The notes beneath the pieces were generated by a model. It saw only the letters and a list, made by a program, of their open reading frames with translations. It was not told where the DNA came from and searched no databases. A stretch of 64,000 bases of DNA, taken from the NCBI RefSeq assembly GCF_007845675.1, contig NZ_VOBR01000009.1:227317-291316 (forward strand). Reading direction: 5' to 3'. Shown here in pieces: positions 1-64,000 of this stretch. The stretch's first letter is position 1; every line of letters begins with the position of its first letter. Origin of the DNA: Lentzea tibetensis (GTDB lineage: Bacteria > Actinomycetota > Actinomycetes > Mycobacteriales > Pseudonocardiaceae). The translations under genes and the position numbers were made by a program.

Positions 1-1
1 C

Positions 2-181
2 GCGGCCCTCGCACCGGTCGCGTTCTACGGCGTGGTCACGGGCCTCGAGGTCATCGCCCCGCTCGCACTGATCGTCCTGGGCGGCCTGGTCACCACCGCA
101 CTGGTGAACCTGCTCGTCCTGCCCGGTCTCTACCTGCAGTTCGTCGCGAAGGAGAAGGCAGATGCCCAGCAAACTGTCTAG
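2..181 (+). CDS. RND-family efflux transporter, C-terminal end (partial)
   Basis: This is the last 59 codons of a gene that begins upstream of the window. The peptide contains two hydrophobic stretches, ending in LVNLLVLPGLYLQFVAKE. That is the usual end of the last membrane helix of CusA/CzcA-type RND pumps, and the same region is recognisable at the end of the complete RND pump at 624-3788. The stop overlaps the start of the following lipoprotein gene by 20 bases, so the genes are probably co-transcribed and translationally coupled. The substrate cannot be judged from this fragment. Confidence 0.8.
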   Translation, partial: AALAPVAFYGVVTGLEVIAPLALIVLGGLVTTALVNLLVLPGLYLQFVAKEKADAQQTV

Positions 182-617
182 CCGGCGATGGGTGGGCGCG
201 GCACTGGTCGCGCTGAGCCTGGGCGCGGCGGGGTGCTCCGTCGCGACGTCCGCCACGGACGGCACCGCGCCGGAGAAGCCGGCCAAGGTCGAGGCGATCC
301 AGGGCAAGAACGTCAAGAGCGTGACGCTCACCGAGCAGGCCGAGAAGCGGGTGGGCGTCGAGACGACCACCGTGACGCTCGTGTCCGGCGCGCTGAACGT
401 GCCGTACGCCGCGGTGCTCTACACGCCGGACGGCGGGACGTGGGTCTACGCCGTCGCCGGGCCGCGCAAGTACGTGCGGGAGCAGGTCGTGGTCGCGAAC
501 GTGACCGGCTCGGTCGGCGAGATCGCCGTGCTGTCCGGTGGCCCCGCCGCGGGCACGACGGTCGTCAAAACGGGTGTCATCGAGCTGTACGGAGCCGAAC
601 TCGGCGTCGGGAAGTAG
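162..617 (+). CDS. Short lipoprotein resembling the C-terminal domain of RND adaptor proteins
   Basis: 151 residues. A positively charged N-terminus and hydrophobic segment end in a lipobox (LGAAGC, Cys about 25), so the product should be processed by signal peptidase II and anchored outside the membrane. The remaining ~125 residues (VPYAAVLYTPDGGTWVYAV and a final beta-rich part) look like the membrane-proximal and C-terminal part of HlyD/CusB-type periplasmic adaptors. The hairpin and lipoyl domains of a normal ~400-residue adaptor are absent. ATG with GGAGAAGG upstream; it overlaps the preceding pump gene and lies 6 bp before the next. Inferred role: a reduced adaptor for the two pumps in an organism with no outer membrane. 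Confidence 0.7.
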   Translation: MPSKLSSRRWVGAALVALSLGAAGCSVATSATDGTAPEKPAKVEAIQGKNVKSVTLTEQAEKRVGVETTTVTLVSGALNVPYAAVLYTPDGGTWVYAVAGPRKYVREQVVVANVTGSVGEIAVLSGGPAAGTTVVKTGVIELYGAELGVGK

Positions 618-623
618 CCCACC

Positions 624-3600
624 ATGATGCGCTGGATCATCGCTACGAGCCTGAAGCTGAAGTTCCTCGTCGTCGTCGGGGCGTCGATGCTGATGTTCTT
701 CGGCATCATGCAGGTCAAGGACATGTCCATCGACGCGTTCCCCGAGTTCGCCCCGCCTCGGGTCGAGATCCAGACCATCTGCATCGGACTGTCCGCGAAG
801 GACGTCGAGGAACTGGTCTCCGTTCCGATGGAGCAGGGCCTCAACGGGATCGAGGGCCTCACGGCCATGCGGTCCAAGTCGGTGTCGCAGCTGTCGTCGA
901 TCGTCATGATCTTCACGCCGGACACCGACCTGATGAAGGCGCGGCTGCTGATCCAGGAACGCCTCAACTCGATCAGCCAGCGGCTGCCGAGGTGGGCCAA
1001 CTCGCCGTTCATGATCCAGCCGCTGTCGTCGACCAGCCGTGCCATGAAGATCGGCATTTCCCAGGCCGACAAGTCCGACCAGGCCCACGTCGACATGGCG
1101 CTGCTGACCTACTGGTCGTTGCGGCCGAGGCTGATGCGCGTGCCCGGCGTCGCGAACGCGGCGATCTGGGGCGACCGCTGGCACGTCAAGCAGGCGCTGG
1201 TCGACCCGGACCTGATGAAGAAGTTCAACGTCACGATGTCGCAGGTGCTGGAGTCCGCGGGCAACGCGGTCGACGTGGGGCAGCTGAAGTTCAAGGGCGG
1301 CTTCGAGATCGGCACCGGCGGCTACGTCGACACGGCCAACAACCGGTTCCCCGTGCAGCACCAGCTGCCCGCGCTGACCGGGCAGCAGCTGGCCGAGATC
1401 CCGATCGAGACCGCGCCCGACGCGCCGAAGGTGTTCCTCAAGGACGTGGCCGAGATCCGCGACGACATCATGCCGCCGTCGCTGCTCACCGGTGACGCGG
1501 TCATCAACGACGGCCCCGGCATCATGGTCATCGTCGAGAAGCTGCCGTGGGCCAACACCTTGGACGTCACGCGCGGCGTCGAAGAGGCGATCAGGGACTT
1601 CCAGCCGGGCATGCAGGGCCTGCAGGTCGACACCGAGATCTTCCGGCCTGCCACGTTCATCGAGACCTCGGTGAACAACCTGGGCCGCGCGATGCTGATC
1701 GGCTTCGGTCTCGTCGTGCTGATCCTGATCTTCTTCCTGTTCGAGTGGCGGGTCGCGCTGATCAGCGCGGTCACCATCCCGCTCTCGCTGGTCGCCGCGG
1801 GGCTCGTGCTCAACGCGACCGGCTCGACGATCAACGTGATGATCCTGGCCGGGCTGGTGATCGCCTTGGGCGTCCTGGTGGACGACGCGATCATCGACAT
1901 CGAGAACATCGTGCGGCGAATACGCCAGGCCCGCAGGGAGGGCAGCGAGCAGTCGACCGCGTCGATCATCCTCGAAGCCTCGATCGAGGTGCGCGGGCCG
2001 ATCGTGCACGCCACGCTGATCATCCTGGTGTCGACCGTGCCGGTGTTCCTGCTCGGCGGCCTGACGGGGTCGTTCTTCCGGCCGCTCGCGTTCAGCTACG
2101 GGTTGTCGATCCTGGCGTCCCTGCTGGTGGCGTTGACGGTGATCCCGGCGCTCGCGCTGATCCTGCTGCGCAACGCACCGATCGAGCGGCGCGAGTCGCC
2201 GCTGGTGCGGGTGCTGCAGGGCGGCTACGTCTCGCTGCTCGGGCGGATCGTGCTGCGTCCGGTGGTCGCCTACTGCGTCGTGGGACTCGTCATGGTCGCC
2301 GGCATCGGGATCGTGCCGCTGCTGGGGCAGAACCTGTTCCCCGCCTTCAAGGAACGCGACTTCCTGATGCACTGGGTCGCGCAGCCCGGCACTTCCCGCA
2401 CCGAGATGGTCCGCATCACCATGCAGGCCAGCAAGGAACTCCGGGCGATTCCGGGTGTGCGCAACTTCGGCGCGCACATCGGGCAGGGCACGCTCGCCGA
2501 CGAGATCGTCGGCATGAACTTCACCGAGAACTGGATCAGCATCGCCCCCGACGTCGACTACGACAAGACGCTCGCCGCGGTGCAGAAGGTCGTGGACGGC
2601 TATCCCGGCCTGCAACGCGATGTGCAGACATATCTCAAAGAACGCACCAAGGAGGTGCTGACCGGGTCGAGCGACGCCATCACCGTGCGGATCTACGGCG
2701 ACGACCTGAACCTCATCCGCGACAAGGCCAACCAGGTCAAGGAGCTCATCGCGGGCATCGACGGCATCATCGAGGAGCACGTCACCCTGCAGACGAACAT
2801 CCCGCAGGTCGCCGTCGAGGTCGATCTGGGCAAGGCGAGCCAGTACGGGATCTCGCCGGGCGAGGTGCGCCGCACCGCCGCGTCGTTCATCTCCAGCGAG
2901 GAAGCGGGCGACATCTGGCGCAACGGCAAGAACACCGAGGTCCACGTGTGGAGCCAGCCGAAGGCCAGGTTCAGCGTGGAGAGCGTCCGCAACCTGCTGA
3001 TGGACGCCGCGGACGGCCGCAAGGTGCCGATCGGTGACCTGGCGACGGTGAAGATCGTCTCGACGCCCAACCAGATCCTGCGCGAGGACGGGTCGCGCCG
3101 CATCGACGTCGGCGCGAACGTGGGCGAGGGCAAGGCGCTCGTCGAGGTCGCGCAGGAGGTCGAACGACGGCTGGCGACGGTCGAGTTCCCCGCCGGCTAC
3201 CACGCCGAGCTGCTCGGCGAGTACAAGGAGGCGACGTCGGCGCAGAACCGGTTGCTGCTGTTCGCGGGCGCCGCGCTGCTCGGCATCCTGATCCTCCTGG
3301 TCACCGCGTTCAACAGCTGGCGGCTCGCGATCCTGGTGCTGCTGACGTTGCCGATGGCGCTCGTCGGCGGCGTGCTGGGCGCCTGGATGACGGGCGGGAT
3401 CCTGTCGCTCGGCTCGCTCGTCGGGTTCTTCACCGTGCTGGGCATCGCCGCGCGCAACGGCATCCTGATGATCAACCACTTCCAGCACCTGGAACGCGAG
3501 GAAGGCGAGGCGTTCGGCCACGAACTGGTGCTGCGCGGCGCCAAGGAACGCCTCGCGCCGATCCTGATGACGTCACTGGCCGCCGGGCTCGCCCTGGTGC

Positions 3601-3788
3601 CGCTGGCGATCGCGGGCGACCTGCCGGGTCACGAGATCGAGCACCCGATGGCGATCGTCATCATCGGTGGCCTGTTCACCTCGACCCTGCTGAACCTCTT
3701 CGTCACCCCGTCGCTCTACCTGCGCTTCGGCGGCCCCCGCCGCAAGCCCGAGCACGCCGAACCCGAACCCTCCCCCGCTCCCGCCTAG
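624..3788 (+). CDS. RND efflux pump, CusA/CzcA-like
   Basis: 1054 residues, the full length expected for an RND pump. One N-terminal membrane helix (residues 12-30) is followed by a large extracytoplasmic porter domain. A block of helices (about 340-520) contains GVLVDDAIIDIENIVRR, the charged proton-relay helix of heavy-metal-type RND pumps. A second porter domain and a final helix block (about 880-1035) complete the fold. RND pumps exchange protons for substrate; the HME branch exports metal ions, but actinobacterial members are poorly characterised and the substrate here is unknown. ATG at 624 follows the lipoprotein stop by 6 bp with GGGAAG as a modest ribosome site (ATG 627 is an alternative). 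It ends before a strong hairpin terminator. Confidence 0.88.
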   Translation: MMRWIIATSLKLKFLVVVGASMLMFFGIMQVKDMSIDAFPEFAPPRVEIQTICIGLSAKDVEELVSVPMEQGLNGIEGLTAMRSKSVSQLSSIVMIFTPDTDLMKARLLIQERLNSISQRLPRWANSPFMIQPLSSTSRAMKIGISQADKSDQAHVDMALLTYWSLRPRLMRVPGVANAAIWGDRWHVKQALVDPDLMKKFNVTMSQVLESAGNAVDVGQLKFKGGFEIGTGGYVDTANNRFPVQHQLPALTGQQLAEIPIETAPDAPKVFLKDVAEIRDDIMPPSLLTGDAVINDGPGIMVIVEKLPWANTLDVTRGVEEAIRDFQPGMQGLQVDTEIFRPATFIETSVNNLGRAMLIGFGLVVLILIFFLFEWRVALISAVTIPLSLVAAGLVLNATGSTINVMILAGLVIALGVLVDDAIIDIENIVRRIRQARREGSEQSTASIILEASIEVRGPIVHATLIILVSTVPVFLLGGLTGSFFRPLAFSYGLSILASLLVALTVIPALALILLRNAPIERRESPLVRVLQGGYVSLLGRIVLRPVVAYCVVGLVMVAGIGIVPLLGQNLFPAFKERDFLMHWVAQPGTSRTEMVRITMQASKELRAIPGVRNFGAHIGQGTLADEIVGMNFTENWISIAPDVDYDKTLAAVQKVVDGYPGLQRDVQTYLKERTKEVLTGSSDAITVRIYGDDLNLIRDKANQVKELIAGIDGIIEEHVTLQTNIPQVAVEVDLGKASQYGISPGEVRRTAASFISSEEAGDIWRNGKNTEVHVWSQPKARFSVESVRNLLMDAADGRKVPIGDLATVKIVSTPNQILREDGSRRIDVGANVGEGKALVEVAQEVERRLATVEFPAGYHAELLGEYKEATSAQNRLLLFAGAALLGILILLVTAFNSWRLAILVLLTLPMALVGGVLGAWMTGGILSLGSLVGFFTVLGIAARNGILMINHFQHLEREEGEAFGHELVLRGAKERLAPILMTSLAAGLALVPLAIAGDLPGHEIEHPMAIVIIGGLFTSTLLNLFVTPSLYLRFGGPRRKPEHAEPEPSPAPA

Positions 3789-3797
3789 TCCGAGTGT

Positions 3798-3846
3798 CGT
3801 CGTGGCCACCTCGACCAACCTCGCGTTGGTCGAGGTGGCCATGACG
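3798..3846. terminator. Bidirectional hairpin terminator between convergent operons
   Basis: A perfect 16-bp stem (GGCCACCTCGACCAAC at 3804-3819 with its complement at 3825-3840) around loop CTCGC extends outward to about 22 bp with one G-T pair. It lies between the stop of the RND pump (+) and the stop of the anchored protein gene (-), so it can serve both directions. There is no T-run, as is common in actinomycetes. Confidence 0.85.
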
Positions 3847-3856
3847 TCGTACCCGG

Positions 3857-4357
3857 TCAGGCGGTGGCGCGGAGTCTGCGGCGCACCGCGTAGACGGCCA
3901 AGCCCAGCAGCAGGGGGACGATCAGGGCGATCGGGAGTGCGCCGCCCGCGCTGAGGATGCGGCGGCCCGCGACCTCGACGTGGATCGGAGGGCTCACGGC
4001 CAGCGCCGACGACCCGTTCGGCAGCACGACGGCGTAGACGTTGAACACACCGGCGTTCACCGCCTGGACGTCCCACGACACCTGAGCGCTTTCCCCCGGT
4101 GCCAACGGTTCCACCGACTGGGTCGGCGCGGCGGTCCAGTCCTCCAGGTCGACGTAGACGTCGTTCAACGAAGCCACGTTGAGGTGCGCGATGAGCTTGC
4201 CCGTCGGCTCCGCACCCGTGTTCGTGACCGTCGTCCTGATGTTGAGGTAGGCGCCGACGGTGCTGTCGATGCGGGTCTCGGCCACCGCCACCTCGACGGT
4301 CGCGGACGCCGTGGCAGGCAGCAGTGCCAGCAGCAACGCGGCGATCAGCAGTCTCAT
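3857..4357 (-). CDS. Secreted, C-terminally membrane-anchored Ig-like protein of an ABC operon
   Basis: 166 residues. A Sec signal peptide (MRLLIAALLLALLPATASA) is followed by a ~110-residue beta-rich domain (TTVTNTGAEPTGKL, PLAPGESAQVSWDV) reading like a bacterial Ig/CARDB-type fold. Near residue 140 comes one membrane helix (LPIALIVPLLLGLAVYAV) and an Arg-rich cytoplasmic tail. The ATG overlaps the stop of the upstream permease gene as ATGA, with GGGAGGGG as ribosome site, so it is the third gene of an ABC transporter operon. Inferred role: an extracytoplasmic accessory of that transporter. The protein is not recognised by name. Confidence 0.75.
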   Translation of the reverse strand: MRLLIAALLLALLPATASATVEVAVAETRIDSTVGAYLNIRTTVTNTGAEPTGKLIAHLNVASLNDVYVDLEDWTAAPTQSVEPLAPGESAQVSWDVQAVNAGVFNVYAVVLPNGSSALAVSPPIHVEVAGRRILSAGGALPIALIVPLLLGLAVYAVRRRLRATA

Positions 4358-5157
4358 CCCGATCCAACCCCTCCCGCTAGCCGGACGATGCGCGGCCCCG
4401 CCACGGCCAGCGCCACGACGGCGGCCACCACGGCCACCACCGGTGAGATCAGGTACGTCAGGTCCTGCGTCCAGCCGTGTCCTTTGAGGAGCACCAGCTG
4501 GATGTAGTGCATCCCGGCCGTCACCGGGTTGATCCGCACGAGCAGGTCGCCCACCGACGACGTCGGCATCGCGGGCAGCTGCGTGGGCGCGAACAACGCG
4601 AGCATCAGGAACAGCGCCACCGCGAGGCTCACCTTGTTCGAGCTCGACACGGCGCTGATCACCAGGCCGATCGCGGCCATCGACAGCGCGAGCACGGTCC
4701 CGATCACCAGGCCGAGCGCCACCGCCTCCCCCACCACCGCGACCCCCTTGCCCAGCACCCACAGGTACGGCACGGAGACGAGGAAAGCCGCGCCCCACAA
4801 CGACATCGCGGCCACCAGCTTGCCCAGCACGATCGCGCCGCGCGACACCGGCGTCAGCAGCAGGCTCTCGAACGTGCCGCGCTCGCGTTCACCGCTGATC
4901 GCGTCCGCGGCCACCACCAGCGTCAGCAGCACGCCCACCGCGACCGCGATCTGCAGCACCAGGTTCACGGACTCGCGCTGCTCCAGGAAGTTGAGGATCT
5001 GGTTGGTGGCCGCCAGGTACGTCACCGCGCTCAGCAGCACGGCGTAGGCGAACAGCAGCAACGGCCCGCGCCCGCTCAGCCACAGGTCCCGGCACTCCTG
5101 CGCGGCGATGATCCGCCAGCCGTGCGCGCGGGTGCGCTCACCCGCCGCCGCGGTCAC
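4354..5157 (-). CDS. ABC transporter permease, ABC-2 type
   Basis: 267 residues with about six predicted membrane helices. The first loop contains SGERERGTFESLLLTPVSR, the hallmark of ABC-2 permeases of the NatB/GldF-like group. The GTG start overlaps the stop of the ATPase gene as GTGA, and its own stop overlaps the next gene as ATGA, so the three genes ATPase-permease-anchored protein are tightly coupled. It should pair with the ATPase encoded at 5154-6089 to export an unidentified substrate. The fused ATPase at 6296-7786 is a second possible partner. Confidence 0.88.
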   Translation of the reverse strand: MTAAAGERTRAHGWRIIAAQECRDLWLSGRGPLLLFAYAVLLSAVTYLAATNQILNFLEQRESVNLVLQIAVAVGVLLTLVVAADAISGERERGTFESLLLTPVSRGAIVLGKLVAAMSLWGAAFLVSVPYLWVLGKGVAVVGEAVALGLVIGTVLALSMAAIGLVISAVSSSNKVSLAVALFLMLALFAPTQLPAMPTSSVGDLLVRINPVTAGMHYIQLVLLKGHGWTQDLTYLISPVVAVVAAVVALAVAGPRIVRLAGGVGSG

Positions 5158-6089
5158 GACGTGCTCCCGCGGGTCATCGCGAGGAACGCGTCGCTGAGCC
5201 GCGCACCGTCGATCTGGAACGACAGCACGGGAATCCCCGCGTCGACGACGGCCGACAGCGCGGCGTTCATCCCGTCCGTCGCGGTGATCGCGATTACGTC
5301 CCGGCGTTCGTCGGACAGCACCGACACCCCGGCGACGCCGCCGAGCACCTCCTTGGCCCGCGCGACCTGGGCGGGTGGCACGCGCAGGTGACCGGACTGC
5401 CGGTTCGCGTCGGTGCTGGTCACGTCCGCGACCGTGCCCGCGGCGAGCACCTTGCCCTTGTCCAGGATCAGCACGGTCGAGCAGACCTGCTCGACCTCGG
5501 GCAGCGTGTGCGTGGACAGCACCACGGTCGTGCCGCGCGCCTCGGCGATCGTGCGCACCAGCGTCAGGATCTCCCGCTGCCCGGCGGGGTCGAGCCCCAG
5601 CGTCGGCTCGTCGAGGAACACGACGTCCGGGTCGTTCACCAGTGCCCGCGCGATGCCGAGCCGTTGCCGCATTCCCCTGCTGTAGGTGGAGATCCGCGAC
5701 TGCGCCCGTTCGGAGAGACCGACCTGGCCGAGCAGCTTCACGGCGGTGTTGCGCGCCTCGTCGCGGGACAGGCCGAACAGCCTGCCGTGGTAGATCAGGT
5801 ACTCCAGTCCCGTCTGGTGCGCCGGGTAGCCCGCGCTCTCCGGCAGCACCCCGATCCGCGCCCGGATGTCCGCGGGCCGGCTGCTCGGCACGCCCGCGAC
5901 GGAGAACTCGCCCCCGGTCGGCGCGAGCACGGTCGACAGCATGCGGATGGTCGTGGTCTTGCCCGCGCCGTTGGGCCCGAGCAGCCCGATCACCTCGCCT
6001 TCGCGGGCGGTGAAGCTCACCGAGTCCACGGCCGTCCGGGAACCGAACCACTTCGACAACTCACGAGCTTCGAGAGTCACACCTGGCAT
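5154..6089 (-). CDS. ABC transporter ATP-binding protein
   Basis: 311 residues. Walker A GPNGAGKTTT near residue 40, signature YSRGMRQRLGIARAL, Walker B VVFLDEPTLGLDP and switch His in STH are all present. About 90 further residues form the C-terminal domain usual for ABC-2 exporters. ATG at 6089 was chosen because GAGGAGGG lies just upstream; the ten codons before it have no ribosome site. Over about 210 residues it is roughly 80 % identical by eye to the ATPase half of the divergent SARP fusion, so the two are recent paralogues. Part of a three-gene operon with permease and anchored protein. Confidence 0.92.
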   Translation of the reverse strand: MPGVTLEARELSKWFGSRTAVDSVSFTAREGEVIGLLGPNGAGKTTTIRMLSTVLAPTGGEFSVAGVPSSRPADIRARIGVLPESAGYPAHQTGLEYLIYHGRLFGLSRDEARNTAVKLLGQVGLSERAQSRISTYSRGMRQRLGIARALVNDPDVVFLDEPTLGLDPAGQREILTLVRTIAEARGTTVVLSTHTLPEVEQVCSTVLILDKGKVLAAGTVADVTSTDANRQSGHLRVPPAQVARAKEVLGGVAGVSVLSDERRDVIAITATDGMNAALSAVVDAGIPVLSFQIDGARLSDAFLAMTRGSTS

Positions 6090-6295
6090 GGCATCCCTCC
6101 TCAGTCGGAGCAATGCCATAAGTGGAACGGATGGAGATTAGAGAACGATGAGAACACGAAATACGAATAACGCGCGTAGCTCATCAACCTGCAGCGATGA
6201 CCCGCACACGGGCAGTGACTCACACCAATGGCGCGAAACGGAATGGGCGGTTCGACCGATTCACGGACAGGGGAAGCCGCCGGGAGGGGGGCGCC

Positions 6296-7786
6296 GTGGA
6301 GTTTCAACTACTGGGCGCCGTGGAGGCCTGGGAGCAAAAACTTCAACTTGATCTCGGGCCGCGGAAACAACGATTCACGTTCGCCATACTCGCTTTGAAC
6401 GTCAACCAGCTCGTGCCGGTCGAACGGCTGGTCGACCTGACGTGGCCGTCGCAGCCGCCGCGCACGGCCCACCACGCCATCCACGTCCGGGTGTCGCGCC
6501 TGCGCCAGGCGATCAGGCAGTGCCGCTCGGGGAACAACGACGCGGACATCATCACGCGCGGCTCGGCGTACATGCTGAAGGTCAACCCGCTGTCGATCGA
6601 CGTGCACCGGTTCCGCGCCGTCGTCGCGGGCGCGCGCCAGGAGAACGACGACGCGGTGAAGGTGTCGCTGCTGCGCCACGCGCTCGCCATGTGGCACGGG
6701 CCGCCGCTGGCCGACGTGACGACACCGGACGCCGCCGCCGTCCTGTGCCACGGCCTCGAGGAGGCACGGCTCTCCGCGTTGGAGGAGTGCCTCGACGCCG
6801 AGCTGCGGCTGGGCAGGCACGCGGCCGTCGTCGGCGAGCTCACCGACCTCGTCGCGCTGCACCCGTACCGGCAGCGGCTGCAGGCGCAGCTCATGCTCGC
6901 GCTCTACCGGTGCGGCCGGGTCACCGACGCGCTGGACGCCTACCGCACCGCCCGCGCCCGGCTCGCCGACGAGCTGGCGCTGGAACCCGAGTCGCGGCTC
7001 AGCGACCTGCAGCGGTCGATCCTGCGCGCCGACCCGGCACTCGAACCGCCTCGCGCGCACACGCCGGCGAGAACCCAGCTGCCGCACGAGATCTGGTCGT
7101 TCGTCCGGTCCGACGCGCGGTCCGAGGAGATCGCCGTCGAGGCGCACGAGCTGACGAAGTGGTTCGGCGCCCGCACCGCCGTCGACTCGGTCAGCTTCAC
7201 CGCGCGCAAGGGCGAGGTGATCGGCCTGCTCGGCCCGAACGGCGCGGGCAAGACCACGACCATCCGCATGCTGTCGACTCTGCTGGCACCGACCGGCGGC
7301 GACTTCTCCGTTGCCGGGGTGCCGAGCAGCCGTCCCGCGGACATCCGGCCGCTCATCGGCGTGCTGCCGGAGAACCCCGGATTTCCCGGCCACCACACGG
7401 GAGTCGAGTACCTGACCTACCACGGCAGGCTGTTCGGGCTGTCCCGCGAGGAGGCCGTCCGGACCGCGGTGAAGCTGCTCGGCCAGGTCGGGCTCGCCGA
7501 CGCTGCACGGGCCCGCGTCGCGACCTACAGCCGCGGCATGCGGCAACGGCTGGGCCTCGCCCGCGCGCTCGTGAACGACCCGGCGGTGGTGCTGCTCGAC
7601 GAGCCGACGACCGGGCTGGATCCCACCGGGCAGCTGGAGATCCTCACGCTCGTGCGCACGATCGCCGAGACGCGCGGCACGACCGTCCTGCTCTCGACGC
7701 ACGCCGTGCCCGAGGTCGAGCGGATCTGCACCGGGGTGCTGATACTGGACCAGGGCAGGCTGATCTCGAGCCAGGTGATGACGTGA
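6296..7786 (+). CDS. SARP-type transcriptional regulator fused to an ABC ATPase
   Basis: 496 residues. Residues 1-95 form a winged-helix DNA-binding domain of the OmpR/SARP type (starts VEFQLLGAVEAW). Residues 100-245 form a bacterial transcriptional activation (BTAD) domain. After a ~35-residue linker, residues 282-496 form a complete ABC ATPase with Walker A GPNGAGKTTT, signature YSRGMRQRLGLARAL, Walker B VVLLDEPTTGLDP and STH. The C-terminal domain of the stand-alone ATPase is missing. GTG 6296 was chosen because of the strong GGGAGGGGGG site and the typical SARP start; ATG 6197 is possible but has none. The stop overlaps the response-regulator start (GTGA). The domain order is unusual: SARPs often carry NB-ARC ATPases, not transporter ATPases. 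Whether it binds the permease, DNA or both is unknown. Confidence 0.85.
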   Translation: MEFQLLGAVEAWEQKLQLDLGPRKQRFTFAILALNVNQLVPVERLVDLTWPSQPPRTAHHAIHVRVSRLRQAIRQCRSGNNDADIITRGSAYMLKVNPLSIDVHRFRAVVAGARQENDDAVKVSLLRHALAMWHGPPLADVTTPDAAAVLCHGLEEARLSALEECLDAELRLGRHAAVVGELTDLVALHPYRQRLQAQLMLALYRCGRVTDALDAYRTARARLADELALEPESRLSDLQRSILRADPALEPPRAHTPARTQLPHEIWSFVRSDARSEEIAVEAHELTKWFGARTAVDSVSFTARKGEVIGLLGPNGAGKTTTIRMLSTLLAPTGGDFSVAGVPSSRPADIRPLIGVLPENPGFPGHHTGVEYLTYHGRLFGLSREEAVRTAVKLLGQVGLADAARARVATYSRGMRQRLGLARALVNDPAVVLLDEPTTGLDPTGQLEILTLVRTIAETRGTTVLLSTHAVPEVERICTGVLILDQGRLISSQVMT

Positions 7787-8472
7787 CCCCGGTCGGACGG
7801 GTGCTGGTGATCGAGGACGAGGCGTCGTTCGCCGACGCGCTCGCCGAAGGCCTGCGCCAGGACGGCTTCGAGGTCGAGACCACCAACGACGGCCTGCTCG
7901 GGCTCGACGCGAGCCTCAGCCGCCCGTTCGACGCGATCGTGCTCGACCTGATGCTGCCGAGCCTGCCCGGCCTGGACGTGTGCGCCCAGCTGCGCCGCGC
8001 GGGCGTGCGGGTGCCGGTGCTGGTACTGACCGCGCGCACCGGCGAGATGGACCAGCTGCGCGCGTTGCGCATCGGCGCGGACGACTTCCTGACCAAGCCG
8101 TTCTCCTACCGGGTGCTGCTGGCCCGGCTGCACGTGCTGCTGCGGCGCACCGGGTTGGACCGGGCGGACGTGCTGACGGCGGGCGACCTCGCGCTGGACC
8201 GGGTGACCAGGCGCTGCCGGCGCGGCGAGACGACCATCAAGCTGACGCCTCGGGAGTTCGCGCTGCTGGAGCTGCTCATGTCGCGGCCGGGTCAGGTGGT
8301 GTCCAAGCGGTTCGCGCTGGACGAGGTGTGGGACTCGGCCATCCCGACCCACTCGAACGTGCTCGAGGTCTACGTCGCGTACCTGCGCCGCAAGATCGAC
8401 CTGCCGTTCGGCAGGCACGCCATCGAGACCGTCCGGGGGTCCGGCTACCGGCTGGCACCGGATGGCGGGTAG
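7783..8472 (+). CDS. OmpR-family response regulator
   Basis: 229 residues. The receiver domain begins VLVIEDEASFADALAEGL, has the phospho-acceptor Asp55 in VLDLMLPS, the switch Thr in VLTAR and Lys in TKPF. A C-terminal winged helix (LTPREFALLELLMSRPGQVVS to RGSGYRLA) follows. GTG 7783 overlaps the stop of the SARP-ABC gene, and the stop lies inside the start of the histidine kinase gene (11-bp overlap), so regulator fusion, response regulator and kinase form one transcript. It probably controls this operon and the divergent ABC operon; that is inference from position. Confidence 0.93.
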   Translation: MTPVGRVLVIEDEASFADALAEGLRQDGFEVETTNDGLLGLDASLSRPFDAIVLDLMLPSLPGLDVCAQLRRAGVRVPVLVLTARTGEMDQLRALRIGADDFLTKPFSYRVLLARLHVLLRRTGLDRADVLTAGDLALDRVTRRCRRGETTIKLTPREFALLELLMSRPGQVVSKRFALDEVWDSAIPTHSNVLEVYVAYLRRKIDLPFGRHAIETVRGSGYRLAPDGG

Positions 8473-9802
8473 CCGTCGCGCCGGTGTCCGCGTCCGGCTG
8501 ACCGCGCTGGCGGTGCTGGTCGTGGGGCTGGGGCTCGTCGCGGGCGGCTGGGTCGCGCTGACGCTCGTGCGGGACCGGCTGACGAGCAACGCCGAGGACG
8601 AGGCGCACCGGCAGGCCGACGCGGTCGTGCCGATGATCGTGAACGGCCTGCCGCCCGCGTTGCCGTCGCTCGTGCAGATAGTCGAACGCGACGGCACCGT
8701 CGCCGCCGCGGGCTCCGAGCTGGCGCACACCCGGCTGCTCGCGCTGTGGCCCGACGACGGCCCGGTCACCGGCACGTCCCGGCTGCCGGACGGCGAGCAC
8801 CACGCCGTCGCGGGCGTCGTCGGCGCCGTGAACGGACGGCCGGTCGCGGTGTACGCGGCGGCGTCGCTGGAGCACGCCGACGAGGGCGTGGAGGCGGCGG
8901 CGTCCGCGCTCGTGATCATCGTGCCGCTGCTGCTCGTCGCCGTCGGCGGGACCGCGTGGCTGGTGGTCGGCAGGGCGCTGCGCCCGGTCGAGGCGATCCG
9001 CGAGCGGGTCACCGAGATCACCGGCAGCCAGCTCGACCGGCGCGTGCCCGAACCGGCGTCCGACGACGAGATCGGCAGGCTCGCCCGCACGATGAACGAG
9101 ATGCTGACGAGGCTGGAGCAGACGCACGAGCGCCAGCGCCGCTTCGCCGCCGACGCCGCGCACGAGCTGCGCAGCCCGCTGGCCAGCCTGCGCACCCGCC
9201 TCGAGGTCGGCCTCGCGCACCCGGCCGGCACCGACTGGGTCCGGCTGGCGGGCGAGGTGCACCGCGAGGCCGTCCGGCTCGGCGGCCTCACCGACGAGCT
9301 GATCGTGCTGGCACTGACCGACGGCGTCTCGGAGCCCGTCGAGTGGGTCGACCTGGACGAGGTGGTGCTGACCGAGATCGACGCCGTCCGCGCCCGAGGC
9401 GTGGTGGACGTCGAGCTGTCGCCGTTCTCGGCGGCGCGGCTGCGCGGCCGGACGGGCGAGCTGGGCCGGGTCGTCCGCAACCTGCTGGACAACGCCGAAC
9501 GCCACGCGCGGCACCGGATCACCGTCGGGCTGCGCGCGGAGGAGCGGTTCGCGGAGCTCGTCGTGGCCGATGACGGTCCGGGGATCCCGGCGCCCGACCG
9601 GGAGCTGGTGTTCGAGCGGTTCTTCCGGTCGCAACGGGCCCGTGAACGCGACTCCGGCGGTGCGGGGCTCGGGCTGGCGATCGTGCGCGAGGTGACCGAG
9701 CGGCACGGCGGACTCGTGTGGCTCGCCGAGTCCGCTGAAGGCGCCTGCTTCCACGTGCGGCTCCCCCTCACGGCGGACGGCGGAAGTCAGCTCTCGGTCT
9801 GA
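8462..9802 (+). CDS. Sensor histidine kinase (partner of the OmpR-type regulator)
   Basis: 446 residues. Two membrane helices (about 12-38 and 152-175) flank a small ~110-residue extracellular sensor domain. Then come a HAMP linker, the HisKA motif FAADAAHELRSPLASLRTR with phospho-acceptor His234, and an HATPase domain with NLLDNAERHA, DDGPGIP and GAGLGLAIV. It phosphorylates the co-encoded response regulator, whose gene it overlaps. The kinase is complete. Its stimulus is unknown, though linkage to ABC exporters resembles envelope-stress or antibiotic-sensing modules. Confidence 0.93.
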   Translation: MAGSRRAGVRVRLTALAVLVVGLGLVAGGWVALTLVRDRLTSNAEDEAHRQADAVVPMIVNGLPPALPSLVQIVERDGTVAAAGSELAHTRLLALWPDDGPVTGTSRLPDGEHHAVAGVVGAVNGRPVAVYAAASLEHADEGVEAAASALVIIVPLLLVAVGGTAWLVVGRALRPVEAIRERVTEITGSQLDRRVPEPASDDEIGRLARTMNEMLTRLEQTHERQRRFAADAAHELRSPLASLRTRLEVGLAHPAGTDWVRLAGEVHREAVRLGGLTDELIVLALTDGVSEPVEWVDLDEVVLTEIDAVRARGVVDVELSPFSAARLRGRTGELGRVVRNLLDNAERHARHRITVGLRAEERFAELVVADDGPGIPAPDRELVFERFFRSQRARERDSGGAGLGLAIVREVTERHGGLVWLAESAEGACFHVRLPLTADGGSQLSV

Positions 9803-9880
9803 CTACACCGAAACGGCGTTGTGGTTCCGTTGGAATCGCTACGGTCGCCGTGCTCGTTCACGTCTCAAGGGGGAGAAGAG

Positions 9881-10417
9881 ATGAGCGATCGGAAAGTGTT
9901 GGCGGTGCTCATAAAAGCCGGGGACACAGCACTGGACCGGCCACTGGGGGTAGGCGGGCTGATCAACGAGAACGTGGCGCTGGTCGTGCTCGACGAGAAG
10001 GCCGAGCTGGGCAGCCTCGCCGAGCTCGAGGTGCTGATCACGCCGGTTCCGCTGGCGGACGGCGACGTGGTCGAACGGATCAAACCCGCGGCCGCCATGG
10101 TCGGGAAGCTGAACGGCACCAGCGAGACCATGGCAGGCATCCGGCTCGCGCACCCGTCCCGGCACGGACGCGGCTGCCCGACGACCCGCGACGCCCTCGT
10201 GCTGGAACTGGCCGCCGAGAAGGACGTCTGGCGAGCCGGGCAGAAGCTCGGCGACCTCGGCGACCGGCTGTCCGACGTCGAGATCACCAAGGCGCTGGAG
10301 AACGCCCGCGCCGCGGAGGAGGAGTACAGCGCACGCGAGCTCCGGTTCCTCGGCGAGCCGACCGCCGAGGAGATCGGCGCGAACTGCGCCATGGGGTGCG
10401 GAGAGAACTGTCGTTAG
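9881..10417 (+). CDS. Uncharacterised protein with Cys-rich tail
   Basis: 178 residues, no family recognised. ATG 9881 was chosen because GGGGGAGAAG precedes it closely. The first ~100 residues alternate hydrophobic strands and Gly turns (GGLINENVALVVLDEKAELG, ELEVLITPVPL), faintly like a degenerate trypsin fold, but no catalytic triad is visible. A charged helical part follows. The protein ends in GANCAMGCGENCR, three Cys at four-residue intervals, which could bind metal, take a modification or be lipid- or disulfide-linked. It has no signal peptide. It sits between two two-component systems, 24 bp before the second kinase gene. Confidence 0.7.
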   Translation: MSDRKVLAVLIKAGDTALDRPLGVGGLINENVALVVLDEKAELGSLAELEVLITPVPLADGDVVERIKPAAAMVGKLNGTSETMAGIRLAHPSRHGRGCPTTRDALVLELAAEKDVWRAGQKLGDLGDRLSDVEITKALENARAAEEEYSARELRFLGEPTAEEIGANCAMGCGENCR

Positions 10418-10441
10418 CCCGCCTGAGCGGAAAGGTTGGGA

Positions 10442-11611
10442 ATGAGCGTCCGCCTCAAGGACCTGGCACTGGCCACCGCCCTGTTCGTCCTCGACGTCCT
10501 CGGGTTCTGGGCGCTCAACGTCACGTCGGCGCCGACGGTGTGGGTCGCGATCGGCGCCGTCGCGCCGATCGCGCTGGCGTGGCGCAGGGAGCATCCGGTC
10601 GCGGTGTTCTGGGTCGTGTGGGCGCACACCGTCGCGCTGCTGGGTCTCATGCCCGCACCGGGACCGCGTCCGACGTTCGTCATGCTGCTCGCGCTCTACA
10701 CGGTCGCGGTGTACGGCGGCCGGAAGTGGTCCGTGGTCGCGCTCGCGGTGTCCGTGGCGCCGATCGCCGGCTACCTGTGGCGCGAGTACCAGATCGCGCC
10801 GCCGGGCAAGGAGCTCACCTGGGTGATCACCAGCGGCCCCTTCTACCTGATCGTCTACGTCAGCGCGTGGGCCGTGGGGCGGTGGAGGGAGTCGCACCGG
10901 AGGTTCGTGCTCGAGTCGCAGCGGCGCGAGGAGGCGGAGGCCTACCTCGCGGTCGCGGCGGAGCGGAACCGGATCGCCGCCGAGCTGCACGACATCGTGG
11001 CGCACTCGGTGACGGTGATGGTGCTGCAGGCGGCAGGGGCGCGGCGGTCGGACGTCAGCCAGGACGTCGAGCGGGCGCTCGCCAACATCGAGTCCGCCGG
11101 GCAGCAGGCGATGGTCGAGCTGCGCAGGTTGCTCAAGCTCGTGCAGGACGGCGGGGAACAGCACCACTTCCAGCCGCCGCCCGGTGTGCGGCAGGTGGCC
11201 GGACTGGTCGAGGTGATCAGGTCGGCGGGCCCGTCCGTCGAGCTGCTCGAGCAGGGCACGCCCGGCGAGCTGGCGCCGAGCGTCGACCTCGCCGCGTACC
11301 GGGTCGTGCAGGAGGCGCTCACGAACGTCGCGAAGCACGCCGGTGCGCACGCGCACGCCGTGGTCACGATGCGCTGGGAACTTCAGCAGCTCGTGATCGA
11401 GGTGCGGGACAATGGACGTGAGCAGCGCGCGCCCACTTCGGCCGCGTTGTCGACGGGGCACGGCCTGAGCAAGCTGCGCGAACGCGTGCAGTCGGCGTGC
11501 GGGAAGCTCACCGCGGGCCCCGCCGAGGGGGGCGGTTTCCTGGTGGCGGCCACCCTGCCCACGCAACGGGGGGACGAGACGGATGGCGATTCGGGTCCTG
11601 CTGGCCGATGA
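10442..11611 (+). CDS. NarL-type sensor histidine kinase
   Basis: 389 residues. Four to five membrane helices occupy residues 8-150 with very short loops, so the sensor is membrane-embedded. HisKA_3 follows with AAERNRIAAELHDIVAHSV (His183), then an HATPase domain (VVQEALTNVAKHA, EVRDNG, GHGLSKLRERV). ATG 10442 has AAAGG upstream; the TTG six bases earlier is less likely. It overlaps the following LuxR-type regulator gene by 29 bases. The architecture is the common actinobacterial DesK/LiaS-like kinase that often governs ABC exporters; the signal here is unknown. Confidence 0.92.
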   Translation: MSVRLKDLALATALFVLDVLGFWALNVTSAPTVWVAIGAVAPIALAWRREHPVAVFWVVWAHTVALLGLMPAPGPRPTFVMLLALYTVAVYGGRKWSVVALAVSVAPIAGYLWREYQIAPPGKELTWVITSGPFYLIVYVSAWAVGRWRESHRRFVLESQRREEAEAYLAVAAERNRIAAELHDIVAHSVTVMVLQAAGARRSDVSQDVERALANIESAGQQAMVELRRLLKLVQDGGEQHHFQPPPGVRQVAGLVEVIRSAGPSVELLEQGTPGELAPSVDLAAYRVVQEALTNVAKHAGAHAHAVVTMRWELQQLVIEVRDNGREQRAPTSAALSTGHGLSKLRERVQSACGKLTAGPAEGGGFLVAATLPTQRGDETDGDSGPAGR

Positions 11612-12266
11612 CCAGGACCTCGTGGGCGAAGGCATCGGGATGCTGTTGCAGCGCGAGGACGGCATCGACGTCGTCGGCGACGCCCGCAACGGACGCGAGG
11701 CCGTCGAGCTGGCCCGCGAGCTGCAGCCCGACATCGTGCTGATGGACGTCCGCATGCCCGAGCTGGACGGGGTCGCGGCGACCAGCCTGATCACCGCCGA
11801 CGACTTCGCCGCCGACCCGAACCGGCCGGTCAAGGTGCTGGTGCTGACGACCTACAACGTCGGTGCGGCGGTGCGGGACGCGTTGCGCAAGGGGGCGTCC
11901 GGGTTCCTGCTCAAGGACCGGGCCAGCACCGACCTCGTGGCCGCGGTGAAGGTCATCGCGCGCGGTGAGGCGTGGCTCGATCCGGCGGTCACCCTGGATC
12001 TGATCGCGGAGCTGCGCGCGGTGCCGGAGTCGACGTTCGCGGCGCGCGACCGGCTCAGCCAGCTGACGCCGCGCGAGTCCGAGGTGCTGACGTACGTCGC
12101 GCGTGGCATGTCGAACGCGGAGATCGCGGAACGGCTGGTGCTCGGCGAGGCGACGGTCAAGACGCACGTGAGCCGGATCCTGATGAAGCTCGATCTGCGC
12201 GACCGGGCGCAGGCCGTCGCCGTCGCGTACCAGAACGGACTGGTCAGGGTCACCGGACTCGACTGA
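11583..12266 (+). CDS. LuxR/NarL-family response regulator
   Basis: 227 residues. The receiver domain has acidic pair DDQD, phospho-acceptor Asp55 in IVLMDVRMPELDG, and Lys in LLKD. A C-terminal LuxR-type helix-turn-helix follows (LTPRESEVLTYVARGMSNAEIAERL). It is translationally coupled to the kinase gene by a 29-bp overlap and is its cognate regulator. Targets are unknown; the nearby ABC operons are the natural candidates. No palindromic operator for it was recognised. Confidence 0.94.
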   Translation: MAIRVLLADDQDLVGEGIGMLLQREDGIDVVGDARNGREAVELARELQPDIVLMDVRMPELDGVAATSLITADDFAADPNRPVKVLVLTTYNVGAAVRDALRKGASGFLLKDRASTDLVAAVKVIARGEAWLDPAVTLDLIAELRAVPESTFAARDRLSQLTPRESEVLTYVARGMSNAEIAERLVLGEATVKTHVSRILMKLDLRDRAQAVAVAYQNGLVRVTGLD

Positions 12267-12422
12267 GTACACCCAGAGGGTGATGCGAAAGATCCGATTG
12301 AGGGCTGACGCGCCGCGCGGGTCCGGAGCGGACCATGGAACGTGCGGGGGATGCAGGGGGGAACAGGGGTCAGCGTCGGGTCGAGGGGGTTCGACGCTGA
12401 CCTCGTCCGCCTCTGGGGTTCC

Positions 12423-12902
12423 TTACGAGCGGGGAGCGTGACCGGCCTGGTCGGTCAGCATGCGCAGGCCGCTGACGAGACCACCCGCGAGGTCGCCTTC
12501 CTTGAAGGACGCGACCATGCTCATCACCGCGAGCTTGGCGCCTCGATCGGGCAGCCTGCGGTGCGACTCCTCACCGGTGACGATCTCGACGACGCGCTCA
12601 CCCGGCGACACGGCGACGAGCACCGCGTGCGCGGGCCTGGCCGTCTGCGCGTGCAGCTCCTCGGCACGCGCGCGGCTCTCCTTGCCGAGCTCGCCGAGGT
12701 ACACGCTGAAGTCGAGCCCGGTGCTGCGGCTGGACAACGTCAGCGCCTCGTCCAAAGAGGACAGCTGCGCGGGCGTGAACGGCAGCGACGGGGCGTGCGG
12801 CTCGTACATCTTGGCGACGGACAGCCTGCCGCTGTTCGTGATCGCCTCGCCGATCCCGAGCTCGCGGTCCGGGTCGACGCGCTGAATCTCACCAGTTGCC
12901 AC
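12423..12902 (-). CDS. DUF5130 family protein (TPM-like fold)
   Basis: 159 residues, soluble, no signal peptide. It contains SSRSTGLDFSVYLGELG and AVLVAVSPGERVVEIVTGEESHRRLPD, the pattern of actinobacterial DUF5130 proteins, related to the TPM/Psb32-type fold. GTG 12902 was chosen because AGGGGAGG stands five bases before it. It overlaps the end of the CtaJ-like gene by 14 bp, so they form a pair. The same pair lies beside glbO and aglA in mycobacteria (recalled, not checked), supporting a link to cytochrome oxidase assembly or the envelope. Function not established here. Confidence 0.75.
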   Translation of the reverse strand: MATGEIQRVDPDRELGIGEAITNSGRLSVAKMYEPHAPSLPFTPAQLSSLDEALTLSSRSTGLDFSVYLGELGKESRARAEELHAQTARPAHAVLVAVSPGERVVEIVTGEESHRRLPDRGAKLAVMSMVASFKEGDLAGGLVSGLRMLTDQAGHAPRS

Positions 12903-13131
12903 GGGCACCTCCCCTTGCCGTCCGTCCACCCACGACAGCAGCCTCGGCCTCGGGGGCGCGGCTCAGGCCGGCGGGGTTGGCACTCCACCACACGGGGGCG
13001 TAGCCCCACTCCTGCCCCGGCCGGTACCGGGGAATCCGGGTGGCCTTGGGCCTAATCGTCAGAAGCGTGATCACGCCGTAGATGGCCAGCGGGATCAGCG
13101 CGAAGACGAGCACGGTCTCCACGATGGTCAC
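12889..13131 (-). CDS. ctaJ: Small membrane protein, CtaJ-like (cytochrome oxidase accessory subunit)
   Basis: 80 residues. One N-terminal membrane helix (TIVETVLVFALIPLAIYGVI) is followed by a cytoplasmic stretch with PRYRPGQEWGYAPVWWSANP. That Pro/Trp-rich motif is characteristic of the small actinobacterial protein named CtaJ, a subunit associated with the bcc-aa3 respiratory supercomplex. GTG 13131 is chosen because translation from upstream codons adds an Arg-rich tail before the helix. It overlaps the downstream DUF5130 gene. The assignment rests on motif resemblance and neighbourhood. Confidence 0.7.
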   Translation of the reverse strand: MTIVETVLVFALIPLAIYGVITLLTIRPKATRIPRYRPGQEWGYAPVWWSANPAGLSRAPEAEAAVVGGRTARGGARGNW

Positions 13132-13513
13132 GGCGGTACGGTAACCGACTTCACCCGTGCGCGAGCGGCCGGGCCAGCGTGATCGCGCGTCCCGGTGCGA
13201 TGTCCGGGAGTTTCCCCACACAGGCAGCCGCGATGATGAAGCAACCGGAACTGAGGACTGCGCACGCCTGAGCCGCCGAACCTGTCGTGACGAACATCAC
13301 GTTCCACCGATTCGGACGCTACGCATCGTGTCCATACCGGCCAGTAGAGGCAGTGAGCGCTCTCGTGCGGCGCAGCGGTTACACCCGGTAGGCCTTCACC
13401 CGGACGGCGGCGAACGGGTGCCGGTTTGGGGTCTTGTCCCTGGAACAACCGGCTTCTAGCTTTTCACCTATACGGGTCTTGCGCACCCGCCCGACAGTCC
13501 TGGAGGACACATT
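13132..13513. promoter_or_regulatory. Divergent intergenic region ahead of the octapeptide-repeat gene
   Basis: About 380 bp with no convincing gene, between the CtaJ-like gene (-) and the repeat-protein gene (+). A possible promoter for the latter is TTGTCC (13434-13439), a 17-bp spacer, then TAGCTT (13457-13462). A strong ribosome site GGAGG (13502-13506) stands seven bases before ATG 13514. The promoter call is weak; the ribosome site is clear. Confidence 0.4.
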
Positions 13514-14104
13514 ATGTTCACGACGAGCCGCCCCCAGGCACGCCTCCTCACCCTTCCGAGCTACAAGGACGATTCAGTGCGTATCACGGCCAGTGACTCC
13601 GTTCGCATCACAGCGGGTGACTCCGTTCGGATCACTGCTGGCGATTCGGTCCGCATCACGGCCGGCGACTCGGTCCGCATCACCTGCGGCGACTCCGTTC
13701 GCATCACCGCGAGCGATTCGGTCAGGATCACCGCTGGCGACTCGGTTCGGATCACGATGGGCGACTCGGTGCGCATCACCATGGGCGACTCGGTCCGGAT
13801 CACCATGGACGACTCCGTGCGCATCACGGCGGGCGACTCGGTGCGCATCACCTGCGAAGACTCGGTCCGCATCACGGCTCAGGACTCGGTCCGCATCACG
13901 ATGGACGACTCGGTCCGCATCACCTGCGAAGACTCGGTCCGCATCACGGCAGAAGACTCGGTGCGCATCACGATGAACGACGACTCCGTGCGCATCACGT
14001 GCGAGGACTCGGTCCGGATCACCGCGGAGGACTCGGTTCGCATCACCATGGGCGACTCGGTGCGCATCACGGCGCGCAAGGACGAGCTGGCCCTGGCGGC
14101 CTGA
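13514..14104 (+). CDS. Octapeptide-repeat protein, 21 x DSVRIT-x-x
   Basis: 196 residues with three parts: a 19-residue leader MFTTSRPQARLLTLPSYKD, 21 tandem octapeptides of the form DSVRIT followed by (A/M/C)(G/S/D/E/Q), and the tail KDELALAA. DSVRIT is identical in all 21 copies. One copy (the 17th) has an extra Asn. Cys occurs in copies 5, 12, 15 and 18. V and I face one side and S, R, T the other, as in a beta strand, with x-x-D as the turn, so a beta-solenoid or beta-roll is likely (inference). There is no signal peptide or membrane helix. GGAGG seven bases upstream makes the start secure. No family was recognised and no modifying enzyme lies next to it. Confidence 0.85.
   Translation: MFTTSRPQARLLTLPSYKDDSVRITASDSVRITAGDSVRITAGDSVRITAGDSVRITCGDSVRITASDSVRITAGDSVRITMGDSVRITMGDSVRITMDDSVRITAGDSVRITCEDSVRITAQDSVRITMDDSVRITCEDSVRITAEDSVRITMNDDSVRITCEDSVRITAEDSVRITMGDSVRITARKDELALAA
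13571..14077 (+). repeat. 24-bp in-frame tandem repeat coding for DSVRIT octapeptides
   Basis: 21 direct copies of a 24-bp unit (one of 27 bp) without spacers. Codons vary synonymously: Ser as TCA, TCC or TCG; Val as GTG, GTT or GTC; Arg as CGT, CGC, CGG or AGG; Thr as all four ACN. The peptide does not change at six of eight positions. Confidence 0.95.
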
Positions 14105-14111
14105 CACCGGC

Positions 14112-14636
14112 TCAGGCCGCGGGCTCACCCAGGTACGGCAGCCACTGCGGGTCGGCTTCGGCCACCCCGGCGAGCAGCCGCCAGTGCGGCCCGCGCGGAG
14201 CGGCGGGTACCACGCGCAGCCTCCACCCCAGCTCGGACAGCAGCTTGTCCGCCTTGCGGTGGTTGCACTTCGCGCAGCACGCGACGCAGTTGGTCCAGGT
14301 GTGGGGCCCGCCCCTGCTGCGCGGCACGACGTGGTCGATGGTCTCGGCTCGGCCACCGCAGTACGCGCAGCGGTAGCGATCGCGGTGCATCAACCCGGCA
14401 CGGGTCAGCGGCACCCGGCCGCGATAGGGAACGCGAACGTAGGTGCTCAGCCGGATGACGGACGGCACGAGCACCTCGGACGTCGAGGAGTGCAGCACGA
14501 GACCCGCGGGATCACCGTGCACGACCTCGGCCTTTCCGCACACGACGAGGACGACCGCGCGTCGCAGTGACAGCGCGGTCAGCGGTTCGAACGTGGCGTT
14601 GAGCAGAAGTACCTTGCGTCTTCCCCAGGGGAACAT
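14112..14636 (-). CDS. HNH endonuclease family protein
   Basis: 174 residues from ATG 14636. It begins with RKVLLLNATFEPLTALSLRRAV, the usual N-terminus of actinobacterial HNH proteins, and carries CAYCGG (first zinc-binding pair), IDHVVPRSRGG (catalytic His) and NCVACCAKCNHRKADK (second pair and HNH Asn/His). It is a putative metal-dependent nuclease with no known physiological role. The start is uncertain: the frame is open upstream to 14780, but the extension is low-complexity and GGAGG lies ~20 bases before 14636. It is convergent with the repeat-protein gene. In mycobacteria the same gene sits near glbO (recalled), so it belongs to the conserved backbone. Confidence 0.8.
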   Translation of the reverse strand: MFPWGRRKVLLLNATFEPLTALSLRRAVVLVVCGKAEVVHGDPAGLVLHSSTSEVLVPSVIRLSTYVRVPYRGRVPLTRAGLMHRDRYRCAYCGGRAETIDHVVPRSRGGPHTWTNCVACCAKCNHRKADKLLSELGWRLRVVPAAPRGPHWRLLAGVAEADPQWLPYLGEPAA

Positions 14637-14932
14637 GACCGGGGTATGTCCGGCACCTCCCCCATCGCGATCCCCATCGGGCACGGCGTGCACGGATGAC
14701 TTATTTCGGCATGCGGGGATCACCGGCGCTACCTCACCCGATATGGGGGCGCCGTTGGGGGTCGGTTGTCGGTCTGGCACGCGACCACCTCCACCGGTTC
14801 AGGCATAGCAGACCACAGATCACCCTCAAAAATCACGTGTGATAAGCGACGCGTCATGGATGTGTGATCGAAACTCAGGTGAACGAGCTCCCTAAACGGG
14901 GATGGTTTTCATCGCCCGCTACCCTTGACAAG

Positions 14933-17032
14933 GTGACCGAGGCTCCCTCCACATCTCCGCCCGCGACGATCACGTACCCGCTCGCGGAGCGGCTAAACCT
15001 CATCGAGCACCTGCACGGGCGCGCGGTGGCCGATCCGTACCGCTGGCTCGAGGACGCGAACGACCAGCGGACCGAGACGTGGTCGGGCGAGCAGGACGTG
15101 CTCACGCGGTCCTGGCTGGACGCGATGCCCGGCCGCGAGCGCCTCGGCACCCGGTTGCGCGAGCTGATGCGCACCGGTTCGGTGTCCACCCCGACGTGGC
15201 GCGCGGGCCGCGCGTTCTTCACCCGGCGCGGGCCCGAGCAGGACCACCCGGTCGTCTACCTGCGCGAGCAGGACGGCACGGAGCGCGTGCTGCTGGACGT
15301 GAGCGAGCTGGACCCGTCGGGCCGCACGACGCTGGACGGGTGGTCGCCGTCGCTGGAGGGCACGCGGCTGGCGTACCAGGTCTCGGTCGGCGGCAACGAG
15401 CACTCGCTGCTGCACGTGGTCGACGTCGACAGCGGTGAGCTGATCGAGGGCCCGATCGACCGCTGCCGCTACTCCCCCATCGGCTGGCTGCCGGGCGGCG
15501 AGGAGTTCTTCTACGTGCGGCAGCTCGACCCGGCCGGTCTGCCGGAGGACGAGCAGCTGTTCCACCGCCGGGTGTGGCGGCACCGCGTCGGCGCGGACCC
15601 CGTGACGGACGTCAACGTGCACGGCGACGGCCTCGACCACACCTACTACTACGGGCTCAGCGTGTCGCAGGACGGCCGCTGGCTGGTCGTCAACGGCGCG
15701 CCCGGCACCGTGCGCCGCGACTCGGTGTGGATCGCGGACCTGCACGGCACCGGTGAGCTGAAGCCCGTCATCGACGCGGAGGCGGGCGCGCAGTGCTCGG
15801 CGTTCGTCGCGCGCGACGGGATGCTGTACGTCCACACGTCGCTGAACGCCTCGCGCTTCCGCATCTGCGTCGCGGACCCGGAGCGGCCGACGCCGGAGCA
15901 CTGGGTCGAGCTCGTCGGCGAGGAACCGGACTCGGTCCTGGACGGTCTGCGCTGGCTGAACGGCACCCTCGTGGTGCTGCGCACCAGGCACGCGGTGTCC
16001 GAACTGCACCTGCACGCGACCGACGGCGAGCACCTCGGCCAGATCCCGTTGCCCGGCACCGGGTCCGTGCACGGCATGTCCGTTGTGGACGCGGCGACCC
16101 CGCACGACCGCGACGCGCTGTGGGTCGGCTGGACGGACTTCGTCACGCCGCTGTCGGTGTACCGCTTCTCGCTGTCCTCCGGTGAGACGACGCTGGCCGA
16201 GGCCGCGCCGGGCCGCATCGAGCTGCCCGCGGTGACGACCCAGCAGATCTCCTACGCCTCGCTGGACGGCACGACCGTGCGCATGTTCGTCGTGAGCGGC
16301 GAGCAGAGGCCCGACCTGCCGCGTCCCACGCTGCTGACCGGCTACGGCGGTTTCGCGATCGGCCGCGGCCCCGGTTACAGCGCCACGACGCTGGCCTGGG
16401 TCGAAGCGGGCGGCGTGTGGGTGCACGTGTCGCTGCGCGGTGGTGACGAGGAGGGCGAGGAGTGGCACCACGCGGGCATGCGCGAGCGCAAGCAGAACGT
16501 GTTCGACGACTTCCACGCCGCCGCCGAACGCCTGGTGCGCGACGGCTGGACCACGCCGCAGCAGCTCGCGATCATGGGCGGCTCCAACGGCGGCCTGCTC
16601 GTCGGCGCGGCGCTGACGCAGCGCCCGGAGCTGTACGCGGCCGTGGTGTGTTCAGCCCCACTGCTCGACATGGTGCGCTACGAGAAGTTCCTGCTCGGAC
16701 GGTTGTGGGCGGAGGAATACGGCAGCGCAAGCGTTTCCGACGAGCTCGGCTGGCTGCTCTCCTACTCTCCGTACCATCGCGTCCGGCCCGATGTTGAGTA
16801 CCCTTCGGTCCTGTTCACGGTGTTCGAGTCGGATTCCCGCGTGGACCCCAACCACGCCCGGAAGATGTGCGCCGCGTTGCAACACGCGAGCACGAGTGAT
16901 CCGACCAAGCACCCCGTGCTCATCAGGCGCGAGACCGAGGTCGGTCACGCCGGCCGTTCGGTGAGCCGGACGGTCGCTCTCGCCGTGGACCAGCTGACGT
17001 TTCTGGCCAATGCCACGGGCATGGAGTTGTAG
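14933..17032 (+). CDS. Prolyl oligopeptidase family serine peptidase (S9A)
   Basis: 699 residues. The N-terminal signature [14 protein letters not shown] opens the family. A seven-bladed propeller covers about residues 65-410 and an alpha/beta-hydrolase domain follows. Catalytic Ser551 sits in GGSNGG, Asp in [12 protein letters not shown] and His in TEVGHAG. The enzyme cleaves short peptides after proline in the cytoplasm; no signal peptide is present. GTG 14933 is preferred. TACCCT lies seven bases upstream, suggesting a leaderless mRNA, and homologues start close to the motif above; GTG 14864 is in frame and possible. The MscS gene follows after 14 bp. Confidence 0.9.
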
Positions 17033-17046
17033 GAGGGCACGACCGC

Positions 17047-17955
17047 GTGAGCGACTTGCAGCAGCAGTCGGTAGAAGCATTGACCTGGTTCGAGACGAAC
17101 GGCCCCAAGATCCTCGAGGGCGCCATCCGGATCGCGCTGATCGTGCTGATCGCACTGGTACTGCGCGCGGTGCTGCGCAAGATCATCGACGGGCTCACCA
17201 GCGGCAGCCGGGAGGGCAAGAAGCCCGGCCTGCTCAAGCCGCTGCGAGAACGGGCACCGCAGGCGCTGGGCACACTCGTGTCCGAACGGCGCGAACAGCG
17301 CGCGAAGACGATCGGCTCGGTGCTGAAGTCGATCGTCACGATCCTGGTGTTCGGCATCGCGTTCATCCAGATCCTCACCGAGCTGGGCATGAACGTGGCA
17401 CCGATCCTGACCTCGGCGGGCATCCTCGGCGTCGCCATCGGTTTCGGCGCGCAGAACCTGGTCAAGGACTTCCTGTCCGGCATGTTCATGATGCTGGAGG
17501 ACCAGTACGGCGTGGGCGACGTCGTCGACCTGGGCCCGGCCATCGGCACCGTCGAGGCCGTCGCGCTGCGCACCACGACGATCCGCGACACCAACGGCAC
17601 CGTCTGGTACGTCCGCAACGGCGAGATCCTGCGCGTCGGCAACTCGAGCCAGGGCTTCGCGGTCGCCGTCGTCGACCTGCCGCTCGGCTACGGCGCGAAC
17701 CTGGCCGAGGTGTCCCAGGTCCTCGAGCGGGTGGCGCGCACGGTCACCGACAAGGAGCCGCTGTCCAACGACGTGACCGCCAAGCCCGAGGTGCTGGGCG
17801 TGGAGAAGGTCACGCCCGAGGGCATCACCATGCGGGTCACCGTCAAGACCCGCCCCGGCCGTCAGTGGGCCGTCCAGCGCGCGCTTCGCGCCCAGCTCAT
17901 GCCCGCACTGGAAGAGGCCGGTTTCCGCCCCACCGCGAGCAACGGGAGCAAGTAG
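17047..17955 (+). CDS. Small-conductance mechanosensitive channel (MscS family)
   Basis: 302 residues. An N-terminal helix (about 24-45), two central helices, then the pore-lining helix [35 protein letters not shown], the MscS signature, at about 122-157. A beta-domain ([26 protein letters not shown]) and alpha/beta C-terminal domain follow. The channel opens under membrane tension to release solutes during osmotic downshock. GTG start with GGAGG about ten bases upstream. It follows the peptidase gene by 14 bp and may share its transcript. Confidence 0.93.
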
Positions 17956-18203
17956 CGCCCAGCGGTGCCGCCCGGCCATCTCGCGCGGGCGGCACTCGCA
18001 CATGCCCTCCCGCCGAGCGGCCGCCTGGCTCGTGGCTCGTCGCGTGCTGGCGGCCCGCGGACCGTCTGCCACGCATTTCGTTGTGGCGACAATCACCTGG
18101 GTGCCGGGCCGGCTTCCGCCTTCCCGTCGAGCGGGGCCCAACTAAGACAGCCAATCGCGGGGGCGGCCTGCGCGGCGGCCCCCGCGTCAGTCAGGATGGG
18201 TGG

Positions 18204-18587
18204 GTGGGCAACCCGGAGAACTTCTTCGAACAGGTAGGCGGCGAGGAGACCTTTCACCGCATCGTGGCGCGCTTCTACAAAGAGGTGAAGGCCGATGAGG
18301 TGCTCCTGCCGCTGTACCCGGACGAGGATCTCGGTCCCGCCGAGGAGCGGCTGCGGCTGTTCCTCATGCAGTACTGGGGTGGCCCGCACACGTACTCCGA
18401 GAACCGCGGCCACCCGCGGCTGCGGATGCGGCACGCGCCGTTCAAGGTCGGTCCCATCGAGCGGGACGCCTGGCTGCGGTGCATGCGGATCGCCGTCGAC
18501 GAGGCCGGCCTGTCCGAGGCGCATCGCAAGCAGCTCTGGGACTACCTGGAGATGGCCGCGAACAGCCTGATGAACTCGTGGTCCTGA
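18204..18587 (+). CDS. glbO: Group II truncated haemoglobin (trHbO)
   Basis: 127 residues. [22 protein letters not shown] at the start, [26 protein letters not shown] in the middle (proximal His in MRHAPF) and [13 protein letters not shown] are typical of trHbO. The heme protein binds O2 and is linked to terminal oxidase function in mycobacteria. GTG 18204 is chosen from family length. The 250 bp upstream hold no recognisable gene. It precedes an alpha-glucosidase gene, the same pair as glbO-aglA in mycobacteria. Confidence 0.93.
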
Positions 18588-18644
18588 TCGATCATCACCC
18601 GTTCGGGTAATAACGACACGAGACGAATGGCAGGATGACCCCCC

Positions 18645-20240
18645 GTGCGACGATCCTCCGACCTCAGCCCTGAGATCGCCGAAGAGTCCGCCTGGTGGCA
18701 ACACGCCGTGTTCTACCAGGTCTACGTGCGTTCGTTCGCCGACTCCAACGGTGACGGCGTCGGTGACCTGGACGGCATCCGGTCCCGCCTCGGCTACCTC
18801 GAACTGCTCGGCGTCGACGCTCTCTGGCTCACGCCGTTCTACCGCTCGCCGATGGCCGACCACGGCTACGACGTGTCCGACCCGCGCGACGTGGACCCGC
18901 TGTTCGGCGACCTGGCCGCGTTCGACCGGCTGGTCGCGGACGCGCACGAGCACAACATCCGGGTGACCGTCGACCTGGTGCCGAACCACAGCAGCAACCA
19001 GCACGTCTGGTTCCAGCAGGCACTCGCGTCGCCGCCCGGCAGCCCCGAGCGCGCCCGCTACATCTTCCGCGAGGGCCGCGGCTACGACGGCTCGCAGCCG
19101 CCGAACAACTGGACGTCCGTGTTCGGCGGACCAGCGTGGACCCAGGTCGGCGACGGCCAGTGGTACCTGCACCTGTTCGCACCGCAGCAGCCGGACCTGA
19201 ACTGGGAGAACCCGGAGGTCCGCGCGGACCTCGAGCACACGCTGAAGTTCTGGCTCGACCGCGGTGTCGACGGGTTCCGCATCGACGTGGCGCACGGCAT
19301 GGCCAAGCCCGAGGGCCTGCCGGACATGGAGCTGCGCGGCGTGCACGCGCCCGGCGTGCTCAGCGACGACGCGGAGGACCCGCGGTTCGACAACGACGGC
19401 GTGCACGAGATCCACCGGATGATCCGCAAGGTCATGGACCAGTACCCCGGCACGATGGCCGTCGGGGAGATCTGGGTGAAGGACGACGAGCGCTTCGCCG
19501 CGTACGTCCGTCCCGACGAGCTGCACCTGGGCTTCAACTTCCGGCTCGTCGAGGCTGGTTTCGACGCGGACGGCGTGCGTTCCGCGATCGAGCACTCGAT
19601 GGCCGCGGTGGCCTCGACCGGCACGCCCGCCACCTGGACGCTGTCGAACCACGACGTCGTCCGGCACGTCACCCGCTACGGCGACGGCGCGATCGGCGTG
19701 CAGCGGGCCCGCGCGATGGCGCTGGTCGAGCTGGCGCTGCCCGGTGTGATCTACCTGTACAACGGCGAGGAGCTGGGTCTCCCGAACGTCGAGCTGCCGG
19801 ACTGGGCGCTGCAGGACCCGACGTGGGAGCGCTCGGGCCGCACCGAGCGCGGCCGCGACGGCTGCCGCGTGCCGATCCCGTGGGAGGGCGGCGTCCCGCC
19901 GTTCGGCTTCTCCACGACCGCCAACACGTGGCTGCCCGTCCCGAACGAGTGGGACGGCCTCACCGCGGAGGCGCAGCTGGAGGACCCCGGCTCGATGCTG
20001 TCGCTCTACCGCGAGGCGCTGGAGCACCGGAAGAGCAATCCGGGGTTCGGCGGCGACGAGCTCGAGTGGTACGGCGCCCCTCCCGGCTGCTTCGCGTTCC
20101 GCCGCAAGGGCGGTGGCCTGATCTGCGCGCTGAACACGTCCGGTGCGTCGGTGCCGTTGCCGCCCGGCCGGGTGCTGCTGTCGTCCGGTCCGATGGACGG
20201 CGACCAGCTGCCGCCCGACACCGCGGTCTGGCTGGTCTGA
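18645..20240 (+). CDS. aglA: Glycoside hydrolase family 13 alpha-glucosidase
   Basis: 531 residues, the usual length of oligo-1,6-glucosidase/alpha-glucosidases. Conserved regions are in order: DLVPNHSSNQH, DGFRIDVAHG with nucleophile Asp214, GEIWV with acid/base Glu275, LSNHD with Asp337. It hydrolyses alpha-linked glucose oligomers in the cytoplasm (no signal peptide); exact linkage specificity cannot be read from sequence. GTG at 18645. It is followed by a long hairpin terminator. Gene order with glbO supports orthology to mycobacterial AglA. Confidence 0.9.
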   Translation: MRRSSDLSPEIAEESAWWQHAVFYQVYVRSFADSNGDGVGDLDGIRSRLGYLELLGVDALWLTPFYRSPMADHGYDVSDPRDVDPLFGDLAAFDRLVADAHEHNIRVTVDLVPNHSSNQHVWFQQALASPPGSPERARYIFREGRGYDGSQPPNNWTSVFGGPAWTQVGDGQWYLHLFAPQQPDLNWENPEVRADLEHTLKFWLDRGVDGFRIDVAHGMAKPEGLPDMELRGVHAPGVLSDDAEDPRFDNDGVHEIHRMIRKVMDQYPGTMAVGEIWVKDDERFAAYVRPDELHLGFNFRLVEAGFDADGVRSAIEHSMAAVASTGTPATWTLSNHDVVRHVTRYGDGAIGVQRARAMALVELALPGVIYLYNGEELGLPNVELPDWALQDPTWERSGRTERGRDGCRVPIPWEGGVPPFGFSTTANTWLPVPNEWDGLTAEAQLEDPGSMLSLYREALEHRKSNPGFGGDELEWYGAPPGCFAFRRKGGGLICALNTSGASVPLPPGRVLLSSGPMDGDQLPPDTAVWLV

Positions 20241-20303
20241 GAAGTGCCGTCAGGGGCACGCTTGCGCCGCAAAACGTCGCGAGCGTGCCCCTGACGGCTT
20301 CTC
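20239..20303. terminator. Long bidirectional hairpin terminator
   Basis: A perfect 17-bp arm (GCCGTCAGGGGCACGCT at 20246-20262 and its complement at 20282-20298) extends with GAGAA/TTCTC across a small bulge. It stands between the stops of the convergent alpha-glucosidase (+) and LtrA-like (-) genes. Confidence 0.85.
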
Positions 20304-20306
20304 TGT

Positions 20307-21422
20307 CTAGACCCGTTCCGCCTGCGCGTTGCGGCGAACCTCGGGGATGAGCACGATCCCGAAGACGACGGTGAGCGCCGCGACCTGCGCCAGCGCCACC
20401 CAGAGGCCCAGCGGCACGGTGGCGAGCGCCGCCACCGCACCCGCGGTCCGCCGCCACACGGGCCCGATGTCCAGCACCTTGCGGAACGCGACCTCGCCCA
20501 GCAGGAACAGCGCGACGCCGCCGGCGAGTGCGAGTGCGTGGCTGAAGTACAGGTGGTCGGTGGCGTGGCCGATGGTCTTCTTCACGCCCACGGCGAGCAC
20601 CACGATGCCGAGCAGGATCGGCACGTGCGCCCACCCGTACGCGGCGAGCGCCTTGCGGGACTGCTTCTCGTCGGGCAGCGCCGCGAGCCGTTCCACCGCG
20701 ACCTCGTCCTGGCCGCCGCCGAAGTAGCTCCACCAGAACTGGTACGCCAGCACCAGGCCGAAGACGACCGCGAGCACGAGCTGCATGTCCACCGGCAGCC
20801 CGGCCGCGCCGACGCCGATCGCGACGATCGACTCGCCCAGCGCCACGATCACGACGAGGTTGTGCCGTTCCACGAAGTGCGCTGGCCGGATCCGCACGCG
20901 GCGCTGCGGCGTGACGTACGGCGTGATCACCATGACCGCGAGCGCCAGCGCGTAGGCGCCGTACCGGTAGGCACCCGGCAGGAACCCGCCCACCACGACG
21001 ACGACCGCCGACGTGAGGTTGAACAGCGCGATGCGCGCCATCGCCTCCGCCGAGCGGCCACCGGACGCGATGAACAGTCCGGAGTGGACCAGGTTCACGA
21101 TCAGGTAGCCGATGCCGAACGCGATCCCTGAGGCGCCGAACGCGTCCGGGATGGCCAGTGCGATCAGCAGGAAGCCGCCCATGCCGATCATCAGCAGCGT
21201 GCGGCGCACCGGGTTGTCGGGCGCGACGGCGTTGGTCAGCCAGGCGTAGCCGCCGTACATCCAGAGGATCACGCACAGCATCAGCACGACCCTGGCGAAC
21301 CCGCGCACGGACGTGTCCGCGGCGAGCAGCTCCGTCAGCTGGGTCAGCGTGAAGACGAAGACCAGGTCGAAGAACAGCTCCAGCGTGGTGACCCGGTACT
21401 CGGGCTCGGTGGTCTCGGACAC
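20307..21422 (-). CDS. LtrA family membrane protein (low temperature requirement A)
   Basis: 371 residues with about ten membrane helices. LELFFDLVFVFTLTQLTELL near the start, HFVERHNLVVIVALGESIVAIG in the middle and HALALAGGVALFLLGEVAFR near the end are the LtrA signatures. Known from Listeria as needed for growth in the cold; the biochemical role is unknown. GTG 21422 is chosen because it precedes the conserved start and TACAGT lies six bases upstream, suggesting a leaderless transcript; GTG 21455 is in frame. A single-gene unit on the minus strand. Confidence 0.9.
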   Translation of the reverse strand: MSETTEPEYRVTTLELFFDLVFVFTLTQLTELLAADTSVRGFARVVLMLCVILWMYGGYAWLTNAVAPDNPVRRTLLMIGMGGFLLIALAIPDAFGASGIAFGIGYLIVNLVHSGLFIASGGRSAEAMARIALFNLTSAVVVVVGGFLPGAYRYGAYALALAVMVITPYVTPQRRVRIRPAHFVERHNLVVIVALGESIVAIGVGAAGLPVDMQLVLAVVFGLVLAYQFWWSYFGGGQDEVAVERLAALPDEKQSRKALAAYGWAHVPILLGIVVLAVGVKKTIGHATDHLYFSHALALAGGVALFLLGEVAFRKVLDIGPVWRRTAGAVAALATVPLGLWVALAQVAALTVVFGIVLIPEVRRNAQAERV

Positions 21423-21476
21423 GCCGCAACTGTAGAGCGGGGACCCGATGTCCACGAAGGCGGCCCGCTCGCTCGA

Positions 21477-22799
21477 TCAGGCGATGGTGCGGACACCGCT
21501 CCAGTTGCCCTTGATCTTCCACGTCACGCCGGCGAACGGGACGCCGCCGGGGTTCACCAGCGAACCGTTGGCGTAGACGGACAACGAACCGTCCGCCTCG
21601 ACCGCGACGACGTCGGCGTATCCGTCACCGCTGGCGTCCATCACGGTGAGCTGCCGGGTGCCAGACCAGTCGCCGCCGCGGATGCGCCACGTCTCCGAGG
21701 TGAACGGAACCCGGTTCTCACTCACCAGCGAAGCGTTGTTGTACCCGAACAACTCCCCGTTCGCGTCCACCGCGACCAGATCTCCGAAACCGTCGCGATT
21801 GAGGTCCGCGACACCCAGGTGCCGCACACCGGACCAGTTCCCGCCGATCCGCCACGTCTCCGACGAGAACGGACGACCCTGCGGATTCACCTTGCTGCCG
21901 TTGGCGTACACCACCAACGCACCACCAGCGTCCACGAGAACCAGATCACCGAAACCATCACCGGTCACGTCCGAGACCGCCAGCTGACGCACACCTGACC
22001 AGTCGCCCTCGTACCGCCACGTCACACCGGCGAACGGCATGCCGCCGGGGTTGACCCGCGCACCGTTGGCGTACACGATCAGCGCGTTGCCTTCGACGGC
22101 GACGAGATCCGCGAAACCGTCACCGGTCACGTCACCCGACGCCAGCTTCGTGACACCGGACCAGTCGGACCCGCGCACCCGCCACGTCTCCGACGTGAAC
22201 GGAACCCGGTTCTCACTCACCAGAGAAGCGTTGTTGTACCCGAACAACTCCCCGTTCGCGTCCACCGCGACGAGGTCACCGAAACCGTCGCTGTTGACGT
22301 CGCTCACCCGGTCCACCCGGACGGCGACCTCCGCGAGCAGGTTCTTCGCCTTGCCCTCGACCTGGTCGTACCGGTCGGGGAAAGCCGACCGCTGCACGTC
22401 CTGGGCGATCTGCCCGGAGGTCCAGCCGGGATGCGCTCGCTCGCTGTTGACGGCCCTGGTGAAGAAGCTGTTCGAGGCGTGGGCCACGTTCATGATCTGC
22501 TCGGGCGTGCCCCAGCCCTGCGACGGCCGCTGCTGGAAGACACCGAGCGAGTCGCGGTCGCCGCAGTTCAGGTTGTTCATGTGCGACTCGACCCAGCCGG
22601 TCTCGAAACCCGCGAGCAGCACGCGGTCCGAGACGCTGAGGTTGCGGCCGACCTGGTAGACGATCTTCGTGACGTTCAGGTCGCGGTCGGGCGGAAGGGC
22701 GCACACCACCCGCACGTCGTCCGCGAACGCGGTGGCGGGTGCGGAGGCGACCGCGGCGGCGGTGAGCACGCCGATCGTGAGTCGTCGCAGCAGTGACAT
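21477..22799 (-). CDS. Secreted lysozyme-like protein with FG-GAP/VCBS repeats
   Basis: 440 residues. A signal peptide (MSLLRRLTIGVLTAAAVASAPATAFA) is followed by a ~140-residue lysozyme-like domain: LAGFETGWVESHMNNLNCGDRDSLGVFQQRPSQGWG, with Glu in the catalytic position and the QQRPSQGWG signature. A C-terminal ~260-residue domain of five FG-GAP-like repeats (DVNSDGFGDLVAVD, DVTGDGFADLVAV) carries Ca-binding Asp patterns of a beta-propeller. It is probably exported and binds or cuts cell-wall glycan. The start overlaps the stop of the upstream gene as TGATG, so the two are co-translated. The propeller is nearly the same as in the upstream gene. Confidence 0.88.
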   Translation of the reverse strand: MSLLRRLTIGVLTAAAVASAPATAFADDVRVVCALPPDRDLNVTKIVYQVGRNLSVSDRVLLAGFETGWVESHMNNLNCGDRDSLGVFQQRPSQGWGTPEQIMNVAHASNSFFTRAVNSERAHPGWTSGQIAQDVQRSAFPDRYDQVEGKAKNLLAEVAVRVDRVSDVNSDGFGDLVAVDANGELFGYNNASLVSENRVPFTSETWRVRGSDWSGVTKLASGDVTGDGFADLVAVEGNALIVYANGARVNPGGMPFAGVTWRYEGDWSGVRQLAVSDVTGDGFGDLVLVDAGGALVVYANGSKVNPQGRPFSSETWRIGGNWSGVRHLGVADLNRDGFGDLVAVDANGELFGYNNASLVSENRVPFTSETWRIRGGDWSGTRQLTVMDASGDGYADVVAVEADGSLSVYANGSLVNPGGVPFAGVTWKIKGNWSGVRTIA

Positions 22800-24217
22800 C
22801 ACGCCACCGTCCTGACGCCGGACCAGTTGCCCTTGATCTTCCACGTGACGCCACCGAACGGGACGCCGCCGGGGTTCACCAGCGAACCGTTGGAGTACAC
22901 GGACAACGAACCGTCCGCCTCGACCGCGACGACGTCGGCGTAGCCGTCACCGGAAGCGTCCATCACCGTGAAGTGCCGCACACCGGACCAGTTGCCGCCG
23001 CGGATGCGCCACGTCTCCGAGGTGAACGGCTTGCGGTCGCCGCTCACGAGCGAAGCGTTGTTGTAGCCGAACAACTCGCCGTTCGCGTCCACCGCGACGA
23101 GGTCACCGAAACCGTCGCGATTGATGTCCGCGGAACCCAGGTGCTGCACACCGGACCAGTTCCCGCCGATCCGCCACGTCTCCGACGAGAACGGACGACC
23201 CTGCGGATTCACCTTGCTGCCGTTGGCGTACACCACCAACGCACCACCAGCGTCCACGAGAACCAGATCACCGAAACCATCACCGGTCACGTCGGAGACC
23301 GTCAGCTGACGCACACCTGACCAGTCGCCCTGATAGGTCCACGTCACACCGCCGAACGGCATGCCACCCGGATTCACCAGCGAGCCGTTCGCGTACACGA
23401 CGAGCGAACTGCCTTGCACACCAACCAGATCCGCGAAGCCGTCACCCGTCACGTCACCCGACGCCAGGTGCTTCACATCGGACCAGTTGGACCCGCGCAC
23501 CCGCCACGTCTCCGACGTGAACGGAACCCGGTTCTCACTCACCAGAGAAGCGTTGTTGTACCCGAACAGCTCCCCGTTCGCGTCCACCGCGACGAGGTCA
23601 CCGAAACCGTCGCTGTTGACGTCGCTCACCCGGTCCGCCGGTGGGCTGTCGACGATCTTGTTGTAGCGCCAGGGGAGGTAGCGGGTGTCACCACCGAAGT
23701 ACGGGTACGGGATCGCGCGCCGCACGGTGTGCCCTGGGCTCCCGGCCTGTTCGATCCCGATGTAGCTGGTCTGGGCGTCGTTCGCCCAGTTCTCGAAGAT
23801 GACCACGTGCCCGTTGTCGCCACCCGTGCCCGGCCCCAGCGTCCCGATGACGTCACCGGGCTTCAGGTCGCCCTTCGCGATCCGGTGCGAGACGTTGGGC
23901 AGTGACACGGTGTTGTGGGCGATGCCGGTCCGCCACGCCATCGACACGAACCCCGAGCAGTCCTGCCGGTAGCCCTCGAAGGACCTGCCCTGGTCGTACG
24001 GCACCGGTCCGCCGTTCCACGCCGTGAGCCAGTGGTGCGCGCGGGTGATGACCTCGCTGCGGCTGATCGGCTGGTCCACCGCGGAGCTCGCCGCGACAGC
24101 GGCCACCGGTGTGGGTTCTCCTTGGCCCTGCTTGTCTTCCGCGGCCTGCGCCGTGCCCACCGTCACTGCGGCGAGCGCGAACGCGATGCCGAGGCCGACC
24201 CATCTCCTCGTCTTCAT
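22799..24217 (-). CDS. Secreted NlpC/P60-like hydrolase with FG-GAP/VCBS repeats
   Basis: 472 residues. A signal peptide (MKTRRWVGLGIAFALAAVTVGTAQA) is followed by a Cys/His hydrolase domain: YRQDCSGFVSMAWRTG holds the catalytic Cys and GDNGHVVIFENW the His, as in NlpC/P60 and related amidases. The C-terminal five-repeat FG-GAP propeller closely matches that of the downstream protein, down to shared blocks such as NASLVSENRVPFTSETWR. ATG 24217 has GGGGGAACTG upstream. Probably a secreted peptidoglycan endopeptidase or amidase. The AfsR-type regulator gene lies 50 bp upstream on the same strand and may control the pair. Confidence 0.87.
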   Translation of the reverse strand: MKTRRWVGLGIAFALAAVTVGTAQAAEDKQGQGEPTPVAAVAASSAVDQPISRSEVITRAHHWLTAWNGGPVPYDQGRSFEGYRQDCSGFVSMAWRTGIAHNTVSLPNVSHRIAKGDLKPGDVIGTLGPGTGGDNGHVVIFENWANDAQTSYIGIEQAGSPGHTVRRAIPYPYFGGDTRYLPWRYNKIVDSPPADRVSDVNSDGFGDLVAVDANGELFGYNNASLVSENRVPFTSETWRVRGSNWSDVKHLASGDVTGDGFADLVGVQGSSLVVYANGSLVNPGGMPFGGVTWTYQGDWSGVRQLTVSDVTGDGFGDLVLVDAGGALVVYANGSKVNPQGRPFSSETWRIGGNWSGVQHLGSADINRDGFGDLVAVDANGELFGYNNASLVSGDRKPFTSETWRIRGGNWSGVRHFTVMDASGDGYADVVAVEADGSLSVYSNGSLVNPGGVPFGGVTWKIKGNWSGVRTVA

Positions 24218-24267
24218 CAGTTCCCCCAGAAACCCTCCCCGCGAACCGGTCGTCCGCGGTGCTGGGA

Positions 24268-27219
24268 TCACTGTGCTTCGGCGACCTTCAAGAGATCTGA
24301 AGACAGTTCTTGAGGCCTGCCCTCGCGGGCCTCGCGGGCACCGTGCCGTTCGAAGATCGCGAGCGCTTCCGGCCACGCGTCCCGCCGCCCGAGTGCCGCC
24401 AGGTCGCGCAGGGTCCGCGCGCGCCAGACCGGCAGGGCGAGCGCCTCCCACCACTGCAGTGAACGGTCGAGGTGCTGACGCGCCCGTTCCACGTCGCCCT
24501 CGGCCAGCTCCAGCTCACCCGACGTCCGCAACACCAGTGCCTGCCCGAAGTTGTCGTCCATGTCGTTGCACGTCGCCAGGCACTCCTCCAGGTCGGCACG
24601 CACCTCGGTGCCGCGTCCCTGACGGATCCGAACCTTGGCCAGCGCCTGCACCGCGTAGGCCGACATGAGCCGGTCACCGAGACCGCGCAGCACGTCGATC
24701 GCGCGTTCGCAGTGCTCCGCCGCCTCGTCGAGCCTGCCTGCCGCGCGGTGCACGATCCCGATCGAACGCAGCGCGATGGCCTCACCCCTGCGGTCCCCGA
24801 GCCGCCGGTACGCGAGATGGGCGCGCACGCAGGCGTCGAGCCCGCCGTCGAGATCACCCTGCTCGGTCAGCACCCGGCCGAGGCCGTGCATCGCACGCGC
24901 GACCTCGCCGGGCTCGGTCAGGTCCGGCAGGGCCTGTTCGAGTGCCGCGCGGGCCTCGTCGAGCCTGCCGTGGTCCCGGTGCACGGCGCTGAGCGACAGC
25001 CGGACCGCCGCCTGGCCCTGCCGGTCGCCGCTGAGCTCGTGCGCGGCGAGTGCCTGCAGGTAGTAGACCTCCGCCTCGTCGAACCGGTCCTGCTCGTAGC
25101 GCAGACCGCCCAGCCCGGCCAGCAGCCGCGCCTCCCCCGCGTGGTCACCTGTCCGCTTCGCGGCGCCGAGTGCGGCGTTGTGGGTGCGCCACCACTGCGT
25201 GAACATGTTGCGCACCGCGAACCGCGACGAGCAGAGCGCCGCGGCGAGCCGCGTCGCCACGTCGGTGAGGTCGAGCTCGCTGATCCGTTCGACGGCCGCG
25301 ACGAGCCCCGTCTGCTCGGCCGCGAACCACTGCTCAGGGTCGGCGAGAAGTTCTTCCACGACACCGTCTTCGAGGTGCGGCACGGTCTTCGCGTGGTCGT
25401 CGCCCCACATCGCGTGCGGCATCCGGCTGCCCGCGATCCGCACCAGCGCGAGCCAGCTCCGCGACGCACGCGCGACGCACGCCCGGATGTCCCCCTCGGA
25501 CTCCTCGTCCTCACCCCGTTCCCGTGCGAACGCCCGGACGAGGTCGTGCAGCTGGTACCGAACCACGCCGCCGCACGAGGTCACGTCGACGAGCTGTGCG
25601 TCCACGAGCCGTTCGACGACGTCCTCCGCCTCGGGCACCGGGCAGTCGAGCAGCGGCGCGACGAGCCAGCCGCCGAAGCCCGACACGTCGAGCAGGGCGA
25701 GCCTGCGCAACGCCACCCGTTCCCGCCGAGGCAGGCCGTCGTAGCTGAGCGACAGACTGCCGCGCACCTCCAGGTCGCCGAGCGTCAGCTCGTGCAGGAT
25801 TCCGCGGCGCACCGCGAGCCGCTCGGCGAGCTTGCCCAACGGCCACAGCGGACGTGCCGCGAGCCGGGCGGCGATGATCCGGATCGCCAGCGGCAGGTGC
25901 CCGCACAACCGCACCACCCGCCGCGCCTGCTCGGGCTCGGCGTCGACCCGGTGACCACCCTCGACCCGGCCGAGCAGTGCGAGCGCCTCGACGTCGTTCA
26001 GCACCCCGAGGTGGAGGTGGACAGCACCACCGAGCGCGCCGAGGCGCCTGCGTCCCGTCACGAGCACCGCGCACCGGCGCCCGCCTGGCAGCAGTGGCCG
26101 GATCTGCTCCTCGCACCCGGCGTCGTCCAGCACGACGAGCACCCTCCGGTCCGCGAGCAACGTGCGGTAGAGCTGTGCGCGTTCCTCCAGCTCCGCCGGG
26201 ACCGCCGCGTCGGCGACGCCGAGCGCGCGCAGGAACCCGGCGAGCACCTCGGCCGGATCGGCGCGGGTCTGGTGCACCCCGCGCAGTGCGGCGAACAGCT
26301 GTCCCTCGGGGAAGTGGTCGCGCACCTCGTGCGCGACGTGCGTGGCGAGGCTCGACTTGCCGACACCCGGCTTGCCGGAGATCACGCACAGCCGGGCGCC
26401 GTCGCGGAGCTGGCGTTCGAGCGCACTCGCCTCGGCTGTGCGACCGGTGAAGTCGTCGATGTCGAACGGGAGCTGGTTCGGCTGTTCCGGGAGCCTGTGC
26501 GGTGCCTCGGCCGGATCGCGCAGCACCTGCTGGTGCGCGGCACTCAGCTCGGGCCCCGGTTCCACACCGAGTTCCCCGAGCAACGCCGCGCGGCCCTCCT
26601 GGTAGCAGGCGAGTGCGTCCGCCTGCCGCCCCGCCTGGTGCAGCGCGCGCATGAGCTGGGCCCGCACCCGTTCCCGGAACGGGTGCTCCGCGACCGTCGC
26701 GGTCAGCTCGGCGACCACGAGCTCGCCCTTGCCCGCCGCGAGGTGCGCCGCGCCGCAGTCCTGCAGAGCGAGGAGCCGGAGCTCCTCCAGCCTCGCCCGT
26801 TCCCCCTCGGCCCACTCCCCTTGCGTGCCACCGAGAGGCCCACCCCGCCACAGCGCGAGCGCGGCCCCGAACCGCCGGATCGCCTCCTCGGGCGGCAGCT
26901 CCCGCGCCTCCTCGGTGGATCTGGTGAACGCGTGGAGATCGACCTGCTCCGGATCGACCTCCAGCACGTACCCGGCGGGATGCCGGACGATCACGTCGCC
27001 GAGTGCGCGCCGCAACGTCGAGACGTAGGTGTACACGGCCGCCCGCGTCTGCTCCGGCGGACGCTCACCCCAGATCGCGTCCACCACCTGGTCCTGCGAG
27101 ACGACGCGCCCCGCGTGCACCGCCAGCAACGCGACCAGCGTGCGCGGCTTGGGCCCGCCGAGCGGCACGGGTCTGCCGCCCGCTTCGACCTCCACCGGTC
27201 CCAGCACGTGAAAACGCAT
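24268..27219 (-). CDS. AfsR/SARP-family transcriptional regulator with NB-ARC and TPR domains
   Basis: 983 residues. A winged-helix DNA-binding domain (1-95, starting MRFHVLGPVEVEAGGRPVPLG) and BTAD (96-245) are followed by an NB-ARC STAND ATPase (about 265-530, P-loop ISGKPGVGKSSLATH, LVVLDDAG Walker B, GLPRRERVALRRLALL helical part) and a C-terminal TPR array (about 680-960). ATG 27219 has GGGGGAG directly upstream. Such proteins switch on secondary metabolism or secreted enzymes after ligand or phosphorylation cues. The likely targets here are the adjacent secreted hydrolase genes; no biosynthetic cluster is next to it. Confidence 0.93.
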   Translation of the reverse strand: MRFHVLGPVEVEAGGRPVPLGGPKPRTLVALLAVHAGRVVSQDQVVDAIWGERPPEQTRAAVYTYVSTLRRALGDVIVRHPAGYVLEVDPEQVDLHAFTRSTEEARELPPEEAIRRFGAALALWRGGPLGGTQGEWAEGERARLEELRLLALQDCGAAHLAAGKGELVVAELTATVAEHPFRERVRAQLMRALHQAGRQADALACYQEGRAALLGELGVEPGPELSAAHQQVLRDPAEAPHRLPEQPNQLPFDIDDFTGRTAEASALERQLRDGARLCVISGKPGVGKSSLATHVAHEVRDHFPEGQLFAALRGVHQTRADPAEVLAGFLRALGVADAAVPAELEERAQLYRTLLADRRVLVVLDDAGCEEQIRPLLPGGRRCAVLVTGRRRLGALGGAVHLHLGVLNDVEALALLGRVEGGHRVDAEPEQARRVVRLCGHLPLAIRIIAARLAARPLWPLGKLAERLAVRRGILHELTLGDLEVRGSLSLSYDGLPRRERVALRRLALLDVSGFGGWLVAPLLDCPVPEAEDVVERLVDAQLVDVTSCGGVVRYQLHDLVRAFARERGEDEESEGDIRACVARASRSWLALVRIAGSRMPHAMWGDDHAKTVPHLEDGVVEELLADPEQWFAAEQTGLVAAVERISELDLTDVATRLAAALCSSRFAVRNMFTQWWRTHNAALGAAKRTGDHAGEARLLAGLGGLRYEQDRFDEAEVYYLQALAAHELSGDRQGQAAVRLSLSAVHRDHGRLDEARAALEQALPDLTEPGEVARAMHGLGRVLTEQGDLDGGLDACVRAHLAYRRLGDRRGEAIALRSIGIVHRAAGRLDEAAEHCERAIDVLRGLGDRLMSAYAVQALAKVRIRQGRGTEVRADLEECLATCNDMDDNFGQALVLRTSGELELAEGDVERARQHLDRSLQWWEALALPVWRARTLRDLAALGRRDAWPEALAIFERHGAREAREGRPQELSSDLLKVAEAQ

Positions 27220-27319
27220 GTCTCCCCCAGAGATGAACAGAGCAACGTCCGCGGCTCGGTTCCCCGACAGGGAGAACCGCACCGCGGACGCGTGCTTCAA
27301 CCGTTCTGAGAACCCGGCG

Positions 27320-28495
27320 TCAGGGACTGGTCACCAGGGTGACCGGGGCCGTGCCCGCGCTCCACTTGTTGAGGATCGACAAGGTCTCCGCGAAGTGGAC
27401 GCAGCGGTAGCCGGCGCCGGTGGGCTGGGATCCCGCGCTGATGACGCCCCGGCTGCGCACCTTGCCGTCGGCGTACCAGTCGTAGACCGGTCCACCGCTG
27501 TCGCCGGGACGCACGGCGGTGAAGCCGCTCGGCGCACACGCCGTCACGCCCCACACGGTGCCCATGCCGAAGTTCCAGCTGTCGTTCTGGTTGACCACGT
27601 AGATGCCGCAGGTCTGGCTCGTCGCGACACCGCTCTGGCACACCTCGTTCCCGTTGTACGACCAGGCGGCGTCGCGGTAGTGGGTCCAGCTGCTGTCGTT
27701 GACCCACACCCCGCTCCACGCGTTGGTCTGCACGGATGCGGCGTCACGGCTCGCGTCCCAGCCGCTCACGCGGCCGATGTAGTGGCCACCGCCGCCGGTC
27801 GTCACCGGCCCGTCACCCACGCCGTTCTGGTAGCAGTGCGCCGCGGTCATGAGATAGGTGTTGTTCCACTGCCGCACCGCGAACGCGCTGCTGCAGTGCG
27901 ACCCACCGCCACGGGCGAGGTGGATGCCTCCGGCGTGCGGCGGCGCGTCGTCGTACCGGCTCGTCGGCACGACCTCCGCCCCCTTCTCGAAGGTGAGCGG
28001 AACCTGTGCCGCACCGGTCGCGACAGCCGCCACCGCGGCGACGTCGCTCGCCCGCACGGTGAGTCCACCGCCGTCCGGACGGACCGAGATCCCGTACACC
28101 TCGACGCCGGACTTCTTCCACTCCGGCGCGGACTTCCACAGCTTCTCGGCGGCATCCCGCAGCTCGGCCTGGCTGTGCTCGGCACGACGCACGTCGACCT
28201 TCGCCCCGGCGGCGGCAGGTGTCACCGCGACCAGGGACTGCGCGGCCGCCTGTTCCTTCGCGAAGAGGGTGATCGCGTCGTTCTTCTCGTCCACCACGAG
28301 GCCCGCGTACCCGACCCCGGCGCGCTGGGCGCGATCGGTGATCGCGGAAGCCGCCGTGTCGAGCGACGACACCACGGGTGCGCCCGCCGGCGCGGCGGAC
28401 ACCTGCTTGCCGGGTTCGGATGCGCTCGCATTTCCGGCGAGACTCACCATCAACGAACCGACCGCGAGCAGCACCAAGCGATTGCGTGATCTCAA
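27320..28495 (-). CDS. Secreted trypsin-like serine protease (S1, streptogrisin-like)
   Basis: 391 residues. A signal peptide (MRSRNRLVLLAVGSLMVSLAGNASA) and ~165-residue pro-region are followed by a chymotrypsin-fold domain with His220 in MTAAHC, probable Asp251 in WDASRDAAS and Ser333 in PGDSGGP. Cys pairs suit extracellular disulfides. It resembles alpha-lytic/streptogrisin proteases that self-process from a pro-form. TTG 28495 is taken as start because GGGGGA stands five bases upstream and the signal peptide begins there. Divergent from the XRE-ImmA operon, with two palindromes in the gap. Confidence 0.9.
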   Translation of the reverse strand: MRSRNRLVLLAVGSLMVSLAGNASASEPGKQVSAAPAGAPVVSSLDTAASAITDRAQRAGVGYAGLVVDEKNDAITLFAKEQAAAQSLVAVTPAAAGAKVDVRRAEHSQAELRDAAEKLWKSAPEWKKSGVEVYGISVRPDGGGLTVRASDVAAVAAVATGAAQVPLTFEKGAEVVPTSRYDDAPPHAGGIHLARGGGSHCSSAFAVRQWNNTYLMTAAHCYQNGVGDGPVTTGGGGHYIGRVSGWDASRDAASVQTNAWSGVWVNDSSWTHYRDAAWSYNGNEVCQSGVATSQTCGIYVVNQNDSWNFGMGTVWGVTACAPSGFTAVRPGDSGGPVYDWYADGKVRSRGVISAGSQPTGAGYRCVHFAETLSILNKWSAGTAPVTLVTSP

Positions 28496-28519
28496 CCTAT
28501 CCCCCAGATAGTCAACAGA

Positions 28520-28556
28520 CTGACCCCCAGGTCAGCCTGTGTCATTAAAATGACAC
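28520..28556. promoter_or_regulatory. Two adjacent palindromes, likely operators of the XRE regulator
   Basis: CTGACC-CCCA-GGTCAG (28520-28535) and GTGTCAT-TAAA-ATGACAC (28539-28556) are perfect inverted repeats three bases apart in the divergent gap between the S1 protease and XRE genes. The second is AT-rich at its centre, unlike the surrounding DNA. Binding by the XRE protein is inference from position. Confidence 0.55.
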
Positions 28557-28609
28557 GCAGGCTTACCGTAGACTCTCGCGACGAGGTCCGTCAACGGGGA
28601 GGCCGACCG

Positions 28610-28999
28610 GTGAACGACAGCCCTCGGACGCTGGCCGAGAAGGTGGAGTACCTCTTCCGCGAGGTGCGTCCCAAAGACCGCAAACCCTTCACCCATCCCG
28701 AAGTGGCCACCGCGACCGGCCTGTCGACCGGCCTGCTGTCCGCCCTGCGGTCGGGCAAGAACACCAACCCGACCAAGGACACCCTCGAGCGACTCGCCGG
28801 GTTCTTCGGCGTACCGGTGGCGTTCTTCTTCGACGACCAGACGACCGAGCAGATCGCCGCGCAGATCGGGCTGGCGGGCGCGATGCGAGACGCGGGCGTT
28901 GCCAGTGCCGCGGCGCGCATGGTCGGATTGTCGGCGGGCAGCGTCGACGCGGTGCGCGCGCTGACCGAGCAGCTGCGGAAGCTGGAAGGTCTGGAGTGA
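28610..28999 (+). CDS. XRE-family helix-turn-helix regulator
   Basis: 129 residues. Residues 5-75 form a Cro/C1-type domain (RTLAEKVEYLFREVRPKDRKPFTHPEVATATGLSTG begins it; LRSGKNTNPTKDTLERLAGFFGVPVAFFF ends it), with a helical C-terminal part. The region is typical of actinobacterial regulators paired with ImmA/IrrE peptidases. GTG 28610 has GGGGAGG seven bases upstream. The stop overlaps the peptidase start as GTGA. Inferred role: repressor of its own operon, cleaved or displaced through the partner peptidase. Confidence 0.9.
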   Translation: MNDSPRTLAEKVEYLFREVRPKDRKPFTHPEVATATGLSTGLLSALRSGKNTNPTKDTLERLAGFFGVPVAFFFDDQTTEQIAAQIGLAGAMRDAGVASAAARMVGLSAGSVDAVRALTEQLRKLEGLE

Positions 29000-29424
29000 G
29001 CCGGATCGCGCGTGGACTCGACCTGCCGAGCCCGTTCGACGTGGCCGAGCTGTGCCGCCGAGTGTCCGTTCGAAGGCGAAGACAGGTCGTGCTGACTCCG
29101 CTGCCGATGGCGGCGCTCGGACCGTGCGGGCTGTGGCTGGCCGGAGAGCACGCCGACGTCATCTGCTTCGAGCAGAACACGTCCGCGCTGCACCAGGAAC
29201 ACATCATCCTGCACGAGCTCGGGCACATCCTCCACGAGCACACCGGGGCCGAGACACTGCAGGACCTCTTCCCGAACCTGAGCGACGCGACGCTGCGGAT
29301 CATGCTCGCGCGTCAGCACGACGCCTTCTCACAGCGACACGAACGTGAGGCCGAGCAGTTCGCCTACGCCGTTCTCGCGCGGGCGAGCCGGGGCGACGGC
29401 TTCCGCAGGGTGCTGGCGGACTGA
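28996..29424 (+). CDS. ImmA/IrrE-type zinc metallopeptidase
   Basis: 142 residues. HIILHELGHILHEH carries the zinc motif HExxH (His73, Glu74, His77), and a second helix EREAEQFAYAVL supplies the usual third ligand Glu. Related proteins cleave XRE-type repressors (ImmA/ImmR in ICEBs1, IrrE/DdrO in Deinococcus). The start overlaps the XRE gene (GTGA) and the stop overlaps the next gene (TGATG), so the three are translated as one unit. No transmembrane segment. Confidence 0.9.
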   Translation: MSRIARGLDLPSPFDVAELCRRVSVRRRRQVVLTPLPMAALGPCGLWLAGEHADVICFEQNTSALHQEHIILHELGHILHEHTGAETLQDLFPNLSDATLRIMLARQHDAFSQRHEREAEQFAYAVLARASRGDGFRRVLAD

Positions 29425-30608
29425 TGATCGACGTCGCGCACCTGCTGCTCACCGCCATCGTGTTCGTCTGCGCGGTGCTGCGGTACTTCGCGTGGCGCCG
29501 CAACCCCGGCGACCGGGCCGTCCGCGCCGTGTTCTTCGCCCTGCTGTTCATGGAGATCTCGTTCCTGCTGGGCCATCCCGGCACCTACTGGTTCCTGCAC
29601 GGGCTGACCGGCGAGATACCCAGCTTCCTGCACCTGGTGCAGAAGCTCGCGACCATGGCGATGGTGTACTGCGCCTCGGTGTTCGTCCTGACCGTCGTCG
29701 CCCCGGACAAGTCGGTGCGCTGGCGGACCCAGGTGCTCGCGGCGAGCGCTGTCGTGGTGGTCGGCTGCTACCTGCTCGGCCCGTTCCGGCTCGGCATGGC
29801 GATCCCGGGGTCCAGGGGGCACACCGATCCCGGCGTCGTGGCGTACGTGTCGGCGTGGCAGCTCTACTGCGTGTTCGCCTACGCGGACCTGCTCCGGCTC
29901 GGCTGGTCGATGCGGACGCCGGAACGCGACCTGATGCGCAAGAGCCTGGCGCTGCTGGCGATCGGCTGCGTGCTGCAGCTCGTGCAGGCGGCGCACAAGC
30001 TCTACTACCTGTGGGCGGTGTGGCTGGGCTTCCCGCCGTCCTGGACCGAGAGCGGCCCGTCCGGCGTCCAGATGTACATCATCTTCCCGGCCGGGATCTG
30101 CCTGCTGGCCGGCCTCGTGCTGCCGTCGTTCGGCACGTGGCTGACCAGGCGGCGCCTGCACCGCGAGCTGAAACCGCTGGCGTCCGCGGTCGGCGTTCCC
30201 GATCTCGGAGTGCGCGGCCTGCGGGGAAGGCTGCTCAGCCAGGTGATCGGCATCCGCGACGCGCTCGTCGGCCCGCTGCACTCCCGCCTGGACTCCGCGG
30301 TCCACGACGCGGCACTGGCCCGCGCACTCGACGAAGGTCTGTCCGAAGAGGACGCACGGGCCCGCGCCGAGGCCGCGTGCATCCTGGCCGCGCTGCGCGG
30401 TGACGAACCCTCCGGCACGTCACCGCGGTTCTTCGCTCCGACCGCGGACGCGGAGGCGGCCTGGCTGGCTCGCGTCAGTTCCGCGTACGCGGCTCTGACT
30501 CGAGCCGATCGAGCCGCTCCAGCACCGGACGCAACTGCTGCTGGACGACCGAGGCGATCACCGCCTCCGGAGCCGGACTCTGCGCACGCAGATGGGCGTA
30601 CCCGCTGA
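29424..30608 (+). CDS. Integral membrane protein of the MAB_1171c/DUF6545 type
   Basis: 394 residues. Seven membrane helices span residues 3-235 with short loops; a cytoplasmic part (236-350) is helical (SRLDSAVHDAALARAL, EEDARARAEAACILAAL). This is the MAB_1171c-like family found downstream of XRE and ImmA genes in actinobacteria. Its function is unknown; sensing or signalling at the membrane is plausible. The last ~45 codons are Pro/Arg/Ala-rich and lie opposite the convergent Clp_N gene (134-bp overlap), so that tail may be an evolutionary run-on past a lost stop. Confidence 0.82.
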   Translation: MIDVAHLLLTAIVFVCAVLRYFAWRRNPGDRAVRAVFFALLFMEISFLLGHPGTYWFLHGLTGEIPSFLHLVQKLATMAMVYCASVFVLTVVAPDKSVRWRTQVLAASAVVVVGCYLLGPFRLGMAIPGSRGHTDPGVVAYVSAWQLYCVFAYADLLRLGWSMRTPERDLMRKSLALLAIGCVLQLVQAAHKLYYLWAVWLGFPPSWTESGPSGVQMYIIFPAGICLLAGLVLPSFGTWLTRRRLHRELKPLASAVGVPDLGVRGLRGRLLSQVIGIRDALVGPLHSRLDSAVHDAALARALDEGLSEEDARARAEAACILAALRGDEPSGTSPRFFAPTADAEAAWLARVSSAYAALTRADRAAPAPDATAAGRPRRSPPPEPDSAHADGRTR

Positions 30609-31185
30609 GCGCGGCCACCACGGTCCGGCGCACCGCCCGCCCGTCGGCACCCAGTTCCCTGAGGACTCCGCCCGCCGTGCCGTCCGGCTCGGTGGCCAGC
30701 CCGATCAACAGGTGCTCGCAGCCCACGTAGTTGTGCCCCAACGCGATCGCGTCGGTGACCGTCAGCTCCAGCGCGTTGGCCGCCGGGCCGCTGAACCGGG
30801 TCGCCTCACCCCCTCCCCCGCTCATGACCTTGCTCAGTGCCCGTTCCACCTGAGCTGGTTCGACCTCGATCGCGCGCAACACCTTCAGCGCCAGGTTCGC
30901 GCCCTCCGCGAGCACGCCGTGCAGCAGGTGTTCCGTGCCGACCGCGGCCGCGCCGTCCTCGCGCGCCTTGGTGATCGCGAGCTTCACCGCGGTGCGCGCG
31001 CGGTCGGTGAACTGGGACAGCTGGGCCGTTGGATCATCCAGTTCGCCCAGCACGGTCGCGCGGATCGCGGTCACCCGGCGCACCGACTGCTCCAGTGCGC
31101 GCTGGCAGATCGCGGACACCGGCAGGTTGGCCGTCTTCACACCCTCGGCCAGCTCGTCCGGCAGGTACACGTTGATCTTCGGCAT
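30475..31185 (-). CDS. Clp N-terminal domain protein with ribbon-helix-helix-like N-terminus
   Basis: 236 residues. Residues 1-45 (MPKINVYLPDELAEGVKTAN to SAICQRALEQSVRRV) read as a ribbon-helix-helix DNA-binding domain. Two Clp_N repeats follow (VGTEHLLHGVLAEGANLALKVL near 95-130, VGCEHLLIGLATEPDGTAGGVL near 165-200). No AAA+ module is present, so it is not an unfoldase. ATG 31185 has GGGGGAG upstream. A near-consensus promoter with tandem repeats lies just ahead, compatible with autoregulation. Possible role: a DNA-binding adaptor for Clp protease; inference only. Confidence 0.85.
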   Translation of the reverse strand: MPKINVYLPDELAEGVKTANLPVSAICQRALEQSVRRVTAIRATVLGELDDPTAQLSQFTDRARTAVKLAITKAREDGAAAVGTEHLLHGVLAEGANLALKVLRAIEVEPAQVERALSKVMSGGGGEATRFSGPAANALELTVTDAIALGHNYVGCEHLLIGLATEPDGTAGGVLRELGADGRAVRRTVVAALSGYAHLRAQSPAPEAVIASVVQQQLRPVLERLDRLESEPRTRN

Positions 31186-31208
31186 CACGACTCCCCCTCG
31201 AATCGACT

Positions 31209-31246
31209 GTAACCCCATATATAACCCTACCTGGGGTCATAGTCAA
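31209..31246 (-). promoter_or_regulatory. Strong sigma-70-type promoter with embedded operator repeats
   Basis: On the minus strand TTGACT (31246-31241), a 17-bp spacer, then TATATA (31223-31218). Within and beside the -10 lie two direct GGGTTA repeats twelve bases apart, plus a spaced inverted pair TGACCCC/GGGGTTA. Tandem repeats about one helical turn apart suit a ribbon-helix-helix protein such as the one this promoter drives. Confidence 0.75.
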
Positions 31247-31314
31247 CGACTCGCCGCCGCCCATCGATCGCAGCTGGTCGAACAACTCGGTCGCCCCGCG
31301 CCGACCAGGTCGTC

Positions 31315-32250
31315 ATGATGGCCGCGATGAGTACTCGAGGTGTGTTCGCGGTTCTCGCCGCCGCGGTCCTGTTCGGCACGACCGGCACCGCGCAGGAGCT
31401 GGGGCCGGGCGGGCTGGACCCGCTGGCCGTCGGCGCGATCCGCGTCGTCATCGCGGGCACCGTGCTGGCCGCGCTGGCGTGGCTGCTCGGTGCTTACCGC
31501 GGTACGCGGCCGTCGCTGCCGCTCGTGCTCGTCGGCGCGATCGGCGTGGTGCTCTACCAGCTCGGCTTCTTCACCGGCGTGCGGCTCGGCGGCGTGGCCG
31601 TCGGCACCGTGGTGGCGCTCGGCTCCGGTCCCGTGTGGGCGGGCATCGTCGAGTGGGTCGCCACCCGGCGTCGTCCGTCGCCGCAGTGGCTGGCCGCGAC
31701 CGCGCTCGCCATCGCCGGCGTCGCGGTGCTCACCGGCGGCGGGCGCACGTCGTTGCTCGGCATCGGCGCGTCGCTGCTCGCCGGGCTCGGCTACGGCCTC
31801 TACACGGTCACCGGGTCGCGTTTGATCGAGCAGGGCCAGCGGTCGTACGGCGCGATGGGCCTGATGTTCGGTGCGGGCGCGGTGCTGCTGGTGCCGGTGC
31901 TGCTCGTCCGCTGGCCGGGCGGGCTGGACAGCACGGGCGGCCTGACCGTCGCCCTCTACCTCGCGCTCGTGCCGACCGTGCTCGCCTACCTGCTGTTCGG
32001 CGCCGGTTTGAAGGTGCTGCCCGCCGCGACGGTGGCCACGCTGACGCTCGCCGAGCCGGTCGTCGCGACCGCGCTCGGCGTGCTGGTGCTGGGTGAGCCG
32101 ATCGCGGCCAACACCGTGATCGGCGCGCTGCTCGTGCTCGGCGGGCTCAGCCTGCTGGCGCTCAGACCAGCAGCGGGAGCATCGAGTGGCGACGGCGGAC
32201 GACCGCGCCGTACTTGGCGTCGATCCGCACCCACGAGTCCGTCGCGATGA
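31315..32250 (+). CDS. EamA/DMT-family transporter
   Basis: 311 residues with ten predicted membrane helices in two EamA halves (VFAVLAAAVLFGTTGTAQEL opens the first; a second LGIGASLLAGLGYGLYTVTG the other; LAEPVVATALGVLVLGEP is the usual end motif). Such proteins export amino acids or small metabolites; substrate unknown. Start ATG 31315 (AGG nearby) or 31327. The C-terminal ~30 residues are polar and overlap the convergent hypothetical gene by 89 bp. Confidence 0.88.
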   Translation: MMAAMSTRGVFAVLAAAVLFGTTGTAQELGPGGLDPLAVGAIRVVIAGTVLAALAWLLGAYRGTRPSLPLVLVGAIGVVLYQLGFFTGVRLGGVAVGTVVALGSGPVWAGIVEWVATRRRPSPQWLAATALAIAGVAVLTGGGRTSLLGIGASLLAGLGYGLYTVTGSRLIEQGQRSYGAMGLMFGAGAVLLVPVLLVRWPGGLDSTGGLTVALYLALVPTVLAYLLFGAGLKVLPAATVATLTLAEPVVATALGVLVLGEPIAANTVIGALLVLGGLSLLALRPAAGASSGDGGRPRRTWRRSAPTSPSR

Positions 32251-32791
32251 CCCGGACCTCGCCGTCCTCGCCGAGGAAACCCATGCCGGACAAGGCGAAC
32301 AGGCACCGCAGCGGGATCTTCACGTCCAGCCCGGAACCGGAGACCGTGAGCACGGTCTGGTCGAGCAGCGACGCGGGCGGCGTGCCCTGCGGGCCGGTGT
32401 TCTCCCGCGCCACGGCGACACCTTCGTCGGCGAGCTTCGACACGATCTCCACCGGCAGCCGGTCGACCATCAGCCAGCCGTCGACCGGCGGCAGCGCTGA
32501 GCGCCACATCAGGTCCTTGGCGGGGCCGGGATCGATGACCTCGCCGCGCATCACGGCGAGACCGGTCAGCAGGTCGTTGCCGGCGACCGTGACGTCGCCC
32601 GGCTGAACCTTCCCCTGCACGGTGCGCGTCGCGAGCGTGTCGAACGGCGTCGCGACCCACGCGTCGAGGAGGTCGGTTCCGGCGCGTTCCCGCAGCCGCA
32701 CCACCGCCTGCCCGTCGAGCCGGACCGCGCGTGCGACGAACGCACCCAGGTCATCCCGCTCGGCCGCGTCGGCCAACACCAGTTCAGGCAC
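32162..32791 (-). CDS. Conserved actinobacterial hypothetical protein
   Basis: 209 residues, soluble, no known domain recognised. Beta-rich pattern with ARAVRLDGQAVVRLRE near the start, WLMVDRLPVEIVSKLADEGVAVARE in the middle and SMGFL-type hydrophobic core near the end. GTG 32791 with GGAGGTAAC upstream; it overlaps the end of the thioesterase gene by 8 bp. In mycobacteria an unnamed gene holds the same place next to thioesterase and gdh (recalled as Rv2474c), so it belongs to the conserved block. Function unknown. Confidence 0.78.
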   Translation of the reverse strand: MPELVLADAAERDDLGAFVARAVRLDGQAVVRLRERAGTDLLDAWVATPFDTLATRTVQGKVQPGDVTVAGNDLLTGLAVMRGEVIDPGPAKDLMWRSALPPVDGWLMVDRLPVEIVSKLADEGVAVARENTGPQGTPPASLLDQTVLTVSGSGLDVKIPLRCLFALSGMGFLGEDGEVRVIATDSWVRIDAKYGAVVRRRHSMLPLLV

Positions 32792-33215
32792 CGTTACCTC
32801 CGGCTCTCCAGCCCGCGAGGAAATCCCGCTCGGGCTCCGTCAACGCTCGCGGATACCCCGCGTCGACGTTGTACGGAACCATCAGGGTCTCAGCCTTCGT
32901 CGTCACCGGGTGCTCCGGGCTCGGCCCGCTCCGCACCACGTAGTCCAGCGTGAACGACGACGCCCGCATCCGTCCGACGGACAGCTCGACCCGGATGTCC
33001 TCGCCGGTGAACACCAGCGGCTTCAGGTAGTCGACGGCCAGCTTCGCCACGACCATACCGTTGATCATGTCCTTGACGCCGTGCCGTTCCGCCTCGTTGA
33101 ACAGCAGGGCGATCCTGGCCTCTTCGAGCAGCGTCACGGTCTTGGCGTTGTTGATGTGCCGGTACGCGTCCATGTCGGACCACCGCGGACGCACTGCTGT
33201 GACGAAGACACCCAT
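32784..33215 (-). CDS. Hot-dog fold acyl-CoA thioesterase (4HBT family)
   Basis: 143 residues. VRPRWSDMDAYRHINNAKTVTLLEEAR contains the 4-hydroxybenzoyl-CoA thioesterase active-site Asp and the xxHxNN pattern; the rest follows the single hot-dog fold. It hydrolyses acyl-CoA thioesters; chain specificity unknown. ATG 33215 with AAGGTCC upstream. Coupled to the downstream hypothetical gene by an 8-bp overlap. Confidence 0.9.
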   Translation of the reverse strand: MGVFVTAVRPRWSDMDAYRHINNAKTVTLLEEARIALLFNEAERHGVKDMINGMVVAKLAVDYLKPLVFTGEDIRVELSVGRMRASSFTLDYVVRSGPSPEHPVTTKAETLMVPYNVDAGYPRALTEPERDFLAGWRAGGNGA

Positions 33216-33261
33216 GATGGGACCTTATCGAGTGCCCGACTCGGAAAATGACTGAGTCCTC

Positions 33262-33289
33262 GGGGGCGGCCGGTCACCCGGCCGCCCCC
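33262..33289 (-). terminator. Hairpin terminator after gdh
   Basis: GGGGGCGGCCGG (33262-33273) pairs perfectly with 33278-33289 around loop TCAC, eight bases beyond the stop of the gdh gene (minus strand) and upstream of the thioesterase gene. Confidence 0.8.
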
Positions 33290-33296
33290 AGGCACA

Positions 33297-36200
33297 TCAG
33301 CGAACCATGCTCCGCATCTGGCGGGCCGCCACCGACAGCGTCGCCAGGTCCAGCGTGTTGACCCGGTTGATCTCGTCGAGCGCCGACCGCGACCGGCTGA
33401 GCCGCGAGGCGTTCACCTGCTCCCACTTGGCGATCTTCTCGGCCGCCGTGTCACCGGGGTCGCTCTGCCGCAGCACGTCCAGCGTGATCGCGCGCAGCGA
33501 CGAGTAGAAGTCGTCGCGCAACGCGAGCCGCGCCAGCGCGTGCCAGCGGTTGCCGCGCTCCAGCGTCGTCACCGAGTCGAGCATGTGGTCGATCTCCAGG
33601 TGGTCCGAGAGCGCGAAGTACAGCTCCGCGGTCTCCCGGTGCGTCCGCTCCGGCCCGAACCCCGAGCCCGCACCGACCTCGCGCTCGGCGAGTTCGGCGA
33701 TCTCGGTGACGTCCAGCAGGCCGTACATGTAGAGCAGGGCGGACACCTTGCGCGCCAGCTCGGCGGGCACGCCCGCCGCCATGAAGCGCTCGGCCTTGTC
33801 CGCGACGACCTCGTACTCCCGGCCGGCCAGCAGGTCGAACGCCTCCGGCGACAGCTCGCCGACCACGCCGGAGAACCGGTTGATGGTGGAGCCGACCGGC
33901 AGCGGCTGCGGCCGGTTCGACAGCAGCCAGCGGGACGTGCGGTCGAGCAGGCGCCGGGTCTCCAGCACCAGCTCGTCCTGGATCCCGGTCGGCACGACGT
34001 TGTCGAGCGCCTGGATCTCCCGCCAGATGTTCTGCAGGTCGTACACCGCGGTGGTCACGGCGTACGCGCGCACCGCGTCCGTCGCCGACGCGCTCATCTC
34101 CTCAGCCAGCCGGAAGGCGTAGGAGATGCCGCCGCCGTCCACGACCTCGTTGACCATGACGGTCGTGATGATCTCCCTGGCCAGCGGGTGGTTCGGGATC
34201 GCGTCGCCGAAGCGTTCCCGCAGCAGGCTCGGGAAGTAGTCGGGCAGCATGCGGGTGAACGTGTCGATCGTCGGCAGGTCGCTCGCGAGCACCTGCTCCT
34301 TGAGGTCGAGCTTGGTGTGCGCGAGGAGCGTCGCCAGCTCGGGCGACGTCAGGCCCTCGTTGTTCTTCTCCATCGACTTGAACTCGACGGAGCTCGGCAA
34401 CGCCTCGAGCTCGCGGTTGAGGTCCGTGCGCTCCTCGAGGTCCGCGACGAGGCGCGCGTGCACCGACAGCATCGGCGCCGCGTGCGCCCGGCTGACGCCG
34501 AGCACCTCGTTCTGCGAGTAGTTGTCCGCCAGCACGAGCTCGCCGACCTCGTCGGTCATCTCGGCGAGGACCTCGTTGCGCTGCTGCTGGTCCAGCTTGC
34601 CCTCGCGAACGAGCTGGTCGAGCAGGATCTTGATGTTGACCTCGTGGTCGGAGCAGTCGACACCGGCCGAGTTGTCCAGCGCGTCGGTGTTGACCTTGCC
34701 GCCGGTGCGCGCGAACTCGATGCGGCCGCGCTGGGTCAGGCCCAGGTTGCCGCCCTCGCCGATGACCTTGACCCGCAGGTCGGCGCCGTTGACGCGGACC
34801 GAGTCGTTGGCCTTGTCGCCGACCTCGGCGTGCGTCTCGGACGCCGCCTTGACGTAGGTGCCGATGCCGCCGTTCCACAGCAGGTCGACCGGCGCGGCCA
34901 GGATGGCCTTCTTCAGCTCCGGCGGCGACAGCTTCTCGACGCCTGCCGGGAGGCCCAGCGCCGTCCGCGCCTGCTCGCTGATCGGGATCGCCTTCAGGGT
35001 CAGCGGGAAGATCCCGCCGCCCTCGCTGATCAACTCGCGGTTGTAGTCGTCCCACGACGAGCGGCCGAGGTTGAACAGCCGGACGCGCTCGGTGAACGAC
35101 GGCGCGGCGACCGGGTTCGGGTCGATGAAGATGTGCCGGTGGTCGAACGCGGCCACGAGCCGGATGTGCTCGGACAGCATCATGCCGTTGCCGAACACGT
35201 CACCGGACATGTCGCCGACGCCGACGACGGTGAACTCCTCGGTCTGGGTGTCGACGCCCAGCTCGCGGAAGTGGCGCTTCACGCTCTCCCACGCGCCCTT
35301 GGCGGTGATGCCCATGCCCTTGTGGTCGTAGCCGACCGAGCCACCGGAGGCGAACGCGTCGCCGAGCCAGAAGCCGTAGCTCTCCGACACGCCGTTCGCG
35401 ATGTCCGAGAACGCCGCGGTGCCCTTGTCCGCCGCGACGACGAGGTAGGTGTCGTCGCCGTCGTAGCGCACGACCTGCGGTGCCGGGACGACCTCACCGG
35501 TGATGAGGTTGTCGGTCAGGTCGAGCAGGCCGGAGATGAACATCTTGTAGCAGGCGATGCCCTCGGTCATGAAGGCCTCGCGGTCGATGCCGGGGTCGCC
35601 CGTCACCGGCGCCGGGCGCTTCACGACGAAGCCGCCCTTCGCGCCGACCGGCACGATCACCGCGTTCTTGACCGCCTGCGCCTTGACCAGGCCGAGGATC
35701 TCGGTGCGGAAGTCCTCGCGGCGGTCCGACCAGCGCAGGCCACCGCGTGCGACGGAGCCGAAGCGCAGGTGCACGCCCTCGACCCGCGGCGAGTAGACGA
35801 AGATCTCGAACCGCGGCCGCGGCTGCGGCAGGTCACCGATGGCCTGCGGGTTCAGCTTCACCGCGAGGTACGGGCGGCGGTTGCCGTCCGCGTCGCGGTA
35901 GAAGTAGTTCGTCCGCAGCGTGGCGTTGATCAGCGTCAGCAGGCTGCGCAGGATGCGGTCCGCGTCCAGGCTCGTGACGTCGTCGATCAGCTTGCCGATG
36001 TCCGTGCTGAGCGCCTCGGTGCGGCTCACCCGCGTGCTCTCGTCCAGCGCGGGGTCGAACCTGGCCTCGAACAGGTCGACCAGTGCGTTCGCGACGTTCG
36101 TGTGACCGAGTACGGCGTCCTCGATGTAGTCCTGCGAGTACGGCGTGCCCGCCTGGCGCAGGTACTTCGCGTACGCGCGGAGCATCGCGGCCTGCTGCCA

Positions 36201-38222
36201 GGTGAGCCCGGCCTGCAGCACCAGCGTGTTGAACCGGTCGACCTCGGCCTCGCCGCGCCAGACGGCCGCGAACGCGTCCTGGAACCGCTGCCGGACGCTC
36301 TCCAGGTCGCCCTCGGCGATCTGGTCCAGCGTCGACTGGTCGATGCGCAGCCCGAAGTCGTAGATCCAGCACTGCACGCCGTCGTCGCGGGTGATCTCGT
36401 ACGGCCGTTCGTCGACGACGATCACGCCCATGCGCTGCAGCATCGGCAGCACGTCCGACAGCGTGATGCCCGAGCCCGCGAGGAAGAGCTTGAACCGCCG
36501 CTCGCCCGGCTCGGCGTCCTCCGGGACGTAGAACACCATGTCGAGGTCGCTCTCGGCGAGCGACTCGATGCGCCGGAAGTCCTCGAGGCCGTCGCTGGCC
36601 GGGAAGTCCTCCTTGTACGCCTCGGGGAAGACCGCGGCGAACCGCTGGCCCTGCTCGTTGGCGGACTCGGTGCCCAGCTCGCCCGTGTCGCCCAGCACGG
36701 CCTCGACCATGCGGTCGTCCCAGCTGCGGACGGCCTCGGCCAGCAGGTTCTGGATGTGCTGCGTGTCCGGCTCGGTCGCGCGGTTCGGGTCCGTGTGCAC
36801 CATGAAGTGCACCCGAGCCAGCGCCGACTCACCGATCCGCGCGCTGTACTCGAGGTTCACGCCGCCGAGCTCGGCGAGCAGCACCTCCTGCATCGCGAGG
36901 CGGCTGGTGGTCGTGTAGCGGTCGCGCGGCAGGTAGACCAGGCACGAGAAGAACCGGCCGTACGGGTCGCGCCGCAGGAACAGGCGGAGCCGGCGGCGCT
37001 CGGCGAGCGCGATGACGCCCGTCGTCGTCTGGTACAGCGTGTCCGCGTCGACCGAGAACAGCTCGGTGCGCGGGTAGTTCTGGATGACCTCGAGCATCCG
37101 CTGGCCCGAGTACGACTGCAGCGGGAAGCCCGCGCGGTGGATGACGTCGCGCACGCGGCGCTCGATCACCGGGATGTCGAGCACGTCCTCGTGCAGCGCC
37201 GTCGTGCTGAAGACGCCGAGGAACCGGTGCTCACCGGTCACGTTGCCCTCGTCGTCGAACGTCTTCACGCCGACGTAGTACGGGTAGACGCTGCGGTGCA
37301 CGCTGCTCTGCGCGCTCGCCTGGGTGAGGACGAGCAGCTCGGGGCTGAGCGCCTGCGCGCCCGCGTCCGGCCCGGCGGTGAGGCTGCGCGCCGCGAGGCT
37401 GTCCTGCCGCAGCACACCGAGCCCGCTCGCGAGCACGGCCCGCAGCGCGGCGTCGCCGTCCTCGCGCACCAGCTCGTACTGCCGGTACCCCATGAACGTG
37501 AAGTGCCCGTTCGCGAGCCACCGCAGCAGGTTCGCGCCGTCGGTGGTCTCCTCGGAGTCGCGCTTCTCCAGCTCGTCCGCGAGCTGCAGCGCGGTGCCCG
37601 CCATCTTGTCGGTGTCCTCGACGACCTCGCGCACGTCCGTCAGCACGGTGTGCAGCCGCGTCTCGAGCTCACGAGCCCGATCGGGGTCGGTGATGAGGTC
37701 GACCTCGATGTACATCCACGACTCGGCCAGCGCGTCCACCGGAGGCGCCGCGGGGTCGGCCTGCGGCAGGACCTCCTGCAGCTGCCCCGTCACCGGGTCG
37801 CGGCGCACCACGACGATCGGGTGCACGACCCGCTGCACCTGCACCCCGCCGCGGGTCAGCTCACTGGCGACCGAGTCGACGAGGTACGGCATGTCGTCCG
37901 TGACGACCTGCACCACCGTGACGGGACAACTCCACCCGTCGTGCGCCCGCGTCGGGTTGAGGATGCGCACACCGGCGCGACCAGGAACCCGGCTCTCGGC
38001 GAGCTGGTAGTTCGACCGCACCGCACCGACCAGGTCCACCGGGTCGTCGTCGTTGACTTCCTCGGCGGGCACGTGGCGGTAGTAGAGGCGGATGAGGTCG
38101 GTGAGTTCAGGGGCATTGGCGGCGGCCCGTTCGATCAGCTCGTCACGGACCTGCTCGGGACTGGCCGGTCGACTCTCCCCCTCGGGGGCGTCGGATCGGA
38201 TCGGGGCTCCAGTCGAGGTCAT
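33297..38222 (-). CDS. gdh: NAD-specific glutamate dehydrogenase, large type
   Basis: 1641 residues, the size of the large bacterial NAD-GDH enzymes. An N-terminal regulatory part with ACT-like domains (about 1-700) is followed by the catalytic core: KPRF-like region [46 protein letters not shown] contains the glutamate/Lys site, and [15 protein letters not shown] the NAD region. It converts glutamate to 2-oxoglutarate and ammonia with NAD. In mycobacteria this enzyme is inhibited by unphosphorylated GarA. ATG 38222. Terminator downstream. The FG-repeat protein gene lies 205 bp upstream on the same strand. Confidence 0.95.
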   Translation of the reverse strand: [1641 protein letters not shown]

Positions 38223-38427
38223 CTTCAGGCGACTCCACGCTATCCGGCACCTCTGTGTGCCGGGTCCGGCTCCACCCTAGAGGGGGAGATGCCATTCACC
38301 GGCAACAGGTTGAGCTGTTCTTAACCTCTGAATCGTGGGCTGAATCGTGTCACACCGCGCGCGATCCGCATGGTGGAAGCGCTCGGAAGCGCTGGAGTTT
38401 GCGCTGCGGGTTGCGCTGGGGAAGCGA

Positions 38428-41400
38428 TCACGAGCCGGGCAGTGTCCATCCACCGAACGGGGACTCCTCGACACGCCGGATGGGGCCCGTTGTCTCGGTG
38501 TCCGGAATCGCTGGTTCGACCGGATTCGCGGCGGGCCGGTCGGTGGGCAGCTCGGCCGGCCGGTCGGCGCGCTGGTCGAAGCGCTGGTCGACGGGCAGCT
38601 CGGCGGGCTGGTCGGTCGGCTGTCCCACCGGTGTGATCGGGCCCGTCGACTCCGGGTCCCGCTCCTCTTGCTCTTCGTCCCTCTTGCCCGTCTCGTAGGC
38701 CACCAGTGCCTCGGCCAGCAGTTCGGCGAGGCCCATGTCGCTCGACCTGCGTCGTGAGCTGGGCAGGCTGGGGTCCTTCGCCACCGCTTCGGCCGGGGCG
38801 GGCTGGGGCGCGCCGGGACTCGTGACGGGCTGGCCGGGTGTGCCCTGTGCGGTGTCCGGGGTGTTGTGCCCGCTCTGGGGTGCGCTGAGCAGGAAAGGCG
38901 TGGGCTGAGCTGGGTCCGGCGTCTGCGCGCCATGGCCCGCGTCGAACTGGGCGGGCGTCGTTGGGGCCGGCTGCGCCTGGCTCGTGCCGAACTGGGGCTG
39001 GGCGGCCGGGTCGTACTGAGGCTGCGTGGTCTGGCCGAAGGTGGGCTGACCCTCCGGGCCCTGACCGAAGGTCGGCTCTGGCTGCGCGGCCTGACCAAAG
39101 GGTGGCTGAGCCTCTGCGGCCTGACCAAAGGTCGGCTGACCTTGCGGGGCCTGACCGAAAGCGGGCGGAGCCTCGGCGGCTTGACCGAAGGTCGACTGCC
39201 CCTGCACACCCTGACCGAACGTGGGCTGGGCCTCTGCGGCCTGACCAAAGGTCGGCTCCGGCTGCGCGGCCTGACCGAAGGTCGGATGACTCTGCACGCC
39301 CTGACCGAACGTGGACTGACCCTGCACACCCTGACCGAACGTGGGCTGAGCCTGCACACCCTGACCGAAGGTCGGCTCAGGCTGTTCGGCCTCGCCGAAG
39401 GTCGGCTGAGCCAGCGTGGGCTGCCCGAAAGTGGGCTGAGCCTCTGCGGGCTGACCGAAGGTTGGCTGAGCCTGCGCGGCCTGGGCCGAGTAGGGCTGCC
39501 CGAACTGGCCTGGGGTCTGTCCGGCCTGGGCCGCGTCCGGCAGCTGAGCCGGTCCCGGCTGCCCCGGATCCGACCGGGTCGGCGAGGTCAGGCCGAACGA
39601 GGCACCGCTCTGGTACTGCCCCGGCTGCGGCGACTGTCCTGGCTGAGCCAGATCCGGCCGCGCCTGCTCGGGCTGAAACGCATCCGGTCGTGCCTGTGCC
39701 GCCTGGGCTCCGGGCGGCGCCGACACCTGCCACGGCTGCTGAGGCTGGTCTACTCCGGGCTGGGCGTATCCCGACTGGGCATAACCCAGCTCGGTGTATC
39801 CCAGCTGGTCCCCTCCCGGCTGCGAGTACGCCGACTCCGGTGTCCCGAAGCCACTGGACGCCGAGGAGGCAGAGGCTTCTGGCTGCGCGACCTGCACCCA
39901 GTCCGACTGGGGCGTGTCCGAGTCGCGGCCGAAGGGCTGCCAGGTGGCCGGGGGCTCGTCCTCGATGTCCGCGGAGCTCAGGAACGAGCTCGACAGCAGG
40001 TCGGGCTCCGGAGGCGTCGGGACCTCGTCCGGGACCGGCACCGACGGCACCGGGTCCGGCACGGGCGGCTGCTCGGGTGCGGGTGGCTCCGGGACCGGCT
40101 CCGGCACCGGGCGCTTGACGGGCTCGGGTTCTGGTTCGGTCTCGCGTTCCGGCTGCGGGGCGGGGATGCGGCTCGCAGGCTCGCCGAATGCCGATTCCTG
40201 CTCGCCCGGCTGACGACCGAACGCCGCCGCCAACCCGGACGAACGACGACCGGCACGCCCCACCGGCGGTGCCTCGAACCCACTGGGCTGCTCGTCGGAA
40301 GGTGCCTCGAACGCCAACGCCTCGAAACGCGCCCGCGTGCCGAACGGATCCGAGCCCGGAGCCTCGAAGCTCGGCACGTCAGAAGCCGGCGCCTCGAACT
40401 CCGAACCGCCGGCGGACGAGTCCGTCGATGGTCGGCCGAAGTCGGCGCCGGGCCAGCCGGAACGCGGGTCCTCCGACGCACGGCCGAAGCCGACACTCGG
40501 GCCATCGGCACGCGGATCGTCCGACGCACGACTGAAGCCAACACCCGACCCATCGGAACGCGACTCGTCCGACGCACGGCCGAAGCCGACACTCGGGCCG
40601 TCGGAACGTGAGTCCTCCGACGCACCACCGAAATCAAAGCCCGACCCATCAGAACGCGAGTCCTCCGACACGCGACCGAAGTCGACGCCCGGCCCGGCGG
40701 AACGATTTTCCTCTGCTCGGCGGCCGAAGTCGGGCACCTGTGCGTCTGGATTCAGGCTCGCTTGCTCGCGGCCGAAGTCGAAGCTCGAGCCGGGGCCCTG
40801 TGCGTCGGGGCTCGGGTCCGGCCGCGCGCGCCCGAAGTCGTAGCCCTGTTCGTCAGGGGTCGTGCTCGGTTGCGGCGGTCCGAAGTCGGGCGTCGGCCCG
40901 GCGGTGCGCGAATCCTCTGTGTCAGGCGTTCGACCGAAGTCGAAGGCCGGGGTGTCCGACCGGGCTCCCGAGTCGCTCTGGCCGAAAGCGGCGCCCAGGC
41001 CAGAGAAACCCGACGGCGACCCGAAGGTCGGAGTGTCGGCGGGTGACGCGTCGGAGTCGTCGGACGGCCCGTGCGCGAACGCCGCTGCCAGGCCGGACGG
41101 GCGGGCCGAGGCGGGTGGGTCGATGTGCGGCTCGGCCGGTTCCTGGCCGTAGGGCGTCGTGTAGGACGAGCGCGGCGGGCGGGACGGCAGGCCGTCCGGG
41201 CCCACCACCGGCTGGACGGCCGTCGTCGGCTCGAAGTAGTTGTGCGGCAACGGGTCCGGGGTCAGCGGGTCCGGGGTCGCCGGCTCGTCGGGTTCAGCGG
41301 AGCGGAGGTGGGCGGGGGCCTCGACGCGCCACTGCTGGGGCTCAGCGGAGTCCTCGTCGGGTTCTTTCGCGCGGCGTCTGCCGCCCTGGCGCAGGCCGGC

Positions 41401-42939
41401 GGCTTTGAGCATGTCCATGACGCTCTCCGACTGGGGCGCGGCGGGCGGCTCGAGCTCAGGTGTCTGCGCGCTGTCGTCGTCGACGTCGCCCGCGGCGACT
41501 CTGGCCGCGCGGCGGCGGCCGCTGATCATCGCGCCTGCCGACGCGATGAGGCCCGCTGCGGGGACGGTGCGGTCGGACGGTTGCTGATCCACCGAGTCGG
41601 ATGCCTTGTCCTCTGGTTCGCCGAATGGCTGCACCATGCGCCAGCGGTCGGCTGCGTGCGCACGTGCCGCTGACAATCCTTCCACGGTCATGTCTTCGGC
41701 AGCTCGGCGCACTCGCTTGACCTTCAGGCCCTCGCCTTTGCGCACCTGGACCGGGCGCCACTGGCGCAGCTGCTGCTTCAGGTCGGCGGGCAGCGCCTCG
41801 TCGGCCGCCGGCGGGCGAGGTGGGCCGCCGTCGGAACGCAGCAGGTCAGCCAGCTGCTGGTGCAGGCTCGACGGCTGGCGGTGCACGCCGGAGAACTCGG
41901 CCGCGAGCCGGGCCCTGACCGAGTACACGGCGCGGGCGCGGCGGCGTTCCGCGGCGTGTGCCGCGCGCAGGTTCGTGAGGGCGTCGGTCAGTTCGCCGGA
42001 CACCTCGTGCACGTGCGCGAGCGCCAGCAGGCTCTCGGCGAGCAGGGTGTCCAGCTGGTGGCGTTCGGCGCTCGAGGCCGCCTCGCGCAGCATTTCGCGC
42101 GCGACGTTGATGCGGCCCGCGGGCAGGTGCACGCGGGTCGCCAGCGCCAGCCGCAGCCAGCCCGCGGTCGACGCCGACGGTGCGCGCACCGGGCGTTCCA
42201 GCAGCGGGCCGCCCGCCTGGCTGGCGTCGGACAGCTTGTTCGCGTCCATCAACGCGCACACCAGTTCCAGGGTCAGGCGTCCGCGCGCCTGGCCGCTGTC
42301 CGCCGCGGGGTCGGCCTGGTTGAGCAGGTCCAGGCCCTCGCGGGCGGCACCGATCGCGGCGGGGATGTCGCCCCACCGGCGGAGCTGGGCGGCTGACACC
42401 GCGCGGAGCAGTCCGCGCAGCAGCAGCTTCGTATCCGAGTCGAGGATCGTGTCGGCCGCGTACAGCCGGTCCGCCTCGTTGAGCGCGTACGCGGGCTCGT
42501 CGCCGCGGCCGACGGTCACGATGCACTCGCTCGCCTCGACCAGTGCCGCGGCGCGCAGGGCGTACGGCACGCCCTGCGCCTCCAGCACGGGCCGCACCGC
42601 GGCGAACCCGGTCAGCGGTGCTCCCACCGACCGGGCGCACCCGGCGAGCTCGATGCGCAACAGCCACGCCGTCTGGTGCTCGGCCGCCGTCTCGGCGGCC
42701 TTCAGCGCGTCCAGCGCCCGGTCGGCGATGCGGACACCGCGGCCGATCCGGTTGCTGGCGAACACCACCAGCGCTTCAGCCTTGAGCCGGTCAGCTTCGT
42801 CGCGGCGGGAAGCGGCGAGCGCGAGAGCGCGCTCGCCGAGCACCAGAGCGAGTTCCGGTGCCTGCCAACGCAGCCGCCAGGCGGGCACGACCAGCGCGCT
42901 CACCTCGACGTCCACCTGCGTCTCGCCCCTGGCCGCCAC
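38428..42939 (-). CDS. Large protein with helical N-terminus and disordered FG-repeat C-terminus
   Basis: 1503 residues. Residues 1-430 are helical, TPR-like (ALDALKAAETAAEHQ, LAHVHEVSGELTDALTNLRAAHAAE). Then ~1000 residues are disordered, rich in P, G, Q, A, S, D. Two repeat zones stand out: a 16-residue unit centred on (D/G)FGR with D(S)RSDG, at least six copies, and a decapeptide of the form (A/G/P)(Q/E)PTFGQ, 15 copies. A short helix SSDMGLAELLAEALVAYETGKR lies near the end. There is no signal peptide or membrane helix. GTG 42939 is 19 bp after ettA; GTG 42915 with AGGGGCGAG is an alternative. No known family; behaviour like phase-separating FG proteins is inference. Confidence 0.82.
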   Translation of the reverse strand: MAARGETQVDVEVSALVVPAWRLRWQAPELALVLGERALALAASRRDEADRLKAEALVVFASNRIGRGVRIADRALDALKAAETAAEHQTAWLLRIELAGCARSVGAPLTGFAAVRPVLEAQGVPYALRAAALVEASECIVTVGRGDEPAYALNEADRLYAADTILDSDTKLLLRGLLRAVSAAQLRRWGDIPAAIGAAREGLDLLNQADPAADSGQARGRLTLELVCALMDANKLSDASQAGGPLLERPVRAPSASTAGWLRLALATRVHLPAGRINVAREMLREAASSAERHQLDTLLAESLLALAHVHEVSGELTDALTNLRAAHAAERRRARAVYSVRARLAAEFSGVHRQPSSLHQQLADLLRSDGGPPRPPAADEALPADLKQQLRQWRPVQVRKGEGLKVKRVRRAAEDMTVEGLSAARAHAADRWRMVQPFGEPEDKASDSVDQQPSDRTVPAAGLIASAGAMISGRRRAARVAAGDVDDDSAQTPELEPPAAPQSESVMDMLKAAGLRQGGRRRAKEPDEDSAEPQQWRVEAPAHLRSAEPDEPATPDPLTPDPLPHNYFEPTTAVQPVVGPDGLPSRPPRSSYTTPYGQEPAEPHIDPPASARPSGLAAAFAHGPSDDSDASPADTPTFGSPSGFSGLGAAFGQSDSGARSDTPAFDFGRTPDTEDSRTAGPTPDFGPPQPSTTPDEQGYDFGRARPDPSPDAQGPGSSFDFGREQASLNPDAQVPDFGRRAEENRSAGPGVDFGRVSEDSRSDGSGFDFGGASEDSRSDGPSVGFGRASDESRSDGSGVGFSRASDDPRADGPSVGFGRASEDPRSGWPGADFGRPSTDSSAGGSEFEAPASDVPSFEAPGSDPFGTRARFEALAFEAPSDEQPSGFEAPPVGRAGRRSSGLAAAFGRQPGEQESAFGEPASRIPAPQPERETEPEPEPVKRPVPEPVPEPPAPEQPPVPDPVPSVPVPDEVPTPPEPDLLSSSFLSSADIEDEPPATWQPFGRDSDTPQSDWVQVAQPEASASSASSGFGTPESAYSQPGGDQLGYTELGYAQSGYAQPGVDQPQQPWQVSAPPGAQAAQARPDAFQPEQARPDLAQPGQSPQPGQYQSGASFGLTSPTRSDPGQPGPAQLPDAAQAGQTPGQFGQPYSAQAAQAQPTFGQPAEAQPTFGQPTLAQPTFGEAEQPEPTFGQGVQAQPTFGQGVQGQSTFGQGVQSHPTFGQAAQPEPTFGQAAEAQPTFGQGVQGQSTFGQAAEAPPAFGQAPQGQPTFGQAAEAQPPFGQAAQPEPTFGQGPEGQPTFGQTTQPQYDPAAQPQFGTSQAQPAPTTPAQFDAGHGAQTPDPAQPTPFLLSAPQSGHNTPDTAQGTPGQPVTSPGAPQPAPAEAVAKDPSLPSSRRRSSDMGLAELLAEALVAYETGKRDEEQEERDPESTGPITPVGQPTDQPAELPVDQRFDQRADRPAELPTDRPAANPVEPAIPDTETTGPIRRVEESPFGGWTLPGS
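39025..39475 (-). repeat. 30-bp in-frame tandem repeats coding for PTFGQ decapeptides
   Basis: Fifteen copies of a decapeptide containing PTFGQ (variants STFGQ, PAFGQ, PPFGQ, PTFGE), period exactly ten residues, inside the large FG-repeat protein. Limits are approximate to about ten bases. Confidence 0.85.
40400..40700 (-). repeat. 48-bp in-frame repeats coding for 16-residue FGR units
   Basis: About six imperfect copies of a 16-residue unit (FGRASEDSRSDG with four variable residues) in the central disordered part of the FG-repeat protein. Limits approximate. Confidence 0.75.
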
Positions 42940-42958
42940 GACGTAGCTGTCCTGCCCC

Positions 42959-44635
<1,677 letters not shown>

Positions 44636-44970
44636 GGCCGCGATCGTAGAGCGGCGTCCGGAAGCTCCTGACCTCGGTCGGCGTGATCGCGCTCCCGGCC
44701 CCCGGATCAGGCGTCACCTTGTCGCGTGACCAGCCCGTTTCCGTTCGAACGTGAACGACTCTCGCCGACCGGTGCTCACCGGCACCGATCTTCGACCTTC
44801 CCTCCTTCGTGAATAGCTGTACGTGCACATCATCTCCGGACGCCCGCCGGATCGGGTGCGTTCCGCCACACCGGGCCGCGGATTGCCCGATCGGCGCAAC
44901 GCCGGAACCACACCATCGCCGACTCGCATGTGGCATGAACCTCGACTCACGCGCTCGAAGATCGGTTCCA
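44636..44970. other. Intergenic region between ssb and ettA
   Basis: About 335 bp with no gene that can be supported on either strand; open frames here lack ribosome sites and coding bias. It must hold the ettA promoter (minus strand), but no clear -35/-10 pair was found. Confidence 0.5.
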
Positions 44971-45417
44971 TCAGAACGGGATCGTCTCGGACTCGGCCTG
45001 ACACGCGACCGTCACCGACTCGTCCTCGGTGCGCGGAACCACGAGCGCGGAGGCATCGGGCGCGTTGAGCAGGGTGTGGCAGCGGCCGAGGTCGACGCCG
45101 AGCGAGACGGCCTCGATCTCGTAGAACTGACGGCGCTGCCCGTCCACTTCCTGGAACCTGTTCCGCAGCCGGCCGTGCACGAGCACCGGATCGCCCTTGG
45201 CGAGCGTCGCACTGGCGTTGTCCGCGAGCCTGCGCCAGCAGACGACGCCCAGGAACAGCCGGTCGCCGTCCTCCCAGTCCTGGGTCTGCTTGTTGTAGCG
45301 GCGCTCGGTCGAGGCGATGCGGAAGTTCGACACGCTCACACCCTCGCTCGTCTGGCGATGCGTGACGTCCGCGACGACGTAACCAACAACGGTGATCGGG
45401 GTTTCGTTCCAAGCCAT
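44971..45417 (-). CDS. ssb: Single-stranded DNA-binding protein
   Basis: 148 residues. OB-fold (1-110): ETPITVVGYVVADVTHR, FRIASTERRYNKQTQDWEDGD, FLGVVCWRRLADNASATLAKGDPVLVHGRL are SSB signatures. The tail ends ESETIPF, a shortened form of the acidic tip ending in (D)IPF that recruits repair proteins; the long Gly-rich linker of the main SSB is missing. It is therefore probably the second, SsbB-type paralogue of actinobacteria, seen also in competence or sporulation chromosome segregation. ATG 45417 with GAGGAC upstream. Confidence 0.92.
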   Translation of the reverse strand: MAWNETPITVVGYVVADVTHRQTSEGVSVSNFRIASTERRYNKQTQDWEDGDRLFLGVVCWRRLADNASATLAKGDPVLVHGRLRNRFQEVDGQRRQFYEIEAVSLGVDLGRCHTLLNAPDASALVVPRTEDESVTVACQAESETIPF

Positions 45418-45573
45418 GGTGTCCTCCTCGGGTTGCTGGGTCCAGCGTGCACCGCTGGATCGCCGGGCGGCGGCCTGACCTGCGCAGATGTGGACAACTC
45501 GACGACTGTGGACAAGTCGCGATCTTCAGCCCCCGACAGACGCGGGACTGTCGTACCCGTGTGGTAGCGCGAC

Positions 45574-45621
45574 TGAGTGAGTGCTCACTCATTGACATGA
45601 GTGAGCACTCACTCATAAGCT
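45574..45621 (+). promoter_or_regulatory. Leaderless promoter with two TetR operators
   Basis: Two 18-bp sites, TGAGTGAGTGCTCACTCA (45574-45591) and TGAGTGAGCACTCACTCA (45598-45615), are exact reverse complements and each is nearly palindromic. Between them sits TTGACA (45592-45597), a perfect -35. TAAGCT (45616-45621) lies 18 bp downstream and only six bases before the GTG of the TetR gene, so the transcript should start at or next to the start codon. A repressor on either site would cover the promoter. Confidence 0.85.
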
Positions 45622-45627
45622 GGTGCG

Positions 45628-46242
45628 GTGTCCGAGGAACCTCGCCGCCGCCGCGCGCCGGCCATGAGCGCAGACGACCGCCGCAAGGCGATCGTCCACG
45701 CCGCACTCCCCTTGGTGATCAAGGACGGAGCCAACGTGACCACCAGCCAGATCGCCACGGCTGCGGGGATCGCGGAGGGCACGGTGTTCCGCGTCTTCAA
45801 GGACAAGAGCGAGTTGCTCGCGAGCTGCATCACCGAGGCGTTGAAGTCCGACGAGGAGGTCGAGCGCATCGCGGCGATCTCCCGCGAGCTCTGCCTGGTC
45901 GACCGGCTGACCGAGTCGATCGACGCGGTGACGGGCTACCTCGACCGGATGTGGGGCGTGATGAGCGCCCTGCGCGACACGGGCTACCAGCCACCGGCCC
46001 ACAAGCCGGGCGAGCACAAGGGCCCGCCGCTGGAGATGCGGCGCATCTCGCAGGCGGTCGCGGAGCTGTTCGACGGCGAGCAGGTCCGCGTCGACCCGGA
46101 GCACGCGGCACGGCTGCTGCTCGGACTCGTGTTCACGAACCGCATGCAGGGCAAGGGGATGGGTGAGACGGCCGCGGAACCGGCGGTGCTCGTCGAGCTC
46201 TTCCTGCACGGAGCACTGACCAGAGGGGGACAAGATGAGTGA
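45628..46242 (+). CDS. TetR-family repressor of an ABC exporter
   Basis: 204 residues. N-terminal helix-turn-helix (RRKAIVHAALPLVIKDGANVTTSQIATAAGIAEGTVFRVFKDKSELL) is textbook TetR; the C-terminal ligand domain is family-specific. The GTG is six bases after the -10 element, with no ribosome site, so it is probably read from a leaderless mRNA. The gene overlaps the exporter ATPase gene by 8 bp. It is therefore autoregulated with the ABC genes through the two operators upstream. The inducing ligand is presumably an exported drug or metabolite. Confidence 0.94.
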   Translation: MSEEPRRRRAPAMSADDRRKAIVHAALPLVIKDGANVTTSQIATAAGIAEGTVFRVFKDKSELLASCITEALKSDEEVERIAAISRELCLVDRLTESIDAVTGYLDRMWGVMSALRDTGYQPPAHKPGEHKGPPLEMRRISQAVAELFDGEQVRVDPEHAARLLLGLVFTNRMQGKGMGETAAEPAVLVELFLHGALTRGGQDE

Positions 46243-47158
46243 GCTCATGATCGAGGCTTCGAACGTGAGCAAGACGTTCGGCGACGTGCGCGCGCTCGAC
46301 GGCGTGAGCATCACGGTGCCGAAGGGCAGCGTGCTCGGTCTGCTCGGCCACAACGGCGCGGGGAAGACGACGCTCGTCAACCTGCTGACCACGATGCTGC
46401 CGCCGACGGACGGCGAGGCGAAGGTCGCCGGGTTCGACGTCGTGCACCAGGCGCACCAGGTGCGCAGCCGCATCGGGCTGACCGGGCAGTTCGCCGCGGT
46501 CGACGAGGCGCTGAGCGGGTTCGACAACCTGGTGCTGATCGCCAGGCTCCTGGGCGCGAGCAAGCGCCAGGCGCAGGCGCGGTCGGACGAGCTGATGGAG
46601 ATGTTCGACCTCACCGACGCCGCCAAGCGCAAGGCGAAGACGTACTCGGGCGGCATGCGGCGCAGGCTCGACCTGGCCGCGAGCCTCGTCGGCAGGCCCG
46701 AGGTGCTGTTCCTGGACGAGCCGACCACCGGTCTCGACCCGTCGAGCAGGCTCGGCATGTGGGAGATCGTCGAGAAGCTCGTGTCCGACGGCACGACCGT
46801 GCTGCTGACGACGCAGTACCTCGACGAGGCGGACCGCCTGGCCGACTCGATCACCGTGCTCTCGCAGGGCAAGGTCGTGGCGTCCGGCACCAGCGCCGAG
46901 CTCAAGGCGCAGGTCGGCCAGCGCACCGTGACCGTGACGCTCGAGTCCGCGTCCGAGGTGCACGCAGCGTGCGACGCGCTCACGAAGATCGGCATGCACC
47001 CGGTCTCCGAAGGACTCACGATCACCACGCCCGTCGCGGCGACGCGTGATCTCGCGACGATCGTCCGCGCGCTGGACGACAACGGCTTGGAAGTGCACGA
47101 CATCGCGCTCGGCGAGCCGACCCTGGACGACGTCTACCTGGCACTCGCCGCGGCATGA
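46235..47158 (+). CDS. ABC exporter ATP-binding protein, DrrA-like
   Basis: 307 residues. Walker A GHNGAGKTTL, signature YSGGMRRRLDLAASL, Walker B VLFLDEPTTGLDP, and TTQYLDEAD around the switch region, then the C-terminal ~85-residue domain ending GEPTLDDVYLAL, characteristic of daunorubicin-resistance (DrrA) ATPases. ATG 46235 with GAGGGGGA upstream, 8-bp overlap with tetR. Works with the permease that follows to export a hydrophobic compound; substrate unknown. Confidence 0.94.
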   Translation: MSELMIEASNVSKTFGDVRALDGVSITVPKGSVLGLLGHNGAGKTTLVNLLTTMLPPTDGEAKVAGFDVVHQAHQVRSRIGLTGQFAAVDEALSGFDNLVLIARLLGASKRQAQARSDELMEMFDLTDAAKRKAKTYSGGMRRRLDLAASLVGRPEVLFLDEPTTGLDPSSRLGMWEIVEKLVSDGTTVLLTTQYLDEADRLADSITVLSQGKVVASGTSAELKAQVGQRTVTVTLESASEVHAACDALTKIGMHPVSEGLTITTPVAATRDLATIVRALDDNGLEVHDIALGEPTLDDVYLALAAA

Positions 47159-47169
47159 GGGGGAAACCA

Positions 47170-47961
47170 ATGGCGACGATGACCTGGCAGGGCACCAACT
47201 ACGGCACGCAGCTGATGGTGCTGACCGGCCGATCACTGCGGAAGTTCTTCAACACGCCCGCGCTGATCTTCTTCAGCATCCTGCAGCCGCTGATCATGCT
47301 GACCCTGTTCAGCCAGATCTTCAGCAGCATCACGTCGACGGCGAACTTCGCGCCGGGCATGACGTACGTGAACTACCTGCTGCCCGCGATCCTGGTGAAC
47401 ACGGCGATGCAGTCGTCACTGCAGTCCGGCGTCGGGCTCGTGACGGACATGAAGGACGGCGTGATCGCACGCTTCCGCTCGCTGCCCATCAGGCTCAGCA
47501 CGGTCCTGCTGGCCCGCAACCTGTCCGACTCCGTGCGCACGGGCGGCCAGCTGCTCCTGATGATCGTGTTCGGCGTGCTCGTCTTCGGGTTCGCCCCGGC
47601 GGGCGGCGTGCTCGGCACGCTGGCGGCGATGGGACTCGCGCTCGCGGTCGGCTGGGCGCTCAGCTGGGTGTTCCTGGCGATCGGCGCGTGGGTGCGCAAC
47701 GCCGAGCTGATGCAGAGCATCGGCTTCCTGGCGATGTTCCCGCTGATGTTCGCGTCCAGCGCGTTCGTGCCGACGGCCGCGCTGCCCAGCTGGCTGCAGG
47801 CGGTCGCGAACGTCAACCCGCTCACCTACGCGGTCGACGCGTCGCGCAGCCTCGCGCTCGCCCAGCCGGTGACCGGCGTGGTCGGCGCGCTCGTCACGAG
47901 CCTGACGATCGCGGTGATCGGCGCGGCGTTCGCGATCAGGGGTTTCCGCCGCCCGCTTTAG
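47170..47961 (+). CDS. ABC exporter permease, DrrB-like
   Basis: 263 residues, six membrane helices. It carries the ABC-2 pattern MKDGVIARFRSLPIRLSTVLLARNLSDSVRT. ATG 47170 is preferred, as GAGGGGGAAA lies just before it; ATG 47155 overlaps the ATPase stop but has no site. The stop overlaps the end of the convergent CopD-CtaG gene by 26 bp. Forms an exporter with the preceding ATPase under TetR control. Confidence 0.93.
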   Translation: MATMTWQGTNYGTQLMVLTGRSLRKFFNTPALIFFSILQPLIMLTLFSQIFSSITSTANFAPGMTYVNYLLPAILVNTAMQSSLQSGVGLVTDMKDGVIARFRSLPIRLSTVLLARNLSDSVRTGGQLLLMIVFGVLVFGFAPAGGVLGTLAAMGLALAVGWALSWVFLAIGAWVRNAELMQSIGFLAMFPLMFASSAFVPTAALPSWLQAVANVNPLTYAVDASRSLALAQPVTGVVGALVTSLTIAVIGAAFAIRGFRRPL

Positions 47962-49891
47962 ATTCGCGCTCAGCCAGTTTCTGCAACATGCGGTTGTAGG
48001 CCGCGAGGTCGGCGTCGTCATCGGCGTCGGCCTTGCGGTCCATCCGGCGGGCGTCGCGGTCGTCGGACCGCGCCCACTGCACGAGCAGCGCGACCATCAC
48101 GATCAGCAGCGGGATCTCACCCGCCGCCCACGCGATGCCGCCACCGAGCCGCTGCTCCTCCAGCAGGTTCGCGACCCACGGCAGCGTCAGCGAGTTGTAG
48201 AAGTCCTCGCCGATCACGTTCTGCGAGCTCATCAGCACGACGCCGAAGAACGCGTGGAACGGGATGGACGCGAACAGCAGGCCGAGCCTTCCCAGTGGTG
48301 GCAGGCGGTTCGGCGCGGGGTCGATGCCGATCACCGGCCAGTAGAAGACGTAGCCGACGAGGATGAAGTGGGCGTTCATCGCGAGGTGCGCCCAGTGGTA
48401 CGGCAGCGCCGAGTCGAACAGCCCGGAGAAGTACAGGCCGTAGAACGAGCCGACGAACAGCAGCAGCGCGACGATGGGGTTCGTCAGGAACTTCGCCACC
48501 GGCGACTGCACGAACGCGAGGATCCACTCGCGCGGCCCCGGCGGGTTCTCCTTGCCCGCCACGGGAAGCGCGCGCAGCGCCAGCGTCACCGGGCCGCCGA
48601 GCACCAGCAGGATCGGCGCCAGCATGGACAGGATCATGTGCGCTTCCATGTGCACGCTGAACATCGCGGGCGCGTACCGGCCCATGCCCGACGACGTGCC
48701 GATCAGCACCGCGAGGCACCCGGCCAGCCACGCGATCGTCCGGCCGACCGGCCACGCGTCGCCGCGCTTGCGCAGCCTGCGCACACCGGCCAGGTACAGC
48801 GCGCCGAGGACGAGCGCGACCGTGCCGAAGATCAGGTCGAAGCGCCAGTCGAACAGGATGCGGCCGAACGTGGGCGGCCCGGCCAGGTCGTAGCCGATCT
48901 TCAGCTCGACCGAGCTCGGCAACGGCCGGGAGTCGGCGGGCGGAGGCGTGCGGCTCAGCGCGGTCGCGAGGCCGATCGTCAGCATCATCAGCAGAACCTC
49001 GACGCCGGCGAGCCGCAGCAGCGCGTTCGACGAGCCTTCGACGACCTGCTTGACGCTCTTCTCGCGCTGGAAGTAGCCGACGACACCGAGCAGCAGCAGG
49101 CAGGCGATCTTGCCGACGAGCAGCCAGCCGTACGTGGAGGTGAAGAGGTCGCCGACCGAGACGCGCACGAACGCGTTCACGACGCCCGACACGGCCATGA
49201 CGATCCAGCAGACCAGCGCCACCTTGGAGAACCGGGTCGTGGCGAGCGCGAGGTGGTCTCCCCCGCGTTTGCCGTGCGCCAGCAACGCGATCAGCCCGCC
49301 CACCCACAACGCGGCCGCGACGAGGTGGAACAGCAGGCTGTTCGTGGCCAGGTCGTGCGCGCCGCCGCTGGACGAGTGGCCGGTCACCGCGACCGGGACG
49401 AGCGCGAACACCGCGAGGAAGAACAGCGCGGTCGTCCACCCCCACGACAGCACCAGGCGGCAGCCGAGAGCGATGAGGCTCACGATCACCGCGGTGATCG
49501 CCCACGCCTTCGACTGCTCGATCAGGCTGGCCGTCGTGATCAGCTCACCGAGGTCGAACAGCTCGGTGACGGGCTGACCGACGGCGTCCGCGGTCGTGTA
49601 CGGCACGGACAGCACGGCACCCAGCAACCAGAGGAGCGCGGACCAGCCGGCCATGCGCAGCCCCGCGTACCCGCTGGGCGCGAGCGTGCCGGAGTCGCGC
49701 GGTGGCACCAGGAACGCGGCGAGCAGCAGCGATCCGATGCAGACGGTCGCGCCCGTCTCGGTCAGCACCCGCACGACGAGCAGGCCGAACTGCTGGTTGC
49801 CCGAGAGCGTGCTCAGCCCGACGGCGACGAGCGCGGCGATGGCGAAACCGCAGGCGAGGAGGGGGACGAGTCCGGTGCGCTTGGTTGCCAC
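47936..49891 (-). CDS. CopD-CtaG fusion: copper resistance / cytochrome c oxidase assembly protein
   Basis: 651 residues with some fifteen membrane helices. The N-terminal half (1-310) resembles CopD copper-import proteins (GHSSSGGAHDLATNSLLFHLVAAALWVGGLIAL). The C-terminal half is the caa3-type CtaG domain (FSVHMEAHMILSMLAPILLVLGGPVTLALRAL; HFILVGYVFYWPVIGIDPAP). His/Met clusters near the outer face could carry copper. The fusion is common in actinobacteria and thought to deliver copper to cytochrome oxidase. ATG 49891. Highly charged C-terminal tail (about 600-651). Confidence 0.92.
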   Translation of the reverse strand: MATKRTGLVPLLACGFAIAALVAVGLSTLSGNQQFGLLVVRVLTETGATVCIGSLLLAAFLVPPRDSGTLAPSGYAGLRMAGWSALLWLLGAVLSVPYTTADAVGQPVTELFDLGELITTASLIEQSKAWAITAVIVSLIALGCRLVLSWGWTTALFFLAVFALVPVAVTGHSSSGGAHDLATNSLLFHLVAAALWVGGLIALLAHGKRGGDHLALATTRFSKVALVCWIVMAVSGVVNAFVRVSVGDLFTSTYGWLLVGKIACLLLLGVVGYFQREKSVKQVVEGSSNALLRLAGVEVLLMMLTIGLATALSRTPPPADSRPLPSSVELKIGYDLAGPPTFGRILFDWRFDLIFGTVALVLGALYLAGVRRLRKRGDAWPVGRTIAWLAGCLAVLIGTSSGMGRYAPAMFSVHMEAHMILSMLAPILLVLGGPVTLALRALPVAGKENPPGPREWILAFVQSPVAKFLTNPIVALLLFVGSFYGLYFSGLFDSALPYHWAHLAMNAHFILVGYVFYWPVIGIDPAPNRLPPLGRLGLLFASIPFHAFFGVVLMSSQNVIGEDFYNSLTLPWVANLLEEQRLGGGIAWAAGEIPLLIVMVALLVQWARSDDRDARRMDRKADADDDADLAAYNRMLQKLAERESKAGGGNP

Positions 49892-49926
49892 GTCTGGAGC
49901 GTACGCAACCTCTACTGTTGATCGGC

Positions 49927-50472
49927 GTGAGCCGTTCTCGTCCCGTTCTCCTCCTGCTCATGGCACTCGTGCTGACCGGTTGCGCCTACTCGGTGCAGGG
50001 GTCACCCGCCCCCGGCGCGCTGCCTTCGTCGTCGTCGGAAGGGCCCAAGATCCCGACCACGTTCACCGTGGCGAGCGCCGATCCGTGCACGTTCCTCACG
50101 CAGGACGACCTCAAGCCGCTCGGGCCGTACAAGAGGGAGCCGAGGAGACAGGACGACCGGATCCAGCAGTCGTGCCAGTTCGTGCTGAACGACGGCAGCG
50201 ACGCCGGGATCACCGTGGTGACGGCGGCCTACCTGCCGTACCAGGACGCGAAGGCGAAGCAGCGGCTCGGGCGCGAGGTGTTCGTCGAGAAGCACTCGAC
50301 GTGGCTGACCTGCACGCAGCAGGGTCCGGACATGGTGTGCACGGCGGTCGTCGCCGTTCACCCCGAGCGGTCGTTGCTCGTCGCGCTCGCGTTGCACGGC
50401 GCGACCGAGGACAAGGTCGCGGCCACGTTGACCCCGCTGGCTTCCGCGGCGTTGAAGCGCCTGCCCGCCTGA
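49927..50472 (+). CDS. DUF3558 family lipoprotein
   Basis: 181 residues. Signal peptide VSRSRPVLLLLMALVLTGC ends in a lipobox (LTGC). The mature part has ADPCTFLTQDDLKPLG and two more Cys (QSCQF, WLTCTQQGPDMVC), the pattern of actinobacterial DUF3558 lipoproteins; function unknown. GTG 49927 has no ribosome site, but TACTGT lies eight bases upstream, suggesting a leaderless mRNA. Divergent from copD-ctaG. The last 115 bp lie opposite the end of the MFS gene. Confidence 0.85.
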   Translation: MSRSRPVLLLLMALVLTGCAYSVQGSPAPGALPSSSSEGPKIPTTFTVASADPCTFLTQDDLKPLGPYKREPRRQDDRIQQSCQFVLNDGSDAGITVVTAAYLPYQDAKAKQRLGREVFVEKHSTWLTCTQQGPDMVCTAVVAVHPERSLLVALALHGATEDKVAATLTPLASAALKRLPA

Positions 50473-51614
50473 CGGGCGAGCAGCGTCGCCGGAATGATCA
50501 ACGCGGTGACGAGGCCGACGAAGCCGAGCGCGATGGTGAGCGTGCTGGCGTGCGCCAGCCCGCCGACGATCGGCGGTCCGACGAGGAAGCCGGTGTAGGC
50601 GATCGTCGTGACCAGGCCCAGCTCGCGCTCGCCACCGGTGCCGTCCGCGCGCCTGCCGACGTCGCTCGCGAGGTCCATGACGACCGGGAACGAGAAGGCG
50701 AGCCCGAGCCCGGTGAGCCCGAAGCCGAGGTAGCCGGCCGCGGGGAACGGCACGAGCACGGCGAGCGCGAGACCCGTCGCCGCCACTCCCCCGCCGGCCG
50801 CGAGCAGGCGGTGCGGACCCACCTTGCGCTGGATGGGTTCGCCGAACAGGCGGGCGACGGCCATCGCGATCGAGAACCCGGCGTACGCGTACGCCGCCGC
50901 CGCTTCGCCCAGACCGCGTTCGCGCACCAGGAAGAGCGCGCTCCAGTCCGCTGACGCGCCTTCCGCGATGGCCGAGCAGAGCGCGATGCTCGCGAGCAGC
51001 CAGAGCACCGGGCTCTTCAGCACGGACTTCTGCGCGACGGGCTCGTCGCGGTGCTTCTCACCGACGCCGCCGGGCGCGTGCTTGGCGACCGCGAGCAGCA
51101 TGACCAGTCCGATCGCCCCGGCCGTGACGAAGTGCCGCATCGGGTTCCACTGCGCCTGCGCGGCGGCCGCGGCACCGAGCGAGCCGAGCAGCCCGCCGAA
51201 GCTCCAGCCGGCGTGGAACTGCGGCATCAGCGGACGCTTCAACGCGCGGATCACCGCGACCGCGCCGACGTTCATCGACACGTCGACCGTCGCGACCGTC
51301 GAACCGAGCAGAACGAGCGCGAGCCCGAGCTGCAGCGGTGTCGTCGCGACCGCGAGCAGCGGCAGGACGAGCACGCTGAGGAAGCTGCTGCCGAGCATGA
51401 ACGGCCGTGAACCGTAAGCCGCGCACAGCCGTGCCGCGATCGGTGCCGTGACGGCGAGCCCGATGCTGGCGCCGAGCAGTGCGAGCCCGAGCGTCGCCTC
51501 GTTCGCGCCGATCTGCGTGGCCAGCGCGGGCACGCGTGCCGCCCACGTGCCGAAAACGACTCCGTTCAGCACGAACACGACGAACACAGCGAGGCGGGCC
51601 ATGTCCTCCAGCAT
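50358..51614 (-). CDS. MFS transporter under LacI control
   Basis: 418 residues, twelve membrane helices (NGVVFGTWAARVPALATQIG opens helix 1; AARLCAAYGSRPFMLG is the loop 2-3 region). It resembles the actinobacterial sugar/drug MFS group; substrate unknown. Start ATG 51614; ATG 51602 with GGAGG close before it is an alternative. A 16-bp palindrome lies two bases upstream of the start, in the gap to the divergent LacI gene. The last ~30 residues (MFS tail) are polar and overlap the DUF3558 gene by 115 bp. Confidence 0.9.
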   Translation of the reverse strand: MLEDMARLAVFVVFVLNGVVFGTWAARVPALATQIGANEATLGLALLGASIGLAVTAPIAARLCAAYGSRPFMLGSSFLSVLVLPLLAVATTPLQLGLALVLLGSTVATVDVSMNVGAVAVIRALKRPLMPQFHAGWSFGGLLGSLGAAAAAQAQWNPMRHFVTAGAIGLVMLLAVAKHAPGGVGEKHRDEPVAQKSVLKSPVLWLLASIALCSAIAEGASADWSALFLVRERGLGEAAAAYAYAGFSIAMAVARLFGEPIQRKVGPHRLLAAGGGVAATGLALAVLVPFPAAGYLGFGLTGLGLAFSFPVVMDLASDVGRRADGTGGERELGLVTTIAYTGFLVGPPIVGGLAHASTLTIALGFVGLVTALIIPATLLARQAGRRFNAAEASGVNVAATLSSVAPCNASATSNDRSG

Positions 51615-51615
51615 G

Positions 51616-51631
51616 ACTGAAGCGCTTCAGT
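51616..51631. promoter_or_regulatory. Perfect 16-bp palindrome, LacI-type operator
   Basis: ACTGAAGCGCTTCAGT is fully self-complementary with a central CG, the form of LacI/GalR operators (for example GAAGCGCTTC cores). It lies between the divergent MFS (start 51614) and LacI-family (start 51662) genes and nearly touches the MFS start codon, so a bound repressor would block MFS expression. Confidence 0.85.
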
Positions 51632-51661
51632 AGATCCAGCCGTATGGGCTTCTTCTAGGGT

Positions 51662-52747
51662 GTGAGCGTGGACTCGGATCGACCTCGCAGGCCGACGCTG
51701 GACACCGTCGCCTCTGCGGTCGGGGTGTCCCGCGCGACGGTGTCGAACGCGTACAACCGGCCCGACCAGCTGTCGGCGTCGCTGCGCACGCGCATCCTCG
51801 AGACCGCCCGGTCGCTGGGCTACGCCGGCCCGGACCCGGTCGCCCGCAGCCTCGCGACCCGCCGCAACGCCGCCGTCGGCCTGATGCTGCCGCAGGGCCT
51901 GTCCGTCGCGTTCACCGATCCGTCGCTGTCGATCGTGCTCGACGGCCTCGCGTCCACCGTCGACGGCCACGACCACTGCCTCGTGCTGATGCCGGGCAAC
52001 GACACCGGCGGCCCGCGCCCCGAAACGGTGTCCCGCGCCCAGGCCGACGTCGTCGTCGCCTACTCCCTGCCCGACTCCGCACCCGCCTTGTCCGCCGTTT
52101 CCGCCCGCGGACTGCCGCTTGTCGTGATCGACCAGCCAGTAATCTCCGGCACAGCTCGTGTCGAAGTGGACGATTCCGGCGGCGCCCGTTTGGCCGCTTC
52201 ACATCTGCTCGCGTTGGGGCACAGCCGGTTCGGCATCCTGACATTCGCCCTGCACCCGGACGGTTACCGCGGCCCGGTCTCGTGTTCGCGGCGCGCCTCG
52301 ATCCCGTTCCGGGTGAGCCGCGACCGCCTCACGGGTTACCTCGACGCTTTGGAGAATGGCGGGGTCGCGGCGGAGAATGTTCCGGTGTGGGAAGCGAGCG
52401 GCAGCGGTCGCGAGCTCGGTCGTGAAGGGGCGCGGTGGATGTTGACGCGCACCCCTCGCCCGAGCGCGCTGCTGTGCGCCTCGGACCAACTGGCGTTCGG
52501 CGCACTCCAAGCCGCCCGCGACCTCGGCCTCTCCGTGCCGGGTGACGTGTCGGTGGTCGGCTTCGACGACGTGCCGGAAGCCTCGGTGTCCGACCCACCG
52601 TTGACTACTGTGCGTCAACCCCTGGCCGAGAAGGGGCGCCTGGCGGGCCAACTGGCCCTGAAGTTACTGGCAGGCGCCAGACCGCCACGGGCGACGCGGC
52701 TCGACGTTTCCCTCATTTCGAGAGCCTCCTGCGCCCCATCGAAGTGA
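51662..52747 (+). CDS. LacI-family transcriptional regulator
   Basis: 361 residues. N-terminal helix-turn-helix (TLDTVASAVGVSRATVSNAYNRPDQLSASLRTRILETARSLGY) and a periplasmic-binding-like effector domain (VVGFDDVPEASVSDPPLTTVRQP near the end is a LacI signature). Effector unknown, probably a sugar. GTG 51662 or 51668; TAGGGT ends six bases before the second, suggesting a leaderless start there. It should bind the adjacent palindrome and control the MFS gene. Confidence 0.93.
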   Translation: MSVDSDRPRRPTLDTVASAVGVSRATVSNAYNRPDQLSASLRTRILETARSLGYAGPDPVARSLATRRNAAVGLMLPQGLSVAFTDPSLSIVLDGLASTVDGHDHCLVLMPGNDTGGPRPETVSRAQADVVVAYSLPDSAPALSAVSARGLPLVVIDQPVISGTARVEVDDSGGARLAASHLLALGHSRFGILTFALHPDGYRGPVSCSRRASIPFRVSRDRLTGYLDALENGGVAAENVPVWEASGSGRELGREGARWMLTRTPRPSALLCASDQLAFGALQAARDLGLSVPGDVSVVGFDDVPEASVSDPPLTTVRQPLAEKGRLAGQLALKLLAGARPPRATRLDVSLISRASCAPSK

Positions 52748-52873
52748 TCCGCGTCACGTTTAGACCGATTTGATCACTCTTTTGGGCGCAGGCCGGAAAC
52801 GGTCGATCGACTCCGGACGATGTGTCCGTTGGGGAGGCACCACCGCTACGGCGGGTGGCGGCCTGCTCCGCAA

Positions 52874-52946
52874 GCCTCCGTAGCTCAGTGGAGAGAGCGA
52901 GGGACTTCTAATCCCGAGGTCGCAGGTTCGAATCCTGCCGGGGGCG
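52874..52946 (+). tRNA. tRNA-Arg (anticodon TCT)
   Basis: Acceptor GCCTCCG pairs with CGGGGGC (52939-52945), one G-T. D-arm GCTC/GAGC, anticodon loop CTTCTAA with TCT, T-arm GCAGG-TTCGAAT-CCTGC. No CCA encoded. Reads AGA codons. Its 3' half is the integration site of the element that follows; the gene stays intact because the element restores it. Confidence 0.93.
52910..52943 (+). repeat. Integration site repeat (tRNA copy)
   Basis: 34-bp direct repeat from the anticodon stem to the acceptor of tRNA-Arg, beginning AATCCCGAGGTCGCAGG. It is identical to 58795-58828. Confidence 0.92.
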
Positions 52947-52947
52947 C

Positions 52948-54162
52948 TCAGCGCCTGTTCAGCACGTCATGGGCCGATCTTCCACAAGATCGGCCCAGTG
53001 CTTGTCCAGTTGTTTCAGTCAGCAGGCCTTCCAGCGGTCGCGCGGCCGTCTCGCCGACAGTTCCGCGGTTCATGTACACGTCCTGGGTCATGCTGACCTG
53101 GGCGTGACCGAGGTAGTCGGCGATCTCCCGTGCCGTGAGCCCCGCCGCATCGAGCTGGGTCGCGACGAGGTGCCGGAACGCGTGCGGGTGCAACCCCTCC
53201 CATTCCGACCCGGCCAGCACCTTCCGCAGCCTCTTGCGGGTGTTGTCCGGATCCTGTAGTCCTCCCGTCGAGGACGGAAACACCCACCGTGAGGTTGCAA
53301 GCACTCGCCGTTTCCGAAGCGCATCCATCGCCCAGGTCGGGATCGTGAGCGTCCGCATCCCCGCCGCCGACTTCGTGTGCTCCTGGACGTACAGGCCCAC
53401 ACCTGTCAGCCGGATCACGGTCCCTTCCAGGAGCATCGTGTTCGAGTCCTCACGCACGCGCGGCCAATCGAGTGCGAGAAACTCGCCCAGTCGCGGCCCC
53501 ACCGCCGCGAACATGTCCACGAGGTCGACCAGGTCGAACTGCTCCGCCTTTGGGTGAGCTGCCAGGTAGGCGCGTAGCCGCAGGAAGTCGTCCCACGTGA
53601 TTCTGGTGAGTCTCGCGGCCGGCGTCTTCGGCTTCTTGCTCTCCCCCAGCGCGCCAACCTCGCGGAGCGGGTTCGTGTCCAACGCGTCGTAGCGGACGAA
53701 CATGCCCATGATTCCGGTCAGAACCACCTTGGCGTGTTTCGCGCTGCCGAGACCCGCCTTGTCACGGATTGCCCTGAGCACGCGCTCAGCCGTTGCCACC
53801 GTGACCTGACGGCCGAGCAAGGCGCCCACCGGCTCGCGGAGATCCCGTTCCCACGATTCGCGGTACGTCCGCTTCGTACGCGCCGCTTTGCCAGATTCGT
53901 CCAGCTCACGGAGCCACATATCCGCGACCACATCGACCCTTGTCTGGTCGGCGACTTCCTCCCCCACGACTGCCCGTGCTCGATCCCTCAGGGCTGTCTT
54001 GAGATTGTTCTTGGCCCCGGTGTCACTCGTGCCGGTGCGTTCGACGCGTCGGAGCACCCCGTCATAGTCGCGGTAGTTGGTTACCGCCCGGACCTTGCCG
54101 CCCTTGAGCGGGTAGCACCTGATCTCGCCGTAGGTGCCGACCTCCAGTCGCGGCCGCGCCAT
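52948..54162 (-). CDS. int: Site-specific tyrosine recombinase (integrase)
   Basis: 404 residues. An Arg-rich N-terminal AP2-like arm domain, core-binding SAM-like domain (about 75-170) and catalytic domain with Arg in VGPRLGEFLAL, HPHAFRH (HxxR), GHAQ and catalytic Tyr in DVYMNR. It catalyses integration and excision at the tRNA-Arg site beside it. ATG 54162 overlaps the xis stop (TGATG), with GGGGTGGGG upstream. The last codons run through a hairpin (52970-52997) almost to the tRNA, so the extreme C-terminus may be a run-on. No frameshift: the enzyme looks complete. Confidence 0.93.
   Translation of the reverse strand: MARPRLEVGTYGEIRCYPLKGGKVRAVTNYRDYDGVLRRVERTGTSDTGAKNNLKTALRDRARAVVGEEVADQTRVDVVADMWLRELDESGKAARTKRTYRESWERDLREPVGALLGRQVTVATAERVLRAIRDKAGLGSAKHAKVVLTGIMGMFVRYDALDTNPLREVGALGESKKPKTPAARLTRITWDDFLRLRAYLAAHPKAEQFDLVDLVDMFAAVGPRLGEFLALDWPRVREDSNTMLLEGTVIRLTGVGLYVQEHTKSAAGMRTLTIPTWAMDALRKRRVLATSRWVFPSSTGGLQDPDNTRKRLRKVLAGSEWEGLHPHAFRHLVATQLDAAGLTAREIADYLGHAQVSMTQDVYMNRGTVGETAARPLEGLLTETTGQALGRSCGRSAHDVLNRR
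52970..52997. terminator. Hairpin between tRNA-Arg and int body
   Basis: TGGGCCGATCTT (52970-52981) pairs with 52986-52997 around CCAC. It lies 24 bp beyond the tRNA, inside the end of the int reading frame, and can end both transcripts. Confidence 0.65.
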
Positions 54163-54341
54163 CACCCCACCCCGGCAGGCTGTGCCTCGAACCAGGCTTG
54201 GACGTCTTCGGGGACGTAGCGGACGTATTTGCCGACTCGCCTACCGGGCGGGCCGTACTTCTTGGTGCGCCATTGGTAGAGGGTCTGCACGGGGATGCCG
54301 AGGAAGTCGGCGACGTCGGCGATGCTCCAGAGCTTGCTCAT
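54162..54341 (-). CDS. xis: Excisionase-type helix-turn-helix protein
   Basis: 59 residues. MSKLWSIADVADFLGIPVQT then LYQWRTKKYGPPGRRVGKYV forms a MerR/Xis-type winged helix-turn-helix (DNA-binding excisionase family). ATG 54341 overlaps the repSA stop (ATGA) and its stop overlaps the int start. In pSAM2 the small Xis protein is needed with Int for excision; position and size match. Confidence 0.88.
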   Translation of the reverse strand: MSKLWSIADVADFLGIPVQTLYQWRTKKYGPPGRRVGKYVRYVPEDVQAWFEAQPAGVG

Positions 54342-55681
54342 GATGCGTTCTCCCTTGCGTAGGTGCGTTGGCGTTGTTCCCTTCGGCCCTCGGCGATGGC
54401 CAAGGCGAGTTCTCGTTCCGCGTCGTCGGCGTAGCCGGATCCGGCGTAGGCCCAGTCGTTGACGACGGTCACCGCGTCGGCGTCGAAGCCGAGGCGGTCG
54501 AGGGTTTCGGCGGCGCGGAAGGTGCGGCGTTCGCCCCGGATCTGTTTGAAGGTGGTGCTGTAGCGCTGGGACTTGCTGAGGAAGTGGCCGCGGAAGCCGA
54601 GCATGTGAGCCCACTTGCGCAGGTGCAGGTCCTCATAGAGCGGCAGGGCGCCGAGGTCCCAGGCGGTTTGGATCATGCGGCGGTGATGCTCGGAGACGGG
54701 CAGGAACTCGATGTCCAGTTCGGACCGGATCGGCCGGTCGGCGGCGTGGCTCTTGCCGGTGCCCTTGGTGGCGTACTTCGCCACGTACGCGGCGAGCCGG
54801 GATTCGCTGATCTCGCCGTCGTTGTCTTCGAGCTGGTGGGCGTTGCTGGGGCGGATGTGGCGGACGTCGACCTGCTCACCCCAGACGAGGCGAAACGGCT
54901 GCCCGTCCGGGCGGGGTACCTCGAGGGAGACCGCGCGGGCGGCGAGCTGGACGCAGTGCTCGACGAGCTCGGCCGTCGCCCATTGCGGGGTGGGGTCGTG
55001 GGCGCCGTCGGGTCCGTCGATGCGGATGACGGCGTGGAAGTGCACGAGACCGCGCCGCTGGTACTCCGCGACCTTGGCGTACGAGAGTCGGGCGTGGTGC
55101 TTGAACTCCCGTACGGGTATGCCGGCCGCGTGAGCGAGGGTGCGGCGGAGGGTTTGGGCGAAGCGGGCCCAGAGGGCGCCGACGTTGGCCTGCCACAGGA
55201 TCGAGCCGACGTAGTCGTAACCCTCAGCGTCGATCGGGGCGCTCAGGTTGGGGTCGGCGGGGCGGTGCCAGGCTCCGCAGGCGCAGGGCTGGGTCTTGCC
55301 GCGGCTGCTCTTGCGTGCGGAGTGGACCTTGCCGAAGCTCGGGGCGGTCAGCGTCGCGAACACCCTGCGCTTGTCGGACACGGTGAGCGGGACGCCTTTG
55401 GAGCCACCGGCGAGTCCGGCGTGCATGAGGTGGTAGGCGTCGGCGGCGTAGCGGTCCGAGCAGGCGGGGCAGACGGATTCGCGGCGGTTGCCGCAGGGGA
55501 CGAAGACGTCTCCGCCGTAGTGGGCGAGGACGCGTCCGGTCTGGGCGTGGTGGAGTTGCCAGGCGCCGAACAGCTTGATCGGCTGGGCGCACCCGCCCGT
55601 GCGTTCGACCTTGTCGCGCCAGTCGCGGTAGTCGGCGGCCCGCAAGCGGGCGGTGATGCGGTCCTCCAGGGTGGGCAGCAC
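54338..55681 (-). CDS. repSA: Replication initiator RepSA-like (rolling circle)
   Basis: 447 residues. Zinc-like Cys motifs near the start (PCGNRRESVCPACSDRYAADA; CACGAWH) and RRGLVHFHAVIRIDG, which carries the HUH metal motif, with LAAYVAKYATKGTGKS further on (Tyr-Lys catalytic region). The family initiates rolling-circle replication of AICEs such as pSAM2. GTG 55681 was chosen because AAAGGAGGG lies seven bases before it; ATG 55726 upstream has no site. Overlaps xis by 4 bp. Confidence 0.9.
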   Translation of the reverse strand: MLPTLEDRITARLRAADYRDWRDKVERTGGCAQPIKLFGAWQLHHAQTGRVLAHYGGDVFVPCGNRRESVCPACSDRYAADAYHLMHAGLAGGSKGVPLTVSDKRRVFATLTAPSFGKVHSARKSSRGKTQPCACGAWHRPADPNLSAPIDAEGYDYVGSILWQANVGALWARFAQTLRRTLAHAAGIPVREFKHHARLSYAKVAEYQRRGLVHFHAVIRIDGPDGAHDPTPQWATAELVEHCVQLAARAVSLEVPRPDGQPFRLVWGEQVDVRHIRPSNAHQLEDNDGEISESRLAAYVAKYATKGTGKSHAADRPIRSELDIEFLPVSEHHRRMIQTAWDLGALPLYEDLHLRKWAHMLGFRGHFLSKSQRYSTTFKQIRGERRTFRAAETLDRLGFDADAVTVVNDWAYAGSGYADDAERELALAIAEGRREQRQRTYARENAS

Positions 55682-55786
55682 CGGGTGGCCCTCCTTTCGC
55701 TTGTGGCAGAACAGGAAGCGGGGCACGGCTCAGGGGAGTGGCCGTGCCCCGCTCATGTGGGCAGCAGAGGGGATGTGCTGCCGGAG

Positions 55787-56545
55787 TCAGGTGAAGACGT
55801 GCCCGTTGCGGGCGGTGATCTCTGCGGCGATCTGAGCGGCCATATCGGGCTTCACGCGGACCACGGCCTGCACGTCGTCGACGGTCAGTTCCCGGCCCTT
55901 GGCGGCGAGCGCGGCTGCTTTGGCCTTGACCGGGGTGAGGATCGAGTCCGGTAGCCGCAGCGCGGTACCGGTCGCCAAGGCAGCGGACGGAGTCGGCACG
56001 GTGTGTGGTGCTGGGGTTGCGGATTCGGCCGGCATCGCCGGACGTGCCTGGTTGGCGTCGTGGTAGGCGCGGGTGATCGCTTCGTTGAACATCTGCTGGA
56101 TCACCGGCATGACCTCGGCGACGCCGAACACCACGATCGGCACGATGAGGTGAATGGCCAGGTTCCCCGCGTCGAACGGCTCACGCCCGGTGGCCCAGGG
56201 GGCGATGGCGGGCCAGACGTTCATCACCAGTGTGGAGGTCAGTAACACCTTCTTGAGGCGGCTGACCCACACGTCGGCGAGCGTGATCCCGCGGGACAGG
56301 ATCTCGGCTTCGAACATCAGCAGCATGATGAGGATTCCGGCGAGCATCGGTTCCGCGAGCCAGGCCGCTCACCACAGCGGGTCGTTCATGGTGCGGTGAC
56401 CGGCCAGGAAGTCCTGGACACCGCGGCCGAGCGCGAGGAAGAACCACATGCCGCGGGCGATCAGGCGGCGCTGGGACTCGATCCGGACGGCGACCATGTC
56501 CGGATCGTCGACCAGGATTCCGATCGTTTCGGACACCCCTCGCAT
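55787..56545 (-). pseudogene. Broken DUF2637/Spd-type membrane protein of the element
   Basis: A frame open from about 56545 encodes QRRLIARGMWFFLALGRG, then stops at an in-frame TGA (56371-56369). It continues in the same frame with AAWLAEPMLAGILIMLLMFE and on to 55787, giving three to four membrane helices and a helical tail. The stop follows TGG, and a Trp codon at that place (TGG to TGA) is the likely ancestral state. The intact family (DUF2637, called SpdB-like in AICEs) takes part in intramycelial spread. The 5' end abuts the Nudix fragment on the other strand and may also be lost. Confidence 0.8.
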
Positions 56546-56843
56546 GGCGGCCGGGGCGCTGTTCGTCGACGGTGACCGAGTCCTGCTGGTGCGGAAGACC
56601 TACGGCGAACGCTGGGATCTCCCAGGAGGCTACGTCGACTGCGGTCCCCTCGGTGATGACGCGCAGAGCATCCAACTCGACCGCCAGGAGCTCGATCAGT
56701 GGGAGTGGGTTCCGGTCGACGAGCTTGCCGAGCGCACGATCCCGCGACTGGCGCGACGAATCCAGCACGCGTACGAAGCCTACGGTTCAGGCACGGTCGC
56801 GTATCTCGAGCACGGCGCTTCCCCGACGTCAGCGGGGCGCTAG
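56544..56843 (+). pseudogene. Nudix hydrolase remnant lacking its catalytic helix
   Basis: 99 residues. MAAGALFVDGDRVLLVRKTY to WDLPGGYVDCG matches the start of a Nudix domain up to the Gly of the Nudix box. The REUxEExGU helix is absent: the sequence jumps to PLGDDAQSIQLDRQELDQWEWVPVDEL, the usual C-terminal part. About 50-60 residues have been deleted in frame, so it cannot hydrolyse. pSAM2 carries a Nudix protein (Pif) involved in transfer immunity; this fits as its relic. Confidence 0.78.
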
Positions 56844-56938
56844 ACAGAGTGCAGCTGCTCCAGTCGCGACGAGGTGACCCATCGGGCGGCCAGCGCCAAG
56901 CCTTCGATCGTGCATAGGCGCTAGCCGCCCACCTCACG

Positions 56939-57256
56939 TCAGCCTTCGTACCGCAGCCAGCGCAACTTGCGGGTCACGATATAGCCGACGCCATCGCTGG
57001 CACAGGAGCAGTTGACCGGCGTCCAGTGCAAGTCACCTCCATGTGAGCCGAAACACGACCGAACTTCCTCGCCCGCGTACTTGGTCTTACGGACGACAGA
57101 ATCTTCGGACGGGTTCTCTCGAACATAGGCGTTCTCGGTGACGACGAATACGTCACAACCTGCTGCACTGGCTGGCGAGGCGCCGATAGCGAACAGCGCC
57201 GAAATTGCTCCCGTTGTCAGCGCCGTGGCGGTGACTAACCGGACCAGCTTGTTCAT
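56939..57256 (-). CDS. Small secreted SH3-like protein
   Basis: 105 residues. A signal peptide (MNKLVRLVTATALTTGAISA to ASA) is followed by a ~75-residue domain: VVTENAYVRENPSEDSVVRK resembles the start of bacterial SH3b domains, and four Cys (positions in CDVF, SCFG, NCSC) suggest two disulfides. ATG 57256 with AGGAG upstream. Such proteins are common in Streptomyces and allies; role unknown. It is within the integrative element and probably cargo. The GC content is lower than in the flanking chromosome. Confidence 0.78.
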   Translation of the reverse strand: MNKLVRLVTATALTTGAISALFAIGASPASAAGCDVFVVTENAYVRENPSEDSVVRKTKYAGEEVRSCFGSHGGDLHWTPVNCSCASDGVGYIVTRKLRWLRYEG

Positions 57257-57733
57257 GGGGCTCCTGTCGTTGAGCGTGATGTTGCCCGTGAACGATACCG
57301 GTTGGATCAACCTTCATGACACCGGAGTCGGTTGCACACTTCCCATGTCCGCCAGACATGAAACGTTTTCACATTACTCGTTGACGCGCTGTGCGGGATT
57401 TTCGACTTTATGGGTTGCCCTGCTCACCCCATGCCCGTATCCCTCGCTGGACACACTCACCTGACGAGAAGGCGTAGCAACAGCTGCCGTGTTCAGAGTT
57501 TCTTTCTTCATCAAGGCGGCCCCTGCGGGGCCGCGCACCGCTGTGCTTGAGCCCGCTTCGACAAGGGCCAGGGACCCGGCTCCGCCACCCTGGCCCGCCG
57601 GCGGGCGGAGGCGCGATCAGCTTCGGTAATCGCCGCAGTGAAGATCCCTGAGCCGAGGTCCCGACCACCCAATAGGTGCATCCCTGTCGAGCCTGCGGTC
57701 CAGCCTTACGCTGGCCACTGCGACAATCCAGCA
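57257..57733. other. Non-coding, structure-rich stretch of the element
   Basis: About 475 bp with no supported gene. It contains an inverted repeat TGAAA-CGT-TTTCA (57359-57371), a hairpin GCGGCCCC-TGC-GGGGCCGC (57516-57534) and a 14-bp palindrome GCCCGCCGGCGGGC (57593-57606). Structure-rich DNA could be an origin or transfer locus of the element; this is a guess from its position. Confidence 0.4.
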
Positions 57734-58424
57734 ATGGTGATCGACTGGTCGTCTCCTCGGTGGGTACCCGTAGGACTTCTGCTCGGCATACTGGGGATTG
57801 TTCGCGTGGTGGTTCGCGCGCGGGTCCAGGTTGTACGTTACGGCAGCAGGGACCACAATAACGCCCGGTTCCAAGCACAATAAGATTGACATGCTTTACG
57901 ATGGTACTCCAATTGAGCGAATAACCCAAAGCACAGTATGGATCTGGCTTGGAGGGCGCAGTGTAATCAAGGGGAGCGATATCCTCCCTACGGATCGAAT
58001 AGTTCTAAACATACGCGACTGTGCACACTTGCTGGATATCGCAGTCGCACGTCAGACGAAAGCCACAAACAACGTTCGACTAACACGATTGGAGGATGAA
58101 CCGTCCTCGATATGGTCCAGCACCCAACCAACCGTACGGGTAGCGATTGATTTTGACTATCTTCACCCAAGGCAAGGGTTTGCGATCGATATCTACCATA
58201 CCGCATCCACCCCGGAAGCCGTTGAAGTATGCGGCACAGTTATGGGAATACCGAAGGACTTCAAGCAGATTCGCGCAGGATCACGCATGGCTCTGACCAT
58301 TGGCCCGTTGAGCATCGGTGCGATGACGATACCCAGCAGTCGCATACCGCTACATCTCCGCTATGGAGATGAGCGATTCGTGACAGCAATCCAGAGATCA
58401 GTTCAAGCCTTGTCGCGCCCATAG
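57734..58424 (+). pseudogene. Lower-GC cargo gene with a frameshift after its membrane helix
   Basis: From ATG 57734 the frame gives MVIDWSSPRWVPVGLLLGIL, a membrane helix, then drifts into a poor sequence. Another frame entering near 57798 continues the helix as FAWWFARGSRLYVTAAGTTI and stays open for 208 codons to 58424. Joined, they form a single ~229-residue protein with one N-terminal helix and a beta-rich cytoplasmic domain (IDMLYDGTPIERITQSTVWI). A one-base indel near 57795 explains this. The body is clearly AT-richer than all neighbours, suggesting recent transfer. Family not named with confidence. It could instead start at TTG 57798 and be intact. Confidence 0.65.
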
Positions 58425-58794
58425 CGGATCTCCTGAGTGGCTAACGTATGTGGGCGGCCTACACCGCCGGGGACGACAGGGGCGCGCAGTGTGTCCGGCC
58501 GCCCCTCCAACCTCAAGGGTGCTTCGCATCGCTGCGCGACGACCCTCGGCCACCCTTGACCTTGGAGCCTCTGCGACCTACCAGCAGGAGTGGGGCAGGC
58601 GGGGCCTGCCGAGAGTGCGCGCGCCCCTGCCGTCCCCTCCCAGCGTGGTCAAGATCAAAGCCACACTTAACCCGCCACAAACGACCGCAGATGACAGCGC
58701 CAGATCATCCACAGTGGTCATTCGCTTTCGCGATCGTCGCTGCTAACGGCCGTCCATGCCACACAACGAGCAGCGACGAGAGGTGTGGATTCCC
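58425..58794. other. Non-coding end of the element with inverted repeats
   Basis: About 370 bp without a supported gene. An imperfect inverted repeat (CTCCAACCTCAAGGGTG at 58505-58521 with 58551-58567, 15 of 17 pairs) stands out. Confidence 0.4.
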
Positions 58795-58828
58795 AATCCC
58801 GAGGTCGCAGGTTCGAATCCTGCCGGGG
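58795..58828 (+). repeat. Integration site repeat (distal copy)
   Basis: Exact 34-bp copy of tRNA-Arg positions 52910-52943, the right boundary of the element. The preceding bases (GGATTCCC) resemble but do not match the tRNA anticodon arm. Confidence 0.92.
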
Positions 58829-58847
58829 CACCGCAGTTCAGATCGAT

Positions 58848-58881
58848 TCAGGAGGATTCGAGGCACCTCGAATCCTCCTGA
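58848..58881. terminator. Perfect 16-bp hairpin just outside the distal repeat
   Basis: TCAGGAGGATTCGAGG (58848-58863) and its exact complement (58866-58881) with a two-base centre. Located 19 bp beyond the distal repeat. Before insertion it would have lain 20 bp after the tRNA and served as its terminator. Confidence 0.7.
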
Positions 58882-59065
58882 TCCCGCGGTCAGCGTGGCA
58901 GCAATGTGGCAGTTTGCGGGCCACAGTGGACCGTCACTCCAGCCGCATGAACACCACGAGTCACGCGGCGGTCGAATTCTCGACACTGTGAGTGCATGCA
59001 GCACTACGCAACGTCACGCGCGCGCACTTCGTTCAACTACCATCAACGCCCGGCTGCATGCCGTC

Positions 59066-59161
59066 ATGGCTCAGATCGACGACACCGAGGCGAGCCAGGT
59101 CGCCGCACTGACTGGCCTCTCGCCCGAGCGCAGCGCCGAACTGGGCGGAGTACCCGAGTAA
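59066..59161 (+). CDS. Tiny hypothetical open frame
   Basis: 31 residues, MAQIDDTEASQVAALTGLSP and on; helical, coding-like composition, no ribosome site. The frame is open upstream, so this may be the tail of a decayed gene. No family recognised. Confidence 0.3.
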   Translation: MAQIDDTEASQVAALTGLSPERSAELGGVPE

Positions 59162-59164
59162 CCG

Positions 59165-59338
59165 ATGGCCGTACGACCCGCACTGCGATGCCTGACCCAC
59201 GACCTCGCACTGCTCATCCCCACGGCCGACGTCGCGCTCGATGAGATCGAACACCCGCTGCTCGCCAAGGCTCCGTTCAATTCAGTGAACCTGCTGGGCT
59301 GCGCGAACGCATCCTGCGATCCCGTGTACGTCTGGTGA
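59165..59338 (+). CDS. Small hypothetical open frame
   Basis: 57 residues, MAVRPALRCLTHDLALLIPT then ADVALDEIEHPLLAKAP and a Cys-containing end (GCANASCDPVYVW). It follows the previous tiny frame by three bases. The two may be pieces of one older gene or a small pair. No recognised family; low confidence. Confidence 0.3.
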   Translation: MAVRPALRCLTHDLALLIPTADVALDEIEHPLLAKAPFNSVNLLGCANASCDPVYVW

Positions 59339-59638
59339 AGCAAGTCTGTCGTGCGATTGGTCATCCATAGTGGACTCAACGAAAGCCGCGGATTCGCGGT
59401 CGCCTGGGCGCTTCAGCCATCTCGGCGTGGCCCGGTTGGAGCCACGCGGAGGATTGACGACCCGGTTGAACAGGGAAGACGTCCTGACGCTCTCCGTCGA
59501 AGACCGGGCACGATGACACGTTCTTCCCGAACTGCAACCAGGCCGCAACCGGGCTCGCATCCCACCGAGTACACCGTGGGATCACCTGCCCGACGCCGGA
59601 CTTGGTCCGGCGAACGACTCGACTGACTGGAGCGCCGG
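59339..59638. other. Intergenic region before the TadE-like genes
   Basis: 300 bp with no supported gene. Must hold the promoter of the pilus-like operon; TTGACG (59455-59460) is a possible -35 but no partner was found. GGAGC upstream of ATG 59639 is the ribosome site. Confidence 0.35.
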
Positions 59639-60064
59639 ATGGTTCGGTTGTCGCCGTCTGATCGCGGTGCGGCCGCGGTGGAGTTCGCTTTGGTGGTACC
59701 GGTTCTGGTCGCGTTCCTGCTCGGCATCGTCGAGCTCGCCCGTGTCTTCATGGCTGACCAGGACGTCGCCACGGCCAGCCGTGAGGGTGCTCGCTACGCG
59801 CTGAGCGCCAAGCGCTTCGGGGACTGCGCGGGCGTTCGTGCCGCCGCAACGAGACTGGCCGCTCGCTCAGGTGGGTCGGAACTCACCGTGACGATCGACT
59901 ACGACCACGGGCCCGGCACGGCGACGTACGCGTCGTGCCCCGTGCAGACGGTGGGTTCCGCCGACCGGATCGTCATCACGGTGTCCGGCACCGTCAGCCC
60001 CATCGTTCCGTTGTTCGATCCGGTCACCGTCAGCTCGACAACACGACGTTCGGTGGGCGCGTGA
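59639..60064 (+). CDS. TadE-like pilus assembly protein
   Basis: 141 residues. RGAAAVEFALVVPVLVAFLLGIVELARV is the TadE signature: one N-terminal membrane helix with Glu15 after the prepilin-like cut site. A small extracellular domain with a Cys pair follows. TadE proteins are minor pseudopilins of Flp/Tad pili. ATG 59639, GGAGC upstream. Its stop overlaps the next gene as GTGA. No tadA-C or prepilin peptidase is seen in the window. Confidence 0.88.
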   Translation: MVRLSPSDRGAAAVEFALVVPVLVAFLLGIVELARVFMADQDVATASREGARYALSAKRFGDCAGVRAAATRLAARSGGSELTVTIDYDHGPGTATYASCPVQTVGSADRIVITVSGTVSPIVPLFDPVTVSSTTRRSVGA

Positions 60065-60435
60065 AAAGCGACCGGGGGGCGATGGCGGTCGAGCTCGCCC
60101 TGCTGCTGCCTGTGCTGTTGGTCGTTCTCGCGGGGGTGGTCGACCTCGGCGACGTCCTGCGCGTCCAGGTGCTGCTCCAGGACGCCGCGCAGGACGGCGT
60201 CAGCTATGCCGTCCGCCATCCGGGTGACCCGGCGCAAACACGTCAACGGGTCCTCGCGGCGAACACCGAGTTGGCCATGGACGCCGTGGTCGACTGCTCG
60301 GCCGGCCCCGTCGTGCGGGTCCGGGTCACCCACTCACACGACTGGCTCACCGGTCTGCTGTTCACCCAGCCCTTGGGGATGACAGCCGAGGTGCACGGAG
60401 ACGTCCTGTCCACGAACAGTTGCGTGAGCGGCTGA
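60061..60435 (+). CDS. Second TadE-like protein
   Basis: 124 residues. SDRGAMAVELALLLPVLLVV is the TadE-type helix with the conserved Glu. Extracellular domain of ~90 residues, two Cys. GTG 60061 overlaps the first TadE gene and the stop overlaps the TadG gene (TGATG), so the trio is translated together. Probably a second minor pseudopilin. Confidence 0.88.
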   Translation: MKSDRGAMAVELALLLPVLLVVLAGVVDLGDVLRVQVLLQDAAQDGVSYAVRHPGDPAQTRQRVLAANTELAMDAVVDCSAGPVVRVRVTHSHDWLTGLLFTQPLGMTAEVHGDVLSTNSCVSG

Positions 60436-61568
60436 TGACCGGCCGGGACAACGGCGCCGTCGCGACCATCGTCGCCCTGTGCGTCGCCTTCGTGTTCATT
60501 CCACTGCTCGCGGTCACCGTGGACGTCGGCCGCGTCCTCGTCTCGCGCAGCGCCGTGCAGAACGCGGCCGACCACGCGGCGATGGCGGCGGCGTGGGCAT
60601 CATGCGACGGCGAGGACCCCGTCGCCGCCGCGACGGCATCCGCCGGCCGCAACGGCTTCTCCGATGACGAAGTCGAGGTCGTCGACCGCGGCCAGGGCAG
60701 CCTGGGTGTGGTGGTGAGTCACGGTGTCGACGGTGTCTTCTCCCCTGTCGTCGGCGTGGAGACGGTGCCGGTGTCGGCGCGGGCCGCCGCGAGCTGCTCG
60801 AGCGAGCCGATCACCGCACCCGTCATCTACGCGCACAGCACGTGCCAGGAATCGCTCGCATGGGCGGGCAACGAGAACCACGTGAGCGGTGCCGTTCACA
60901 CCAACGGACGACTGGCGGTCACCGGCAACCTCAACGTCCAGTCCGGTACGGCGACCTACTCGGGATCGATCTACTCGGCGGGCAACCAGAACACGTGGAG
61001 CCCGGCGACGCCGTCCCAGGTGCCCGCCCGCACCTGGCCGCTCACGCTCGACGTCAACGACTTCGACAACGGTGGCCGCTACACCACCAGGCCCGACTAC
61101 GTGTCCGCGCCCGGCACCACGACGATCAGCGCGCAATGGTTGCGGCAGAAGGGGCATCTCATCGGCACCGCGCTCGCGCCGAAGATCTACTACACCGATG
61201 GGAGGGTCGACATCTCCGACATCGGGATCACCGGGACCGCGACGTTCGTCGCGCGCGGTGACATCACCTTCAGCGGTGTCAACATCAGCGTGCAGCCGCA
61301 CTTCGCCAACATCTCCGCCTTCAGCGCCAAGGGGACGGGCGGTTGCGGCACGGACGGCGTCAGGCTGATCGGCAACTACGTCAGTCTGGCAGGCATCGTC
61401 CACGCACCGCGCGGCAACGTCTACCTGGCCGGCAACTACAACAGGATCGACGGCACCGTCATCGCGAACCAGATCACCTTGTACGGCAACAGGCTGACCA
61501 TCAACACCGGCGTGGGTGCGACCATCCCGGGCACCCCGCGCATCGCACTGGACGCCTGGGACGACTGA
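60435..61568 (+). CDS. TadG-like protein with beta-helix-like C-terminus
   Basis: 377 residues. N-terminal GAVATIVALCVAFVFIPLLAVTVDVGRV followed by VSRSAVQNAADHAAMAAAW is the TadG/RcpC-like (Flp pilus, vWA-like) start. The remaining ~280 residues alternate short strands and Gly/Asn turns (VSGAVHTNGRLAVTGNLNVQ, SLAGIVHAPRGNVYLAGNYN), like a right-handed beta-helix. A vWA domain, usual in TadG, is absent. ATG 60435 overlaps the previous stop. Exported to the outer face of the membrane. Confidence 0.82.
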   Translation: MTGRDNGAVATIVALCVAFVFIPLLAVTVDVGRVLVSRSAVQNAADHAAMAAAWASCDGEDPVAAATASAGRNGFSDDEVEVVDRGQGSLGVVVSHGVDGVFSPVVGVETVPVSARAAASCSSEPITAPVIYAHSTCQESLAWAGNENHVSGAVHTNGRLAVTGNLNVQSGTATYSGSIYSAGNQNTWSPATPSQVPARTWPLTLDVNDFDNGGRYTTRPDYVSAPGTTTISAQWLRQKGHLIGTALAPKIYYTDGRVDISDIGITGTATFVARGDITFSGVNISVQPHFANISAFSAKGTGGCGTDGVRLIGNYVSLAGIVHAPRGNVYLAGNYNRIDGTVIANQITLYGNRLTINTGVGATIPGTPRIALDAWDD

Positions 61569-61696
61569 CGTGATCTGAAACCGTCGCTCGGAGGTCTGCA
61601 ACCGAGTTGCACCCGACCTGCAACCGACAGCTACCGGCGTTCACCGCCACACTGGTCGAGCCTGGTGATCTCAACCGCTGCAGAGGGGAGATCCCA

Positions 61697-63244
61697 GTGC
61701 TCGTTTCTCGTGTCGCCACGGCGTTGACCACCGTCGCGATCGGACTGACCGCGGTGGTGGGGGTGGCCGGCGCCACCGACGAACCGATCCGGCCGACCAT
61801 CGGAACCCCGGTCCGCGACCGCTACATCGTGGTTCTCGAGGACAACCTCACCATGTCCTCCACGAACGCGGCGTCGGACCTGACCCGCAGGCACGGCGGC
61901 AAACTCCGTCAAGCGTGGTCCGCCGCGCTCAACGGGTTCTCGCTCGACATCACCGAGGAAAGGGCGCAGCGCATCGCGGCGGACGACCGCGTCGCATACG
62001 TGGAACAGGTCGTCGAGGTGAACGTCACCGACACCCAGGCCGGTGCGACGTGGGGCCTGGACCGCCTGGACCAGAAGGCTCTTCCGCTGGACGCCAAGTA
62101 CAACTACGGCACCACCGCGAGCAACGTCACCGCGTACATCCTGGACACCGGTATTCGCACGTCGCACGTCGACTTCGGTGGGCGGGCGTCGGTCGGGTAC
62201 GACGCCGTCGGTGACACGTACAAGGGTCAGGACTGCCAGGGGCACGGCACGCACGTGGCGGGCACCGTCGGCGGCGCCACCTACGGGGTGGCCAAGCGGG
62301 CCAAGCTGGTCGCGGTGCGGGTGTTGAACTGCCAGGGCTCCGGCACCAGCGAGATGATCATCAACGGCATCAACTGGGTGACCCAGAACGCGGTGAAGCC
62401 CGCGGTGGTCAACATGAGCCTGGGTGGTGGCGCCAACTCGGCGATCGACCAGGCGGTGCGCAACTCCGTCGCGTCCGGCATCACCTACGCGGTGGCCGCG
62501 GGCAACGGCGACGCCGCGGGCGTGCACCAGGACGCCTGCACCCTGTCACCGGCACGAGTCAGCGAGGCGATCACGGTCGGCGCGATCGACAAGACCGACA
62601 CCAAGGCCTCGTTCTCCAACTACGGCACCTGTCTCGACGTGTTCGCCCCCGGTGTTTCCATCGCCTCGTCCACGATCGCGAGCGACACCTCCACCGGCCT
62701 GATGAGCGGCACGTCGATGGCAACCCCGCACGTCGCGGGCGCCGCCGCGCTCTACCTGGCGATCAACCCGAACGCCACGCCCATGCAGGTCCGCGACGCG
62801 CTGGTGAACGGCGCCGTGAGCGGTGTGGTCAAGAACGCCATGACGGGCTCTCCCAACAAGGAGCTCCACACCAGCGGCCTGGCGGTCGTGCCGCCGCCGT
62901 CCGTGTTCAGCACGTCGACCGATGTGAAGATCCCCGGCACCGGAACGGTGCTGAGCCCGCTCACCGTGATCGGGCGGACGGGCAACGCACCCACCACCCT
63001 CAAGGTGACCGTGACGATCAAGCACACCGCCCGCGGTGACCTGGTCCTCGACCTGGTCGCACCGGACGGCAGCGCCTACCGCATGCAGAACTCGACATCG
63101 ACCGACACCACGGACAACCTGACGGCCACCTACACGGTCAACGCGTCCAGCGAGCTCGCCAACGGCGTGTGGAACCTGAAGGTGCAGGACGTGTCCCGCC
63201 CCAAGGACCTCGGCTACATCGACTCCTGGCAGCTCACCTTCTGA
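61697..63244 (+). CDS. Secreted subtilisin-like serine protease (S8) with P-domain
   Basis: 515 residues. Signal peptide (VLVSRVATALTTVAIGLTAV and on), I9 inhibitor propeptide (about 35-110, RDRYIVVLEDN), then the S8 domain with Asp150 in AYILDTGI, His183 in CQGHGTHVAG and Ser340 in MSGTSMATP. A C-terminal ~115-residue proprotein-convertase P-domain follows (STSTDVKIPGTG to SWQLTF). It is a secreted protease related to aqualysin/proteinase K. GTG 61697 with GAGGGGAGA upstream. Followed by a strong terminator. Confidence 0.94.
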   Translation: MLVSRVATALTTVAIGLTAVVGVAGATDEPIRPTIGTPVRDRYIVVLEDNLTMSSTNAASDLTRRHGGKLRQAWSAALNGFSLDITEERAQRIAADDRVAYVEQVVEVNVTDTQAGATWGLDRLDQKALPLDAKYNYGTTASNVTAYILDTGIRTSHVDFGGRASVGYDAVGDTYKGQDCQGHGTHVAGTVGGATYGVAKRAKLVAVRVLNCQGSGTSEMIINGINWVTQNAVKPAVVNMSLGGGANSAIDQAVRNSVASGITYAVAAGNGDAAGVHQDACTLSPARVSEAITVGAIDKTDTKASFSNYGTCLDVFAPGVSIASSTIASDTSTGLMSGTSMATPHVAGAAALYLAINPNATPMQVRDALVNGAVSGVVKNAMTGSPNKELHTSGLAVVPPPSVFSTSTDVKIPGTGTVLSPLTVIGRTGNAPTTLKVTVTIKHTARGDLVLDLVAPDGSAYRMQNSTSTDTTDNLTATYTVNASSELANGVWNLKVQDVSRPKDLGYIDSWQLTF

Positions 63245-63252
63245 CCCGCTGA

Positions 63253-63291
63253 ACGCCAACGGGTGGTCCACATAGGACCACCCGTTGGCGT
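63253..63291 (+). terminator. Hairpin terminator after the subtilisin gene
   Basis: ACGCCAACGGGTGGTCC (63253-63269) pairs perfectly over 17 bp with 63275-63291, loop ACATA. Confidence 0.88.
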
Positions 63292-63403
63292 AACGATCAC
63301 CAATCCAACGGGTGATCATTTGACTGGTTCGCAACGCCGACAAGCACTCCGCGTCTCATTTGGTGGTTGGATGCGCCCCTCCCACCGTTCAACAGGAGCG
63401 ATC

Positions 63404-63880
63404 TTGTCTCAACAACACGACGTGCCGCCGGCTTTCCTGCGCGTGTGGTGGCGCGTCCCGACCTGGTCCCGCATGCTGCCGGTCGTCTGCGGCTCACTGC
63501 TCGCGCCGATCGCGCTGGTGTCGTTCTCCTCGCCACCGCCGTCCGGCCAAGCGCCGGACATCGCGAATCCGGCGGTGCCGAGCACGACACCGCAAACGCC
63601 GCCGGTTCAGCCCGCCGCGGTGAACCACCAGTCGCCGAAGAACACCAGGACCACCACGACCGGTGACGTGCCGGCGTCGTCGTCCCCGGCTGCGACGCCG
63701 TCGTCCGCGGCCACCGAGCCGGCCGTGCCGTCGGAACGGCCCGCCGTCACTCCCCGCGGCATCGTCCTCGACGGAGCCCCGTGCTCCTATCAGGGAGAGA
63801 CGGCCACCGCGTTCGCGAGCAGCGGACCCGTGGTGTGCGTGGTCACCAGAGACGGCACGCTGCGCTGGAGAAAGTCATGA
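63404..63880 (+). CDS. Membrane-anchored Pro/Thr/Ser-rich protein
   Basis: 158 residues. A short cytoplasmic start, one membrane helix (MLPVVCGSLLAPIALVSFSS), then a ~80-residue linker rich in P, T, S, A, and a small terminal segment GIVLDGAPCSYQGETATAFA with two Cys. No known domain recognised. TTG 63404 is chosen because AGGAG stands five bases before it; ATG 63371 is in frame. The stop overlaps the next gene as ATGA. Confidence 0.7.
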   Translation: MSQQHDVPPAFLRVWWRVPTWSRMLPVVCGSLLAPIALVSFSSPPPSGQAPDIANPAVPSTTPQTPPVQPAAVNHQSPKNTRTTTTGDVPASSSPAATPSSAATEPAVPSERPAVTPRGIVLDGAPCSYQGETATAFASSGPVVCVVTRDGTLRWRKS

Positions 63881-64000
63881 CGATCCACACCGCGATGAAC
63901 AGCGCGGACGCACGCGTGATGCACGCGATGCAGCACGGTCCCGCCGCCTACCACTGCCCGGCCGGGCACGGCCCGCTGCGGGTGTGGCCGGACGCGAACG
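63877..64000 (+). CDS. Unidentified protein, N-terminal fragment
   Basis: The window ends after 41 codons (MTIHTAMNSADARVMHAMQH begins it). ATG 63877 overlaps the previous stop. CPAGHG near residue 29 might be part of a metal site. It cannot be assigned. Confidence 0.6.
   Translation, partial: MTIHTAMNSADARVMHAMQHGPAAYHCPAGHGPLRVWPDAN

Follow-up and report, generated by a model that had tools for sequence, protein, structure and literature searches.

What kind of protein is built almost entirely of one short peptide, repeated letter for letter, and what keeps the letters in place? The question is raised by a gene of Lentzea tibetensis, of the Pseudonocardiaceae, a family known as makers of clinically used antibiotics. 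The gene lies in the window, by which we mean the whole stretch of 64,000 nucleotides that was analysed (Table 1). A first-pass annotation had described it as carrying 21 invariant DSVRIT copies in a 24-bp in-frame tandem, and exactly 21 were counted here; Tandem Repeats Finder reports 20.4 copies of a 24-bp unit (score 389), and a score of 429 when the unit is taken as 72 bp. A degenerate codon pattern for DSVRIT matches 21 times in the 9.36 Mb genome: 20 matches fall within the repeat gene, where the 21st copy is missed because of an AGG codon, and one lies elsewhere, close to the end of another frame. The reversed pattern, used as a control, gave no match in the same 9.36 Mb.

Table 1. Features of the repeat gene, its upstream region and its neighbours, in window coordinates.
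Feature	Coordinates	Strand	Basis and remarks
Repeat gene, 196 aa, 21 SVRIT cores	13514..14104	+	ATG start; sequence and core parsing
N-terminal leader MFTTSRPQARLLTLPSYKD	13514..13570	+	Sequence
21-unit DSVRIT array	13571..14071	+	Sequence; Tandem Repeats Finder
C-terminal tail ARKDELALAA	14072..14101	+	Sequence; resembles the end of the tmRNA tag
Ribosome binding site GGAGGA	13502..13507	+	Sequence
-35-like TTGTCC	13434..13439	+	Sequence and spacing; overlaps conserved box TTTGGGGTCTTGT (13425-13437)
-10-like TAGCTT	13457..13462	+	Sequence and spacing; 17 bases after the -35
Family-wide element TTTTCACCTATACGGGTCTTGC	13461..13482	+	Overlaps the end of the -10; single copy in the genome
HNH endonuclease gene, convergent neighbour	14112..14780	-	Pfam; locus marker in other genomes
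CtaJ-like aa3 oxidase subunit gene, upstream	12889..13221	-	NF050118, 95.2 bits, cut-off 43
DUF5130/TPM-domain gene, upstream	12423..12929	-	Pfam

Within the window array, 19 of the 20 linkers between cores have three residues and one has four, giving a spacing of eight with a single nine. The residue following T is A in 11 units, M in six and C in four, as had been claimed for position 7 of the repeat; for position 8 the annotation had listed G, S, D, E and Q, which holds for 19 of the 21 copies (G 9, E 5, S 2, D 2, Q 1), the remaining two having N and R. The four Cys residues that it had reported are the total found in the protein. Core codons are of three kinds each for Ser and Val and four each for Arg and Thr, and Ile is written as ATC alone. 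Over the five core codons, the difference between copies is pS 0.47 vs pN 0.007, and the latter is above zero despite 21 of 21 identical peptides because paths run between CGN and AGG. From the high pS and tiny pN we conclude that the array is old and its peptide strongly selected, so that the earlier argument from varied codons and a fixed peptide was borne out once copies were compared with one another.

The octapeptide was less fortunate as a proposed unit. DSVRIT octamers turn out to be the version of Lentzea and its near relatives, whereas the unit shared by the family has five residues and linkers of free length, [GS]-[VTI]-R-[VI]-[TSNHE], found in 11 versions among 100 parsed members. 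This set comprises L001-L044, L065-L067, L176 and those 52 of the 60 syntenic loci where two or more cores were found; it contains a surplus of Lentzea, and L065-L067 are possibly duplicates of genomes already counted. (One of these, L067, is in a record titled Nocardia sp. NRRL S-836, clusters with Lentzea on the HNH tree and has a Lentzea-type array; the name looks wrong.) The annotation had named homologues without a conserved DSVRIT as a finding that would speak against its reading. Taken literally, such homologues are what we found, but the architecture is conserved across them. The commonest core is SVRIT in 35 proteins, GTRVT in 29 and GVRIS in 21, followed by GTRIT, GVRIH and GVRVT (three proteins each), GIRVN (two), and GVRVN, GIRVT, GVRIN and GVRIE (one each). 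R is the sole residue common to all 11 versions; the regular expression for the core was set after the variants had been seen and requires R, so other core forms are under-counted, and loci without a match to it were read by a free motif count.

Within each protein the core is nearly uniform. Of 1652 cores in the 100 members, 1645 match the commonest core of their own protein, and 93 proteins have a single core version. With one mismatch allowed, proteins with at least five cores hold 1634 exact and 34 one-off copies, R being replaced in five of the latter. The median between-copy values, for 97 proteins with at least five cores, are pS 0.49 and pN 0.02, so most arrays owe their uniformity to selection and not to recent copying of units. 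Concerted re-amplification can explain the uniformity of younger arrays, such as L126 and L127 with a pS of 0.26.

A protein has 2 to 51 copies of the core. Linkers are between 1 and 35 residues long (391 of one residue, 49 of two, 556 of three, 416 of four, the remainder longer). Linkers are exclusively of one residue in 16 of 100 members, mostly old arrays, and members with mixed linkers show a rhythm in linker length at p<0.05 in 0 of 39 cases at lag 2 and 1 of 39 at lag 3. The post-core residue is mainly A, R, G, M, S, C or N, and six of the 100 proteins end directly after a core. Net charge ranges from -11 to +65, the window protein having -6. The smallest members have four cores in 31 aa (L142), three in 49 aa (L125) and two in 93 aa (L137); L142, of genus code g40, consists of a 7-residue leader and four GVRIN copies, and its copy of the upstream element is partial and displaced. 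A leader motif, phi-[TS]-[RHL]-[SP], occurs in 35 of 79 leaders where shuffling predicts 5.0, a count that is not one of independent cases because the leaders are related. Start codons at the syntenic loci were picked by ribosome site, with closeness to a 25-residue leader as tie-breaker; the 30 of 79 leaders of exactly 25 residues are therefore no evidence of a preferred length.

The gene is present in 25 of 25 Lentzea genomes by protein search, and the window protein finds matches, part of them weak, in 53 of 150 Pseudonocardiaceae genomes. The HNH neighbour was found in 148 of these 150. We used it as a locus marker in 60 of the 148, mainly genomes with no or a weak SVRIT match and one to three per genus code, and at 52 of the 60 syntenic loci an array of at least two cores stands convergent with the HNH gene. 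In total, 39 of 46 Pseudonocardiaceae genus codes are represented among the 100 parsed members; no gene was found in codes g3, g4, g5, g28, g36, g37 and g42, each sampled by one or two genomes. The array is absent at eight of the 60 loci (L117, L118, L132, L138, L139, L144, L150 and L161), and the gene is therefore dispensable in some lineages. In 12 genomes that lack the gene at this position, a GVRIS query gave only weak matches (best E 0.0003), and the five loci of these matches have at most one core-like word each.

The HNH loci of 20 genomes from other families have no such array within 4 kb, and phylum- and class-level searches outside the Pseudonocardiaceae returned weak matches. We read 36 best-match loci as candidate members: 33 have at most three core-like words each, two are the window locus itself and one (G068) is a true Pseudonocardiaceae member. 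Judged by their sequences, the matches elsewhere among the loci read are chance matches. Matches by tblastn to phage (10 records) and plasmids (13 records) were also set aside, the three of 23 that were read being other tandem repeats with no cores.

Around the window gene, the CtaJ-like gene overlaps the start of the DUF5130 gene, and both adjoin the repeat gene; a two-component-like pair is also among the neighbours. Just past the HNH gene lies an S9 peptidase of the prolyl-oligopeptidase family (14864-17032, + strand). Of the ORFs scanned at 0.1-30.6 kb, a single one was recognised as having TPRs: a large BTAD/NB-ARC/TPR protein at 24268-27282 (- strand), 10 kb off, which we take to be AfsR/SARP-like.

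Core versions are swapped between lineages as wholes. When the 11 versions and 'none' are mapped as 12 states onto a tree of HNH proteins from 107 loci, 16 changes are required, whereas the mean after shuffling is 61.3, and changes at core positions 1 to 5 number 2, 6, 0, 6 and 5; these figures are rough because 50 of the 103 inner branches of this quick tree are weak. Within one genus code, two genomes have GVRVT and GTRVT (L126, L159), with every copy switched. The younger array of L126 (pS 0.26) fits a renewal of the array out of one changed unit, and older arrays would then retain their core letters through selection.

The gene also appears to have a promoter of its own. TTGTCC and TAGCTT are candidate -35 and -10 hexamers of a promoter for the repeat gene with a putative start site, and the family-wide element was matched by regular expression in 73 of 78 upstream regions (Lentzea thinned). 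It lies 70-77 bases before the ATG, 53-54 in Lentzea and 127 in L142, where it is partial; of the five negative regions, L124, L135, L153 and L170 have a near copy by eye and L127 has none. The element, also written as the pattern TTTCACCT[AG]TACGG, is confined to the family in its form TTTCACCTNTNNGGNNCTTG: among 377 genomes of the order scanned, 61 of the 74 Pseudonocardiaceae have this pattern, each at a single site, whereas none of the 303 genomes outside the family has it, and the reversed-pattern control gave one match in one genome. Of the 61 sites, 30 were fetched and all 30 lead to a repeat array, with the first core 127-201 bases on. For the longer element, the window genome has no second site with two or fewer mismatches. 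Alignment folding of 47 thinned leaders gave no RNA fold for the leader transcript, and matches to RNA families at 12900-14200 were far below gathering scores at best.

At the other end of the gene, the window protein ends ELALAA, like the genome's own tmRNA tag, ATSNDQRTAYALAA. Other members end EYALAA, DFALAA, DFSLAA or RYALAG, and altogether 46 of 100 have a C-terminal LAA (43) or LAG (3); by genus code, the LA[AG] end is present in 13 of 39 and absent in 26. Among 366 other ORFs of the window genome, none ends LAA and one ends LAG. In Streptomyces, sigma-AntA is a ClpXP substrate by virtue of its C-terminal Ala-Ala, according to the cited part of PMC7142297. The likeness lies in an actinobacterial protein that ends in Ala-Ala and is degraded by ClpXP, set beside a window protein ending ALAA; the repeat protein is otherwise unrelated. 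By this analogy, the repeat protein would be degraded by ClpXP via its LAA end.

What, then, does the protein do? Near invariance within each protein, free linkers, tiny members and wholesale switching together fit a short linear motif that one specific partner recognises. The reading that we favour, with a probability of roughly 0.55, is that the repeat protein is a cytosolic and probably short-lived carrier of many copies of a peptide ligand, acting either as an intact decoy or as the source of a cut-out signal, together with a putative partner that co-evolves with it. The pentapeptide core, SVRIT in the window protein, would be the functional unit, and leader and linkers would mainly hold the copies. 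A dedicated partner protein, as yet putative, would recognise the core as an extended peptide, and the two would drift jointly, giving rise to lineage-own versions. Dose would be set by copy number and by a dedicated sigma-70-type promoter, and also, in part of the genera, by an ssrA-like tail that would hand the protein to ClpXP. Either the intact chain may titrate the partner, as a decoy or docking array, or peptides cut free by proteolysis may act as a signal. We lean slightly to the latter, because one-residue linkers give neighbouring copies little room for joint occupancy. Several observations weigh against the ligand reading. The 16 of 100 members with exclusively one-residue linkers suggest a spacing constraint, which the free-linker model does not predict, and some members show a three-unit rhythm after the core. 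There are also the matches to profiles of beta-solenoid type, the missing LA[AG] end in 26 of 39 genus codes, the younger arrays explicable by re-amplification and the eight syntenic loci without the gene.

The nearest known analogy is offered by the Phr propeptides of the Bacillota. Phr, RRNPP and RRNPPA systems likewise have short precursors and penta- or hexapeptide ligands, several with Arg, and tandem copies are optional in them; the cited parts of PMC10569065 and PMC11343458 give Phr peptides such as ERGMT, ARNQT and DRAAT, and up to 8 copies of a single pheromone in one precursor, respectively. In having many copies of a short peptide (2 to 51) the repeat family resembles them. It differs in belonging to another phylum and in reaching up to 51 copies. 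RRNPP systems are defined, in the cited section of PMC10075063, by an adjacent receptor and an exported propeptide. No Phr-type TPR receptor was recognised next to the repeat gene. A crude hydropathy test (an 11-residue mean above 1.6 anywhere in the first 45 residues) gave a hydrophobic, export-like N-terminus in five of 100 members, and the window protein is not one of these five. The 95 members without such a stretch argue against Sec export, and by the same crude test the adhesive or surface role that the first-pass annotation had offered is unlikely.

A bolder form of the favoured reading, to which we give clearly less credence, would be a peptide signalling system of new design throughout the Pseudonocardiaceae: each genome would have one cytosolic, ClpXP-labile precursor with up to about 50 copies of the same pentapeptide, in which the core acts as a lineage-specific 'pherotype' for a putative co-evolving receptor, and this receptor might also act at the upstream element. 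Signals of Actinobacteria are typically small molecules made by enzymes, oligopeptides being those of Firmicutes, as stated in the cited section of PMC10075063, and a peptide signal would be atypical there. If the core is a ligand, it would provide a five-residue bait with natural specificity variants for finding the receptor.

Alternatively, the repeat may be a fold. In this tentative reading, which we rank below the ligand carrier, the protein would be a regular beta-solenoid or fibre in which each core forms a short strand, with V and I pointing in and R and T/S out, and the linkers form the turns; the stacked protein would be a scaffold or surface inside the cell. The annotation had proposed a beta-solenoid or beta-roll with V/I inside and R/T on one face. 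Against Pfam, the best match of the window protein is PF10106 (DUF2345), with 64 bits and a cut-off of 30.7, and the 8-residue spacing and alternating V/I do resemble the gp5-type beta-helix of VgrG/DUF2345 proteins. However, the DUF2345 cut-off was passed by none of five members with other cores (best 28.7), and no VgrG domains or secretion genes were recognised in the 22 of 23 neighbouring ORFs that were scanned. At least eight Pfam cut-offs are passed among the 25 of 48 families listed, including DUF2345, cupins, a PUA domain and a sugar isomerase; the seven besides DUF2345 are of varied fold, as expected from repeat bias, and Hexapep is not among these 25. The window protein passes no NCBIfam cut-off (the VgrG model gives 34.9 bits, cut-off 100), and no PADLOC model matches it. 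It does match 14 PHROGs at E 0.001, phage baseplate hub models among them, the best being a family of unknown function at 43.7 bits. In the PDB, a sequence search gave a best E of 0.0002; VgrG chains come next, with E values between 0.02 and 0.1.

Of the five other-core members, one, with GVRIH, passes Hexapep (PF00132) with 31 bits and a cut-off of 27, and most GTRVT members have the 6-residue spacing of the left-handed beta-helix of that family. The repeat proteins differ from Hexapep proteins in lacking a recognised enzyme domain, in their strictly invariant letters and in many other or mixed spacings. At E 0.01 nothing in Pfam matches the GTRVT member with strict 6-residue spacing. GTRVT matches hexapeptide-helix enzymes and collagen-like adhesins weakly, in every case below cut-off.

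For the solenoid, then, speak the DUF2345, Hexapep and VgrG matches, which track the repeat spacing, and the exclusively one-residue linkers of some members, which fit a hexapeptide helix, as does a three-unit rhythm in the post-core residue (12 of 94 members at p<0.05, about five expected). Against it stand members with two to four cores, down to 31 aa; linkers of 1-35 residues, with no two- or three-unit rhythm in the 39 mixed-linker members; and letter-for-letter invariance, V and I being almost never swapped inside one protein. At E 0.01, two of the five other-core members match nothing in Pfam, as repeat bias predicts. If the fold reading holds, the family would offer a protein whose strand sequence is swapped whole between genera.

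Another way of reading a leader followed by identical peptides is as the precursor of a ribosomally synthesised and modified peptide (RiPP), a multi-core form of which the annotation had raised. A modifying enzyme directed by the leader would then alter each core, perhaps at Arg, and the altered peptides would be the product. We consider this unlikely. Multi-core precursors are known, and in the cited part of PMC5934393 those of the microviridin type combine a leader and repeated cores in one polypeptide; the shared leader motif, the many identical cores and a short C-terminal follower are in keeping with such a design. However, the repeat gene has no recognised modifying enzyme nearby: none was found among the 22 ORFs scanned of the 23 that lie 0.1-30.6 kb away, although one could be hidden among the eight of these 22 without a Pfam match at the limits applied. 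The core contains no Cys, aromatic residue or Lys, the locus neighbours are CtaJ, DUF5130 and HNH, and the leader of the GVRIN member has only 7 residues.

A nucleic-acid or polyanion binder that works through an arginine ladder is less likely still. The R common to all versions and a net charge of up to +65 in some members would suit it, but a range that extends down to -11, with -6 for the window protein, argues against a general affinity for nucleic acids. A selfish or neutral coding satellite, maintained by replication slippage and encoding a functionless peptide, might account for copy numbers between 2 and 51, but it scarcely merits belief, as it is already contradicted by large silent and almost nil coding differences between copies, unless the codon counts are wrong, and the gene has a fixed locus and a dedicated upstream element across many genera.

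None of the known kinds of system compared above accommodates the family, whose function is putative. The annotation knew of no named family with this motif, and this stands: no library yields a consistent name, and in the literature searched there was no paper that uses the core motifs in a relevant sense and none on such proteins. As far as literature and sequence libraries were searched, the family is undescribed. Across most Pseudonocardiaceae genera the gene has a fixed place and an upstream element to itself, yet these libraries give it no name.

The repeat gene is not the sole tandem array of the window. A second one, at 39016-39483, has a 30-bp unit in 15.6 copies with 72% matches and is probably a low-complexity protein region. 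More arrays lie near it, at 40433-40704 (48-bp unit, 5.6 copies) and at 38529-38620 (12/24/36-bp units).
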